Source: a bacterium (GTDB lineage Bacteria; SZUA-79; Acidulodesulfobacterales; Acidulodesulfobacteraceae). Taken from it: DNA of 49,716 bases. The notes below the pieces were generated by a model, which was given only the letters and a program-made list of their open reading frames with translations, was not told where the DNA came from and did not search any database. The stretch lies in NCBI GenBank assembly GCA_027319095.1, contig DAHVNW010000012.1:1-49716 (forward strand), in the 5' to 3' direction. Position numbers and translations under genes: made by a program. Below, in pieces: positions 1-49,716 of this stretch (its first letter is position 1; each line of letters begins with the position of its first letter).

Positions 1-2
1 CC

Positions 3-341
3 TACTTGGCGTTAAGACTGGCTTTTTTAATGGGCGCCCAGAAAGCAAGGGAGGTTATTTTAACTTCTAAAAATTATTCCGCGGAAGATTTATACCGCTT
101 TAATTATTTATCCGAAATTTTTGCTTCTGACGAATTCGATAAAAAGGTAAACGATTTTATCGAAAATTTTAAAATTCTGTCGGCGGATTCTTTAAGGCTA
201 AAAAAAAGAATTTTTACGGATATCTGGAATAATTATTTAAAAAACAATAAGTATTCCGTGGAGGAAATTTTTTCGGAGCTTTTAAAGGAAGGCAAGGACT
301 GGAAAAAATCCGCATACGATTTTAACGGCGAGTCTCTGTAA
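3..341 (+). CDS. Crotonase (enoyl-CoA hydratase/isomerase) family protein, C-terminal part
   Basis: The reading frame is open to the left edge, so the N-terminus lies outside the window; the TTG at 6 is internal rather than a start. The visible 113 residues begin with a stretch (GAQKAREVILTSKNYSAEDL) matching the crotonase pattern in which an AKELLLTG-like helix precedes 'A..A...GLV..V'. The catalytic oxyanion-hole part is missing, so substrate and activity cannot be judged. The remainder is a charged helical tail, consistent with the trimerisation helices of the family. It ends 123 bases before an ArsR-type regulator that has its own promoter, so it belongs to a different transcription unit from the sulfur genes. 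The family call rests on one conserved block only. Confidence 0.5.
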   Translation, partial: YLALRLAFLMGAQKAREVILTSKNYSAEDLYRFNYLSEIFASDEFDKKVNDFIENFKILSADSLRLKKRIFTDIWNNYLKNNKYSVEEIFSELLKEGKDWKKSAYDFNGESL

Positions 342-378
342 AACATTTAAAATATTTTTTTAAATTTTTATTTTTTTC

Positions 379-407
379 TTGACAATAATTTTAGAATATT
401 CTATATT
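379..407 (+). promoter_or_regulatory. Sigma-70-type promoter of the ArsR-family regulator
   Basis: A consensus -35 box TTGACA (379-384) is separated by exactly 17 bases from a -10 box TATATT (402-407). It lies about 57 bases upstream of the regulator's ATG. This is among the clearest promoters in the window. Confidence 0.75.
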
Positions 408-415
408 TAGAATAT
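396..415 (+). promoter_or_regulatory. Probable ArsR-family operator (8-4-8 perfect inverted repeat)
   Basis: ATATTCTA (396-403), spacer TATT, and TAGAATAT (408-415) form a perfect inverted repeat that covers the -10 box. A second overlapping palindrome AGAATATTCT lies at 393-402. ArsR/SmtB repressors typically bind such AT-rich imperfect palindromes over core promoters, so autoregulation by the adjacent gene is the natural inference. Confidence 0.6.
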
Positions 416-464
416 GCACATAATCGCAGAATAGAACGCGATAAAAAATTAAAAAAATGGGAAA

Positions 465-845
465 ATGGAAAAAGAGTTTTGCGCAGACGACAAAAGCCTC
501 AACAAAAAATGTAAGGATTTGGCAAACGTTTTTAAGCTACTGTCCAATCCTATAAGATTAGGAATTCTTTGTATCGTGTGCGACGAAGAAGTCAGCGTCA
601 ACGATATATCTTCCGCTTTGGGTAAAACCCAATCCAACATATCCCAACATTTAGCCGTCTTAAGGAATACCCAGATGGTAGATTACAAAAGAGTCGATAA
701 TAAACTCTTATACTACCTTAAAAATTCCAAAATAAGACAGATCGTAAAAGACATTAAAGAAATTAAAGACGAAGGGAACTATGCCGATTTAAGATTCTCT
801 CCAGGCGAAGATACCGGCAAGCCTAACGAGAATACGGACGCGTAA
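465..845 (+). CDS. ArsR/SmtB-family winged-helix regulator (sHdrR-like candidate)
   Basis: This 126-residue protein has the ArsR core: 'LFKLLSNPIRLGIL'-like helix at about 22-35, then the recognition region (DISSALGKTQSNISQHLAVLR, about 47-68) and a wing ending in 'KLLYYLKN'. Cysteines at 6, 16, 36 and 39 are visible. Cys36 and Cys39 lie near the position used by metal- or sulfur-sensing ArsR proteins (the ELCVC-type site), so thiol or sulfane-sulfur sensing is possible. sHdr loci in other bacteria commonly carry an ArsR-type regulator, which supports control of the downstream hdr genes, but the sensed ligand is inferred. The promoter and inverted repeat directly upstream suggest autoregulation. 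The C-terminal 25 residues are charged and probably disordered. Confidence 0.8.
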   Translation: MEKEFCADDKSLNKKCKDLANVFKLLSNPIRLGILCIVCDEEVSVNDISSALGKTQSNISQHLAVLRNTQMVDYKRVDNKLLYYLKNSKIRQIVKDIKEIKDEGNYADLRFSPGEDTGKPNENTDA

Positions 846-933
846 TAATTCCTTCCTTTTTAAATTTTTAATATTAGCCGGAAAATAGTTTTAATTGTTC
901 GAAATAATATTTAATCGAATAGGAAAAAGAACA

Positions 934-1060
934 CGAAAAAGGGAACAGATTTATTTATTTTCTCACAGCCGACTGCATTTACAAGCTTTTTAGACCGAAA
1001 AAAAATAAATCTGTCCCCTTTTTCAATTGTCCCCTTTTTCAATTTTTTCAACCCTTTTTC
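934..1060 (+). repeat. Dispersed hairpin repeat R1, copy a (REP/MITE-like)
   Basis: Long inverted arms (left about 934-963, right about 997-1023) carry the core 'cagatttattta / aaataaatctg' flanked by G- and C-runs, around a roughly 33-base central loop. Degraded repeats of the 3' arm (tgtccccttttt-type) continue to about 1060. It aligns without gaps to the copy at 5995-6101, about 85% identical by eye and in the same orientation. It fills most of the gene-free gap 846-1134 between the regulator and sHdrC1. It could act as a transcription attenuator or terminator, because the right arm is followed by T-runs. Confidence 0.75.
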
Positions 1061-1134
1061 AAAAGAAAAGAATATAAATTAAACTTTAAAAAATTCATAA
1101 ATTATAACGCTCTATAAAGAGGAGGCATTTTAAA

Positions 1135-1869
1135 ATGAGTGAAGAAAACAAAAACCCCGTCACCGAAAAAATCGAAAGCGCAAAAGGAGGCCATTTTTAT
1201 AAGGAAATTATGAAAGATTTCCGCATTAAAGAATCTCTTCACGGTTGCCTGAATTGCGGAACATGCGTAGCAAATTGCCCGGCCGCAGCATTTTACGATT
1301 ACTCGCCGCGCGAAGTATGTCAAATGATGATTGAAGGGGACGAGGAAACAATCGAAGAGTATATGAAGGGCAAGATATGGAATTGTGCCCAGTGCTATAG
1401 TTGCAAATACAGGTGTCCGAAAGAAAATTCGGCGGCCGATATAGTTATGGCCATGAGAGAGATTGCCGTCAGGGAAGGTCTTGCGGAAGAAGCTCTTGCC
1501 GGATACACGAGGATAGCAAAGTTAGTCTTAACAAGAGGAAACCAGCTTGCGCCGGATATGCTTTCTCCGGATGCTTTCCCAGATTGGGGTCCTAGAATGA
1601 TCGAACTTTCCTCCAAAAAGATGGAAATGAGGGAAGAGCTTTTCAAGGGTTTTCCCGGTATGAACGTAGTCGACAGGGCATGGGCCGCGGAAGATTATAC
1701 TATTTTCGAAATGCAAAAGATATGGGAAGAAAGCGGCGCCTTGGAAAAAGTAGGAACGGTATTTCCGTTCTTAGTCGATATAGTTCAGGACGATATGGAC
1801 GATAAAAGAGACGAAATGGAAGTAAAAATTAACGAAAAAAAAGCGAAATTAGAAGCGTCTAAAAAATAA
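1135..1869 (+). CDS. shdrC1: sHdrC1: heterodisulfide-reductase-like iron-sulfur subunit C
   Basis: This 244-residue protein carries two classical [4Fe-4S] motifs: C38-x2-C41-x2-C44-x3-C48-P and C84-x2-C87-x2-C90-x3-C94-P. That is the HdrC electron-transfer arrangement. It starts a series C1-B1-A-C2-B2, which is the hallmark of the cytoplasmic sulfur-oxidising sHdr complex and differs from methanogen HdrABC, where C and B occur once. In that complex HdrC subunits are thought to pass electrons between the catalytic B subunits and the flavoprotein A. The start is fixed by a strong ribosome site (gaggagg) 8-12 bases upstream of the ATG. The acidic, Lys-rich C-terminal tail has no recognised domain. 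No membrane segment is visible. Confidence 0.85.
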   Translation: MSEENKNPVTEKIESAKGGHFYKEIMKDFRIKESLHGCLNCGTCVANCPAAAFYDYSPREVCQMMIEGDEETIEEYMKGKIWNCAQCYSCKYRCPKENSAADIVMAMREIAVREGLAEEALAGYTRIAKLVLTRGNQLAPDMLSPDAFPDWGPRMIELSSKKMEMREELFKGFPGMNVVDRAWAAEDYTIFEMQKIWEESGALEKVGTVFPFLVDIVQDDMDDKRDEMEVKINEKKAKLEASKK

Positions 1870-1957
1870 AATAAACTTATATATAAAAAGCCTGGCATTT
1901 TTTTCTGCGCCTGAAGATATGTTTGAAATAAGATTGCAGACAAAAATACCGCCATTC

Positions 1958-2051
1958 TTTGCCTGCATCGATGGCATGCATCGATAAACGCAGTCAAAGA
2001 ATATTTTGCCTGCATCGATGGCATGCATCGATAAACGCAGTCAAAGAATAT
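1958..2051 (+). repeat. Perfect 47-bp tandem duplication with an internal palindrome
   Basis: Units 1958-2004 and 2005-2051 are identical. Each has 'ctttg...caaag'-type ends and an internal near-palindrome (gcatcgatggcatgcatcgat-like, slightly asymmetric). It lies in the 240-base gap between shdrC1 and shdrB1. A degraded relative occurs at 9867-9950. It is probably a dispersed intergenic repeat. No gene is seen in this gap. Confidence 0.85.
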
Positions 2052-2109
2052 GCCGGAACGACAAGGATAAAAGTTTTACAAAAATTTAACAGATATATTG
2101 GAGGGCATT

Positions 2110-3201
2110 ATGTCTTATGAGATAAACGACGTTAAAACGGGCATAAATCATGCAAAAGGTATGAATTACCACGTGCATGACATTAGAGCCGAAATGAAAA
2201 AGCTCGAAGAAGAAGGAGAAATTAAAATAGGCCGTATTATCGGACCTTATAAGGAAGAAGAAGTTATGTACGGCATCAAAAAGAAGATTCCTTTGGATAT
2301 GCATTATCAGCACAAAAGTTGCGGTCAGTGCGCCAACCTTCCGGGAGTTCCGAGGTCTAATTTTTATTACAGGGATAAACTTGGAATAAAATATTACAAC
2401 GATATGCAGCAAACGTCTTGTACGGCTTGGAATTACCACGCATCGGGACTTGGAAACCTGGTCCAGCTTGCTTCCGTCGCGGCAAGAAACTGGCACAGGG
2501 CTTACGAAGAAGGTTATAATTTTACGATACACTGCGTTACCAGCTTTGGAAACTATCTCGAAATGAGACATTTGCTGGTTAGCAATAAAGAGTTGAGAGA
2601 CGCCGTTAAAAAAGTTCTCGCGTCGCTTGGAAGAGAATTAGTAATTCCAGAAGAAATAGTCCACGACAGCGAAATAGCCTATGCTTTAAGGGATAAAATA
2701 TTTGAAGCCGCAGATCCGAAAAGGATTGAAGGAATTAAGAGATTAAGAGCTGTAGAGCATTACGGCTGCCATTTCTTTAAACAGGTGTCCGACGACATAA
2801 TCGGCGGAAAAAGACCGATAGTCGTCGGCGGTCTGGCCTCGCACCTCGGCGTGCAGATGGAGGAATATTCCAAATGGTTTATGTGCTGCGGATTTGGATT
2901 CAGGCATATTTTAGTCAACAGGGAATTTACAAGGTCGGCGCAAAATATTAAATTAAAAGCCATTAAGGAGGAAGTAGATCCCGATATGATATTAGTTAAC
3001 TGCACGGGATGCGGAACTACTTTCGACAAAACACAGTGGATACAAAAAGCCGTCGGAGAAGATTATCATTATCCGGTAATATTTTATTCCCAGTTAGCAG
3101 CTCTTGCTCTCGGCGCTCATCCCTTTAAAGAAGCAGGTTTAGATTTTCACGTTACTCCGGTAGAACCGCTTTTGGATAAGATGGGAATAGCTTATAATTA
3201 A
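2110..3201 (+). CDS. shdrB1: sHdrB1: heterodisulfide-reductase-like catalytic subunit B (CCG protein)
   Basis: The second cysteine-rich CCG domain is complete: C220, then C259-C260-G, then C298-x2-C301. This is the pattern that binds a noncubane [4Fe-4S] cluster in HdrB. The first domain is degenerate: C71/C74 are present, only a single C104 stands where CC is expected, and C142 is followed by VTS instead of a CxxC. The start is ATG 2110, because the TTG 12 bases upstream (2098) overlaps the GGAGG ribosome site used by this ATG. The 363-residue length includes an N-terminal extension of about 65 residues before the first cysteines. It sits between C1 and A as expected for sHdrB1, which works with sHdrA in sulfur-substrate oxidation. 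Confidence 0.85.
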   Translation: MSYEINDVKTGINHAKGMNYHVHDIRAEMKKLEEEGEIKIGRIIGPYKEEEVMYGIKKKIPLDMHYQHKSCGQCANLPGVPRSNFYYRDKLGIKYYNDMQQTSCTAWNYHASGLGNLVQLASVAARNWHRAYEEGYNFTIHCVTSFGNYLEMRHLLVSNKELRDAVKKVLASLGRELVIPEEIVHDSEIAYALRDKIFEAADPKRIEGIKRLRAVEHYGCHFFKQVSDDIIGGKRPIVVGGLASHLGVQMEEYSKWFMCCGFGFRHILVNREFTRSAQNIKLKAIKEEVDPDMILVNCTGCGTTFDKTQWIQKAVGEDYHYPVIFYSQLAALALGAHPFKEAGLDFHVTPVEPLLDKMGIAYN

Positions 3202-3283
3202 ATGATTAAATTAAATTTTTGAAATTATTGAATGAGGGGATAAACTAAATTTCCTCAATAACGAAAAAAGGAGGTATTTTAAG

Positions 3284-4333
3284 GTGAAAACAGTTTTGGT
3301 TATCGGAGGAGGAGTTACGGGACTTAAAGCGTCGTCCGAACTTGCAGAAATGGGTTATAACGTTACTTTAGTAGAAAAAGAGGATTATCTCGGCGGACAG
3401 GTAGCAAAACACAAGTATTATAAGCTTGCTCCCGATTTAAGGCTTGCCGGCGAAGTAATCGACCCCGTTATTAAAGCCGTAGAGAATAATTCCAACATCA
3501 AGGTATATAAACATTCGCATGTTGCGGCTGTTTCCGGAAACGCTCCGGAATTTAAAGCAAAAATTAAAAATTCAAAAGGGGAAAGCGAAGAAAATTTCGG
3601 GGCTATCGTAGTTGCGACCGGATTCGAACATTTCGATCCAACCGTTAAACAGGAATACGGTTACGGAAGATTTAAAGACGTGGTTACCAATGCAGAAGTC
3701 GAAGAGATGCTTAATCCTGGCGGTCCTACCAATGGCGAATTAAAAAGGCCCTCGGACGGAGAAACGCCCAAAAAAATCGCAATATTTCAATGCGTAGGCT
3801 CTAGGGACAGACAGGTTGGAAATCCTTACTGCTGCAGGGTAGGATGCGTCGTTTCCACGAAGCAGGCCATAGAAATAAAGGAAAAATATCCCGATTCCGA
3901 AGTTTACGTATATTATATGGATATGAGAATGTTCGGAAGAGGATGGGAAGAGCTTTACGGCAAAGCGATGGAAGAATATGAAATCATATTTACGAGAGGA
4001 AGAGGAGCGGAAGTAACGCTTAAAAATCAGCAGTTATCTTTAAGAGCGGAAGAAACTATTATGGACAGACCCATACAACATTCCGTCGATATGATTATTC
4101 TTGCCGCTGGAATGGCAGCCGGCGAAGGAACTATAGAAGCCGCAAATGTCCTTGGAATCAAGCAAAACGACTACGGTTTTCTCGAGCCAAAAGACGATTT
4201 CGTCAGTCCTAACGAGTCGTCGAAACCCGGCATATTCATCGCCGGCGCGGATAAAGGACCTATGGATATAGAAAACTGCATTGTGGAAGGCGCTGCCGTA
4301 GCCGCAAAAGTAGCAAGCAGCTTAAAAAATTAA
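3284..4333 (+). CDS. shdrA: sHdrA: FAD-binding heterodisulfide-reductase-like subunit A
   Basis: This 349-residue flavoprotein opens with a Rossmann dinucleotide motif (VLVIGGGVTGLKASSELAE, 4-22). It has the HdrA cysteine region 'FQCVGSRD...NPYCCRVGC' with C170, C183, C184 and C188. A C-terminal FAD contact 'PGIFIAGADKGPMDI' lies at about 321-335. The length matches the short sHdrA form, without the extra ferredoxin domains of methanogen HdrA. It starts with GTG preceded by a good AAAGGAGG ribosome site. In known systems it is the flavin hub connecting the two C/B pairs. The neighbours B1 upstream and C2 downstream (74 bases) fit an operon. The separate small 'H' gene seen between A and C2 in many type I sHdr loci is absent. 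Confidence 0.9.
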   Translation: MKTVLVIGGGVTGLKASSELAEMGYNVTLVEKEDYLGGQVAKHKYYKLAPDLRLAGEVIDPVIKAVENNSNIKVYKHSHVAAVSGNAPEFKAKIKNSKGESEENFGAIVVATGFEHFDPTVKQEYGYGRFKDVVTNAEVEEMLNPGGPTNGELKRPSDGETPKKIAIFQCVGSRDRQVGNPYCCRVGCVVSTKQAIEIKEKYPDSEVYVYYMDMRMFGRGWEELYGKAMEEYEIIFTRGRGAEVTLKNQQLSLRAEETIMDRPIQHSVDMIILAAGMAAGEGTIEAANVLGIKQNDYGFLEPKDDFVSPNESSKPGIFIAGADKGPMDIENCIVEGAAVAAKVASSLKN

Positions 4334-4407
4334 ATATCTTAATTAATTTTAATAATATATATTATTAATTTTATTATGATTTATATACTAAGAATAAGGA
4401 GAAAACA

Positions 4408-5052
4408 ATGGCGGAAAATACTGATAAAATGGTTATAGACGGAGTGGAACTCACCGGCATTTGGAAAGAATTTCTTCCATCGAGAATATTATACGAGGAC
4501 GTTACCACGGAGTTTCTCGACGAAGTAAAAAAACTTCCCGGCGGTTCGACTATCGTCAGATGTTACCAATGCGGAACTTGTTCCGGCGGATGCACTCTCC
4601 CCGATTTCGTCGATAAATTTAATCCAAGAAGATTTATCGACTTAGTCAGGAGAGGGCATTACGATATATTAGTCAACGAAAACAAAGACCTGGTGTGGAA
4701 ATGCGTTTCATGCCAGAGATGCACCCACAGATGCCCAAGAGGCGTAAATACGCAGGAAGTAGTTAGGGCGATAGCCAAGTTCCTGGAAGACAGAAAAGTG
4801 TTTGGAAAACTTACTAACGACGAAGCCTTTGACGAAATATTTATGGAAGAGGTTATCGAAGACGGAAGAATAGACGAGGTCAAAATAGTAAAAGATTTCT
4901 ATTCGAAAACCGGCAGGCTTAAAGAAATGATGAGTTCCGACCAGATTGCGCTCGGTTTTAAAATGCTTACCAGCGGCAGAATAAAGCTCTTTGGAGGTAA
5001 AATTAAGGACTGGAAGAAAGTTTCCCAGAGGCTAAAGGAGGAATTACAATGA
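4408..5052 (+). CDS. shdrC2: sHdrC2: heterodisulfide-reductase-like iron-sulfur subunit C
   Basis: This 214-residue protein has two [4Fe-4S] motifs: C52-x2-C55-x2-C58-x3-C62 and C99-x2-C102-x2-C105-x3-C109-P-R. The first lacks the usual proline after the fourth cysteine. It is the second HdrC copy, expected to pair with the B2 subunit encoded next. Its TGA stop overlaps the ATG of shdrB2 (ATGA), indicating translational coupling. The ribosome site AAGGAG is 6 bases before the ATG. The C-terminal third (DEAFDEIFMEEVIEDGRIDE onward) matches the extra helical region typical of HdrC-type proteins. Confidence 0.88.
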   Translation: MAENTDKMVIDGVELTGIWKEFLPSRILYEDVTTEFLDEVKKLPGGSTIVRCYQCGTCSGGCTLPDFVDKFNPRRFIDLVRRGHYDILVNENKDLVWKCVSCQRCTHRCPRGVNTQEVVRAIAKFLEDRKVFGKLTNDEAFDEIFMEEVIEDGRIDEVKIVKDFYSKTGRLKEMMSSDQIALGFKMLTSGRIKLFGGKIKDWKKVSQRLKEELQ

Positions 5053-5954
5053 AAATAGGGTATTTTCCGGGCTGTTCTTTAAAAGGAATGGCGCGCGCTT
5101 ACGACGAATCGACGAAAATAGTCGCCGAAGAGTTCGGAATAGATTTGATGGAAATAGAAGATTTTAACTGTTGCGGCGCTCTCGAAATAAAAGGGTCCAA
5201 CGAAAAGCTGTCCTATATGCTTCCGGCAAGGGTCATGGATTCCGCCAAAGGAAGATTTAACGTAGATGCAGTAGTAACTCCTTGCAACGGATGTTACCAC
5301 AGCTTATTAAGGACGAATGAAGCAATGAACGAAAACAATGCTTCCAAAGGAGACGTTATAAGCTTCCTTAAAGACGTAGGTTACGGGACATACGAAGGAG
5401 ATATGGACGTCAGACATTTTCTCGAACTTTTCTATAACGAAATAGGACCGGAAAAAGTAAAATCCTCCGTGAAAAAAACCCTTAAAGGGTTAAAAGTCGC
5501 TTCTTATTACGGCTGCTTATACGAAAGGCCGAAAACTATAACCAAAACCGGTTACAAGAGCAAAAGAGACGATTCCGAAAATCCGTATTTTCAGGATGAG
5601 TTATTGAAAGCGACAGGGGCAGAAGTCGTTGAATTTCATGCTTCAGCCTCATGCTGCGGCGGGGCGCACGCCCTTCAGGACGAATCTCTCGCCGCAACCC
5701 TGTCAGCCGCCGTTTTGTCTTCCGCAAAAGAGGCCGGAGCCGACATGCTGGTTCTTCCATGCCCGTTATGCGGAGCGGCTTTGGATATAAAACAGCCTGA
5801 AATAATAAAAGCTCACGGCGAAAAAGCCAAACTTCCCGTAGTATATTTTACTCAACTTATAGGCCTAAGCATAGGCAAATCTCCGAAGGAGCTTAAACTG
5901 TCCGATCCGATTTCTAACCCGATGGAAGTTTTAAAAGCAAAAGGGCTTGCTTAG
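5049..5954 (+). CDS. shdrB2: sHdrB2: heterodisulfide-reductase-like catalytic subunit B (two CCG domains)
   Basis: Both CCG domains are intact in this 301-residue protein. Domain 1 has C9, C41-C42-G and C79-x2-C82. Domain 2 has C156, C202-C203-G and C238-x2-C241. This predicts two noncubane [4Fe-4S] clusters, in contrast to B1 with one degenerate domain. The gene overlaps shdrC2 by 4 bases and closes the core series. In the sHdr model it is a candidate site for chemistry on sulfur bound to a carrier or to LbpA. A GC-rich hairpin and repeat R1b follow immediately, suggesting that the transcription unit ends or is attenuated here. Confidence 0.9.
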   Translation: MKIGYFPGCSLKGMARAYDESTKIVAEEFGIDLMEIEDFNCCGALEIKGSNEKLSYMLPARVMDSAKGRFNVDAVVTPCNGCYHSLLRTNEAMNENNASKGDVISFLKDVGYGTYEGDMDVRHFLELFYNEIGPEKVKSSVKKTLKGLKVASYYGCLYERPKTITKTGYKSKRDDSENPYFQDELLKATGAEVVEFHASASCCGGAHALQDESLAATLSAAVLSSAKEAGADMLVLPCPLCGAALDIKQPEIIKAHGEKAKLPVVYFTQLIGLSIGKSPKELKLSDPISNPMEVLKAKGLA

Positions 5955-5969
5955 ACGACCCTCCCTTAA

Positions 5970-5990
5970 CCCCTCCCGTAAAAGGAGGGG
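5970..5990 (+). terminator. GC-rich hairpin after shdrB2
   Basis: CCCCTCC (5970-5976) and GGAGGGG (5984-5990) form a perfect 7-bp stem with a 7-base loop, 15 bases after the stop of shdrB2. It lacks a T-run directly behind it, so it may be a repeat relic rather than a true intrinsic terminator. Confidence 0.4.
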
Positions 5991-5994
5991 ACCC

Positions 5995-6101
5995 GGACAA
6001 GAAAAGGGGGCAGATTTATTTATTTTCGTACATCTGACTGCATTTAAGAGTTTTTTAGGCCGAAAATAAATAAATCTGTCCCCTTTTCTCTTTTCTTGTC
6101 C
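5995..6101 (+). repeat. Dispersed hairpin repeat R1, copy b (REP/MITE-like)
   Basis: Arms at about 5995-6028 and 6061-6101 pair almost perfectly over more than 25 bases, with one mismatch in the core, around a central loop of about 32 bases that shares 'gactgcattta' with copy a. The right arm is followed by T-rich sequence, so an RNA hairpin here could end transcription from shdrB2 or shield the lbpA unit. The rest of the gap up to 6207 shows no gene. Confidence 0.8.
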
Positions 6102-6207
6102 TTTTTTTATGCTTGAGAATAATTAAAAACTGTAGTATTATAATTAAAAATTATTCGAACTATAATTAAATTAATCAAGCTAAATTAAAACAAGGAGGAA
6201 ATTTATT

Positions 6208-6648
6208 ATGTCGTCGAAAATTAACGGATGTGAAGTTCCCGAAGATTTATATTACAGCGTGGAAAAACACGTATGGGGAAAAATCGGGGAAGACGGTATT
6301 GTTACCGTCGGTATGACAAGCGTCGCACAAAGTCTTGCAGGCAAACTTTTATACCTTACCCCTAAAAAAATCGGACAAAAAATTCCGCAGCTTAAATCCG
6401 TAGCTACGGTCGAAAGCGGAAAATACGTAGGTCCGGTTCCCGCTCCATTTTCCGGCGAAATAACGGCTATTAACGAAGATGCCGTTAAGGACGTATCTTT
6501 AATAAACTCGGATCCTTACGGAAAAGGATGGGTCTGCAAAATTAAAGCCGATAATATAGACGGCGACAAAAAAAATCTTCTCACAGGAAAAGAAGCGGTA
6601 GAAGCATACAAAAAAAAGATAGAAGCCGACGGGATCAAATGCGAATAA
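6208..6648 (+). CDS. lbpA1: LbpA1: lipoate-binding protein of the sHdr system (GcvH-like)
   Basis: This 146-residue single-domain protein has the GcvH lipoyl fold. The lipoylation site is K72 in 'VESGKYVGP', where true glycine-cleavage GcvH usually has 'ESVKAAS'. That replacement is characteristic of the LbpA proteins linked to sHdr. Other conserved blocks are 'PEDLYYSVEKHVWG' at 11-24 and 'GMTSVAQSLAGKLLY' at 35-49. A Cys at 8 is near the N-terminus. LbpA is the essential lipoylated partner of sHdr in sulfur oxidation, and no glycine-cleavage genes are nearby. It has a strong AAGGAGG ribosome site and lies 18 bases before a paralogue. Confidence 0.9.
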   Translation: MSSKINGCEVPEDLYYSVEKHVWGKIGEDGIVTVGMTSVAQSLAGKLLYLTPKKIGQKIPQLKSVATVESGKYVGPVPAPFSGEITAINEDAVKDVSLINSDPYGKGWVCKIKADNIDGDKKNLLTGKEAVEAYKKKIEADGIKCE

Positions 6649-6666
6649 AAACGGAGGAACTTTAGA

Positions 6667-7113
6667 ATGCCTTTTTTTAACGAATGCAATATCCCCGAAG
6701 ACCTTTATTACGATGTAGAAAATCAGGTTTGGGGCAGAAAAAACGATGACGGGACTTTTACTTTCGGAATGACCGACCCTGCCCAGTCATTAGCTGGTAA
6801 AATACTTTACGCAGATGTTAAACCAGTAGGCAAAATTATTAAAAAAGGCAAAAGTGCGGCTACGATAGAAAGCGGGAAATACGTTGGACCTTTTCCGATG
6901 CCCTTTGCCGGAGAAATAGTCGAAGTTAACAAAGAATTAGAAAACGATTCCCACATAATAAATTTAGATCCTTACGGCAAGGGTTGGATAGTCAAATTAA
7001 AACCTCTTCCGGAATCCTTATCGGACGTTAAATCGTTTCCCACAGGAGAAGAAACCGTTAAAGCGTATATAAATAAACTCGAAAAAGAAGATATAATTTG
7101 TAAAAAGAGATAA
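6667..7113 (+). CDS. lbpA2: LbpA2: second lipoate-binding protein (GcvH-like)
   Basis: This 148-residue paralogue of the preceding gene has K71 in 'IESGKYVGP' as the predicted lipoyl attachment site. 'PEDLYYDVENQVWG' and 'GMTDPAQSLAGKILY' match LbpA1, and an N-terminal Cys is at 7. Clear divergence in surface loops (for example the C-terminal 'ESLSDVKSFPTGEETVKAY') argues for different partners or roles rather than a recent copy. It has a GGAGG ribosome site. Its stop lies 2 bases before the start of lipS1, indicating one transcript and probable translational coupling. Confidence 0.9.
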   Translation: MPFFNECNIPEDLYYDVENQVWGRKNDDGTFTFGMTDPAQSLAGKILYADVKPVGKIIKKGKSAATIESGKYVGPFPMPFAGEIVEVNKELENDSHIINLDPYGKGWIVKLKPLPESLSDVKSFPTGEETVKAYINKLEKEDIICKKR

Positions 7114-7115
7114 AT

Positions 7116-8123
7116 ATGAGTTTTTACGAATTTGACGATAATATTAAAAACGAATATCTCGAAGGATTTAATATAAGGAAAGATTATTTCGATTCCGAAA
7201 TCCATTTTTACGCTCCAAGCATTAAATCTTACGAAACGGAAGATTTTAAAAATAATAAATCAGACTCTTTCCCTCCTTTTTCCATTACAGGAAGTTCGTG
7301 TTCCTTAAAATGCGAACACTGTAACGCCGAAATATTAAAATCTATGGCTCCGGCCTTAACGCCGGATGAACTTTTTGAGAAAGCAAAAGCAATATACGAT
7401 TCAGGCGGGTTGGGTTTTTTGCTCAGCGGCGGCTCTAACGGCAAAGGCATTGTCGATATTTTGCCTTATATAAATACCATAAAAAAAATAAAATCGGATT
7501 TCAATCTAAAAGTCATAGCGCATTGCGGGCTGATAACGGAAGAAATAGCCGACGGCCTTTACGATGCCGGAATAGATTCGGCAATGCTAGATATTATCGG
7601 GGAAGAGGATACGATACGCAAAGTATATCATTTAAACGCGACCGTTAAGGATTACGAAAATTCTTTAAAACGCCTGTCCGAAAGGAAAATACCCTGTTCT
7701 CCGCATGTAGTAATCGGATTAAAACATGGGCAAATTGCCGGAGAATTTAACGCTATAGATATTATTTCGAACTTTAGTATTTCTTCTTTAGTTTTAGTCG
7801 GTTTTATGCCTATGCATAATACTAAAATGGAAAATATCGCTCCTCCGGCTGCAGAAGAAATTGGGGAAGTATTTTTATATGCCAGGAAAAAATTTACCGG
7901 GACGCCGGTGCTTTTAGGATGCGAAAGACCTTATGGATTAAACAAATTTAAAATTGAAGAATTAGCCGTTAAATCGGGATTAAACGGAATTGCATATCCT
8001 TCCGAAGGAATTATACCTTTTAGCGTAAAACTCGGATTAAAGCCCAAATTTTCGGAAATATGCTGTTCCCTGATTTTTTCCGAAACAGCTTTACCCGCTA
8101 TAGAAATCGGCGGACAGGTTTAA
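7116..8123 (+). CDS. lipS1: LipS1: radical SAM protein of lipoate assembly
   Basis: This 335-residue radical SAM protein has the [4Fe-4S] motif C62-x3-C66-x2-C69 in 'SSCSLKCEHCNAEI', followed by 'LSGGSNGKG', a GGE-type SAM-binding equivalent. Further cysteines at the C-terminal end (ICCS) may hold the auxiliary cluster that donates sulfur. Together with the homologue at 10073-11140 and the ligase between them it matches the sLpl/LipS1/LipS2 lipoate pathway found beside sHdr genes, where the two enzymes insert the two sulfur atoms into octanoyl-LbpA. Assigning it as S1 rather than S2 is based on overall pattern and gene order. It starts 2 bases after lbpA2 with no clear ribosome site of its own. 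Confidence 0.8.
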   Translation: MSFYEFDDNIKNEYLEGFNIRKDYFDSEIHFYAPSIKSYETEDFKNNKSDSFPPFSITGSSCSLKCEHCNAEILKSMAPALTPDELFEKAKAIYDSGGLGFLLSGGSNGKGIVDILPYINTIKKIKSDFNLKVIAHCGLITEEIADGLYDAGIDSAMLDIIGEEDTIRKVYHLNATVKDYENSLKRLSERKIPCSPHVVIGLKHGQIAGEFNAIDIISNFSISSLVLVGFMPMHNTKMENIAPPAAEEIGEVFLYARKKFTGTPVLLGCERPYGLNKFKIEELAVKSGLNGIAYPSEGIIPFSVKLGLKPKFSEICCSLIFSETALPAIEIGGQV

Positions 8124-8186
8124 CTGCTTTCCAGGATTGCCGATAGAAACAAAACGCTTAAAATAGGTTCGAAGATATATAAAAAC

Positions 8187-8212
8187 CACATAAACGGCAT
8201 GCCGTTTATGTG
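8187..8212 (+). promoter_or_regulatory. Perfect 26-bp palindrome upstream of the lipoate ligase
   Basis: Thirteen-base half-sites (CACATAAACGGCA and its complement) meet without a spacer, 45 bases upstream of the ligase ATG. The right half plus following A/T-rich bases (8199-8229) matches 10004-10034 upstream of lipS2 at about 27 of 31 positions. It could be a shared operator for the two units or a dispersed repeat. Confidence 0.5.
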
Positions 8213-8257
8213 AAAAAATAATTTTCTATCTGTAATTTCAGATAAAATTGACGCGGA

Positions 8258-9793
8258 ATGTTTAGAGTAATAGACACCGGTTTAAAAGATTTTGCATATA
8301 ATATCTGCATGGATAAATCCCTCCTCGAACTCAGGAAAGAAGGGAAGATAGAGGACACTTTCCGTTTTTTAAGGTTTAAACCGTGCGTTCTTGTAGGATT
8401 TCATCAGTCCGTATTCAGCGAGATAAGGCAGGATTACTGCGAAGAAAAAGCCATAGGCGTAGGAAGAAGGATTACCGGCGGCGGAGCTATATATTTCGAC
8501 GAGATGCAGCTTGGCTGGGAACTTGTATTTTCTTCCAAAAGCATCAAAGTAAAAAATCTCGAAAATTTAACCGAAAATGTATGCTCGGCATTCGCCCAAG
8601 GAATTAAAAAACTTGGAATAGATGCAAAATTTAGGCCGAGAAACGATATAGAAGTGGAAGGACGAAAGATTTCGGGAACCGGCGGAACTTATGAATCCTC
8701 CGTTTACTTTTTTCAAGGAACTTTGCTATTAGATTTTAATCCCGAAAATATGGCTAAATCCTTAAAAATTCCAATCGAAAAATTGACGTCCAAAAATTTC
8801 GAGTCGATTCTTTCGAGAATTACGTCGGTTAAAGATATTTTAGGATATATACCCGATATCGACGCAATAAAACAGGTCATCCTCCAAGGTTTTAAAGAAC
8901 ATATAGGTCTGGACTTTTACGAATCCGGACTTGTTTCAGAAGAAAAAAGATTTCTAAAGGAACACGCCGGTTTCTACGGCTCGAGGGAATGGGTTTATTC
9001 AAACGAGTTCGATCCAGTTTCTACGGATATGGTGTCCGAAATTTATAAATGCGGCGGCGGCCTTTTTAAAACTTATGCAAAAATCGACAAAAAAAGAAAT
9101 TTATTAAAATATATTTATTTTACCGGCGATTATTTCGTTTCTCCCGCAAGAACTATAAATGATTTGGAGAGCTATTTAAAAGATACGCCCATGGAAGAAA
9201 TAACATTTAAGATAAACGATTATTTCGACAAGTTTAAGCCGGAATTTCAAAACGTCGAAAAAGAAGATTTTTTCAATATAGCCGCTCAGATTACAAATAA
9301 AATTAATTTTGCTAAAAAAACGGGGATAAAAGAAGAGGATTTGTCTAAATTTATTTTTGTAAACGGAATGAAACCGGAAGATATTCCTTCGGCAGAATAT
9401 ATTCTTTTACCTTATTGCGCAAAAAAATCGGATTGCGAATACAGAAATAAAGATAACTGCATATCCTGCGGGGAATGCGAGACGGGAACCGCCTATAAAT
9501 TTGCCGAAAGATACGGGATTATACCTAAAACGATTATAAATTACGAAAATTTAATCGAAACTTTGTCCGTCCTTAAAAAAGACAACGTTAAATCTTATAT
9601 AGGGTTTTGCTGCAAAGAATTTTATATAAAAAGAAGCAGCGCCTTTAAAAAAAGCGGTATAAAATCGCTGTTAATAGATATTTCATCGCCTTTATGCTAT
9701 AAGTATAAAAAAGAAGATGATGCTTACGCCGGAAAATTTACAGGCGAAACGTCTCTTGGAGTCAATATTTTATTTAAAATGTTCAATAAATAA
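8258..9793 (+). CDS. sLplA-type lipoate-protein ligase fused to a DUF116-like domain
   Basis: Residues 1 to about 230 form a LplA-type ligase: 'GRRITGGGAIYFDE' (69-82) is the nucleotide/lipoyl-binding loop and K137 in 'RKISGTGG' is the conserved catalytic lysine. Residues about 235-350 look like the accessory C-terminal (LplB-like) region. Residues about 375-511 are an unusual third part, 'LPYCAKKSDCEYR...CISCGECETG', with C387, C393, C401, C404, C407, C451, C452 and C480, matching the DUF116 pattern. The ligase should attach octanoate or lipoate to LbpA1/LbpA2; the cysteine-rich part may bind a metal or Fe-S cluster. At 511 residues it is far longer than a usual ligase (about 250-340). It lies between lipS1 and lipS2 and the ribosome site is weak. 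Confidence 0.82.
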   Translation: MFRVIDTGLKDFAYNICMDKSLLELRKEGKIEDTFRFLRFKPCVLVGFHQSVFSEIRQDYCEEKAIGVGRRITGGGAIYFDEMQLGWELVFSSKSIKVKNLENLTENVCSAFAQGIKKLGIDAKFRPRNDIEVEGRKISGTGGTYESSVYFFQGTLLLDFNPENMAKSLKIPIEKLTSKNFESILSRITSVKDILGYIPDIDAIKQVILQGFKEHIGLDFYESGLVSEEKRFLKEHAGFYGSREWVYSNEFDPVSTDMVSEIYKCGGGLFKTYAKIDKKRNLLKYIYFTGDYFVSPARTINDLESYLKDTPMEEITFKINDYFDKFKPEFQNVEKEDFFNIAAQITNKINFAKKTGIKEEDLSKFIFVNGMKPEDIPSAEYILLPYCAKKSDCEYRNKDNCISCGECETGTAYKFAERYGIIPKTIINYENLIETLSVLKKDNVKSYIGFCCKEFYIKRSSAFKKSGIKSLLIDISSPLCYKYKKEDDAYAGKFTGETSLGVNILFKMFNK

Positions 9794-9866
9794 AAAGTAA
9801 AAAAACAAAATAAAGATACTTAATCACCGTTAGAAATTATAAAAATTGATTCAACAAGTTATAAGT

Positions 9867-9950
9867 ACTGGATTCTGGATTCCAGCCGTCATTTGCTTAC
9901 ATTAATAACACGCATTGATGGAAGCAGAGAATATGCTGGAGACACCCAAC
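9867..9950 (+). repeat. Degraded intergenic repeat related to the 1958-2051 element
   Basis: The stretch keeps the order gattccagccgtcattt, gcattgatgg and gcag..agaatatgctgg. This parallels catttcttt-like, gcatcgatgg and cagtcaaagaatatgccgg around 1951-2056. It lies in the 279-base gap between the ligase and lipS2, which holds no gene. Confidence 0.45.
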
Positions 9951-9994
9951 AGGTGAAAAGTTAAAGCTTCCAGAGTTATTCACGCGTAAGCGGA

Positions 9995-10017
9995 TATAAA
10001 CGAATGCCGTTTATGTA
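9995..10017 (+). promoter_or_regulatory. Imperfect palindrome upstream of lipS2
   Basis: ATAAACG and CGTTTAT arms surround a five-base centre, 56 bases upstream of the lipS2 ATG. It is a diverged copy of the perfect palindrome at 8187-8212, in the same relative position to a gene of the same pathway. Confidence 0.45.
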
Positions 10018-10072
10018 GAAAATTAATTTTATATAGGTGGATTAAGGATATACTAAGAGGAAATTATAATTT

Positions 10073-11140
10073 ATGAATAATGAAACGGCTGCATTAAATT
10101 TCAATTACGATGGCGAAAGCTCCCCTCAATATCTAAAGGTAAGTCTTGCGGCGGCAATGACTATGGATTTTGTGCCGGGAATTTTTTACAGGGGCGCATG
10201 CCTTCACTGCATAAACGTCCTCCTTACATACGACGACGGCTGCAGGGCAAACTGCGCTTACTGCGGGCTTCAAAAATCCCGCGAAGGGGAATATAACAAT
10301 AAAAGTTTTATAAGGGTCGATTGGCCGGCATTTAAAACGGACGATATTATAACATCCACCTTAAAGAAAAAAAACATAGTCGACAGAATATGTATATCCA
10401 TGATAACTCACGAAAGAGCTAAGGAAGATACTTTCACGGTTTTAAAAAGGTTTGCCTCCGAACTGCACTGCCCCGTTTCCATATTGATGACCCCTACGGT
10501 TTTAAAACACGAGGATATAGACAAGTTTAAAGAATACGGCGCGGACATGGTAACAGTTGCGCTGGATGCAGCCACTCCTGAGCTTTTTGACTTATATAGA
10601 GGCAGAGGTGTTGGCGGTCCGCACAGATGGGAAAAATATAACGATATTCTTGAATATTCCGTTTCAGTCTTCGGCAAAAATAAAGTCGGCTGCCATCTAG
10701 TAGTAGGTCTTGGCGAAACCGAAAAAGATATGGTTTTTAGAATGCAGTCGGTCAGGGATAAGGGCTCAAGATCTCACCTGTTTTCTTTTTATCAGGAAAA
10801 AGGCTCCAAATTGGAAAACCATCCCCAGTGTTCTGCGGGTCGATACAGGCGGATCCAGGTTGCAAGGCATATAATAGACTACGATATGGGAAGGGCAGAA
10901 GACATGAAATTTGAAACCGGCGGAAAAATAATAGATTTTGGGATTCATTTTAAAAATGTGGCTGAAATAATAGAAAACGGCGCTGCTTTTCAAACTACCG
11001 GATGTCCCGGAAAAACAGAAATTTCCGCATGCAACAGACCTTTCGGCGATTCGTCGCCGAAAAATATAAGGAGTTTTCCTTTCGAGCTTAACGCAAGCGA
11101 CGTCAACAGGGTCAGAAAAGAACTTATGGAATACGAATAG
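10073..11140 (+). CDS. lipS2: LipS2: radical SAM protein of lipoate assembly
   Basis: This 355-residue radical SAM enzyme has its cluster motif at C57-x3-C61-x2-C64 within 'DDGCRANCAYCGL', preceded by extra cysteines C43 and C46. Later cysteines near the C-terminus (TTGCPGKTEISACNRPFGD) are suited to an auxiliary cluster. The layout resembles biotin-synthase/LipA-like sulfur-inserting enzymes. With LipS1 it should complete the dithiolane on LbpA-bound octanoate. The ribosome site AAGAGG lies 12 bases before the ATG. It closes the lipoate module, and an R1 repeat fragment follows. Confidence 0.8.
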   Translation: MNNETAALNFNYDGESSPQYLKVSLAAAMTMDFVPGIFYRGACLHCINVLLTYDDGCRANCAYCGLQKSREGEYNNKSFIRVDWPAFKTDDIITSTLKKKNIVDRICISMITHERAKEDTFTVLKRFASELHCPVSILMTPTVLKHEDIDKFKEYGADMVTVALDAATPELFDLYRGRGVGGPHRWEKYNDILEYSVSVFGKNKVGCHLVVGLGETEKDMVFRMQSVRDKGSRSHLFSFYQEKGSKLENHPQCSAGRYRRIQVARHIIDYDMGRAEDMKFETGGKIIDFGIHFKNVAEIIENGAAFQTTGCPGKTEISACNRPFGDSSPKNIRSFPFELNASDVNRVRKELMEYE

Positions 11141-11172
11141 AAAAAAGCCAGTAAATACAGGCGAGAGCCAGC

Positions 11173-11205
11173 GATAAAATAAATCTGACCCCTTTTTGCT
11201 TTTTG
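11173..11205 (+). repeat. Repeat R1, truncated copy c (right arm only)
   Basis: 'ataaaataaatctgaccccttttt' resembles the right arm of R1a and R1b, with 'gacccc' for 'gtcccc'. The left arm is missing. It lies just after lipS2. Confidence 0.6.
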
Positions 11206-11256
11206 TATAACATATATACGAATTAAATACGAATATCAATAAAAAAGGAGAAAAAA

Positions 11257-11721
11257 TTGCCGGAAGCGGAATTGCTGAAAGTCAAGGTAAAGCATTTAAA
11301 TAATTTGCAAAATCAAATTATTACAGAAAAACATACGCTTATAACCGACGAACCCGAAAATTCTGGAGGAGAAGAACTTGCTATTAATCCTATCGAACTT
11401 CTTCTTGGGGCAGAGGGGGCTTGCACTATTTCGGTTTTAACGATGTTTGCGAAAAGAATGAAATACGATTTGCAGGGCGTAGAAATAAGCTTAGTTCATA
11501 AAAGAATCCGCGTCGAAGAAATAAAAGATTCCGGGATAGAAATAGATAACGAAAGGGGCTACATTCATAAAATAGAAAAAAACATTAAATTCATCGGTAA
11601 TTTAGACGAAGACCAGATAGAAGAGCTCCAGAGGGTTTCTCAAAGATGCCCCGTTCATAACATGATAGAAAAAAGATCCTATTTTGAAATATCTTTCGAT
11701 TACAATCAAAAAGAGATATAA
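11257..11721 (+). CDS. OsmC/Ohr-family protein
   Basis: This 154-residue protein carries the two family cysteines: C56 in 'GAEGACTISVLTMFAKRM' and C131 in 'RCPVHNM'. OsmC/Ohr proteins reduce organic hydroperoxides with these thiols; some YhfA-like members have unknown function. The start is TTG at 11257, supported by AAAAAGGAGAAAA just upstream, since no better ATG is seen. It lies downstream of the sulfur/lipoate module and 25 bases before a small unknown ORF. A link to reactive sulfur or peroxide defence in sulfur metabolism is inference. Lipoyl-dependent reduction of Ohr-type proteins is known, which makes the neighbourhood suggestive. Confidence 0.75.
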   Translation: MPEAELLKVKVKHLNNLQNQIITEKHTLITDEPENSGGEELAINPIELLLGAEGACTISVLTMFAKRMKYDLQGVEISLVHKRIRVEEIKDSGIEIDNERGYIHKIEKNIKFIGNLDEDQIEELQRVSQRCPVHNMIEKRSYFEISFDYNQKEI

Positions 11722-11746
11722 AAACAAGGGAAAGGAGGGTTTATTT

Positions 11747-11905
11747 ATGGCAGTCATTGGAATAGGAAATAATCCGGCAAACGACATTGTTAACAATTAT
11801 CGACAAGTAATTAAAAACGCTCCGCCTATTAAAATAGAATTGCCAAACGCGCCGTCTTCAGTTACCGTCCGGCAATCTAACGGTAATATAAGCATTCATG
11901 TTTAA
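11747..11905 (+). CDS. Small uncharacterised protein, 52 residues
   Basis: The ATG at 11747 is preceded by a strong AAAGGAGGG ribosome site. The product is 52 residues, MAVIGIGNNPANDIVNNYRQ at the start and SSVTVRQSNGNISIHV at the end. It has no cysteine and no membrane segment, but is rich in Asn, Val and Ile. Its end overlaps the start of tilS by 8 bases, so it is probably cotranslated. I do not recognise a family. The good ribosome site and overlap are the evidence that it is real. Confidence 0.6.
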   Translation: MAVIGIGNNPANDIVNNYRQVIKNAPPIKIELPNAPSSVTVRQSNGNISIHV

Positions 11906-13436
11906 CGGCGAATCAGGCTCTTCTTTCTTTAAGAAATTAATATCGACCGTTAAAAATTACGGTCTTATCTCATGGGGCGAAAAAGTAATCGTGGCGGTCA
12001 GCGGGGGAGCCGATTCGACCGTTTTACTGACGTCGCTTTACGAGTTAAGACATTATCTGGGAATAGATTTATTTTGCGCTTCTTTCGACCATAAAATCAG
12101 GAAATATTCCGAGAAAGATATAGAATTAGTAGGAAATTTATGCAAAAAACTTTCAATACCTTTTTATACCGAAAAAGGCGACGTGATGTCTTATGCAAAA
12201 AAAAACAGATTAAATATCGAAGAAGCGGCGCGTATCTTGCGATACGATTTTTTAATTAAAGCCGCATCTAAGTTCAAAGCTGAAAAAATTGCGGTAGCGC
12301 ATCATTTAGACGATTTTGCAGAAACTATGATTATGAGGCTTATTACCGGCGGAGGCGCCGCAGCATTATACGGTTTAAGCCCAAAAACAGGCATAGTAAT
12401 CAGGCCGCTTATAAATCATACAAAGTCGGAGGTAAACGATTTTGCCGGTCAAAATTCGATTAAGTTTATAGAAGACTATACTAATTTCGATACGAAAATC
12501 TTAAGGAATTTCGTAAGGCTAAATATAATACCGTTATTTAAAGAAAGAAACCCGTCTTTTTTAAAAACAATTAAAAATACAGCCGATATTATCAGGAAAG
12601 ACGACGATTTTATTAACCGGGGAGCAGAGAAAATTTTTAACGAGATTGCGATAAAAGACGGGCACGGTAAAAAAATATTTTTTAATGCAAACGATTTGGT
12701 TAAAATCGACGATGCCTTGTTATACAGAATTTTAAAAAATGCCGCCTTAAGTTTAAGCGCATGCCCGGGAATTTCCTTCGATAACTATAATTTTTTTGTA
12801 AAGAAACCGGTTATTTACTATAAAACGCTTAAAACTTTTATTGAACTTATAAAATCAAAAAAACCTAATACTTATTTCAATATAAATTCCTATATAACGG
12901 CGAGGAAAGAATACGATAAAATTATAATAGAGCTTACAGGGCCGGAAAACAAATTAAATTTTCAATCTTTTTGTTTTAATATAAAATCTAAAACAAAATA
13001 TAATTACGGTATAGATATAAACTTAAGCGGCGTTATCGAAAAAAAAGGAGGGCATTCGATATACATTACGGAAATCGACAAAACCTTTCGAATAGAAAAA
13101 TTGGATGCCGCAAGCGCGGAAAATATAAAACAAAATATTTTATCTAAAAAAATTAATTTAACTTCAGATACCTCTTATTTCGATTATGATAAAATTGGCT
13201 TTCCAATAACGATAAGACCTTTTGAGGCAGGAGACAGATTTACTCCTATCGGCATGAATAGCCCGAAAAAATTAAAAGAATATTTTATAGATAAAAAAGT
13301 TCCTTTAAATATTAGAAAAATTCTTCCTTTAATATTTTTCGGCGAAAAGATAGCCTGGGTTTCTCTTTATACTATTAGCAACGATATTAAAATTACAGGA
13401 TTTACTAAAAATGTCGGATTAATAAAGTTGGGTTGA
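11898..13436 (+). CDS. tilS: tRNA(Ile)-lysidine synthase
   Basis: TilS uses ATP to attach lysine to C34 of the CAU-anticodon tRNA-Ile so that it reads AUA. The PP-loop 'SGGADS' (35-40), 'AVAHHLDDFAETMIMRL' and 'RPLINHTKSEV' are all present. C-terminal substrate-binding domains follow and end in a typical 'PLIFFGEKIAWV' block (about 479-490). The length of 512 is long but within the range of the two-domain form. It opens the conserved housekeeping block that continues with ftsH. Confidence 0.9.
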   Translation: MFNGESGSSFFKKLISTVKNYGLISWGEKVIVAVSGGADSTVLLTSLYELRHYLGIDLFCASFDHKIRKYSEKDIELVGNLCKKLSIPFYTEKGDVMSYAKKNRLNIEEAARILRYDFLIKAASKFKAEKIAVAHHLDDFAETMIMRLITGGGAAALYGLSPKTGIVIRPLINHTKSEVNDFAGQNSIKFIEDYTNFDTKILRNFVRLNIIPLFKERNPSFLKTIKNTADIIRKDDDFINRGAEKIFNEIAIKDGHGKKIFFNANDLVKIDDALLYRILKNAALSLSACPGISFDNYNFFVKKPVIYYKTLKTFIELIKSKKPNTYFNINSYITARKEYDKIIIELTGPENKLNFQSFCFNIKSKTKYNYGIDINLSGVIEKKGGHSIYITEIDKTFRIEKLDAASAENIKQNILSKKINLTSDTSYFDYDKIGFPITIRPFEAGDRFTPIGMNSPKKLKEYFIDKKVPLNIRKILPLIFFGEKIAWVSLYTISNDIKITGFTKNVGLIKLG

Positions 13437-13570
13437 AACCCGGTATCTGACAAGATTACAAATAATCATTGAAAAAAATATATAAATATGCCATATTAAT
13501 TTAGTGAGCTTTTTCGATTTGAAATCAGATAGCCAATAATGTCATGAACTGCAAGGGGGGTTAATATAAT

Positions 13571-15454
13571 TTGAATTCGAGACTGAAAAACCTGTTGTTA
13601 TGGATTTTTATAATTTTTTTGATGATTTTTATTTTTACGATGTTTAATCACCATCCGCCTAAAACCAAAAAAATAATTTTTTCTTCGTTAATAAAGGAAA
13701 TTAAGGCAAATAACATTAAAAGCGTTACCGTAGAATCCCATAATATAATAGGAGTTTTTAAAAACGGTAAAAAATTTACGACATATGCCCCTACATATCC
13801 CGGACTGATTACTCTTTTAGAGAAGCATAAAATCGAAATAGACGCAAAACCCAAACCTGGTTCTCCTTGGTATTTGAGCTTTTTAATAGACTGGCTGCCT
13901 ATGATAATAATACTTTTTGCATTCTGGTATTTTTTCTGGAGGCAGATGCAGGGAGGCGCGGGAAAGGCAATGTCTTTCGGAAAATCTAAGGCAAAGCTTT
14001 TAAACGACGGCACTAACAAAGTAACTTTCAAAGACGTTGCCGGTATCGAAGAATCAAAACAGGAATTGGAAGAAATAGTCGATTTTTTAAAAGACCCGAA
14101 AAAGTTTACCAAGCTTGGAGGCAGAATTCCGCACGGCGTTTTGCTAGTAGGGCCTCCGGGAACGGGTAAAACCCTGCTTGCTAAGGCTATAGCAGGCGAG
14201 GCCGGAGTTCCTTTCTTCAGCATAAGCGGGTCAGATTTCGTAGAAATGTTCGTCGGGGTCGGCGCTTCACGCGTAAGAGACCTTTTTGCGCAAGGCAAGA
14301 AAAATGCCCCGTGCATAATATTTATCGATGAAATAGATGCAGTAGGAAGACACAGGGGCGCAGGACTGGGCGGCGGACACGACGAAAGGGAGCAGACGTT
14401 AAACCAGCTTCTTGTGGAGATGGACGGTTTTGAACCTAACGAAGGAGTAATTTTAATCGCCGCTACAAACAGGCCGGACGTTTTAGACCCGGCGCTTTTA
14501 AGACCTGGAAGGTTCGACAGGCAGGTAGTAGTTCCCAAACCGGACATAAAAGGAAGAGAAGAAATATTAAAGGTACATGTAAAAGACGTGCCTTTAGCTA
14601 AAGACGCAGATTTAAAAGTCATAGCAAGAGGCACTCCGGGATTTTCCGGCGCCGACCTCGCAAATATGGTTAACGAAGCGGCTCTTCTGGCCGCCAGAAA
14701 AAACGAAACGACGGTTACAATGTCCGATCTCGAAGAAGCTAAAGATAAAGTTATGATGGGGACCGAAAGAAAAAGCATGGTGATAAGCGAAAAAGAAAAA
14801 AGGATCACGGCATATCATGAATCGGGACATACTCTCGTGGCAAAACTGCTTCCGGGAACCGACCCGATTCACAAAGTAACGATAATTCCCAGAGGCATGG
14901 CTATGGGCTTAACGCAGCAACTTCCCATAGACGAAAAACATAATTACGATAAAGAATATTTATTAAACGAAATAGCCATTTTACTTGGCGGCCGAACCGC
15001 CGAGGAAATTGTTTTTAATCTGGCTACTACCGGCGCTTCCAACGATATCGAGAGGGCTACGGATATAGCAAGAAAGATGATATGCGAATGGGGTATGAGC
15101 GAAAAACTTGGCCCTATTACATTCGGAAAAAAAGAAGAGCAGATATTTCTTGGAAGAGAATTTGCCCAGCATAAAGATTATTCGGAATCCACTGCCGTCG
15201 CTATCGACGAGGAAGTTAAGGAAATAGTGACTAAAAATCATGAAAGAGCGCGGGAGATATTAACGGCTAACATCGATATCCTTAACGACATTGCCTTAAA
15301 GCTTATAGAAAAAGAGTCATTAAACGGAAAAGAAATAGATGCGATTATAAAATCTCATAAGCCTGATTACGTATCCAACGAAGTTTCTGAAGATAAAAAT
15401 AATTCCGGCGGTAAGGACGGGGAAAGCATGGAAGGCGTCGATATAGAAGAATAA
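13571..15454 (+). CDS. ftsH: ATP-dependent zinc metalloprotease FtsH
   Basis: This membrane AAA+ protease degrades misassembled membrane proteins and regulatory substrates. Two membrane helices at about 9-26 and 101-122 flank a small periplasmic domain. Walker A 'GPPGTGKT' is at about 194, '[13 protein letters not shown]' is Walker B, and the second region of homology is '[20 protein letters not shown]'. The zinc site 'HESGH' is at about 415. The 627-residue length is normal. It starts with TTG preceded by GGGGGG; no in-frame ATG nearby gives the first helix. The C-terminal tail is Asp/Glu/Asn-rich. It is followed by folP, the usual neighbour in related genomes. Confidence 0.95.
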
Positions 15455-15488
15455 AGATATTTAATTTCTATAAATTAACTTTTTATAT

Positions 15489-16706
15489 ATGAAAGCATAT
15501 CTCGTCGATATTTTAGACAGCCATACCGCTTTTAGCCAACTATCGCGCATAGGCGTATCCGAAACCGGAAAAATTATTATGGGGGAAAAGCTTAAATATA
15601 TAATTATTAAATTAAAAAACATAAATTCCACCGCCCTAAACATATTAAAGCAGGAAGCCTTAAGCATAGGCGGGGAGCTTGCCAATCATAAAGACGTTAT
15701 TACGGGAAAAATTACCGTTTCCGATTCCATCTTATTCGGAACTCCGGTGCAGTTAAGAATTATAGTTAAGAAAATAAAGCCGCAGCAGTTCGGATTAAAA
15801 GAATTGTCGCACGAACTGGAAAATATACTTTCGGAATGCGATAAGTCTTTTAAAAAATCTAACCCGAAAAAAATTAAAACAAAAAACGGGCATTTAATTT
15901 TTAACGGAAAAACTTACGTTATGGGTATTCTTAACATTACGCCGGATTCGTTCTCCGACGGCGGGAAATTTTGCGACTATTCTTCCGCGGTTAAAAGAGG
16001 TATCGAAATAGAAAAAGAAGGCGCAGACATTATCGACGTCGGAGGGGAATCTACAAGACCCGGAGCGGAGACTATAGGTATCCAGACAGAAATAGACAGG
16101 GTTTGTCCGGCAATAGAAAAGCTGCATAAAACAACGAATATTCCTATTTCCATAGACACCAGAAAATCCGCCGTAGCAAAAGAAGCCCTGAGAGCCGGAG
16201 CTTCGATAATAAACGATGCGTCGGGCCTTTCTTACGACGCCGAGGGGATAACCTCCGTCCTGTTAGATTCGGACGTCCCGTATATTATGATGCATTCGCG
16301 CGAAAAAATGCCGGAAAATATGCAAAAAAATTTAGAGCCGTACGACGATATTTTCTTTGACATATTGTCTTATTTTAAAGAAAAAATAGAATATCTCGAA
16401 ACGAAGGGATTTAATGCGAATAACGTTATTCTCGACCCCGGGTTCGGTTTTGCAAAATCTTTAGACGATAATTACGAGCTTTTATCCGGGATTACTTCTT
16501 TTAAATCTCTCGGAAAACCTGTTTTAGCGGGAGTTTCAAGAAAATCTTTCGTCCGGCATATTACCGGAAAAAATAAAAACGACATTTTAAGCGGAAACCT
16601 CGGACTTGCCTCTTATTTAAGGCTTAAAGGGGTCGATATAATAAGAGTCCACGAAGTAAAACAGACCGTATCGGCATTATCCCTGCTTGACAGGATAACG
16701 GCGTAA
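15489..16706 (+). CDS. folP: Dihydropteroate synthase with N-terminal extension
   Basis: The enzyme condenses p-aminobenzoate with dihydropterin pyrophosphate in folate synthesis. The catalytic TIM barrel starts at about residue 135 with 'VMGILNITPDSFSDGG', followed by 'IDVGGESTRPGA', 'SIDTRKSAVAKEAL', 'IINDASG', 'DPGFGF' and 'GVSRKSFV'. The first 130 residues are an additional domain of unknown role, found in several anaerobic bacteria, giving 405 residues against the usual 270-290. It is separated by 3 bases from cdaA and probably cotranscribed. Confidence 0.92.
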   Translation: MKAYLVDILDSHTAFSQLSRIGVSETGKIIMGEKLKYIIIKLKNINSTALNILKQEALSIGGELANHKDVITGKITVSDSILFGTPVQLRIIVKKIKPQQFGLKELSHELENILSECDKSFKKSNPKKIKTKNGHLIFNGKTYVMGILNITPDSFSDGGKFCDYSSAVKRGIEIEKEGADIIDVGGESTRPGAETIGIQTEIDRVCPAIEKLHKTTNIPISIDTRKSAVAKEALRAGASIINDASGLSYDAEGITSVLLDSDVPYIMMHSREKMPENMQKNLEPYDDIFFDILSYFKEKIEYLETKGFNANNVILDPGFGFAKSLDDNYELLSGITSFKSLGKPVLAGVSRKSFVRHITGKNKNDILSGNLGLASYLRLKGVDIIRVHEVKQTVSALSLLDRITA

Positions 16707-16709
16707 ATT

Positions 16710-17531
16710 ATGTTTTCTCTTTTGCATAACTTTGGATGGCGCGACATATTAGACATTATAATTGTCGCGTTTATAATTTACAGGGCGATAATCCTTATTA
16801 AAGGAACGGGCGCATTTCAGGTTTTAGTCGGACTTATAATAATTTTTACCGTATTTTTATTTGCCGTAATATTTAAACTTTACGCTACAGAATATATTTT
16901 CGGGAATTTTTTAAGTTCTATTATTATAGTAATAATAGTTCTTTTCAGAAACGAGATTAGAAGGGCGCTCATAGAGGTCGGAAAAAACCCTTTTACCGTC
17001 GCGCAAAATAAATTGGAAAGAGTAAGCTTAACAGAGGAGACCTCAAAAGCGGCTTTCGAACTTGCCTCAAAAAAAATAGGGGCAATTATAGTTTTCGAAA
17101 GAAATGTATTTCTTGGAGACTATTTAAAAATAGGCGTTAAGTTAGATTCTATATTGTCGAAAGAACTGATTGTAAGCATATTTACTCCGCCTTCCCCTCT
17201 TCACGACGGAGCCGTTATAATTCAAAAAGGAAGAATTGCCGCCGCTTCATGTTATCTTCCGCTTTCCACGGAAGACAATATTAGCAAAAAATTAGGAACG
17301 AGGCACAGGGCGGCGATAGGGCTTTCCGAACTTACCGACGCTTTTTCAGTGGTTATTTCCGAAGAAACCGGCAAAATTTCTGTTATCAGGTCAAAAAAAA
17401 TATCGGAGGCAGAAAATATGGAGGATCTTAGAAACCAGCTTTTAAAAAATTTAAAATACCAGTACGAACACGGATATAACCCTATAAAATCTATTTATGA
17501 ACTTTTATTTGGAAAGTTTAACGAAAAATAA
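16710..17531 (+). CDS. cdaA: Diadenylate cyclase (c-di-AMP synthase)
   Basis: Three N-terminal membrane helices (about 12-85) precede a DisA_N/DAC catalytic domain with 'HDGAVII' (DGA at 166-168) and 'RHRAAIG' (RHR at 198-200), the ATP-binding and catalytic motifs. The 273-residue length is typical of CdaA. The product, c-di-AMP, controls potassium and osmotic balance and cell-wall growth. The order cdaA-cdaR-glmM is the classic conserved operon linking the messenger with peptidoglycan precursor supply; in known cases CdaR and GlmM bind CdaA and modulate it. Confidence 0.93.
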   Translation: MFSLLHNFGWRDILDIIIVAFIIYRAIILIKGTGAFQVLVGLIIIFTVFLFAVIFKLYATEYIFGNFLSSIIIVIIVLFRNEIRRALIEVGKNPFTVAQNKLERVSLTEETSKAAFELASKKIGAIIVFERNVFLGDYLKIGVKLDSILSKELIVSIFTPPSPLHDGAVIIQKGRIAAASCYLPLSTEDNISKKLGTRHRAAIGLSELTDAFSVVISEETGKISVIRSKKISEAENMEDLRNQLLKNLKYQYEHGYNPIKSIYELLFGKFNEK

Positions 17532-17577
17532 AGCTTAACGAACAATAAAAATGAACTAATATGAAAACGAACTAACA

Positions 17578-18231
17578 ATGAATAAATTTTTTGAAAACCT
17601 CATCGAAAATAATTTCTGGCTGAAGCTTTTCTCCCTTATTTTTGCCATTATTATCTGGGCATACGTCGTCGGCGGAACCAAGCAGGATATAACTTATACC
17701 GCCGGATTAAAAATCAAGCACCTGCCGGAAGAATATGCGGTCAGCAACAGTCTCCCAGCTAAAATTCATTTAAAACTTAGGGGTTCCAGAATCGCATTGA
17801 CTAAACTTAAAAAAAAAATATATTTCGAAATCAACGGATACTCTCTTTTAGCAAAAAAAAATACCGTTATTTTAAACGGTTCGTATTTGAACCTTCCAAA
17901 CGGAGTTAAAACGATAAGCGTAAGCCCCCGCATTATTCCTATAATAATAAGCAAAGTCGTCATCCGGTACGTAAAAGTTCTTCCAATAACGAAAGGAAAA
18001 CCAAAACAAGGATACGCTGTGAATAATATCCGGGTTTTTCCTTCCTACGTCGAAGTTAAGGGGCCAAAGGATATAGTCGGGCATTTGTCGGTTATTACTA
18101 CCTCGAAAATAGATTTAACCGATATAAACAAAAATAAATTATTTGCGGCTTCATTAAGAAAACCCACAAAATTGATAAAAATTTTGTATAATAAGAGAGT
18201 AAGCGTAGATATAACCGTTAAAAAATATTAA
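17578..18231 (+). CDS. cdaR: YbbR-domain CdaA regulator-like protein
   Basis: This 217-residue protein has one N-terminal membrane anchor (NFWLKLFSLIFAIIIWAYVVGG, about 12-33) and two YbbR-type beta-rich repeats exposed outside ('KIHLKLRGS...', 'YVEVKGPKDIV'). The position directly after cdaA is the main support for CdaR. The family usually has two to four YbbR repeats, so this is a short version. No enzymatic residues are expected; the role is modulation of CdaA. Confidence 0.8.
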   Translation: MNKFFENLIENNFWLKLFSLIFAIIIWAYVVGGTKQDITYTAGLKIKHLPEEYAVSNSLPAKIHLKLRGSRIALTKLKKKIYFEINGYSLLAKKNTVILNGSYLNLPNGVKTISVSPRIIPIIISKVVIRYVKVLPITKGKPKQGYAVNNIRVFPSYVEVKGPKDIVGHLSVITTSKIDLTDINKNKLFAASLRKPTKLIKILYNKRVSVDITVKKY

Positions 18232-18258
18232 ATGAAAAAGAAAGAGTAAACTCTGAAT

Positions 18259-19620
18259 ATGAGAAAATTATTTGGCACGGACGGGGTCCGCGGACAGGCA
18301 AACAGGTATCCTCTCACATCTGAAGTAGCTTTAAAACTCGGCATGGCATTAGTCAAAGCGCTAAAACCAAAAGAAAAGAGATTAAAGATAGTAATAGGTA
18401 AAGATACGAGAATTTCAGGCTATATGCTGGAAACCGCCCTTTCGTCAGGCATTTGCTCTATGGGTTCTGACGTATATTTGGTCGGTCCTATGCCTACGCC
18501 GGGGGTCGCCTTTATAACGTCGAGCATGAGGGCGGATGCAGGCGTAGTAATATCCGCCTCGCACAATCCTTTTTACGATAACGGAATTAAATTTTTCGAC
18601 AAAAACGGCTTTAAATTCAACGACGACATCGAAAAGGAAATAGAAAAATTGTTTTTTAATTTTAATTTCGGTAATTCCGGCCTTATCGGGAATAACATAG
18701 GCAAGGCTTATAGAATCGACGACGCCATAGGAAGATATGTGATTTTTACCAAACTTTCTTATCCTAAAAATTTGACGCTAAACGGATTAAAAATAGTATT
18801 GGATTGCGCTAACGGAGCAAATTATAAAGCCGCTCCGGAAGTTTTTTCGGAGCTTGGAGCAGAAATTGTCTTAGAAGGAGCAAATCCGGACGGAATAAAT
18901 ATAAACGACGATTGCGGTTCCATGCATCCGGAGAAAATCAGCGCGTCCGTTAAAAAAAACGGGGCGGATGCAGGTATCGCTTTTGACGGCGACGGAGACA
19001 GGGTTATTTTTTGCGACGAAAACGGAAAAGAACTCCCGGGCGACGAATTTCTCGCAATTTGCGCCATGCATATGAAAAAAGAAGGCTGCCTTAAAAATGA
19101 TGCGGTAGTTACTACGCCTATGTCTAACATAGCCGTGGAACTTTTATTTAAGAACAACGGAATAAAAACCGTTTATGCCAATGTCGGCGACAGATATATT
19201 ATGGAAAAAATGCTAAAAGACGGCTGTAATCTTGGTGGAGAACAATCGGGACATATAATATTTTTAGACGAAATCAATACCGGGGACGGCATAATATCGG
19301 CGTTAAAACTTCTTTCTATTATGGTAAAAACCGGCAAACCGCTCTCGGAGCTCAGAAAAATTATAAATCCTTATCCTCAGGCGCTTTTTAACGTCGTCGT
19401 CCCCTATAAGAAAAATATAGAGGAACTGCCCGGCGTTAAAAAAAAGGTTGAATACTTTAGCGAAATTTTAAAAGACAGAGGCAGAATTTTTATAAGATAC
19501 TCAGGAACGCAAAATTATCTGAGAGTTCTCGTCGAAGGAGAAAACTGTGATGAAATTAATAATATAGGCAAAGAAATCAAAGAAGAAATAGAAAAATATT
19601 TTCATAACGGGATAGATTAA
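18259..19620 (+). CDS. glmM: Phosphoglucosamine mutase
   Basis: GlmM converts glucosamine-6-phosphate to glucosamine-1-phosphate for UDP-GlcNAc. 'FGTDGVRG' opens the protein. The active serine is S101 in 'SASHNP', the metal loop is 'DGDGDR', and the sugar-binding 'GGEQSGH' and phosphate-binding 'RYSGTQNYLR' are all visible. The length is 453, typical. It closes the cdaA-cdaR-glmM cassette, 27 bases after cdaR. Confidence 0.95.
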   Translation: MRKLFGTDGVRGQANRYPLTSEVALKLGMALVKALKPKEKRLKIVIGKDTRISGYMLETALSSGICSMGSDVYLVGPMPTPGVAFITSSMRADAGVVISASHNPFYDNGIKFFDKNGFKFNDDIEKEIEKLFFNFNFGNSGLIGNNIGKAYRIDDAIGRYVIFTKLSYPKNLTLNGLKIVLDCANGANYKAAPEVFSELGAEIVLEGANPDGININDDCGSMHPEKISASVKKNGADAGIAFDGDGDRVIFCDENGKELPGDEFLAICAMHMKKEGCLKNDAVVTTPMSNIAVELLFKNNGIKTVYANVGDRYIMEKMLKDGCNLGGEQSGHIIFLDEINTGDGIISALKLLSIMVKTGKPLSELRKIINPYPQALFNVVVPYKKNIEELPGVKKKVEYFSEILKDRGRIFIRYSGTQNYLRVLVEGENCDEINNIGKEIKEEIEKYFHNGID

Positions 19621-19746
19621 AAAATTTAGAAATTATTCGCAAGGCAAATACGGATTGCTTCTTATAAAAATACCATATTGCTTTTACAGAAGAATGGTTC
19701 CAAAAAATTTAAATTGTTTAAAATTTAAAATATTAAAAAGGGATAA

Positions 19747-20490
19747 ATGAAATTAGGCGTAAACATAGACCATATCGCCACATTAAGAAATGCGAGAGGA
19801 GATGATTTTCCTTCCCCCGTACATGCCGCTTTCGTCGTCTTGGAAGCAGGGGCGTCGAACGTAACGTGCCATTTAAGGGAGGACAGAAGACATATAAAAG
19901 ACGACGACGTCATAATTATATCGAAGCTAACCAAAAGATTGAATTTAGAAATGTCCGCAGACGAAAAAATAGTTAAAATAGCCCTGGACGTCATGCCGAA
20001 AAGCGTTACCATAGTTCCGGAAAGGAGGCAGGAACTCACTACCGAAGGAGGGCTCGATGTAGCAGCGGATATTAAAAGATATGAAAGCATAACCGGCGAA
20101 TTCAAATTTAAATTTACCGACGCCGCCGTATCGGCGTTCATAGAGCCGGATCCAAGGCAGATAGACGCTGCGGCAGAAGCCGGATTTGGTTTTATAGAAA
20201 TACATACGGGAAGATATGCCGGCGAAAGAACCGAAAGCGGTAAATATAGCGAACTTTTTAAAATTAAAACCGCCGCCGAATATGCTCGCAAAATAGGTTT
20301 GCGCGTTAATGCCGGACACGGACTTAATTATCAAAACATATACGATATTGCTATGATAGGCGGGTTCATGGAGTTTAACATCGGTTTTTCTATAATATCT
20401 AAATCTGTTTTCTGCGGATTGGAGACCGCAGTCAAAGAAATGCTCTCAATTATAAAAGCTGCCGAATTTGCAAATTGTCGTAATACGTAA
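19747..20490 (+). CDS. pdxJ: Pyridoxine 5'-phosphate synthase
   Basis: PdxJ joins 1-deoxyxylulose-5-phosphate and 3-amino-2-oxopropyl phosphate in DXP-dependent vitamin B6 synthesis. 'KLGVNIDHIATLRNARG' at the start, 'NVTCHLREDRRHI', 'SVTIVPERRQELTTEGGLD' and 'NAGHGLNYQN' are signature blocks. The 247-residue length is normal. An AAAGGGATAA stretch serves as ribosome site. The 126-base gap before it shows no gene. Confidence 0.95.
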   Translation: MKLGVNIDHIATLRNARGDDFPSPVHAAFVVLEAGASNVTCHLREDRRHIKDDDVIIISKLTKRLNLEMSADEKIVKIALDVMPKSVTIVPERRQELTTEGGLDVAADIKRYESITGEFKFKFTDAAVSAFIEPDPRQIDAAAEAGFGFIEIHTGRYAGERTESGKYSELFKIKTAAEYARKIGLRVNAGHGLNYQNIYDIAMIGGFMEFNIGFSIISKSVFCGLETAVKEMLSIIKAAEFANCRNT

Positions 20491-20521
20491 GAAAAATGAT
20501 TTCAAAAAAACAAAATTCAAA

Positions 20522-20905
20522 ATGCTTAAAGGAATAGGAATAGACATAGTCGATATAGGTAAAATTAAAAGGATAATCGAAACCAGAAAGGAAAAGTTTT
20601 ACTCAAGAGTTTTTTCTAAAACAGAAGTCATCGCCATAGAAAATGTCCGCAAAAAAAACGAAAAAAGAGGATTTCAAAAAGCTGCGGGATATTTTGCCGC
20701 TAAAGAAGCCTTTTTAAAAGCGGCAGGCAAGGGACTTTTTTCTATTCCTTTAAACAAAATAACAATATTTAACGGCGAAGAAGGACGGCCGTATATAAGA
20801 TTAGAACTGGAAACGGAAATAAATGGCGTCGAAAATTTTTTTTCGGCGCATGTAAGTATAACCCACGACAAAGGATTTGCTTGCGCAGTGGTAGCCGTTC
20901 AATAA
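20522..20905 (+). CDS. acpS: Holo-[acyl-carrier-protein] synthase
   Basis: AcpS transfers phosphopantetheine from CoA to acyl-carrier protein. The family starts with 'GIGIDIVDIGKIKRI', which fixes the start at ATG 20522; the longer frame opening at 20468 would add unrelated residues and overlap pdxJ. 'YFAAKEAFLKAAGKG' and 'ISITHDKGFACAVVA'-like blocks are the catalytic magnesium and CoA sites. The length is 127 residues, typical. It lies 31 bases after pdxJ, as in many genomes. Confidence 0.93.
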   Translation: MLKGIGIDIVDIGKIKRIIETRKEKFYSRVFSKTEVIAIENVRKKNEKRGFQKAAGYFAAKEAFLKAAGKGLFSIPLNKITIFNGEEGRPYIRLELETEINGVENFFSAHVSITHDKGFACAVVAVQ

Positions 20906-20914
20906 AAAATAAAA

Positions 20915-22573
20915 ATGGAATTATATTTTTCTAACAATTTAAAGAAAATAGACGAAGAAAGTTATTCCGTTTTCGGATATTCCGAAAACATGCTAATGGA
21001 AAATTCAGGAAATGGCTGTTTTAGGGAGATTTTAAAAACATATTCCTCAAAATTTCTTTTGGATGCCCGTTTTACCGTCGTATGCGGCAAAGGAAACAAC
21101 GGCGGCGACGGCTTCGTGCTTTCCCGCTATCTTTTTAACGCCGGTTTTATCGTTAAAACGGTAATTCTCGGGGAAATAAATTCTTATAAAGGCGCATCGG
21201 AAGATAATTTAAATATATTAATTAAATTAATCGAAAAAACGGATAAAGTCGAAACAAACGAAAAAAACTCAAAATTTAAAATAATAAAGATTACTGGAGA
21301 AAACGATATTCCCGTCCTGGAACAAATTTTAGACGAAACGGACATTTTAGCCGATGCAATTTTTGGGGTAGGATTAAACAGGGGTATAAGCGGTTTTTTT
21401 AAAACCGTCATAGACAAAATAAACGATAAAAGCGCAATAAGAAAGTTCGATATTTTATGCATAGACGTTCCAAGCGGCCTTAATGCCGATACCGGCCAGT
21501 ATATGGGGGCGGGCATTAAAAATAATATTAAAAAAATTTTTACTTTAGGAGGGTTAAAGGCCGGTTTTTTTATAGGCGAGGCCGAAAAGTTGCTTTTAAA
21601 CGAAAAAACCGTTCTTATAGATATTAACCAACCGTTATGGCTGTTAAAAAAATACGCCTCTAAAATTAAATTAATTAACGAAAAAGAAATAGCGGGGTTT
21701 TTTGGACGAAGAAAAGAGACCGGAACTAAATTCGACTACGGACACTTATTAGTGATAGCCGGCAGCAGGGGTAAAAGCGGCGCGGCTTATATATCTTCAT
21801 ATGCCGGTCTTAAAGGAGGCGCCGGGTTAGTCACTTTGGCAACCCCTTCTGGATTAAATAATATTATGGAAGAGAAAACATGCGAAGTTATGACGTACCC
21901 TGTTACAGACGATAACTTAGGGTTTTTTACTGAAAACGGGGCGGCGGATATAGCAAAAAATTTGCTTAAAGGGAAAACTGCGGCGGTAATAGGCCCCGGT
22001 ATCGGTTTAAAAGAAGAGACTAAAAAGTTTTTATATAAACTTCTTCGCGAAATCAAAACTCCTATTGTTCTCGATGCAGATGCATTAAATATTTTATCGG
22101 AAAATAAGGAATTTTTAAAAGAAACCGCAAAAAAAACAGACGTAATCATTACTCCCCATTTTAAGGAGATGGAAAGGCTTTCCGGCATAGACAGAAAAGA
22201 TATAGAAAAAGATACGTTGAATATCGGAAAAAAATTCGTTAAAGAATTCGGCGTATATTTAATCCTTAAAAGCTCGAGTATGTTTATTTTCGATAAAAAC
22301 TCCGAAAGAATATATGTTCAATACGGACACAGTCCTTTATTGGCGAGCGGCGGCAGCGGGGATGTTTTAAGCGGACTCGTGGGTTCTTTGATTTGCGGCG
22401 GGATGAATTTGCTTGACGCTATGCAAAGCGCGGCTTTTGCGCTGTATTATTCGGCTAAAAACCTTGAAGGGAAATACGGCGATTTTGGGGCAGGAGCGGT
22501 AAAAATTGCGGAAAATATTCCAAAAGCCGTTAATAAATTAATCAGAAATAATGAGGGGGAAGCGTTATTATGA
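20915..22573 (+). CDS. nnr: Bifunctional NAD(P)HX epimerase / ADP-dependent dehydratase
   Basis: The N-terminal YjeF_N (epimerase) half has 'CGKGNNGGDGFVLSRYL' and 'CIDVPSGLNADTG'. The C-terminal kinase-like (dehydratase) half from about 265 has 'GHLLVIAGSRGKSGAA', 'VIGPGIGL', 'LDADALNIL', 'ITPHFKEMERL' and 'ASGGSGDVLSGLVG'. Together they repair hydrated NADH and NADPH. The fused length of 552 is slightly above the usual 500. The last bases overlap the CBS gene start (ATGA), indicating coupling. Confidence 0.93.
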   Translation: MELYFSNNLKKIDEESYSVFGYSENMLMENSGNGCFREILKTYSSKFLLDARFTVVCGKGNNGGDGFVLSRYLFNAGFIVKTVILGEINSYKGASEDNLNILIKLIEKTDKVETNEKNSKFKIIKITGENDIPVLEQILDETDILADAIFGVGLNRGISGFFKTVIDKINDKSAIRKFDILCIDVPSGLNADTGQYMGAGIKNNIKKIFTLGGLKAGFFIGEAEKLLLNEKTVLIDINQPLWLLKKYASKIKLINEKEIAGFFGRRKETGTKFDYGHLLVIAGSRGKSGAAYISSYAGLKGGAGLVTLATPSGLNNIMEEKTCEVMTYPVTDDNLGFFTENGAADIAKNLLKGKTAAVIGPGIGLKEETKKFLYKLLREIKTPIVLDADALNILSENKEFLKETAKKTDVIITPHFKEMERLSGIDRKDIEKDTLNIGKKFVKEFGVYLILKSSSMFIFDKNSERIYVQYGHSPLLASGGSGDVLSGLVGSLICGGMNLLDAMQSAAFALYYSAKNLEGKYGDFGAGAVKIAENIPKAVNKLIRNNEGEALL

Positions 22574-23037
22574 TAACAGCGGGCGATATTATGACTAAAA
22601 ACGTAATAGTTTTAAAAGAAGACGATGAAATAAAAAAGGCTTCCGATATCTTTTTAAAGAATAAAATAAATGCTATACCCGTGGTAAATAACGATAATAA
22701 ATTATGCGGAATAACGTCCGAAACCGACCTTGTTTACCAGGAATCAAACCTGCATATACCAACGGTTTTTACTGTATTCGACAGCATATTTTATCTCGGA
22801 ACGTCGAAGCACTTTAAAGAAGACGTGGATAAAATAACTGCCACAAAAGTTAAAGATATTATGAATAAAAATGTTTTTTACGCAAAGAAATCCGACGATA
22901 TATACGACTTGGCTACGATAATGGCGGATAAAAAATTTTATTCCATACCTATAATAAACGACAATAAAGAAATAATAGGCATCGTAAGCCGGTTTGACAT
23001 TATTAAAGCCATGTCCCAAGAAAACCAGAAAAAATAA
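22570..23037 (+). CDS. Paired CBS-domain protein
   Basis: Two CBS domains (about 5-60 and 90-150), each opening with 'DIMTKNVIVLKEDD' / 'DIMNKNVFYAKKSDD', form a ligand-binding Bateman module with no attached effector. The 155-residue length is typical. CBS pairs bind adenine nucleotides, and the overlap with the NAD(P)HX repair gene suggests, but does not prove, an adenylate-responsive role. Confidence 0.85.
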   Translation: MITAGDIMTKNVIVLKEDDEIKKASDIFLKNKINAIPVVNNDNKLCGITSETDLVYQESNLHIPTVFTVFDSIFYLGTSKHFKEDVDKITATKVKDIMNKNVFYAKKSDDIYDLATIMADKKFYSIPIINDNKEIIGIVSRFDIIKAMSQENQKK

Positions 23038-23043
23038 ATTAAT

Positions 23044-23508
23044 ATGACGGAAAACTATTCGGAAAAATTCGAATCCGATTCTCCCGAAAGAACGGAATCG
23101 ATTGCCGGAAATTTCGCTATGACATTAAAACCGCCCGCATTCGTCGCTCTTAACGGCCCGCTCGGCGCGGGAAAAACTAAATTTTCATCCGGAATAATAA
23201 GGTTTTTTTGCGGTAATTTAAATCCTACAAGCCCGACATTTTCTATAATGAACAGATACTCGTGCATGGAAGTAGCGATAAACCATTTTGATTTTTATAG
23301 GTTAAAAACGGTATTAGACCTTGAAAACTGCGGATTTTTCGATTCGCTTAGCGGTGAAAATATTACAATAGCCGAATGGACGGATATAATAGGCATAGAT
23401 TATAAAAAGTTCGCCGAAAAGGGTTATTATACCGTAAATATCGATATAAAAACAGGCGGTAAAGAAGGGAACGAAAAAAGATTTATAAAAATAGAAAAAA
23501 TTTTGTAA
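23044..23508 (+). CDS. tsaE: tRNA t6A biosynthesis ATPase TsaE
   Basis: TsaE powers the TsaBCD complex that makes N6-threonylcarbamoyladenosine on ANN-decoding tRNAs. Walker A 'GPLGAGKTKFSSGI', 'SPTFSIMNRY' and 'HFDFYRL' are family signatures, and 'ITIAEWTDII' is the switch near the C-terminus. The 154-residue length is normal. It follows the CBS gene by 6 bases. Confidence 0.92.
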   Translation: MTENYSEKFESDSPERTESIAGNFAMTLKPPAFVALNGPLGAGKTKFSSGIIRFFCGNLNPTSPTFSIMNRYSCMEVAINHFDFYRLKTVLDLENCGFFDSLSGENITIAEWTDIIGIDYKKFAEKGYYTVNIDIKTGGKEGNEKRFIKIEKIL

Positions 23509-23571
23509 ATAAAATATAATTATTTTTAAGTATTCTTTAGGATAATTAAATTGCGAACCGGAGGAAAAGTT

Positions 23572-25029
23572 TTGGAAAAATTCGACGTTTGTATAATAGG
23601 CGGAGGGCCGGCAGGGTACGTTAGCGCATTAAAATGCGCCATAAACGGATTATCGGCGGCAATCGTAGAAAAAGAAAGATTTGGCGGCACATGCTTAAAC
23701 AGAGGTTGCATCCCTACCAAAGTCCTTTATTCCAAGGCAAAATATTTAAGCAAGCTAAAAAAACCGGAAAGAGGGTTTACAATAGCCGGATTCGATTATA
23801 ATTACGCAGATATAATAAGCTATAAAGACGAAGTCGTTTCTATGCTGACGGGCGGCGTAGAAAAGCTTTTAAAAACAAGAAAAGTTAGTATTTTTTACGG
23901 AAACGGAAAGATTGCAGGAAAAGACGGCAGCGAGTTTATCGCCGGCATTAACCCGGCTAACCCGAAAGAAGACAGAAACTGCGCAGGCATCCAGATATCT
24001 GCAAAAAATATTATCGTAGCGACCGGGTCCGCCCCTCTTATGATACCTGTTTTTAATATAGACCATAAAAATATTATAACTTCGGACGAAGTCCTTTCGC
24101 TAAAAGAAGTTCCCAAATCGCTTATTATAATAGGAGCAGGAGTTATAGGATGCGAGTTTGCCAATATTTTTTCGGAATTCGGGACGTCTGTTAAAATGCT
24201 GGAACTTTTGCCGTCTATACTTTCTACCGAAGATAAAGAAATTTCCAAATATATCCATAAAAATTTCAAATCCCGCAATATCGATATAATGACCGGCGTA
24301 GAAGTTTCAGGCATTAAAGCCTTAGATTTAGACAATTGCGGTAAAATCGGAGCCGAAGCAGAGCTTAAAACCGGAGAAAAGTTTAAAGCCGATAAAGTTC
24401 TTGTTTCGATAGGCAGGAAATTAAATACCTCCGGAATAGGGCTTGAAGAAGCGGGAGTTAAATTGGATAAAAGGGGAAAAATAGAAGCAAACAAAAAGAA
24501 CGAAACGAACGTTAGAGGCATATACGCATGCGGAGACATAATAGACGGACCGATGCTCGCCCACAAGGCTTCGTATGACGGCATCATAGCGGCGGACAAT
24601 ATTGCCGGAATAAATAGGGAAAAAAATTACGGGGTTTTGCCATGGTCGATATATACTAATCCAGCCATCGGTACTGTTGGACTTAAAGAAGGAGACGAAG
24701 GGCTTTCGCATTTAAAATATTCGGTGGGGCGTTTTTCGTATGCCGCAAGCGGCATGGCTTTGGCAATGGAAGAACCGGAAGGGTTCTTAAAAGTTATCGT
24801 AGATGAAGAATCTAAAAAAATAATAGGAGCTACCGGAATAGGGGCGGACATTCCCGAACTTATAGCCGAAGCATCTTCTTATATGCATTTTGGAGGCACT
24901 GTGTCAGACGTGGAATCGACGATACATTCGCATCCGACGCTTTCGGAAATTGTTCCTGAAGCGGCGCTGGATTCCATAGGGGAAGCAATTCATAAATTTA
25001 ATCCGAGAACGGCAAAAAAACACGGCTGA
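23572..25029 (+). CDS. lpd: Dihydrolipoyl dehydrogenase (E3-like)
   Basis: The enzyme reoxidises protein-bound dihydrolipoamide with NAD. The FAD motif 'CIIGGGPAGYVSALKCA' and the redox disulfide 'GGTCLNRGCIPTK' are present, and the C-terminal His-Glu dyad region 'IHSHPTLSEIVPEA' confirms the call. I choose the TTG at 23572, which has a GGAGG site 7 bases upstream, over the TTG at 23551. No pyruvate or oxoglutarate dehydrogenase genes are near. The obvious lipoylated substrates in this window are LbpA1 and LbpA2, so it may feed electrons from dihydrolipoyl-LbpA to NAD; that is inference. It interrupts a block that usually runs directly from tsaE to lysC. Confidence 0.9.
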   Translation: MEKFDVCIIGGGPAGYVSALKCAINGLSAAIVEKERFGGTCLNRGCIPTKVLYSKAKYLSKLKKPERGFTIAGFDYNYADIISYKDEVVSMLTGGVEKLLKTRKVSIFYGNGKIAGKDGSEFIAGINPANPKEDRNCAGIQISAKNIIVATGSAPLMIPVFNIDHKNIITSDEVLSLKEVPKSLIIIGAGVIGCEFANIFSEFGTSVKMLELLPSILSTEDKEISKYIHKNFKSRNIDIMTGVEVSGIKALDLDNCGKIGAEAELKTGEKFKADKVLVSIGRKLNTSGIGLEEAGVKLDKRGKIEANKKNETNVRGIYACGDIIDGPMLAHKASYDGIIAADNIAGINREKNYGVLPWSIYTNPAIGTVGLKEGDEGLSHLKYSVGRFSYAASGMALAMEEPEGFLKVIVDEESKKIIGATGIGADIPELIAEASSYMHFGGTVSDVESTIHSHPTLSEIVPEAALDSIGEAIHKFNPRTAKKHG

Positions 25030-25057
25030 AAAACAAAAACGGTCAAAGGAATATTTT

Positions 25058-26287
25058 ATGGCTTTAATAGTTCAAAAATTCGGCGGAACGTCTATGGGCA
25101 GTACAGAAAAAATTAAACAGGTAGCCGGACGCATAATAAAGGAAAAATTGCAGGGCAACGACGTAATAGCGGTTGTCAGCGCAATGAGCGGCGAAACAAA
25201 CAGGCTTTTAGACCTTGCGTTTAAAATCGGCGGACGCCATGACGATATGGAAACAGACTTGATAATATCGAGCGGGGAACAGATTAGTTCGGGACTTTTA
25301 TCCCTCGCGTTAAAAAACGAAGGCTACGATGCAGTGCCGTTATTAGGACATCAGGTAAAAATCGCCACCGACGAATCTTACGGAAAAGCGAGAATATCTT
25401 CCATAGATTCTAAAAATATATACAAAATGATTAAGGATGGTAAAATAGTAGTTATAGCCGGATTCCAGGGCATAGATTCAAACGGATTTATTACGACGCT
25501 CGGAAGGGGAGGCTCCGATACCACGGCTGTAGCCGTAGCGGCTGCCGTTAATGCAGACAGGTGCGATATATATACGGACGTGGACGGAGTTTATACGGCA
25601 GACCCTAATATCGTTCCGGATGCGCGTCGTTTAGATGTCGTATATTTCGACGAGATGATAGAAATGTCGAGTCTCGGCGCAAAAGTTTTGCAAATAAGGT
25701 CGGTTGAATTTGCTATGAAATACGGAGTAAATCTATTCGTTAAATCGACTTTCGTAGAAGGAAAGGGTACGCAAATAAAATTTTCGGGGGATAAATATAA
25801 TATGGAAGAATTGCAGGTATCGAGCGTTGCATGCGATAAAGACGAAGCTAAAATTTCCATCAGAGGAATTCCGGATAAACCGGGCATTGCGGCAAAGATT
25901 TTTTCGAAAATATCCGAGGCCAATATAGTGGTTGATATGATTATTCAGAATATCTCCGTGGAAGGGCATACGGATTTAACATTTACGGTTTCCAAAAAAG
26001 ACTTAAAAAAGGCCCTGGGGATAACCGGGGAACTTTCGAGGGAGTTAAATGCCAAAGAAGTGCTAAGCGACGATAAAATCGCCAAGATATCGGTTATCGG
26101 CGTAGGCATGAGAAACCACTACGGCACTGCCTCGACGATGTTTTCCGTTTTAGCTGACGAAAATATAAATATTATGATGATTTCGACATCGGAAATTAAA
26201 ATATCCTGCATTATAGACGCGAAATATGCGGAGCTTGCTGCAAGAATTCTTCACGAAGCGTTTAATCTCGGAAAGGCTAACGATTAA
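25058..26287 (+). CDS. lysC: Aspartate kinase
   Basis: Aspartate kinase makes the first step to lysine, threonine and methionine. 'VQKFGGTSMGS' (about 4-14), 'GFQGID..GFITTLGRGGSDTTA' and 'YTDVDGVYTADP' are kinase motifs. Two ACT domains in the last 150 residues ('ISIRGIPDKPGIAAKIFSKI', 'ISVIGVGMRNHYGTASTMFSVL') provide feedback binding, typically of lysine or threonine. The 409-residue length is typical of the monofunctional class. Confidence 0.95.
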   Translation: MALIVQKFGGTSMGSTEKIKQVAGRIIKEKLQGNDVIAVVSAMSGETNRLLDLAFKIGGRHDDMETDLIISSGEQISSGLLSLALKNEGYDAVPLLGHQVKIATDESYGKARISSIDSKNIYKMIKDGKIVVIAGFQGIDSNGFITTLGRGGSDTTAVAVAAAVNADRCDIYTDVDGVYTADPNIVPDARRLDVVYFDEMIEMSSLGAKVLQIRSVEFAMKYGVNLFVKSTFVEGKGTQIKFSGDKYNMEELQVSSVACDKDEAKISIRGIPDKPGIAAKIFSKISEANIVVDMIIQNISVEGHTDLTFTVSKKDLKKALGITGELSRELNAKEVLSDDKIAKISVIGVGMRNHYGTASTMFSVLADENINIMMISTSEIKISCIIDAKYAELAARILHEAFNLGKAND

Positions 26288-26302
26288 TTATTAATTAAAA
26301 AC

Positions 26303-27949
26303 ATGGACGTAAATAAACATATGGGTAAAAATAAATCCGCCGGAACCGAAACAGGCGATTTAATAGAAGTTTACGATACTACTTTAAGGGACGGGACGCA
26401 GGGCGAAGGTTTTTCTTTATCTATCGACGACAAGCTAATGATAGCCGGCATATTAGACGAACTCGGCATAAAATTCATAGAGGGAGGATTTCCGGCTTCA
26501 AACCCTAAAGACAAAAAATTTTTCGATGCGGCTTCTAAAAAAACATTTAAAAAATCCATATTAACCGCCTTCGGAAGCACAAGAAAAAAGAACGCAAGCG
26601 CTAAAGACGATCCGGGTTTAAACATTTTAGCTGAAACTAAAGTCGATTATATTACCGTTTTTGGAAAATCCTGGGACTTGCACGTCGAAAGCGTTTTAAA
26701 AATAGGTTTAAACGAAAATTTAGAAATTATAGAAGATTCTATAAAATATTTAAAATCCTGCGGTAAAAAAGTATTTTTCGATGCGGAGCATTTCTTCGAC
26801 GGTTTTAAAAATAACGGAGATTATGCCGTTAAAACCATTAAAGCCGCTATCTCCGCAGGAGCGGAAAAAGTTGTTTTGTGCGATACAAACGGAGGTTCGC
26901 TACCGGGAGATATTTCTATAATTACAGAAATTCTTAAAAATAGATATAAAATAAACATCGATCGGCTTGGAATCCATACCCATAACGACAGCGACTGCGC
27001 GGTAGCAAATACTATTGCGGCAGTATCATGCGGCATCAGGCATATTCAAGGAACTATAAACGGATATGGGGAAAGAACCGGAAATGCAAATCTATCCTCT
27101 ATTATCCCAAATTTAGAATTAAAAGCCGGTTATAAAACCATAGGCAGGGAGAACCTTAAAAATTTGCTTAAAGTTAGCCGCCTGATCGACGAAATATCTA
27201 ACAATACTCCGGTTAAAAATATGCCTTACGTAGGGGAAAGCGCGTTTGCCCATAAAGCAGGGCTTCACGCAAACGCCGTTTTGAAAAACCCTTCTTCTTA
27301 CGAACATATAGACCCGTCATTAGTCGGGAACAACAGGAGGTTTTTAATTTCCGATTTATCGGGAAAAAGCAGCATAGAGGCTAAAGCGAAAGAACTTGGA
27401 CTTAGCGCTGGTTCCCTTTCCGATTTGCAAGAAACGGAACTTTTGAATAAAATTAAAGAGTTAGAGAATCGAGGTTTTAACTTCGAGAGCGCCGACGGTT
27501 CCTTCAAAATACTCCTTAATAAATTTTCGTCGGAAGATTACAAAAATAAAGAGTATTTCAAACTTATATCCTATAGGGTCAATATAGAAAAAACCACCGG
27601 CAGCGATATTTTCAGCGAAGCCGTAGTTATGGTAGAAGTAAAAAATAAAACCGAACATACGGTCGCCGTGGGAAACGGTCCGGTAAACGCCCTGGATAAT
27701 GCCTTAAGAAAGGCGTTAGTAAAATTTTATCCCGTATTAAGCGAGATGAAACTCACCGATTTTAAAGTTAGAGTAATAAGCAATAAAACCCAGTCGGGAA
27801 CTGCCTCTTACGTCAGGGTTTTGATAGAATCTTCGGATAAAGAAGAAAAATGGACTACCATGGGCGTGTCGGAAAACATAATCGAAGCGTCCTATATGGC
27901 TCTTGCAGACGGCATAATTTACAAATTAGATAAAGAAGAATCCAAATAA
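26303..27949 (+). CDS. cimA: (R)-citramalate synthase
   Basis: CimA condenses pyruvate and acetyl-CoA to citramalate in the threonine-independent isoleucine route. The HMGL-like barrel opens with 'YDTTLRDGTQGEGFSLSIDDKL' and has 'LCDTNGG' and 'HTHNDSDCAVANTIAA'. The regulatory LeuA-dimer domain fills the last 130 residues ('VAVGNGPVNALDNALRKAL', 'YVRVLIESSD'). The 548-residue length fits the long CimA form rather than LeuA. It follows lysC by 15 bases. Confidence 0.9.
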   Translation: MDVNKHMGKNKSAGTETGDLIEVYDTTLRDGTQGEGFSLSIDDKLMIAGILDELGIKFIEGGFPASNPKDKKFFDAASKKTFKKSILTAFGSTRKKNASAKDDPGLNILAETKVDYITVFGKSWDLHVESVLKIGLNENLEIIEDSIKYLKSCGKKVFFDAEHFFDGFKNNGDYAVKTIKAAISAGAEKVVLCDTNGGSLPGDISIITEILKNRYKINIDRLGIHTHNDSDCAVANTIAAVSCGIRHIQGTINGYGERTGNANLSSIIPNLELKAGYKTIGRENLKNLLKVSRLIDEISNNTPVKNMPYVGESAFAHKAGLHANAVLKNPSSYEHIDPSLVGNNRRFLISDLSGKSSIEAKAKELGLSAGSLSDLQETELLNKIKELENRGFNFESADGSFKILLNKFSSEDYKNKEYFKLISYRVNIEKTTGSDIFSEAVVMVEVKNKTEHTVAVGNGPVNALDNALRKALVKFYPVLSEMKLTDFKVRVISNKTQSGTASYVRVLIESSDKEEKWTTMGVSENIIEASYMALADGIIYKLDKEESK

Positions 27950-28085
27950 TAACATAATAAATAGGCTTCTGAATAAAATAAGCTATGCTTCGTTTGACTT
28001 CGCTGCACTTCGTTAGAAATTTATTTTCTTGGAATAACTGATTTACACATAAACTAATTTAACATTTTAATAAATATTTTAAAAT

Positions 28086-28766
28086 ATGGCAGATTTCGAT
28101 AACGTAAAAGAAATCGGTTTTTTTAAGTCGTTATTTCTCACATGGAAACAATCGCTGTTTAATCCAGAAAAATTCTATTACGAAAACTTTAAGAAAATAG
28201 AGGGAGGGGAGGGAAAAGAAGGAACAGAACATCACAGGCGCGATACGAGCCCTATAATGCGTCCTTATTTTTATGCCATAATATTTACTTATATAAATTT
28301 AGTATTTTCTTTTTTTTGGGAAATTATATTTTTTAAGATAGGATTTTATAAAAATTATGCAATATTGCCTAAAATTCCGCTTTTTTTTACGGATAAAAAC
28401 TCGATAGATTTCTATTTAATTATAGGAATAGTCTTTCTCTTAATCCTTCTTGGAATATTATACACGATTTTTTTAGCCCTTTTAACTATCGTAATACATG
28501 GATTCGTAATGCTTATGGGGGGACAGCACGGAATAAAAAATACGTTCAGGATAATATGTTATGCTTCAGGCGTAGGCGTTTTTTCGATATTTCCTTTATT
28601 TGGATACAATATATCCGCTGCATGGTTCGCCGCATTATTGATAATAGGGATTAAAAAAACGAACGCCCTTTCGACGCCAAGATCTATTATGGCGCTTCTT
28701 CTGCCTTTTATTTTTGTTTCGCTTATATTGGCGGCATTTATTATAAAAATTTTAGCGGCAAGATAA
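28086..28766 (+). CDS. YIP1-family membrane protein
   Basis: This 226-residue protein has a cytosolic N-terminal 'LFLTWKQSLFNPEKFY' box typical of bacterial YIP1-type proteins, followed by about five membrane helices (approximately 60-85, 112-145, 152-172, 175-190, 200-223). The family role is not established. It lies alone between cimA (136-base gap, no gene seen) and the oppositely oriented fbaA, and has no clear ribosome site. Confidence 0.7.
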   Translation: MADFDNVKEIGFFKSLFLTWKQSLFNPEKFYYENFKKIEGGEGKEGTEHHRRDTSPIMRPYFYAIIFTYINLVFSFFWEIIFFKIGFYKNYAILPKIPLFFTDKNSIDFYLIIGIVFLLILLGILYTIFLALLTIVIHGFVMLMGGQHGIKNTFRIICYASGVGVFSIFPLFGYNISAAWFAALLIIGIKKTNALSTPRSIMALLLPFIFVSLILAAFIIKILAAR

Positions 28767-28790
28767 ACTTTAGACCTTCAAATTCAAACA

Positions 28791-29717
28791 TCATGCCCTG
28801 CCGGAAGAGCCCAAAACTTTCATTCTTTCCCTAATTACTTCAATTACGTAGTCTTTTGCCGGACCGAAAATTTTTCTCGGATCTATTTGGGATTTATCAG
28901 TAGCCATGCTCTCCCTGACTTTAGCTAAAAATGATATGCGCAAATCGGTATCGGTGTTGACTTTATTGATGCCGTTTTTTATGGCTTCCTTTAAGACGTC
29001 GAACGGCAAGCCTTTAGCTCCTTTTAAATTTCCCCCGAACTCCTCGAATTTTTTGGACGCCGGTTCGGGAACGGACGATGCGCCATGAAGGACTAGCGGA
29101 ATACCGGTCAGCTCTTTAACCTTTTTTAGCCTTCCCATATCGAGTTTTGCCTCTCCCTTAAATTTAAAAGCTCCGTGTGAAGTGCCTATCGCCGGAGCTA
29201 GAAAGTCGATTCCCGATGCCGAAACAAAATCGCGGGCTTCGTCCGGACGAACAAGAACCGCATCTCTTTCCGCTACGGAAACGTTATCTTCGACTCCCTG
29301 AAGCCTGCCGAGTTCGGCTTCGACCGAAACGCCTATTGGACGACATATTCCTACAACCTGTTTCGTCATTTTAAGATTTTCTTCATAAGGAAAATGCGAG
29401 GCGTCTATCATAACGGAAGTAAAACCGGCCTTGATGGCCGTCATAACCGCCGCTAAATTAGAACCATGGTCCAAATGAAGCGCTGCGGGAATTTGCGGAT
29501 AGTCATCCGAAAGGGTTTTAACCATAGAGTATAGCATTTTTGGTCCCGCATATTTCATAGCGCCCTCGCTTGCGGCGATTATAATAGGAGATTTTTCCGA
29601 CTCCGCAGCGGAAAATACCGCTTGCAAAAATTCCATATTGTTAACGTTAAAAGCTCCTACGGCATAACCTTTTTTATTTGCATCGTCAAGTATTTGCTTT
29701 GCGGAAATTAAAGACAT
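28791..29717 (-). CDS. fba: Class II fructose-bisphosphate aldolase
   Basis: The zinc-dependent enzyme splits fructose-1,6-bisphosphate in glycolysis and gluconeogenesis. 'AVGAFNVNNMEFLQA', 'ALHLDHGS' (catalytic Asp plus zinc His), 'SVMIDASHFPYEEN', 'VEAELGRLQGVED' and 'LVLHGASSVP' identify it. The ATG at 29717 is chosen because GGAGG (29724-29728) stands 6 bases before it; the TTG two codons upstream has no space for that site. 308 residues, typical length. Confidence 0.95.
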   Translation of the reverse strand: MSLISAKQILDDANKKGYAVGAFNVNNMEFLQAVFSAAESEKSPIIIAASEGAMKYAGPKMLYSMVKTLSDDYPQIPAALHLDHGSNLAAVMTAIKAGFTSVMIDASHFPYEENLKMTKQVVGICRPIGVSVEAELGRLQGVEDNVSVAERDAVLVRPDEARDFVSASGIDFLAPAIGTSHGAFKFKGEAKLDMGRLKKVKELTGIPLVLHGASSVPEPASKKFEEFGGNLKGAKGLPFDVLKEAIKNGINKVNTDTDLRISFLAKVRESMATDKSQIDPRKIFGPAKDYVIEVIRERMKVLGSSGRA

Positions 29718-29766
29718 TTGCAACCTCCATGCTTATATGGTTAATTAATAAAATGACCGAGCAAAT

Positions 29767-29861
29767 TGGCGGAAGCGTACGGGAATCGAACCCGCCTTGC
29801 CCTTATGGGGACAACAATCGATTTGAAGTCGAAGGGGAGCACCAGCCCTCCAATCACTTCC
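29767..29861 (-). tRNA. selC: Selenocysteine tRNA (UCA anticodon)
   Basis: Read on the minus strand it starts GGAAGTGAT and ends ACGCTTCC plus GCCA. The anticodon loop CTTCAAA carries TCA between paired TCGA/TCGA arms, there is a long variable arm, and the T-arm GCGGG-TTCGATT-CCCGT is intact. The total of 95 bases including CCA, the long acceptor stem and the UCA anticodon are diagnostic of tRNA-Sec. The genome therefore very likely makes selenoproteins; no selA, selB or selD is in the window. Confidence 0.92.
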
Positions 29862-30076
29862 GGCATACACCTTAATATATCTTATTAAATTATATTATAT
29901 AAAGACTATTTGTTCAAGGGCATTAAATTAATTATGAAATAATTTAATATAATTCCTGCTTTAATTTCCAGTTTTAGTGTTTAAAAATAATCGTTTATAT
30001 GATAAAATAAAATACAATAAGCAAAATATCTGATAAGTTAGCGTAAAAGCTAAAAAATGCTGCCATAAAAACTAAT

Positions 30077-30742
30077 ATGGATAATTGGAAATTAGGGGAA
30101 GGGGAAAACGAGCTTTTTAAAGATTACGACGACGGCAGCTCGAAAAAAGGCTTTTCTTTAGGAGAGCCGAACGAAGACTTTTCCTATAAAACAAACGATA
30201 AAATTTTTTCCAAAAAAGAAAATGTTGAAAAAGAGGCTAAATTTAACGGCGGTAAAAAAAATGGATTTAAAAAAATATTTTATATTATACTTGGAATAGC
30301 CGCTTTACTTTCTGCTTTATACCTATATAAAACATTGTTTTTGGGCAATCATACAAATATAAAATTATTTGATTTAAAAACGACTGTTTATAAATCTAAC
30401 GTCTTGCCGGAAAACAATTTGTTAATAACGGGTTATTTAATCAACAAAAATAAATTTCCTGTAAGCTACGTAAAGTTGACCTGTAAACTTTACAGCACGA
30501 AAAATATAGTCCTCTTGACAAAGCATGTATATGCGGGAAATTTTATACGCGTAAAAAAACTTAAAAATATATCGAACGTTGCAATAAATATGAAACTGGA
30601 GAATAAAGAGGGCAGAAATATGTCCGACATCGAAATTTTGCCAAACCACCCGATAAGATTCATGGTGGTTTTCTTCGATATAAATCCGAATTCAAAAAAC
30701 TATTCGGTATCAATCGAACATTTTTACGAAGTCAAAAAATAA
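30077..30742 (+). CDS. Single-pass membrane protein with FxLYD-like domain
   Basis: This 221-residue protein has a charged cytosolic N-terminus of about 65 residues and one membrane helix (IFYIILGIAALLSALYLYKTLF, about 67-89). The exposed C-terminal domain contains 'LLITGYLINKNKFPVSYVKLTCKLYS', close to the FxLYD / DUF3426 beta-sandwich pattern. Similar proteins often carry a zinc-ribbon N-terminus (MJ0042 type), but no cysteine pair is visible here. The function is unknown. The gene ends exactly where the convergent tatA gene ends. Confidence 0.6.
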   Translation: MDNWKLGEGENELFKDYDDGSSKKGFSLGEPNEDFSYKTNDKIFSKKENVEKEAKFNGGKKNGFKKIFYIILGIAALLSALYLYKTLFLGNHTNIKLFDLKTTVYKSNVLPENNLLITGYLINKNKFPVSYVKLTCKLYSTKNIVLLTKHVYAGNFIRVKKLKNISNVAINMKLENKEGRNMSDIEILPNHPIRFMVVFFDINPNSKNYSVSIEHFYEVKK

Positions 30743-31048
30743 TCAAGCTTTTTTTGCCGTTTTAACCGTTTTTGTTCCTGCGGTTTTTTTCCTTTTTGCG
30801 GACGAAGCGGAAGTCAGAGAAGCCGTTTTGGTTCTTGCAATCTGTTTTCTTCCAGGCTTTGAAGATTTACCGTCACCGGCCGAGCCTTCAGGCGTAACGT
30901 CTATTTCATCTTTTCCTGAAACGCTGTTTTTAAAGTTTTTAAGTGCCTTGCCGAGTCCGCTTCCAATCTCCGGAAGCTTTCCCGCTCCGAATATTAAAAA
31001 AACTACCGCAAGAATGACGATTATCGTTATCGGCGTAAATCCAAACAT
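30743..31048 (-). CDS. tatA: Sec-independent translocase subunit TatA/TatE
   Basis: TatA builds the pore that exports folded proteins with twin-arginine signals. The N-terminal helix '[23 protein letters not shown]' followed by the amphipathic '[12 protein letters not shown]' is the complete TatA signature. The C-terminal tail is long, Lys/Ala-rich and probably disordered, giving 101 residues. A GGGGAGGTG ribosome site lies upstream of the ATG. No tatB or tatC is adjacent. Confidence 0.92.
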
Positions 31049-31122
31049 TTTAACACCTCCCCATATAACGTAATATAAATAATATACTCAATATACAATT
31101 TTATTTTATAAGGTCTATGAGG

Positions 31123-31157
31123 TATCGAGGGTTCGACTCAATTCCCGTCTGCCTCCA
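31123..31157 (+). other. tRNA/tmRNA 3'-end-like relic
   Basis: 'tatcgagggttcgactc' (31123-31139) is an exact inverted copy of bases 31208-31224, the T-arm of the tRNA-Ser gene on the other strand. It is followed by 'ccgtctgcctcca', which looks like a degraded acceptor end of a tRNA or tmRNA. No complete RNA can be folded. It may be a leftover of integration at an RNA gene. Confidence 0.45.
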
Positions 31158-31192
31158 CTTAATATATTCTTAAACTTCAATACTGCAATAAC

Positions 31193-31282
31193 TGGCGGAG
31201 AGAGAGGGAGTCGAACCCTCGATAGACTTACATCTATACATGATTTCCAATCATGCTCCTTCGGCCTCTCGGACATCTCTCC
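31193..31282 (-). tRNA. tRNA-Ser (GGA anticodon)
   Basis: On the minus strand it starts GGAGAGATGTCCGAG and ends TCTCTCCGCCA. The anticodon loop TTGGAAA reads GGA between ATGAT/ATCAT arms, and the long class II variable arm is typical of serine tRNAs. It is 90 bases long including encoded CCA. Confidence 0.93.
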
Positions 31283-31395
31283 GCGAAAACACTGCTTTAA
31301 AGTTATAAGCTATATATTCATTATACATAATTTATCATTATTTTAAAATATATTCAAAGATTATTTTTAAATAATTTAAAAAAGCAAATTTTATA

Positions 31396-31425
31396 TTGAC
31401 AAAAAAATGCGTATTTTGATAAAAT
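31396..31425 (+). promoter_or_regulatory. Likely promoter of the rfaE2 unit
   Basis: A consensus TTGACA (31396-31401) stands 18 bases before TAAAAT (31420-31425). The -10 region lies in a 6-3-6 inverted repeat TATTTT-GAT-AAAATA (31412-31426), a possible regulator site. It is about 95 bases upstream of the rfaE2 ATG. Confidence 0.6.
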
Positions 31426-31453
31426 ACTTAACAGTAGTTTTTTTCTCCATTTT

Positions 31454-31482
31454 CCCCTGATATATGCCGAATATGTCAGGGG
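31454..31482 (+). promoter_or_regulatory. Leader hairpin between promoter and rfaE2
   Basis: CCCCTGATATAT and ATATGTCAGGGG pair over 12 positions, one as a G-U wobble, around a 5-base loop. It is followed by only a short T-stretch (tttcta), so it is either a weak attenuator or a structured leader. No known riboswitch core is recognised. Confidence 0.45.
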
Positions 31483-31519
31483 TTTCTAATTTAAAAGTAT
31501 TTTTTTGCAGCGAAACGCT

Positions 31520-32005
31520 ATGAAAAAAGAAAAAATAATTAAAGCAGACAATATAGCAAAAGAACTTTTAAAACCATGGGGAAAATCAAAAAAAATAGTA
31601 TTTACGAATGGCTGTTTCGATATTATACATGCAGGACACATAAGCTACCTTAACGAAGCAAAATCTCTTGGAGATATCCTTATAGTCGGCCTAAATAGCG
31701 ATAATTCCGTAAAACGCTTGAAAGGGGAAGGCAGACCAATTATATGCGAAAAAGACAGGGCATACGTCCTTTCAAGTCTTAAACCGGTCGATTATGTTAT
31801 AATATTCGACGAGGATACCCCTTACAAACTTATAAAAGAAATTAAGCCGGATATATTGGTTAAAGGCGGGGACTACGAAGGAAAAGACGTAGTAGGCAAG
31901 GATATGGTAGAATCATACGGCGGAAAATTTATCCTAATAAATTTCCTCGAAGGAAAATCCACCAGCGGAATAATTAATAAAATAAAATCGCAATCCGATA
32001 TATGA
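31520..32005 (+). CDS. rfaE2: D-glycero-beta-D-manno-heptose 1-phosphate adenylyltransferase (HldE C-terminal-type)
   Basis: It activates heptose-1-phosphate with ATP to ADP-heptose for lipopolysaccharide core. '[21 protein letters not shown]' carries the HxGH nucleotidyltransferase signature, and '[19 protein letters not shown]' and '[12 protein letters not shown]' are family-specific. It is a stand-alone domain of 161 residues; the kinase half is elsewhere. I use the ATG at 31520 rather than the TTG five codons upstream. Its presence indicates a heptose-containing outer membrane. Confidence 0.9.
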
Positions 32006-32082
32006 TATATATGCACAATTTTAGGCCGAAAATTATAAATTAATCTTTATTATTTTTTAATATGGAAGCAAAAGAGGAAATA

Positions 32083-33060
32083 ATGGTCGTTTCCGAATTT
32101 AATAATTCGGAAAAAGACTTATTCGAAGACATCGAAATTAGAAATCTTCTTAATTCTTTAGATGACGGAGTATTCGTGGTCGATAAAAACGACGTCCTCG
32201 TTTTTTATAACCACAGCGCTTCGTTGGTTTTAAAAACTAATTTAGACGGACTTTTAAATACAAATATAAACAAAATTTATTACTTTCAATGTCTTTTTAA
32301 TGACCGGACAATCCCCTCCCATATAAGGGACCTCGCCTCAGGATATAAAATATCCAACATTTATAAAATAGACGAAAAAACCTATTATTTCGAAAATGAA
32401 AGAATAGATCTTTACGACGGTTATGGCAAAATTAAAGGCACATTATATCTAGTCCGCGATATCACGAAAGAAATAAGCCTGGAAATATCTTTATCGAACG
32501 AGATTAAATCCGACAGTCTTTCCGGGCTTTTCAATTCAAGGTGTTTTTATGAAAACATAGACAAAGAAATATCGAGGGGTTCGCGGTACGGATTAGATTT
32601 ATCTTTAATTTTTATGGACATTAATAATTTTAAATTTTTTAACGACACATTAGGACATAAAACAGGGGACGAAATCATAAGATTTACCGGCGAAACGCTT
32701 AAAAAATCTATCAGAAAAAATATCGATTCCGCTTACAGGTACGGCGGAGACGAATTTGTCATAATTTTGCCTAATACTCCCGCAAAGAGATCTACTATAG
32801 TCGCAAACAGGATTTTATCTATTTTTCAAAGCGGATTTAACGATAAATTAAAAGTTTTAATTTCCGGCAAGGTTGACATTAAAGATTTAAATTTGGATAG
32901 TTTCATTTTTAACGACAATAAATCAAAAAAAATAGGCTTATCGATAGGCATAAGCGAGTATCAACAAGGCAAATCCGTCAACGAGCTTATTAAGGAAGCA
33001 GATGCCGCAATGTATAAAGCAAAAAAGGAAAGTGGATTTTCATTTTGCATTTATGAATAA
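32083..33060 (+). CDS. PAS-GGDEF diguanylate cyclase
   Basis: An N-terminal PAS-like sensor (about 15-130) leads into a GGDEF domain with 'DSLSGLFNSRCFYENID', 'FMDINNFKFFNDTLGH' and an intact 'YRYGGDEFVIIL', so c-di-GMP synthesis is expected. There is no membrane helix, so it is cytosolic. Between the catalytic core and the closing 'LSIGISEY' block sits about 30 extra residues (DIKDLNLDSFIFNDNKSKK region). I place the start at 32083, where GAGG lies 5 bases upstream; an ATG at 32062 would add 7 residues. Confidence 0.85.
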   Translation: MVVSEFNNSEKDLFEDIEIRNLLNSLDDGVFVVDKNDVLVFYNHSASLVLKTNLDGLLNTNINKIYYFQCLFNDRTIPSHIRDLASGYKISNIYKIDEKTYYFENERIDLYDGYGKIKGTLYLVRDITKEISLEISLSNEIKSDSLSGLFNSRCFYENIDKEISRGSRYGLDLSLIFMDINNFKFFNDTLGHKTGDEIIRFTGETLKKSIRKNIDSAYRYGGDEFVIILPNTPAKRSTIVANRILSIFQSGFNDKLKVLISGKVDIKDLNLDSFIFNDNKSKKIGLSIGISEYQQGKSVNELIKEADAAMYKAKKESGFSFCIYE

Positions 33061-33136
33061 ATATAACGGATATTATATATAGATATATAACGAATAAATA
33101 TTTAAGAAGTCAAATTAAACGGCAGGCGCACGAATG

Positions 33137-34270
33137 TTAATGTAATGCCGGTAATACAGGCAATGCTGCAACAATGATAAAGATAACCGAAAAATAAAAA
33201 AATACTAACAGAACAGACGTTAGTTCCATAATTTTTACCATATCCGGTATATTTTTATATGAAGGCGCACTGTAATTTCCAAAACCTATCGGCGGTCTTT
33301 CGCTTTTTACGCCTCCGTAAAAATTTAAACCGCCGAGTCTGATTTTAAACGCGCCTGCAGCAATAGATTCGAGCTGACCGCCGTTTGGACTTGGATGATT
33401 TTTTCTAAAACTAAGAAAAGATTTTATGGTTTCAATAAAATCGAAACGGTTTGCCTTTAAAATAACGCTTAAAATAAAGACTGATAACGCCATAAAAAAA
33501 GCCGTTATTCTGAATGGAATATAATTTAACGCATCGTCTAAACGGGCGGAAAATTTACCGAATTTTTCGTATTTGTCGTTTCTGTATCCCACTAAAGCAT
33601 CTAACAAATTTACGCTTTTATAAATAACCGAAAAAATTATTCCGCAAAATACGGCCGCAAAAATGTGGATATTATAATATCCGCCCACTGTAAACAGGGG
33701 TAGAGAAGGCAAATATAGCTTAAGCTTATAAAAAAAATGCATGGATAATAATTTCATTATCGCCGCTCCGGCAAAAAAATAAAAAATTAAGGAACCTATT
33801 CCGTCTCCGGTGTTTTCAGCAACCGATTCGATTACGGCGCGGGAGATTTCGGATTCGTCTAAATTATGGGCATCCCTGCCTGCCAAAGATATAAGGTTTT
33901 TTCTGGCTCCGTTTATATCGCTTGATTTTATCAGGTTATAAATTTTTAGGCTTTCATATCTTAATCCGCCGACGGACATAAAAGAAGCAAAAATATAAAC
34001 CGATAAAATATAGAAGAGCGGAGGATAAAAAACAAAAGCGGACGACAAAATAAACGAAAATAACAGCGATAAAGTAAAAACGGCAATAAGATTAAATAGA
34101 ACGCCGGAAGTAAAAGCCGGTATGAATTTTGATTTGGAATTAAAAAATTTCTCCAGCGAGACTGCAATGAAACCCATTATATTTAAAGGGTGAAATTTAT
34201 ATTTTAATTTTCCCGTATATAATTCTAATAGAAAAGATGCGGCAAGTATAATGAATATCGTATAAGCCAT
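33137..34270 (-). CDS. cbiB: Adenosylcobinamide-phosphate synthase (CbiB/CobD)
   Basis: This membrane enzyme attaches aminopropanol (phosphate) to adenosylcobyric acid in cobalamin synthesis. 'HPLNIMGFIAVSLEKFF', 'SEISRAVIESVAENTGDGIGSLIFYFFAG', 'YRNDKYEKFGKFSARLDDALNYIP' and 'HPSPNGGQLESIAAGAFKIRLGG' correspond to the family blocks. Several membrane helices are visible. At 377 residues it is slightly longer than usual (about 310-330). It stands alone without other cobalamin genes and is convergent with the GGDEF gene. Confidence 0.9.
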   Translation of the reverse strand: MAYTIFIILAASFLLELYTGKLKYKFHPLNIMGFIAVSLEKFFNSKSKFIPAFTSGVLFNLIAVFTLSLLFSFILSSAFVFYPPLFYILSVYIFASFMSVGGLRYESLKIYNLIKSSDINGARKNLISLAGRDAHNLDESEISRAVIESVAENTGDGIGSLIFYFFAGAAIMKLLSMHFFYKLKLYLPSLPLFTVGGYYNIHIFAAVFCGIIFSVIYKSVNLLDALVGYRNDKYEKFGKFSARLDDALNYIPFRITAFFMALSVFILSVILKANRFDFIETIKSFLSFRKNHPSPNGGQLESIAAGAFKIRLGGLNFYGGVKSERPPIGFGNYSAPSYKNIPDMVKIMELTSVLLVFFYFSVIFIIVAALPVLPALH

Positions 34271-34341
34271 AAATTTATATTATGCCGTAAAAATTATAAC
34301 TGCATTTATTTCTGTATTTATATGATTAGACGCGGGCATTT

Positions 34342-34761
34342 TTAAAATGCTAACGTTTTAAGTTCTACCCCGGAATTCCTGTAATGCCTTTCGTAAACAT
34401 ATACTTTTATTAAATAAATCCCGGTAAATGACGACTTAGATATGGAAACGCTATATTTATAATCTTTATTACTCTTAAGCGTCGAAGTTTTTTTATACGG
34501 ATTAAAATTATTCATAAAAAGCGTTTTGGACATTATGTTTTTTGCCGCAACCGTTTCATAAATAACGTTTTCGGAAGTTTCATAAAACCCTTGAGAATTT
34601 ATCTGCGCCGATATTAACGGAACTAAAGCTATTCCGAGAATAAAAAGCGCGATTAATATTTCAAGCAGGGTAAAACCGTTTCTGTTATTAAAACGGATGT
34701 TTTTCCCTGCTTTTATTTTATTCATACTAATATTCAATTTATTAATACTAGATTTAACCAT
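34342..34761 (-). CDS. gspI: Type II secretion minor pseudopilin GspI-like
   Basis: The prepilin-type leader ends at 'NRNG|FTLLEILIALFILGIALVPL', with the Glu at +5, so it should be cleaved by a prepilin peptidase and placed at the pseudopilus tip. The mature part of about 110 residues fits GspI. A start at the second Met (34725) is possible; the longer leader is used here. It is the last gene of the minus-strand arm of the system. Confidence 0.7.
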   Translation of the reverse strand: MVKSSINKLNISMNKIKAGKNIRFNNRNGFTLLEILIALFILGIALVPLISAQINSQGFYETSENVIYETVAAKNIMSKTLFMNNFNPYKKTSTLKSNKDYKYSVSISKSSFTGIYLIKVYVYERHYRNSGVELKTLAF

Positions 34762-34790
34762 AATTTAATCATATTCGTATAATAAAGAAC

Positions 34791-35360
34791 TTAATTTATA
34801 ATTTGCGTATTTCCCATGGAAGGGTCTAAAAGCAGCGCCGTTTTTTTGCCGTTATTTACATTTTTAAAATAAATGCAGTATGAATAGGAAGAAACGCTTG
34901 GCGAAATCCAGATATAAACCGGCTTTTTATTGGCGTTTATATTATTATTATGATTTATATTTGCCGAACAGCTTAAATTGCCAGCCGAAACATCAGCCGG
35001 CAAAATTCCGTATAATTTAATACCTTTAAACTTTATTATGTGTTTACGGATAGTTTTAAGCGGCATAAGCTTATAGCCTTTTTTATACAAAACTGCCATT
35101 TCGTCTCTTTTAAAATCAAACTTTACATAAACGTCTTTACCGGCAAGCTTTCCGTATTTTTTTCTTAAAAGCGCATCTATCGTTCTTTTTGTTTTAAATA
35201 TATATGGGTTTGTTCCAGAATAGAGTATAAAGTCTTTTATTTTAGGATACGTTATTACAAGAAGGGTAGAAATTATAATTAAGACGATTAAAAGTTCCAA
35301 AAGAGTAAAGGCGCCGCTTCCTCCTATATTTTTATTTAATTTGTTATATAAAATAAGCAT
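34791..35360 (-). CDS. gspH: Type II secretion pseudopilin GspH-like
   Basis: The leader 'IGGSGA|FTLLELLIVLIIISTLLVITYPKI' marks a pseudopilin. The ATG at 35360 is chosen; the open frame reaches 35522 but would overlap gspG and has a basic, unlike-leader extension. The 189-residue length is normal for GspH. The order gspG-gspH-gspI is that of classical systems. Confidence 0.75.
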   Translation of the reverse strand: MLILYNKLNKNIGGSGAFTLLELLIVLIIISTLLVITYPKIKDFILYSGTNPYIFKTKRTIDALLRKKYGKLAGKDVYVKFDFKRDEMAVLYKKGYKLMPLKTIRKHIIKFKGIKLYGILPADVSAGNLSCSANINHNNNINANKKPVYIWISPSVSSYSYCIYFKNVNNGKKTALLLDPSMGNTQIIN

Positions 35361-35392
35361 AGCTAAGTTACTTATTTTACTATCTGTTATCG

Positions 35393-35827
35393 TTATTGAA
35401 GTTTCCAGCTTTCTATAGGGGCGTTTTTTCCGGTTCCGCCGGGCGCGCCGGTGGGCCCATATGATATAATAGCAAATGACCCGTGTTTTGACGGGGATAC
35501 GTAAATATACTTGTTTCCCCAAGGGTCTCCCGGTATGCGGCTAAGATATCCGCCTTTCTGGTAATGTTTCGGTACTGGGGGCACGGCAGGCTTTTTCACT
35601 AATGCTTCAAGACCTTGGGCGGTAGTAGGGTAATTTCCGTTCTGAAGTTTATAGAGTTTAAGGGCGGTTTCAAAGTCTTTAATCTGCGCTATGGCTGCCG
35701 TTACTTTTGCTTTGTGCGGGGCAGACATAAACCTTGGGACTACTATTGCGGCAAGTATCGCAATGATAACCAAAACTATTAGAAGTTCTATTAAGGTAAA
35801 GCCTGAACTATTTTTAATTTTTTTCAT
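35393..35827 (-). CDS. gspG: Type II secretion major pseudopilin GspG
   Basis: '[29 protein letters not shown]' is a perfect type IV-like leader, followed by '[21 protein letters not shown]' and '[12 protein letters not shown]', the hallmark calcium-binding and core blocks of GspG. 144 residues, typical. It forms the shaft of the pseudopilus in the periplasm. Confidence 0.95.
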
Positions 35828-35845
35828 AATTTTATTATATTATTA

Positions 35846-36523
35846 TTAAAGATTAAACGAAAAATTAAATTTTTTAATGCCACCTGAATTTTTGCCCCCG
35901 TTAGAATTATTGCCGTTATAAGATATTATTCCAAATTTTATTTTAACCGCCTGCGGAAATGAGTTGTAAGCCGAATAATCGAATTTATCAAACCACATGC
36001 TATTATAATAATAACTTATTTTAAAATATGCAAGATTTTTTGCAAGAACTATTCTTTTATTTACTGCCGAAAGATGCCCCGCTTTATTTTTATAATAAGA
36101 TTCTTTATAGACGAGTTCGTAAGATTTTTTGTTATTATTTTTTTTGACATAAAAATAGTTTATATTTTCAAATGAAGAATGAGAGATAAAAACCGACGGA
36201 TTATGCGTCAGGCCCGTGAAATAAAGACTTAAAACGTTTTTATTGCCTTTATCGTCAGCTAAAAAATAAGGTTCCGAATAATTTAATCCTATAATCTTTC
36301 TATGTAACATGTTAAATATATAAAGCGCTTCTATTCCTGGCTTGCCTGATTTTACGGTCGCCGTTCTTGCTTTTTGAGTGGAATTCAATGTAAAATATAA
36401 AAAAAGCATTATAATAAGGAAAACGGACATCGCTATGAGGGTTTCCAAAAGGGTAAAACCTGCTTTTGTAATTAAATTATTCATATTATTTACTGTATTC
36501 TTATTGTTACTGACGTTTTTCAT
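35846..36523 (-). CDS. gspJ: Type II secretion minor pseudopilin GspJ-like
   Basis: The leader 'ITKAG|FTLLETLIAMSVFLIIMLFLYFTL' gives a pseudopilin of about 200 mature residues, the right size for GspJ. Two starts are possible, 36523 and 36484. Either way the 5' end is antisense to the start of the gspN-like gene on the other strand. It is followed by gspG, 18 bases away. Asn/Lys-rich sequence in the C-terminal part suggests a surface loop. Confidence 0.72.
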   Translation of the reverse strand: MKNVSNNKNTVNNMNNLITKAGFTLLETLIAMSVFLIIMLFLYFTLNSTQKARTATVKSGKPGIEALYIFNMLHRKIIGLNYSEPYFLADDKGNKNVLSLYFTGLTHNPSVFISHSSFENINYFYVKKNNNKKSYELVYKESYYKNKAGHLSAVNKRIVLAKNLAYFKISYYYNSMWFDKFDYSAYNSFPQAVKIKFGIISYNGNNSNGGKNSGGIKKFNFSFNL

Positions 36524-37091
36524 TTATATGTTTTTCCCTTACGAAAGACTAAAAACGCCTATAGAAGCCGCCTTTTACAAAAAAACGGGCATTAGTTTAA
36601 GTATTAAAAAAATTTACTACGGTTTTCCGTTTTATATAAATTTTTCGTCAATCGGGTCAAGGACGTTTTATATAAAAAGAGCCGGTATGGATATATCGCC
36701 TGTAGTGCTTCTAAATTATATAATTTTTAAAAATATTTTGCTAAAATTAAATTTAAACGGCGTTAATGTTAAAAACGTATTGGGCATTTCAGGCATTAAC
36801 CTTAACGAAATCGACGTAAATTTCCATATTATTAAACCAGGCATGGTCCAATCGCCGGATATGGCAAATAGCGCCTCGTTGAGCGGAACGGCAACTTTTA
36901 ACGGAGGTTTGAAAGGAAATTTAAAAATCGTAAAAGCGTCTATTAATCCCTTTAATATTTCGGACGGCATATTAAAACTAAAAATTAAAAATAAAACGAT
37001 TTCAAAGAAATACGGCTTATTGATGAAAACAATATTTAAATCCTCCAAAAACGGTTATTACGTTTACTACATAAAGAATTTCATGCCGTAA
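36435..37091 (+). CDS. gspN: GspN-like inner-membrane protein (antisense between gspK and gspJ)
   Basis: This 218-residue protein has one N-terminal membrane helix (AFVIKLFILFTVFLLLLTFFIYMFFP) and a long beta-rich domain with repeated 'LN.NGV.' type strands, similar to GspN / AsmA-like proteins. The ATG at 36435 keeps the whole membrane helix; a start at an upstream ATG (36378) is possible but lies deeper inside gspJ. It overlaps gspJ by 89 bases (or 50 with the shorter gspJ start) on the other strand. The location inside the secretion locus supports the GspN call. Confidence 0.6.
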   Translation: MRVSKRVKPAFVIKLFILFTVFLLLLTFFIYMFFPYERLKTPIEAAFYKKTGISLSIKKIYYGFPFYINFSSIGSRTFYIKRAGMDISPVVLLNYIIFKNILLKLNLNGVNVKNVLGISGINLNEIDVNFHIIKPGMVQSPDMANSASLSGTATFNGGLKGNLKIVKASINPFNISDGILKLKIKNKTISKKYGLLMKTIFKSSKNGYYVYYIKNFMP

Positions 37092-37167
37092 TACGCGTAA
37101 TATGTAATATATAAAACTTAATAAATTATAGTAAATCAGAATAATTAAAAAAATAGGACTAATCTGG

Positions 37168-38244
37168 CTAACGCGGCCTTTCGTACAATTTTTCGGTATT
37201 TCCGCCTACAAAATAGTAAAGAGAAGTTATAGAAGCCCTTGCCCCGCGGTAATAGCCTTCGGCTTTAATTTTATAGTATGCGGAAGCCAGCTCTATTAAA
37301 GAAGACATGGCGGTTAAATTGCTTTCGTTAAAACCTGGAACATTGGCAATATCCGCGACAGAAATTATCGGATTGTTTATGCGGTAATTTACAAGCTCCT
37401 TAGCATCTGAAACGGAAATGAGCGGGCTTAACGCATAAACTACCTGGTAAGGGGCATAATTTATATTAATTAGGCCTGACGAGTCGACGCAGAGAAAATT
37501 TTTAAGAATATAATAATATTTATATTTCATTCCGGGAACGAGCATTAAATCCCTTATGCTTAAAAATGGGACTTTATAAGTTCCGGATTCAAGCTGGGGT
37601 TCTCCAGCTGCCATTACCGTATTTAAAGAGGTTTTTATATTTACATATTTAGTAAAATTTGACGAAAGGTTATTATAGCTTAACGAATGTTTAAGCATAA
37701 AATTTTCTATGCCGTTAAGAAGAGCCTGCGGCAGTCCCAGAACATAAAACAGCTTTTGAAGCTCTCCGTAAAGCGTTTCGTTTACCGAACCGTCGGCATA
37801 AATTAACATATTTATATTAAATTTCGTTCCTTGAGGATAAACGAACAGTTTAATCGCCCCTCCAAACAGCGGATAACTGTTTTGGTATAAGGACATATCT
37901 TTAAATAGAATATTCTGCTCCAAAACATTGGCATTGTATTCGGATATGAGATATTTAGACAGGCTAATACCGGATTTTGCTATATAATATGCTTTTGCCC
38001 GGTTTTCGAGATATCCGGCCCGATTAACATATTCTTTGGTCTTAACTATGAAGCCGGTAATAAGGGCGCTTAAAAGCCCTACGACCAATATTACGTAAAG
38101 AAGGGCTGAACCTGAGTTTCTAAACAAATTTCTTGGCAAACCCGGTGAAGTTTTAAGGAAGCTTAAAAAGTTTTTACGTGAAACGTTAAGTAAGCTTTTA
38201 AGATTTAGCTTTTGCATCGGAAAGGTTTTTTGCATCTGAAACAT
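37168..38244 (-). CDS. gspK: Type II secretion minor pseudopilin GspK-like
   Basis: The pseudopilin leader 'RNSG|SALLYVILVVGLLSALITGF' lacks the +5 Glu, as GspK normally does. A large insertion (mature size about 310 residues) holds helix-hairpin-helix / SAM-like segments ('VVYALSPLISVSDAKELVNYR', 'ISVADIANVPGF'). GspK caps the tip with GspI and GspJ. It overlaps gspM by 47 bases, so the two are coupled. Confidence 0.85.
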   Translation of the reverse strand: MFQMQKTFPMQKLNLKSLLNVSRKNFLSFLKTSPGLPRNLFRNSGSALLYVILVVGLLSALITGFIVKTKEYVNRAGYLENRAKAYYIAKSGISLSKYLISEYNANVLEQNILFKDMSLYQNSYPLFGGAIKLFVYPQGTKFNINMLIYADGSVNETLYGELQKLFYVLGLPQALLNGIENFMLKHSLSYNNLSSNFTKYVNIKTSLNTVMAAGEPQLESGTYKVPFLSIRDLMLVPGMKYKYYYILKNFLCVDSSGLININYAPYQVVYALSPLISVSDAKELVNYRINNPIISVADIANVPGFNESNLTAMSSLIELASAYYKIKAEGYYRGARASITSLYYFVGGNTEKLYERPR

Positions 38245-38782
38245 TTATGGACGCTTTAAGATTTAAAAGTTTTTCGTCGTTAAAATTTCTTTTTATTTCA
38301 AGAGATTTGATTTTAACGTTAAAACCTGAATCCGACAAGAAATATATTACGTTAACGGTTTGATTAAGCGAAATACTTTTTAAAGACAGGACTATATTTT
38401 CGCCGCCGGCTTTATAGCTTGCGTAGAGATTTTTAATATTTTTCTCAGGAATACCGAAAAACGTAAGGCTTGCTTTAAAATATTTAAAAAAACTTTTGCT
38501 TTTGCCCATGCCATTGCTTAATTTCATTGTATTGATTTTACCGGCGGGATTATTTAGCCGCGTTTCTTTTTTAATTGCGTTTATCCTTGCAGAATAAAGC
38601 ATTACATAGTTTAAGGAAGATTTTTCGGCTTTTAGAGCGGTAGTTTCGAGGGCATTTTTTTTAACAAGGGGCAGAATAAAATAAAATACGATTACTAAAT
38701 AAGCCATTAATAAAAGACTTAAATACAATAAATTTCTTTTATTTAAGACGAATAATTTAGAAGCGCTATTAATGGTAAACAT
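38198..38782 (-). CDS. gspM: GspM-like assembly protein
   Basis: This 194-residue protein has one membrane helix near the N-terminus (NLLYLSLLLMAYLVIVFYFILPL, about 17-39), followed by a coiled-coil-like stretch and a small ferredoxin-like periplasmic domain. This matches GspM in size and layout. Sequence identity to known GspM cannot be judged by eye, since the family is poorly conserved; position beside gspL and gspK is the main evidence. Confidence 0.65.
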   Translation of the reverse strand: MFTINSASKLFVLNKRNLLYLSLLLMAYLVIVFYFILPLVKKNALETTALKAEKSSLNYVMLYSARINAIKKETRLNNPAGKINTMKLSNGMGKSKSFFKYFKASLTFFGIPEKNIKNLYASYKAGGENIVLSLKSISLNQTVNVIYFLSDSGFNVKIKSLEIKRNFNDEKLLNLKASINVSDAKNLSDAKAKS

Positions 38783-38956
38783 ATTACAGCTTTATAAATT
38801 CTATAATTATATTATTATAATTTAATTAATTATATATCTAAAATAATTAAAATAAAACAACAATATTCAAGCAACAATATTTAACTATTGTCTTACAACG
38901 TATTACGCTGTTTCGACTTATTTTTTTTAAAAATATGTTATATAATTATCTGCATA

Positions 38957-40141
38957 ATGAAACTTTTATATAAGAATTTTAATTTATTTCAAACTTCCGT
39001 CCCTTGCCTTATCCTGCCTACAAATGCAGTTTCGTATAAAATATTGTCGTTCCCATTCGAGCTTAAAAATCCAAGATTATACGGCGAACTTGCCAAAACC
39101 GGATTAGAAGAGCTTATACCTTTAAGCATAGACGGCCTCTATATCGCGGTAAACAAAATTTCCAAGAATAAAATTCTAATCGAGTATTTTAAAAAAGAAT
39201 TTATAGAAAAGGTTTTTACGGAAGACGAGGTACTTAATAATCTTCGTAAAAAGCAAAAAATAAGAATTTATACACCGTTTTTTTTACTGCATTCTTATTT
39301 AAAATTACAAGAACAAATTAACAATGCGCTTACCTCAGGCAAAACAAAAATTTCGGTTTTATGGAAAAGCGAAAAGAATGGGGTAAGCAAGGAGCCTTCC
39401 AAAAACACAGTCAAATTAGTTTATTTAAACGGGGAACTCGAAGAAATAGACGAGCTTAATAAATTAAACCCGATAAGCTTGAACACAGGCAATAGCGATA
39501 GCTATAGCTCAATTTTCGATTTAACTATAATAGAACCGGATGCAGCAGAAATTGCTTTAGACCATTTTTTAAAAAGCAAAAAAAGGGTTGGCTTAAACTT
39601 GGAACAGCCAAAATACGTCTTATATAACGGCGGATTAAACGGCGGAAAAAGCGAAGGAATAGACGCAAAATTCCAAAAATATTTTAAGAAAACCGCGGCG
39701 GCATCTTTATCTATATTAATATTATCTTCCGCCTATTTATACCTCAACGGCTATTATAAATTTAACGAAATCAAAACCGTACAATCGAAAATAAGCGGGA
39801 TTTTGACGAAATACTATCCGGGGCAGAAGATATTTTACGAACCTAAATACGACGTAAAATCTTATTACGATAAGTTATCGTCATCTAATTATTCAGGCAA
39901 AGAAGGCAAAGATCTTTTAAATTTTTTAAAATATGTTTCAAAATTTAAAAATGGCAGAGTAAATATAGAACTTAAAAATATAGGGTATTCTTTCGGCGAA
40001 ATAAATTTTTCCGGAAAAACCGAAAACGGAGAGGCTTTTAACGAACTTATGAGCTATTTAAAAAATAAGTATAAAACGGTAAAAGTTTTAAAGTCGAGCG
40101 GAAAAAATTTCGACATTCTTATAAAATTAAATAACAAATAA
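38957..40141 (+). CDS. gspL: GspL-like inner-membrane protein
   Basis: This 394-residue protein has a large cytosolic N-terminal part (actin-like fold expected), one membrane helix (AAASLSILILSSAYLYLNGY, about 252-271) and a periplasmic domain of about 120 residues, the GspL layout that links GspE to the pseudopilus. The start is ATG 38957; the open frame begins at 38888 but those residues look like non-coding leader. It is divergent from gspM across a 174-base AT-rich spacer that should hold two promoters; TATAAT at 38941 is close to the ATG. Confidence 0.68.
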   Translation: MKLLYKNFNLFQTSVPCLILPTNAVSYKILSFPFELKNPRLYGELAKTGLEELIPLSIDGLYIAVNKISKNKILIEYFKKEFIEKVFTEDEVLNNLRKKQKIRIYTPFFLLHSYLKLQEQINNALTSGKTKISVLWKSEKNGVSKEPSKNTVKLVYLNGELEEIDELNKLNPISLNTGNSDSYSSIFDLTIIEPDAAEIALDHFLKSKKRVGLNLEQPKYVLYNGGLNGGKSEGIDAKFQKYFKKTAAASLSILILSSAYLYLNGYYKFNEIKTVQSKISGILTKYYPGQKIFYEPKYDVKSYYDKLSSSNYSGKEGKDLLNFLKYVSKFKNGRVNIELKNIGYSFGEINFSGKTENGEAFNELMSYLKNKYKTVKVLKSSGKNFDILIKLNNK

Positions 40142-40170
40142 AAAATAAGCGAAAAATAACAAAATAACAA

Positions 40171-41118
40171 ATGGCGAAATTTAAATTTAATACATTAACA
40201 TTATTAAACAAAGCCTGGACGCAGCGCATCTCAAAACGCTTTTCGAATCATTTTCGCGCAAATTTTTTAAATACCTTAAAAATATTTATAGCGCTATTTT
40301 TCGTTTCCATGGCTGCCGCTTTTACGGTATCTAAGTATATTTCATACAGGCTTTTTTTGGAAGGCGTAGCCGTTAAAAGCGCTTTTACTTCTAAAAAAAC
40401 AGCGGTACGTAAAAAAATCGACATAGAAGCATTCACTCCCATCTTAAAAAACGACATATTCGGATTAAAGATCGACGGCCGTCTGCTTTCTTATAATCCC
40501 TCCAGAGCTATGCCGCCGCTTTCGGCTAAGTTGATAGGAACGATAAAAGGCGGTTTAAATTACGCCTTTTTTTTAAGTGGGCAAAAAATAATTTTTATAA
40601 AAAAGGGAGGGATTGTTTTGCCAGGGTATCTTTTAGAAAAAGTAGGCAGAAAAAGCGTAGTAATAAGCTACGGGGGCATATTAGAAACCGTTACGATAGC
40701 TACGTCTAAAGGTTTTGTTTCCGGCATCGGCTATACGGGCGCAAAACATTTTATGCCTGCCGGTATTGCGCAGCCGGAAAATTCAATTATAAAAAAAATA
40801 GGAAATAATTCATATATAGTAAAAAAATCAGGCATTAAACACCTAAACATGTCCATTGTATATACCCAGATGCATGCCGTTCCCAATATAGTAAACGGAA
40901 AAATATCGGGCTATAAGGTACTTAACGTAGTTCCCGGCAGTATTTTCTGGAATATGGGGCTAAGGCAGGCGGATGTAATAAAAGATATAAACGGTATTCC
41001 GCTAACAAATCCGGCGGAAGCGGTGGGACTTCTTACCGGGCTTCAAAACGAAAATTCTTTGAGCCTTAATATATTAAGGGGCAACAGCAGGATAACTTTA
41101 AATTATAAAATAGAATAA
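40171..41118 (+). CDS. gspC: GspC-like protein with PDZ domain
   Basis: The N-terminal membrane helix (LKIFIALFFVSMAAAFTVSKY, about 35-56) is followed by an HR-type domain ('LSAKLIGTIKGGLNYAFFLSG...') and a C-terminal PDZ domain ('GYKVLNVVPGSIFWNMGLRQADVIKDINGIPL'). GspC connects the inner-membrane platform to the secretin GspD, which is encoded next. 315 residues, typical. Confidence 0.85.
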   Translation: MAKFKFNTLTLLNKAWTQRISKRFSNHFRANFLNTLKIFIALFFVSMAAAFTVSKYISYRLFLEGVAVKSAFTSKKTAVRKKIDIEAFTPILKNDIFGLKIDGRLLSYNPSRAMPPLSAKLIGTIKGGLNYAFFLSGQKIIFIKKGGIVLPGYLLEKVGRKSVVISYGGILETVTIATSKGFVSGIGYTGAKHFMPAGIAQPENSIIKKIGNNSYIVKKSGIKHLNMSIVYTQMHAVPNIVNGKISGYKVLNVVPGSIFWNMGLRQADVIKDINGIPLTNPAEAVGLLTGLQNENSLSLNILRGNSRITLNYKIE

Positions 41119-41191
41119 AAATAAAAATTCAAAATAATCGTCAAAACATATATAATAATATGCAAATAGAATTAAATAGAAGGTAGCCGCC

Positions 41192-43357
41192 ATGAATTTT
41201 AAGAAAAATTATGTTTTTGTTATTTTTTTATTTTTATTTTTTTACGTAATCGTGAAACCCGCCTATTCCACAACCGTTCCTTCGGGAACGCCGGCACTAA
41301 ATAATAATAATACGGCGAAAAAATCTTACGGGAAAAAAGAAAAAAAAGTTTACCGGTTTCAAAGTATCAAAAATAAAAAGGTCGTATTAAATTTCAAGAA
41401 TATCGCTATTTCTTCCTTAGTTAACTTTATATCTAAAATTACTAAAAGGAATTTCATCTATAAGGGTAAAATCGCAGGGCATATAACCGTGGTTTCCTCT
41501 AAGAAAGTAACGGTGGGCGAGGCATACAGAGCTTTTTTAACTGCGCTTTCTTATGCCGGCTATACCGTAGTAAGAAGAAAAGGCTTTTATGAAATAGTCG
41601 GTTCGAGTTCTGCCCGCCAGGCCCCCGTTCCTGTGGGCATAGAAACTATGAACGCTAACGGCAGGGAGTTCGAAACTCAAATAATAAGGCTTAAATATCT
41701 AAACGCGCAAAGTATAGCCGGCGTTTTAACGCCGCTAATTTCGCCTTCGGCAAATATACAGAGCTACCTGCCGACTAATTCCATAATAATAACCGATTAT
41801 GCTTCCGACATTAGAAAGGCGGATAAGATTATAAAAGCTTTGGACGTGCCTGATTACGGCCAGCGGATTGCCGTCTATCCGTTAAGATATATAAGAGCAA
41901 AAAAGATTTCGTCCATATTAAATATAATTTTTACCGGAAATCCGACGCCTAATTACGGCATTTCCAATATTAATTCGCAGTTTGTAAAAATCATTCCTTA
42001 TTCTCCTTCTAATTCTCTTATCATTATGGCGTCTCCGCAAAACTTAAAAAGGATATTCCGCATAATTAAACCGCTCGACGTTAAGCCGACGGCTACCGGC
42101 GTTTCGATACACGTTTATAAATTAAGATATGCCAAATCTGATGAAATAGCCAAGATACTCACAGGTTTAATATCCAAATCAAGCGCCGTTTTAAAGAAAA
42201 ATTCATATATCGCGAACGGTCATGCCGGAAGAGGTTTGCCGATAAAACCGGCGGCTGCGCCTGTTGCTGCCGTAAAAAGCGCGCAGGGAGGAGTTTCGAT
42301 AGTCGGAAAAGCTGTTATAATCCCCGACAAAGAGGATAATTCGCTTATCATAGAAGCAAGTCCGCCGCAATATAAGGGAATTTTGTCCGTTATAAAACAG
42401 CTCGACGTAATGAGAAAGCAGGTTTACGTTCAGGTAATAATCGCGGAAGTCGACTTGAATAAATCTACGGAAATAGGAACGCAATATGGGGCGGAAGAAG
42501 GTAATTTCTTCGGCGAAGGCAACTATAATATGTCGCAGGGCATAACCGATTTTCTGTCGAACCCGTTTTCGGTTTCCGGTTTCGTCGCCGGAGCGGCAGG
42601 GGGACAAATTCAGCTTCCTATAGGACCTAACGGCACGATGGAAACGGTTCCTTCTTTTGCCGCCCTTTTCAGGCTAATAGCGACGGATTCCGATATTAAC
42701 GTTCTTTCAGCCCCAGACCTTTTAACGTTAGACAACCAGAAGGCAGAAATAATGGTAGGGGAAAACGTTCCGTTCATTACGTCGAGCGCTACGTCGCAGT
42801 TTGCCCTTCAAAACATTGTAACCCAGGTGGAAAGACAGAAAGTCGGGGTCGAACTTAAAATAACCCCGACGTTAGATTCTAATAATTATATGCAGTTAAA
42901 GATATACGGCAAGATTTCCTCGATAATACCGAGTCCGGACGGATTAAACGCCAATACTGTCGGGCCTACGACTTCCGAAAGATATATCAAAACCAACGTG
43001 CTTGTTAAAAACGGCCAGTTAGTCGTTATAGGCGGGCTTATTCAGAATACTGTAGATAAAACTATTAACAAAATTCCTTTGTTGGGAGATATACCTATTT
43101 TAGGATACTTGTTTTCCGACAATCAGACACAGGTAGAGCACGACAATTTAGTTATATTAATTTCCCCAAAAGTTATAATGACAAATAATGAATTACGTAT
43201 TATTACGAATTACAAGAAAAAGAAATTTTTTAGTTTTATGAAAAAATACCGCCAGCTGCTGCCGGGGGCAAAAAATATGCTTTTAATATCTCCGAAATAT
43301 ATAAGCCCCGGAAAAAACGGAAACAGTAAAAGCGGTAAAAAAATAAAAAAAGACTAA
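41192..43357 (+). CDS. gspD: Type II secretion outer-membrane secretin GspD
   Basis: It has a signal peptide (about 1-27), an Asn/Lys/Ala-rich linker, and N0-N3 domains ('ISSLVNFISKITKRNFIYKGKI', 'YPLRYIRAKKISSIL', 'YKLRYAKSDEIAKIL'). The secretin core follows, with 'ILVKNGQLVVIGGLI'-like and 'IPLLGDIPILGYLF' blocks. 721 residues, normal. It forms the multimeric gate in the outer membrane. A Lys-rich C-terminal tail may be the pilotin-contact region. Confidence 0.95.
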   Translation: MNFKKNYVFVIFLFLFFYVIVKPAYSTTVPSGTPALNNNNTAKKSYGKKEKKVYRFQSIKNKKVVLNFKNIAISSLVNFISKITKRNFIYKGKIAGHITVVSSKKVTVGEAYRAFLTALSYAGYTVVRRKGFYEIVGSSSARQAPVPVGIETMNANGREFETQIIRLKYLNAQSIAGVLTPLISPSANIQSYLPTNSIIITDYASDIRKADKIIKALDVPDYGQRIAVYPLRYIRAKKISSILNIIFTGNPTPNYGISNINSQFVKIIPYSPSNSLIIMASPQNLKRIFRIIKPLDVKPTATGVSIHVYKLRYAKSDEIAKILTGLISKSSAVLKKNSYIANGHAGRGLPIKPAAAPVAAVKSAQGGVSIVGKAVIIPDKEDNSLIIEASPPQYKGILSVIKQLDVMRKQVYVQVIIAEVDLNKSTEIGTQYGAEEGNFFGEGNYNMSQGITDFLSNPFSVSGFVAGAAGGQIQLPIGPNGTMETVPSFAALFRLIATDSDINVLSAPDLLTLDNQKAEIMVGENVPFITSSATSQFALQNIVTQVERQKVGVELKITPTLDSNNYMQLKIYGKISSIIPSPDGLNANTVGPTTSERYIKTNVLVKNGQLVVIGGLIQNTVDKTINKIPLLGDIPILGYLFSDNQTQVEHDNLVILISPKVIMTNNELRIITNYKKKKFFSFMKKYRQLLPGAKNMLLISPKYISPGKNGNSKSGKKIKKD

Positions 43358-43388
43358 ATACGGATTTGGAATATCGAGTAAATAAAAT

Positions 43389-45014
43389 ATGGAACATTTA
43401 GATTTAAATACTTTAGGCGGACAAATGTCGGACGATTTTGCCGATTTCATAAAAAGCAACTTTCGCTCCATATACCTTAAAAAGAACCTGGTTTTTCCAT
43501 TAAAACTCAAAGAGGATGGCTATATAATTTTTACGGCGCAGGGAACGAAGGGCGATACCGTAAAGGACGTTATTTTAAAGCTGGGCGCGGAGGAATCGGA
43601 TGGCGACGATAATAATTATGCCGTTAAAACGCAAATAATCGACGAAAACGAATTAATCGGATTAATTAATTCATATTACGAATTTTCGTTAAAAAATAGG
43701 TCTGACGAAAAAGGGGCGAATGGAACAGGCGCGAAGAATGGAACAGGCGCGGACGAATGGAGCAGCGAAGGCAGTAATTTAGACGCTCTTAAAGCCATCG
43801 ACATAATAGACGTAACTTCCGACGCTCCGGCAATAAAACTTATAAACGCGCTAATATTGGAAGCTGTCAAGGAAAACGCATCGGATATTCATATAGAACC
43901 GTATTACGACCATGTGACCGTAAAGTTCAGGATAGACGGGTCTTTAGTCGAAAGAATTACCTTAAAACCCGGCGTGCTGCCTATTCTTGTTTCCAGAATT
44001 AAGGTTATGTCCAATTTGGATATTGCGGAAAAAAGACTGCCTCAGGACGGCAGAATAGAACTTACCGTAAAAAACAGACCGGTAGATATAAGGGTGTCGC
44101 TAATACCTACTATATTCGGCGAAAGAACTGTCTTAAGAATATTGGACAAATCCTTAAAATTATTCGATATTAAAGAGGTGGGTATATCGGAAGCTTATAT
44201 GAATTCTGTTTACGATAGCTTAAAAAAAACCCACGGTATGATTATATCTACCGGGCCGACAGGCTCGGGAAAAACGACCACGTTGTATTCGTTTATCAAT
44301 ACCGTAAAAACGCTATATCCAGATAAGAATATTATGACGGTCGAAGATCCGGTAGAATACCAGATAGGAGGAATTGCACAGATAAGCATTAATCCTAAAA
44401 TAGGCTTTACTTTCGCAACCGGCTTAAGGCATATATTAAGGCAGGACCCCGATATTATAATGATAGGCGAAATAAGGGATTTTGAAACGGCGGAAATAGC
44501 CGTTCAGTCTGCCCTTACCGGACACCTGGTTTTTTCTACGCTACATACTAACGATGCCGCAAGCGCCTTTACCAGGCTTACCGATATGGGAATAGAGCCT
44601 TTTTTGATATCTTCTTCGGTTTTAATACTTTTCGCTCAGAGACTTTTAAGGGTTTTATGCCCTAAATGCAAAGAGCCTGCCGTGGATTTTTTAAGCGGCG
44701 CAGGTTATTATCCAAAAATGCTCGATGAAGAATTCGGCGTGCCGTTAGAAGATATAAGAGGCAAAGAAATTTACAGGGCAAAGGGGTGCGATTTTTGCGC
44801 CCAGACCGGCTATAAGGGCAGAACCGCAGTTTACGAAATTTTAGAGATTAACGACGAAATCAGGTCGCTTGTCATGTCTAAGGCTTCAAGCTCGGAAATA
44901 AAAACCGCCGCAGTAAAAAACGGCATGAAAACGCTGCGCATGGAGGCGTTTAAGAAATTTGCCTCCGGAATTACCTCGATAGAGGAGATTATAAGAACGA
45001 CGCAGAAGGATTGA
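43389..45014 (+). CDS. gspE: Type II secretion ATPase GspE
   Basis: Cytosolic motor ATPase: Walker A 'GPTGSGKTTT' at about 289-298, Asp box and 'VEDPVEYQIGGIAQ', Walker B 'DPDIIMIGEIRDFETA' and the His box 'ALTGHLVFSTLHTNDA'. The C-terminal zinc site has 'CPKC' at about 423 and 'CDFC' at about 466. The N-terminal part holds a Gly/Thr/Asn-rich linker (about 108-128). 541 residues, normal. Its last 20 bases are echoed at 46577-46600. Confidence 0.95.
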   Translation: MEHLDLNTLGGQMSDDFADFIKSNFRSIYLKKNLVFPLKLKEDGYIIFTAQGTKGDTVKDVILKLGAEESDGDDNNYAVKTQIIDENELIGLINSYYEFSLKNRSDEKGANGTGAKNGTGADEWSSEGSNLDALKAIDIIDVTSDAPAIKLINALILEAVKENASDIHIEPYYDHVTVKFRIDGSLVERITLKPGVLPILVSRIKVMSNLDIAEKRLPQDGRIELTVKNRPVDIRVSLIPTIFGERTVLRILDKSLKLFDIKEVGISEAYMNSVYDSLKKTHGMIISTGPTGSGKTTTLYSFINTVKTLYPDKNIMTVEDPVEYQIGGIAQISINPKIGFTFATGLRHILRQDPDIIMIGEIRDFETAEIAVQSALTGHLVFSTLHTNDAASAFTRLTDMGIEPFLISSSVLILFAQRLLRVLCPKCKEPAVDFLSGAGYYPKMLDEEFGVPLEDIRGKEIYRAKGCDFCAQTGYKGRTAVYEILEINDEIRSLVMSKASSSEIKTAAVKNGMKTLRMEAFKKFASGITSIEEIIRTTQKD

Positions 45015-45061
45015 CCGGTCGATAAAGAAAAAGATTATTCCTCTAATTTTCTCTGCGGTTT
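44993..45061 (+). pseudogene. Relic of an outer-membrane-protein gene behind gspE
   Basis: Bases 44993-45046 align without gaps to 46577-46630 (45 of 54 positions by eye), which include the gspE tail and the first codons of the gene at 46610. The start ATG has become AAG. The following 15 bases (45047-45061) are identical to the 3' part of that gene around 47117-47131. This indicates an internally deleted copy of it. The remaining part of the gspE-gspF gap shows no gene. Confidence 0.6.
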
Positions 45062-45154
45062 GCGGATTCATAAGGATTTAAATATGCGTTAAAACTTATT
45101 TTTGAAGTATTTTAAGTAACTTATAATATTTAAATTAATTTATTACTTTAAATT

Positions 45155-46498
45155 ATGCCTGTTTTTAATTACGAAGCTTTCGACGAAAAAGGCAAAAAAA
45201 CTAAAGGGTATATAGAAGCCGATTTGAAGGAAGATGCTGCCGGTATTCTTAAATCCAAAGGGCTTTTCCCTTTTTCGGTAGAAGAAACAGGAACGACCGG
45301 AACAACAGGAATGACAAAAACGGCTGGAACGGCGCAGGCGGCAGTTGACTTTGAAACGACTTCGGGCGAAAAAGAAGGCAATATATCTAATTTACCGGTT
45401 TCTAAAATATCAGTTCAAATAAGCCGCTTATATAACGCGTTAAATAAAAAGATAGAAGCAAAACCGTCAAAAACTGAAATTCTCGTTTTTTTTAAGCAGC
45501 TTTATTCAATGGTTAAATCAGGTTCTACCTTGTATTCGGCGGTAAACGAGCTTAAAGACGAAGTAAAAAACGATTATTTTAAAAGGATACTCTCGGCGGT
45601 TTCCATGGATATCAAGGAAGGCGCCTCTTTTTCCGGCGCTATCTCCAAATATGATAATATTTTCGGAAGCCTGATAATTTATTCTATCAAAGCGGCGGAA
45701 GAATCCGGCAATATGACGTCCGTATTGAGCAAGCTAATCGCGCACCTCGAAGAAAGCATAAGCATTTCTAAAAAAATTAAAAACGCTTTAATTTACCCTT
45801 TTATTATGTCTGGGGTGGGCCTTGCTATTTTATTTTACATAATAGTCTATGTAGTCCCTATAATTTCTAAGGTTTTTAAGTCCATGCACCATTCCCTCCC
45901 GTTGCCGACGAGAGTCGTGCTTTTCACAAGTTTCTTGCTTTCGCACTATCTTATAATTATATTGATACTTGCCGCCTGCGGTTTTATTTATTTAAAAAGA
46001 TATATTTCGACCAAAAAAGGCAGGCTTAAGTTCGACGGCTTCGTATTAAAACTGCCCCTTCTTGGAAATTTCATGGCCATGGGGGAAATATACAACTTTT
46101 CAGCCAACCTTTCGATGCTTTTATCGGGAGGGCTGACCCTGCCAAGGGCGCTCGAAATCTCCTCTCTTAATTTTAAAAATACCGTCTTGAAGGGATATAT
46201 AGATACTGCAAAAGTTAGTTTAGAAGAAGGAAGGGGACTTTACGAACCGCTAAAGGATGCTAAATATTTTCCGTCCATGCTATTAAGGCTCATAAAAACC
46301 GGGGAAAAGAGCGGCAATCTGGACGAAATGATAAAGTCCGGCGCAGACATAATAAAAGACGAGATGGATTTTTTCGTCGCCAATTTTACCGCGCTTTTAG
46401 AGCCCGCTATGATTATTATTATGGGATTGGTAGTCGGTTTCATAGTAATCTCTATAATACTTCCTATTTTCGAAATGAGTTCGATGGTGCAAAGATAA
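45155..46498 (+). CDS. gspF: Type II secretion inner-membrane platform protein GspF
   Basis: Two T2SSF domains with membrane helices (about 210-235, 260-285 and 410-440), and the family blocks 'FFKQLYSMVKSGSTL', 'EESGNMTSVLSKL', 'LSMLLSGGLTLPRALEI' and 'IKTGEKSGNLDEMI'. The first 45 residues (FNYEAFDEKGKKTKGYIEAD) are the usual N-terminal module, followed by a Thr/Gly-rich linker not seen in most homologues. 447 residues, slightly above the usual 400. Confidence 0.93.
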   Translation: MPVFNYEAFDEKGKKTKGYIEADLKEDAAGILKSKGLFPFSVEETGTTGTTGMTKTAGTAQAAVDFETTSGEKEGNISNLPVSKISVQISRLYNALNKKIEAKPSKTEILVFFKQLYSMVKSGSTLYSAVNELKDEVKNDYFKRILSAVSMDIKEGASFSGAISKYDNIFGSLIIYSIKAAEESGNMTSVLSKLIAHLEESISISKKIKNALIYPFIMSGVGLAILFYIIVYVVPIISKVFKSMHHSLPLPTRVVLFTSFLLSHYLIIILILAACGFIYLKRYISTKKGRLKFDGFVLKLPLLGNFMAMGEIYNFSANLSMLLSGGLTLPRALEISSLNFKNTVLKGYIDTAKVSLEEGRGLYEPLKDAKYFPSMLLRLIKTGEKSGNLDEMIKSGADIIKDEMDFFVANFTALLEPAMIIIMGLVVGFIVISIILPIFEMSSMVQR

Positions 46499-46576
46499 AA
46501 AACAAGAATTAATTTTTAAATTTTTAGTTTAGTTATCTATGTGTAATAACATAGTAACGATAAATAGAAGATGTTG

Positions 46577-46600
46577 TAAGAACGACGCAGAGGGATTGAC
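46577..46600 (+). repeat. Duplicated gspE 3' end upstream of the outer-membrane-protein gene
   Basis: 'taagaacgacgcag.gggattgac' repeats the last codons and stop of gspE (44993-45016) with one change, outside any coding frame. It shows that this region was once copied together with the gene behind it. Confidence 0.7.
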
Positions 46601-46609
46601 GGATTAGTA

Positions 46610-47152
46610 ATGAAAAAAATTATTCCTCTATTATTAACGGCAATAATAATCTGTTTTATTAATAATATCAATCCAAATACCGCGGCTGCATCAAATATCT
46701 CGTTTAACGGGGTGGGGATAGTAATCGGCAGTTATCACTTTAATAACGACGGCAGCCATGCATGGAGGACAAAAACTTCTCGTTATAACGAATATAATCC
46801 AGGACTGACTGCATTTTTTAAAATAAACGGTAATCCGGTAATAGACGAGGCAGGTATTACTTATATTTCAAAAAACAGTTACGGCGTGCCTTCAATTTAT
46901 GTTTCCGTATACCGTAGACTATTCAATGCCGGTCCGGTCCAGTTCGATCTTGCCGCTGCCATTGCCACAGGTTACGGCAACAAAGTCGAACTTGCAAATA
47001 AATTAGGCGGGCTTCTTCCGATAGCGGGAATCAGCCTGATTATTTTTCGGCATGTAGAAGTAGATATTATCCCAGCCGGATATGCAGCCGGAAATAGTGT
47101 CGCAAACGAAATCTTTTTTTCTCTGCGGTTTACTGGTTTATCAAATTATTAA
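46610..47152 (+). CDS. Predicted secreted/outer-membrane beta-barrel protein, unknown function
   Basis: This 180-residue protein has a clear signal peptide (KKIIPLLLTAIIICFINNI... cut near AAASN, about 1-28) and alternating beta-strand sequence ending in aromatic 'FSLRFTGLSNY'. The region 'GSYHFNNDGSHAWRTKTSRYNEYNPGLTAFF' resembles small outer-membrane proteins of the PagP / lipid-A-modifying type, but the catalytic residues cannot be assigned, so this is only a shape similarity. A remnant of a second copy is found behind gspE. Confidence 0.5.
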   Translation: MKKIIPLLLTAIIICFINNINPNTAAASNISFNGVGIVIGSYHFNNDGSHAWRTKTSRYNEYNPGLTAFFKINGNPVIDEAGITYISKNSYGVPSIYVSVYRRLFNAGPVQFDLAAAIATGYGNKVELANKLGGLLPIAGISLIIFRHVEVDIIPAGYAAGNSVANEIFFSLRFTGLSNY

Positions 47153-47297
47153 GCCATTATTTTTATTTTAGTTTACATAATGTTTCTTATGGGACATACA
47201 TAGAAATAATTTATAAACAGAGTTTTGAAATATTATATGTACAATACTCCAAATTAAGTACTACATATTATTATTTTTTAGCAAACAAAGATGCTTA

Positions 47298-49715
47298 TTA
47301 AACGAGCCAGTTGATTATCTCGAAATTTTTATCCGGAATTACGGTTTCGAAATAACCGTTTACCGGAAAACGCTCTATTTCGGCAAGAAGATTATCTTTA
47401 TATGTAAGAACGGCGTAAAAATCCAAAAAATTATTTGGCTGAACCCTTAATGCAGAAATAGGAATAGACACCTCTATAATTTTTTTATAAGCGGCTTTTA
47501 TATCGGAATGCATACCATAGACGTTATCGCTGCCGTTACTGCTTGAAATGTTTCGTGTTTCGTTTTTTTTATTTGCTGCTTTATTTACTGCAAAATAATT
47601 TAATAATATATTCAAACTGTTATCAATATTAAATTCAAGTTTTAGTTCAATATTTGCTGGGTTAGTGAATTTTAATATAATAACTTTGCCGGGTAATTCG
47701 GAACGGTTTTTATCGCTTAAAAAATCGAACCTGATAAAAAATGCCGATTCGTTGAAACCGTATTGTATTTTTCTTATAAACCTGTCGGTATGCGCCATAG
47801 CTTTTCCGGATAATAAGCTTGGAAAGTAAACTGCGCTTCCGAGCCACTCGAAATAGTTATCCGCTATACCGTCTATATCCGGATATATATAAGAAACGAT
47901 TGCAAGGTTAGGCTTAACCGCCATTTTTTCTTCTATTAGAGGTATATAATATTCATCCGGCGGGTTATCGTTCAAAAATTTATAGACGTTAATTAAATGC
48001 GTCCTGTAAAGTTGGTCGTATTTTTCGTCTATTCCGGACGTCCTGTCTTCGCCGTACCACCAATTATAATCGCTCCCTTCCGCTATATAAATCTGTTCCA
48101 ATGCCGCTTTAAAATCCATGCCGGCTAAACCCGCATTTCCAGCACTTCCGATATTTTCAGCGTTTAATCCGTCCGTACTTTTTTTGTTATTTTTATTCTT
48201 TTGTATTTGCAGAATCAGATAATCCCTCGTTTGCGAAAGCAAATTCCATGCCTTATTATCTTCCCTGTCCCCTATCCAGATTCTAAAGTTATGGTTAATC
48301 CACGAACCCGGATAAATCATAGGAATATTATAAATTTTCGACAAATCGAAATCAGAAGAAAACGGATCCTGATTCCATTTAATGTCCGAAAATTTTTGAC
48401 CGGCATGCGCCTCCCGGTCATTTAGATTTGTTTTATCCCTATTTTCATAGGCAGAACCTATTTTTTCTATATATTCGCTAAAGGTAACGGTTTTTAAAAT
48501 ATCGGTATTATTAGATAAGCCCCCGTAAAGAAAGTTAAAAAAATCATACCCGTTGTTTTTATAATATTCCCATGCATTTTCTCCATCAAGTATTATAGGA
48601 ACGACAGCTAAACCGTTTTTATCGTAATTTTGCAAACTTAATGCCATATTTTTCAAGTTATTAATTAAATCGGCGGCGGCCGCTTTTGGTTCGTAGTTAG
48701 AATATTTGAAGCCTATAGAATCCGAAAGCGCCTTGTCCCTGAAAAATATATATAAATACCTGCCGCCTCTCTGTATGACATAAGGCCTGTAAAGAATTTT
48801 ACGGCTGTTTAAATCGGATAAATTAACCCCTATGGAATTCGAAAGAATTTCTTCGTCCGTGGCAACCCAGCTGACGCCGTTATCTAAAAAAAGTTTTAAT
48901 GCCATCTCGCTGACGCTTCCTTCGGACGGCCACATTCCTTTAACTTTATAACCGAATTGTTTGCCGAAGTAATCTAAAGAGCTTTTAATCTGATAAGCGG
49001 CGTCTTCTGGATGCCTGAACGGCTTGGGAATATTTATGCCGTCGTGGAAACCGGCTATATCCGTATCGCAAAGCAATGGCAGTATGGGGTGGTAATAAGG
49101 GCTTGCCGAAAGTTCGATTTGACCGGCTTCCGATAGCGATTTAATCGCCGGAAATATTTTGTTTAAAATTTCAGGTATTTTTTCCCTTATTAACTTGTTC
49201 TTTTCCTCCTCGGTAAATTTTTTGTCCTTAGATTTTAAAACCGTTAAAAAATCGTCCGACTCTATAGAAATGGGGTCGAACCAAAGAAGGTTGAATAAAA
49301 CTATTATATCCAGGTAATCCTGCGAATCGAATAACTTTATTTTTTCTTCTACTAAAGCTTCGGTTCCGGCATTTTTTAAGCGTTCGTAAAAACGGCTGAA
49401 CATTGCGCTTTTTTCTATAAATTTGTTGCTCGACGAACAGGCTGGGAAAAATCCTTGGATAATAAATAATTTATCTTCGGAGGAAAGTTCCGTTATTTTT
49501 TTATCGGATATGCTTAAAAATTTTTCATTTTTAAGCATATTTGCGTAGTTTTTTATATAGTCTTCCAATTGGACGAGCAAAGAAGGAGAATAGTTAAATA
49601 CTGCGTGAACTTCAGGATATTTTTTTAAAAGCGCCGCCATAAAATAATAATCTTTGGTGGCATGCAGCCGCGTCCACGGCATCAGCATTTCCCCGGTAAA
49701 ATTATCCTTATAATA
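47298..49715 (-). CDS. Glycoside hydrolase family 57 protein, N-terminus cut by window end
   Basis: The frame stays open to the last bases (YYKDNFTGEMLMPWTRLHATKDYY), which is the usual start region of GH57 enzymes just after a 'HQPYY' block, so the true start is a few residues outside. The Met at 49688 is internal. 'SASPYYHPILPLLCDTD', 'GMWPSEGSVSEMAL' (probable nucleophile region), 'WVATDEEIL' and 'VPIILDGENAWEYY' are the family's conserved regions. The C-terminal 200 residues are a beta-rich extra domain. Expected action is on alpha-glucans (amylase or amylopullulanase type); glycogen turnover is a likely role. No signal peptide is visible in the part present. Confidence 0.88.
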   Translation of the reverse strand, partial: YYKDNFTGEMLMPWTRLHATKDYYFMAALLKKYPEVHAVFNYSPSLLVQLEDYIKNYANMLKNEKFLSISDKKITELSSEDKLFIIQGFFPACSSSNKFIEKSAMFSRFYERLKNAGTEALVEEKIKLFDSQDYLDIIVLFNLLWFDPISIESDDFLTVLKSKDKKFTEEEKNKLIREKIPEILNKIFPAIKSLSEAGQIELSASPYYHPILPLLCDTDIAGFHDGINIPKPFRHPEDAAYQIKSSLDYFGKQFGYKVKGMWPSEGSVSEMALKLFLDNGVSWVATDEEILSNSIGVNLSDLNSRKILYRPYVIQRGGRYLYIFFRDKALSDSIGFKYSNYEPKAAAADLINNLKNMALSLQNYDKNGLAVVPIILDGENAWEYYKNNGYDFFNFLYGGLSNNTDILKTVTFSEYIEKIGSAYENRDKTNLNDREAHAGQKFSDIKWNQDPFSSDFDLSKIYNIPMIYPGSWINHNFRIWIGDREDNKAWNLLSQTRDYLILQIQKNKNNKKSTDGLNAENIGSAGNAGLAGMDFKAALEQIYIAEGSDYNWWYGEDRTSGIDEKYDQLYRTHLINVYKFLNDNPPDEYYIPLIEEKMAVKPNLAIVSYIYPDIDGIADNYFEWLGSAVYFPSLLSGKAMAHTDRFIRKIQYGFNESAFFIRFDFLSDKNRSELPGKVIILKFTNPANIELKLEFNIDNSLNILLNYFAVNKAANKKNETRNISSSNGSDNVYGMHSDIKAAYKKIIEVSIPISALRVQPNNFLDFYAVLTYKDNLLAEIERFPVNGYFETVIPDKNFEIINWLV

Positions 49716-49716
49716 G

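Follow-up and report, generated by a model that had tools for sequence, protein, structure and literature searches.

Lipoate assembly systems and the gene cluster of the window

Clusters which combine sHdr-LbpA sulfur-oxidation genes with a LipS1/LipS2 lipoate pathway are known, and the closest described system is the sLpl(AB)-LipS1/S2 pathway of the sHdr oxidisers Hyphomicrobium denitrificans and Thioalkalivibrio, where a ligase of LplA and LplB is clustered with lipS1, lipS2, LbpA and sHdr genes (PMC6067878, PMC10332631). Proteobacterial lipS1-slpl(AB)-lipT-lipS2 clusters have been described without a third ligase domain, and LipT was proposed to deliver electrons (PMC10332631). In T. kodakarensis, LipS2 acts first and LipS1 second, and the sulfur which they insert comes from auxiliary clusters that are sacrificed; both can take electrons from ferredoxin, ferredoxin reductase and NADPH, and only about 1-1.5 turnovers were obtained with this physiological-type reductant (PMC9585515). 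The DUF116 family (COG1852, arCOG02078) was earlier predicted to be flavodoxin-like, metal-binding and active in electron transfer (PMC5898192). A ligase in one chain with a part which serves the synthase step is found in NF053790 (LplA_LipA_fuse, NCBIfam), where the partner is lipoyl synthase, while in the ligase studied here it is DUF116 instead.

The window is the whole stretch of DNA analyzed, 49,716 nucleotides in length. It possesses an sHdr sulfur-oxidation cluster in which the ligase is situated between lipS1 and lipS2. The gene order is HdrC-, HdrB-, HdrA-, HdrC- and HdrB-like, two GcvH-like, lipS1, ligase and lipS2, and the features are as follows.

1135..1869, + strand, HdrC-like sHdr subunit
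2098..3201, + strand, HdrB-like sHdr subunit
3284..4333, + strand, HdrA-like sHdr subunit
4408..5052, + strand, second HdrC-like subunit
5049..5954, + strand, second HdrB-like (CCG) subunit
6208..6648, + strand, GcvH-like lipoate-binding protein (LbpA-type), likely target of the ligase (PF01597, 2.3e-34)
6667..7113, + strand, second GcvH-like lipoate-binding protein (LbpA-type) (PF01597, 2.6e-35)
7116..8123, + strand, lipS1, radical-SAM lipoyl synthase subunit (NF053742, 8.6e-67)
8258..9793, + strand, Lpl(AB)-DUF116, three-domain lipoate-protein ligase (511 aa ORF)
8291..8896, + strand, LplA catalytic domain, residues 12-213 (PF21948, 1.4e-44; motifs RRITGGG and GRKISG)
9041..9277, + strand, LplB accessory domain, about residues 262-340 (NF053749, PF10437, PDB 3r07_C)
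9368..9790, + strand, DUF116-like C-terminal domain, residues 371-511, with eight invariant Cys (PF01976, 3.5e-10)
10073..11140, + strand, lipS2, radical-SAM lipoyl synthase subunit (NF053743, 5.3e-64; LipS2 tree)

LipS1 scored 225.6 bits against NF053742, under the equivalog cut-off of 230, and LipS2 scored 216.5 bits against NF053743, under the cut-off of 270; the radical-SAM CX3CX2C motif is present in both sequences. The ligases of the sHdr oxidisers are two-domain proteins while that of the window possesses DUF116 as a third domain, and unlike in their pathway clusters (PMC6067878, PMC10332631), no lipT was found in the window cluster; a lipT is frequent, though not universal, in clusters of this pathway. 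The LipT-like gene of this genome, whose orthology is weakly supported, is located outside the cluster at G000:C11. Classical LipA is also encoded in the genome.

Some other features of the window were recorded. Two stretches of about 40 bp, 85% alike, lie in the gaps before lpl (8190-8229) and lipS2 (9996-10034), and the lpl-lipS2 gap is 279 bp compared to 21-60 bp in two relatives. An ArsR-like regulator gene (465-845, + strand), recognized by reading only, precedes the sHdr genes and recalls sHdrR. A selenocysteine tRNA at 29771-29861 on the minus strand (Rfam RF01852, 68.2 bits) suggests selenoprotein synthesis in this organism.

Domain organization of the ligase and its DUF116-type domain

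The initial annotation had described the 8258-9793 product as a ligase fused to an accessory and a DUF116-like domain, and the matches to PF21948, NF053749 and PF01976 bear out this architecture. The predicted LplB region is weaker than the LplA match yet clear. It matched NF053749 at residues 262-336 (4e-7, 30.1 bits, under the 65-bit cut-off), PF10437 at residues 275-340 (0.0055, under cut-off) and the LplB-type subunit of an archaeal ligase (PDB 3r07_C) at 1e-5. In the motif alignment, a catalytic-lysine motif of the GRKISG type was present in all ligase rows. As RRITGGG and GRKISG indicate an intact active site, ligation is likely, and the Lpl(AB) part is predicted to be a ligase acting on lipoate or octanoate. 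It was not assigned to the TIGR00545 equivalog because it scored 176.4 bits against a cut-off of 280 bits. The C-terminal region was found to match PF01976 over the Pfam gathering cut-off of 25 bits, as the initial annotation had anticipated, both in the whole protein (residues 378-481, 34.6 bits, E 1.6e-8) and as an isolated domain (40.0 bits, E 3.5e-10). The fusion ORF is neither a chance product nor an assembly artefact. The AlphaFold model of the full-length ligase showed good local confidence (pLDDT 86.6), but the placement of the domains in it was left aside because of the pTM of 0.54.

Eight cysteines had been listed at residues 387, 393, 401, 404, 407, 451, 452 and 480. These positions are exact, and each cysteine, including those of a CxxCGxC motif, was present in 34/34 homologous domains. 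In an alignment with 39 canonical DUF116 sequences, seven of the eight each match one of the seven cysteines invariant there, among them those of the CxxCGxC motif, while C451 is specific to the ligase-linked subfamily. Profile-profile comparison of this subfamily with canonical DUF116 gave 96% probability. Subfamily members scored 196-212 bits against their own model, which was built partly from these same members, and canonical DUF116 proteins scored below 39 bits. The canonical proteins possess N-terminal membrane helices and CERDL...NGPC motifs, both of which are missing in the ligase-linked domain; the latter in turn has the extra cysteine, forming a CC pair, and a different C-terminal part. 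Judged by its sequence, the ligase-linked domain is a discrete and predicted soluble subfamily of DUF116.

The AlphaFold model of the isolated domain (pLDDT 89.9, pTM 0.86) showed strands and helices alternating in a Rossmann-like manner, which agrees with the flavodoxin-like, metal-binding and electron-transfer prediction made for canonical DUF116 (PMC5898192). By residue number, the cysteines would cluster at one edge of the sheet, after strand ends and before the first long helix. No relative of the domain model was retrieved from the PDB by Foldseek at E<0.001, and the sequence search of solved structures gave matches to the ligase parts and none to the DUF116 part; hence no function could be derived from structure. 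The conserved cysteine pattern suggests that the domain probably binds an Fe-S cluster, predicted to be most likely of the [4Fe-4S] type.

Distribution of the domain and its gene neighbourhood

The genome of the window belongs to the Ca. Acididesulfobacter group, which includes a named relative (L075, 66% identical). Most members of the window's family encode a full-length fusion, at 61-82% identity, and the plasmid search gave no copy of the fusion. Scanning the C-terminal domain against an 84,980-species genome collection revealed ten loci in other groups. Fused Lpl-DUF116 was found in L082 (a MAG labelled Actinomycetes), L083, L084 (Ca. Formimonas warabiya), L085 and L086 (Sumerlaeota), L087 (Bacillota), L088 (a MAG labelled proteobacterium) and L089 (CSSED10-310). 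In L082, L084 and L087-L089 the fusion is clustered with lipS2, lipS1 and a gene for a LipT-like FAD protein. In two Sporomusa genomes (L090 and L091), the ligase is unfused and DUF116 of the ligase-linked subfamily is a separate 188-aa gene (PF01976, 53-55 bits; 8854-9420 in L090) directly 3' of lpl-lipT-lipS2-lipS1. The neighbourhood survey proposed in the initial annotation has thus revealed recurrent clusters of lpl-DUF116, lipT-like, lipS2 and lipS1 genes in several phyla. The Bacillota MAG encodes Lpl(AB)-DUF116-LipA, with LipA complete, in one chain of 836 aa (L087:2559-5069), and its relatives G434 and G476 possess the same parts as adjacent genes. A further carrier, G060, shows a TusA-like gene upstream of the fusion and a LipT-like gene downstream, followed by the contig end.

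A few observations on these neighbourhoods are added here. The gene directly 5' of the fused ligase of G060 is a TusA/YedF-like sulfur-transfer gene (L028:211-459). In Sumerlaeota (L100:284-2290, minus strand, and L101), LipS2 and LipS1 form a single polypeptide of 668 aa. A GlcD-like FAD oxidase, a CCG Fe-S protein and one or two GcvH-like genes lie beside the lipoate genes in L262, L264, L265, L268, L087 and L090; this module is recurrent in Bacillota and represents a lipoyl-carrier-linked redox system distinct from sHdr.

The separate Sporomusa gene bears on two other readings of the domain. It could be a redox or iron sensor which switches the ligase on and off, as a Cys-rich domain sitting on an ATP-using ligase might suggest. 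This is very improbable, since the domain exists as its own gene in Sporomusa and accompanies the synthase genes rather than the ligase alone. It could also be a metal-stabilised docking or channelling module which joins the octanoylated carrier with LipS1/LipS2 and performs no redox chemistry, in line with the carrier delivery suggested in the initial annotation. Both the ligase fusion and the separate gene would suit such a scaffold, but the absolute conservation of eight cysteines including CxxCGxC exceeds the needs of a structural site, and LipS1/LipS2 act in vitro on octanoyl-peptides without the domain (PMC9585515), which makes docking an improbable role, though less so than sensing.

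Of the 11 distant carrier genomes, 10 encode LipS1. The exception is G060, an 89% complete, fragmented MAG in which the fusion is present and no LipS1 match was obtained. Among 386 broadly sampled genomes, 356 of them outside the window's family, LipS1 was present in 14/356 of these background genomes, and outside the family the ligase-linked subfamily occurred in one genome only, again G060. The enrichment of LipS1 in carriers gave a Fisher p of ~2e-12, computed with 357 background genomes, ignoring relatedness and comparing two samples drawn differently. LipS1 is therefore nearly constant in carriers, while most LipS1 genomes are non-carriers. In the LipS2 tree, all carriers fall within one strongly separated clade, shared with G080, G357 and G225, which lack the domain. 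The proposed link to the LipS1/LipS2 pathway was upheld by the clusters, the stand-alone Sporomusa gene and the presence of LipS1 in the distant carriers, and apart from G060 with its missing LipS1 match, the C-terminal region was not encountered on ligases unrelated to LipS1/LipS2. Universal occurrence of the domain in such systems was rejected, as many LipS1/S2 systems lack it. The pathway runs without it in other organisms, so the domain is an option which other carriers can replace.

The LipT-like proteins belong to the GG-reductase family (TIGR02032). Reading of gene contexts in 399 genomes of the Sporomusa phylum gave 11 more fused loci, all with a LipT-like gene, and seven DUF116-free loci of the same ligase clade, only one of them (L266) with a LipT-like gene. 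Counting loci outside the window's own family, a LipT-like gene was present in 21/23 with DUF116 against 1/7 without it (Fisher p 3e-4). All tested carrier genomes (17/17) possess a LipT-like gene somewhere, and none was found in G080, G357 and G225, which have related LipS2 and no DUF116 domain. On the ligase tree these patterns need about two changes for DUF116 against one for LipT, so the correlation is not phylogenetically independent evidence, and the co-occurrence is regarded as suggestive. Strict pairing was weakened by the few tree events, by L266 and by the proteobacterial clusters (PMC10332631), the last two of which indicate that LipT needs no DUF116. The few gain events would also be expected if neighbouring genes had been joined by chance and then inherited as a functionless, lineage-specific fusion. 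This is the least probable reading of all, since the cysteines are invariant over deep divergence (~36-47% identity), fused and unfused forms both exist and the domain is retained across phyla.

A second, canonical DUF116 (~167-180 bits) is generally encoded elsewhere in the genomes of the window's family. That of the window genome possesses N-terminal hydrophobic segments and adjoins fmt on a separate contig. Canonical DUF116 scored over cut-off in 4 of the 14 LipS1-positive genomes outside the family, each time off the lipS1 contig, and no linkage of the canonical membrane-anchored form to lipS1/S2 was seen in the genomes examined. On these grounds, a role of all DUF116 proteins in lipoate assembly was rejected. 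The expectation that this fusion could reveal what DUF116 does is accordingly sustained for the ligase-linked subfamily and not for the canonical membrane-anchored one.

Predicted role of the domain in lipoyl assembly

Taken with its gene context, the DUF116 domain is very probably a dedicated accessory of lipoyl assembly. The sacrificial clusters and the 1-1.5 turnovers imply that the synthases want two services, electrons and cluster renewal, and a Cys-rich domain tied to the ligase and the synthases could provide either. The initial annotation had suggested sulfur or Fe-S supply or octanoyl-carrier delivery, both of which are candidate roles. There is an even chance that the domain is a third LipS1/LipS2 component, a tethered Fe-S module which would couple octanoylation to sulfur insertion by means of electrons or clusters.

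One possibility is that a DUF116-borne cluster rebuilds the auxiliary [4Fe-4S] clusters of LipS1/LipS2 after each turnover, the domain being an Fe-S or sulfur donor. The T. kodakarensis enzymes use up these clusters and reach only about 1-1.5 turnovers, which points to a missing regeneration factor (PMC9585515); the eight invariant cysteines are in line with such a donor, and the Lpl-DUF116-LipA fusion fits a factor needed by any lipoyl synthase. By itself, however, cluster donation leaves the co-occurrence with the LipT-like flavoprotein unexplained. NfuA renews the auxiliary cluster of LipA and resembles the domain in this proposed role as regenerator, but no sequence match between the two was seen, their Cys patterns differ and no NifU/NfuA likeness appeared in the profile matches. 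The donor role is rather unlikely, though clearly ahead of docking or sensing.

Electron relay is preferred over cluster donation because of the LipT-like co-occurrence and the proposal of LipT as electron source; the triple fusion suits both alike. As against every other role, electron relay is put forward tentatively, at slightly less than an even chance, and the whole explanation, a LipS1/LipS2-pathway ligase with a built-in Fe-S electron-relay domain, is equally tentative. Under the electron relay, Lpl(AB) would attach octanoate (or lipoate) to a lysine of the adjacent LbpA proteins. The DUF116 domain would hold one [4Fe-4S] cluster, perhaps two, with the cysteines at one end of the sheet, and its tether to the ligase would keep it near the octanoylated carrier. 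Low-potential electrons would pass from the LipT-like flavoprotein through the DUF116 domain to LipS2 and then LipS1, which would insert the two sulfurs.

In the literature searched, which covered few subscription journals and supplementary tables, DUF116 and lipoate were not mentioned jointly. The domain is a real and recurrent accessory of a known pathway, apparently undescribed, and an overlooked, testable helper candidate of LipS1/LipS2. Electron supply and renewal of the sacrificial clusters are an unsolved problem of these synthases, for which the domain represents a concrete candidate. It also opens one branch of DUF116, a family without assigned function, to testing for the first time, and if it is an Fe-S module serving LipS1/LipS2, this would be the first biochemical role for DUF116.
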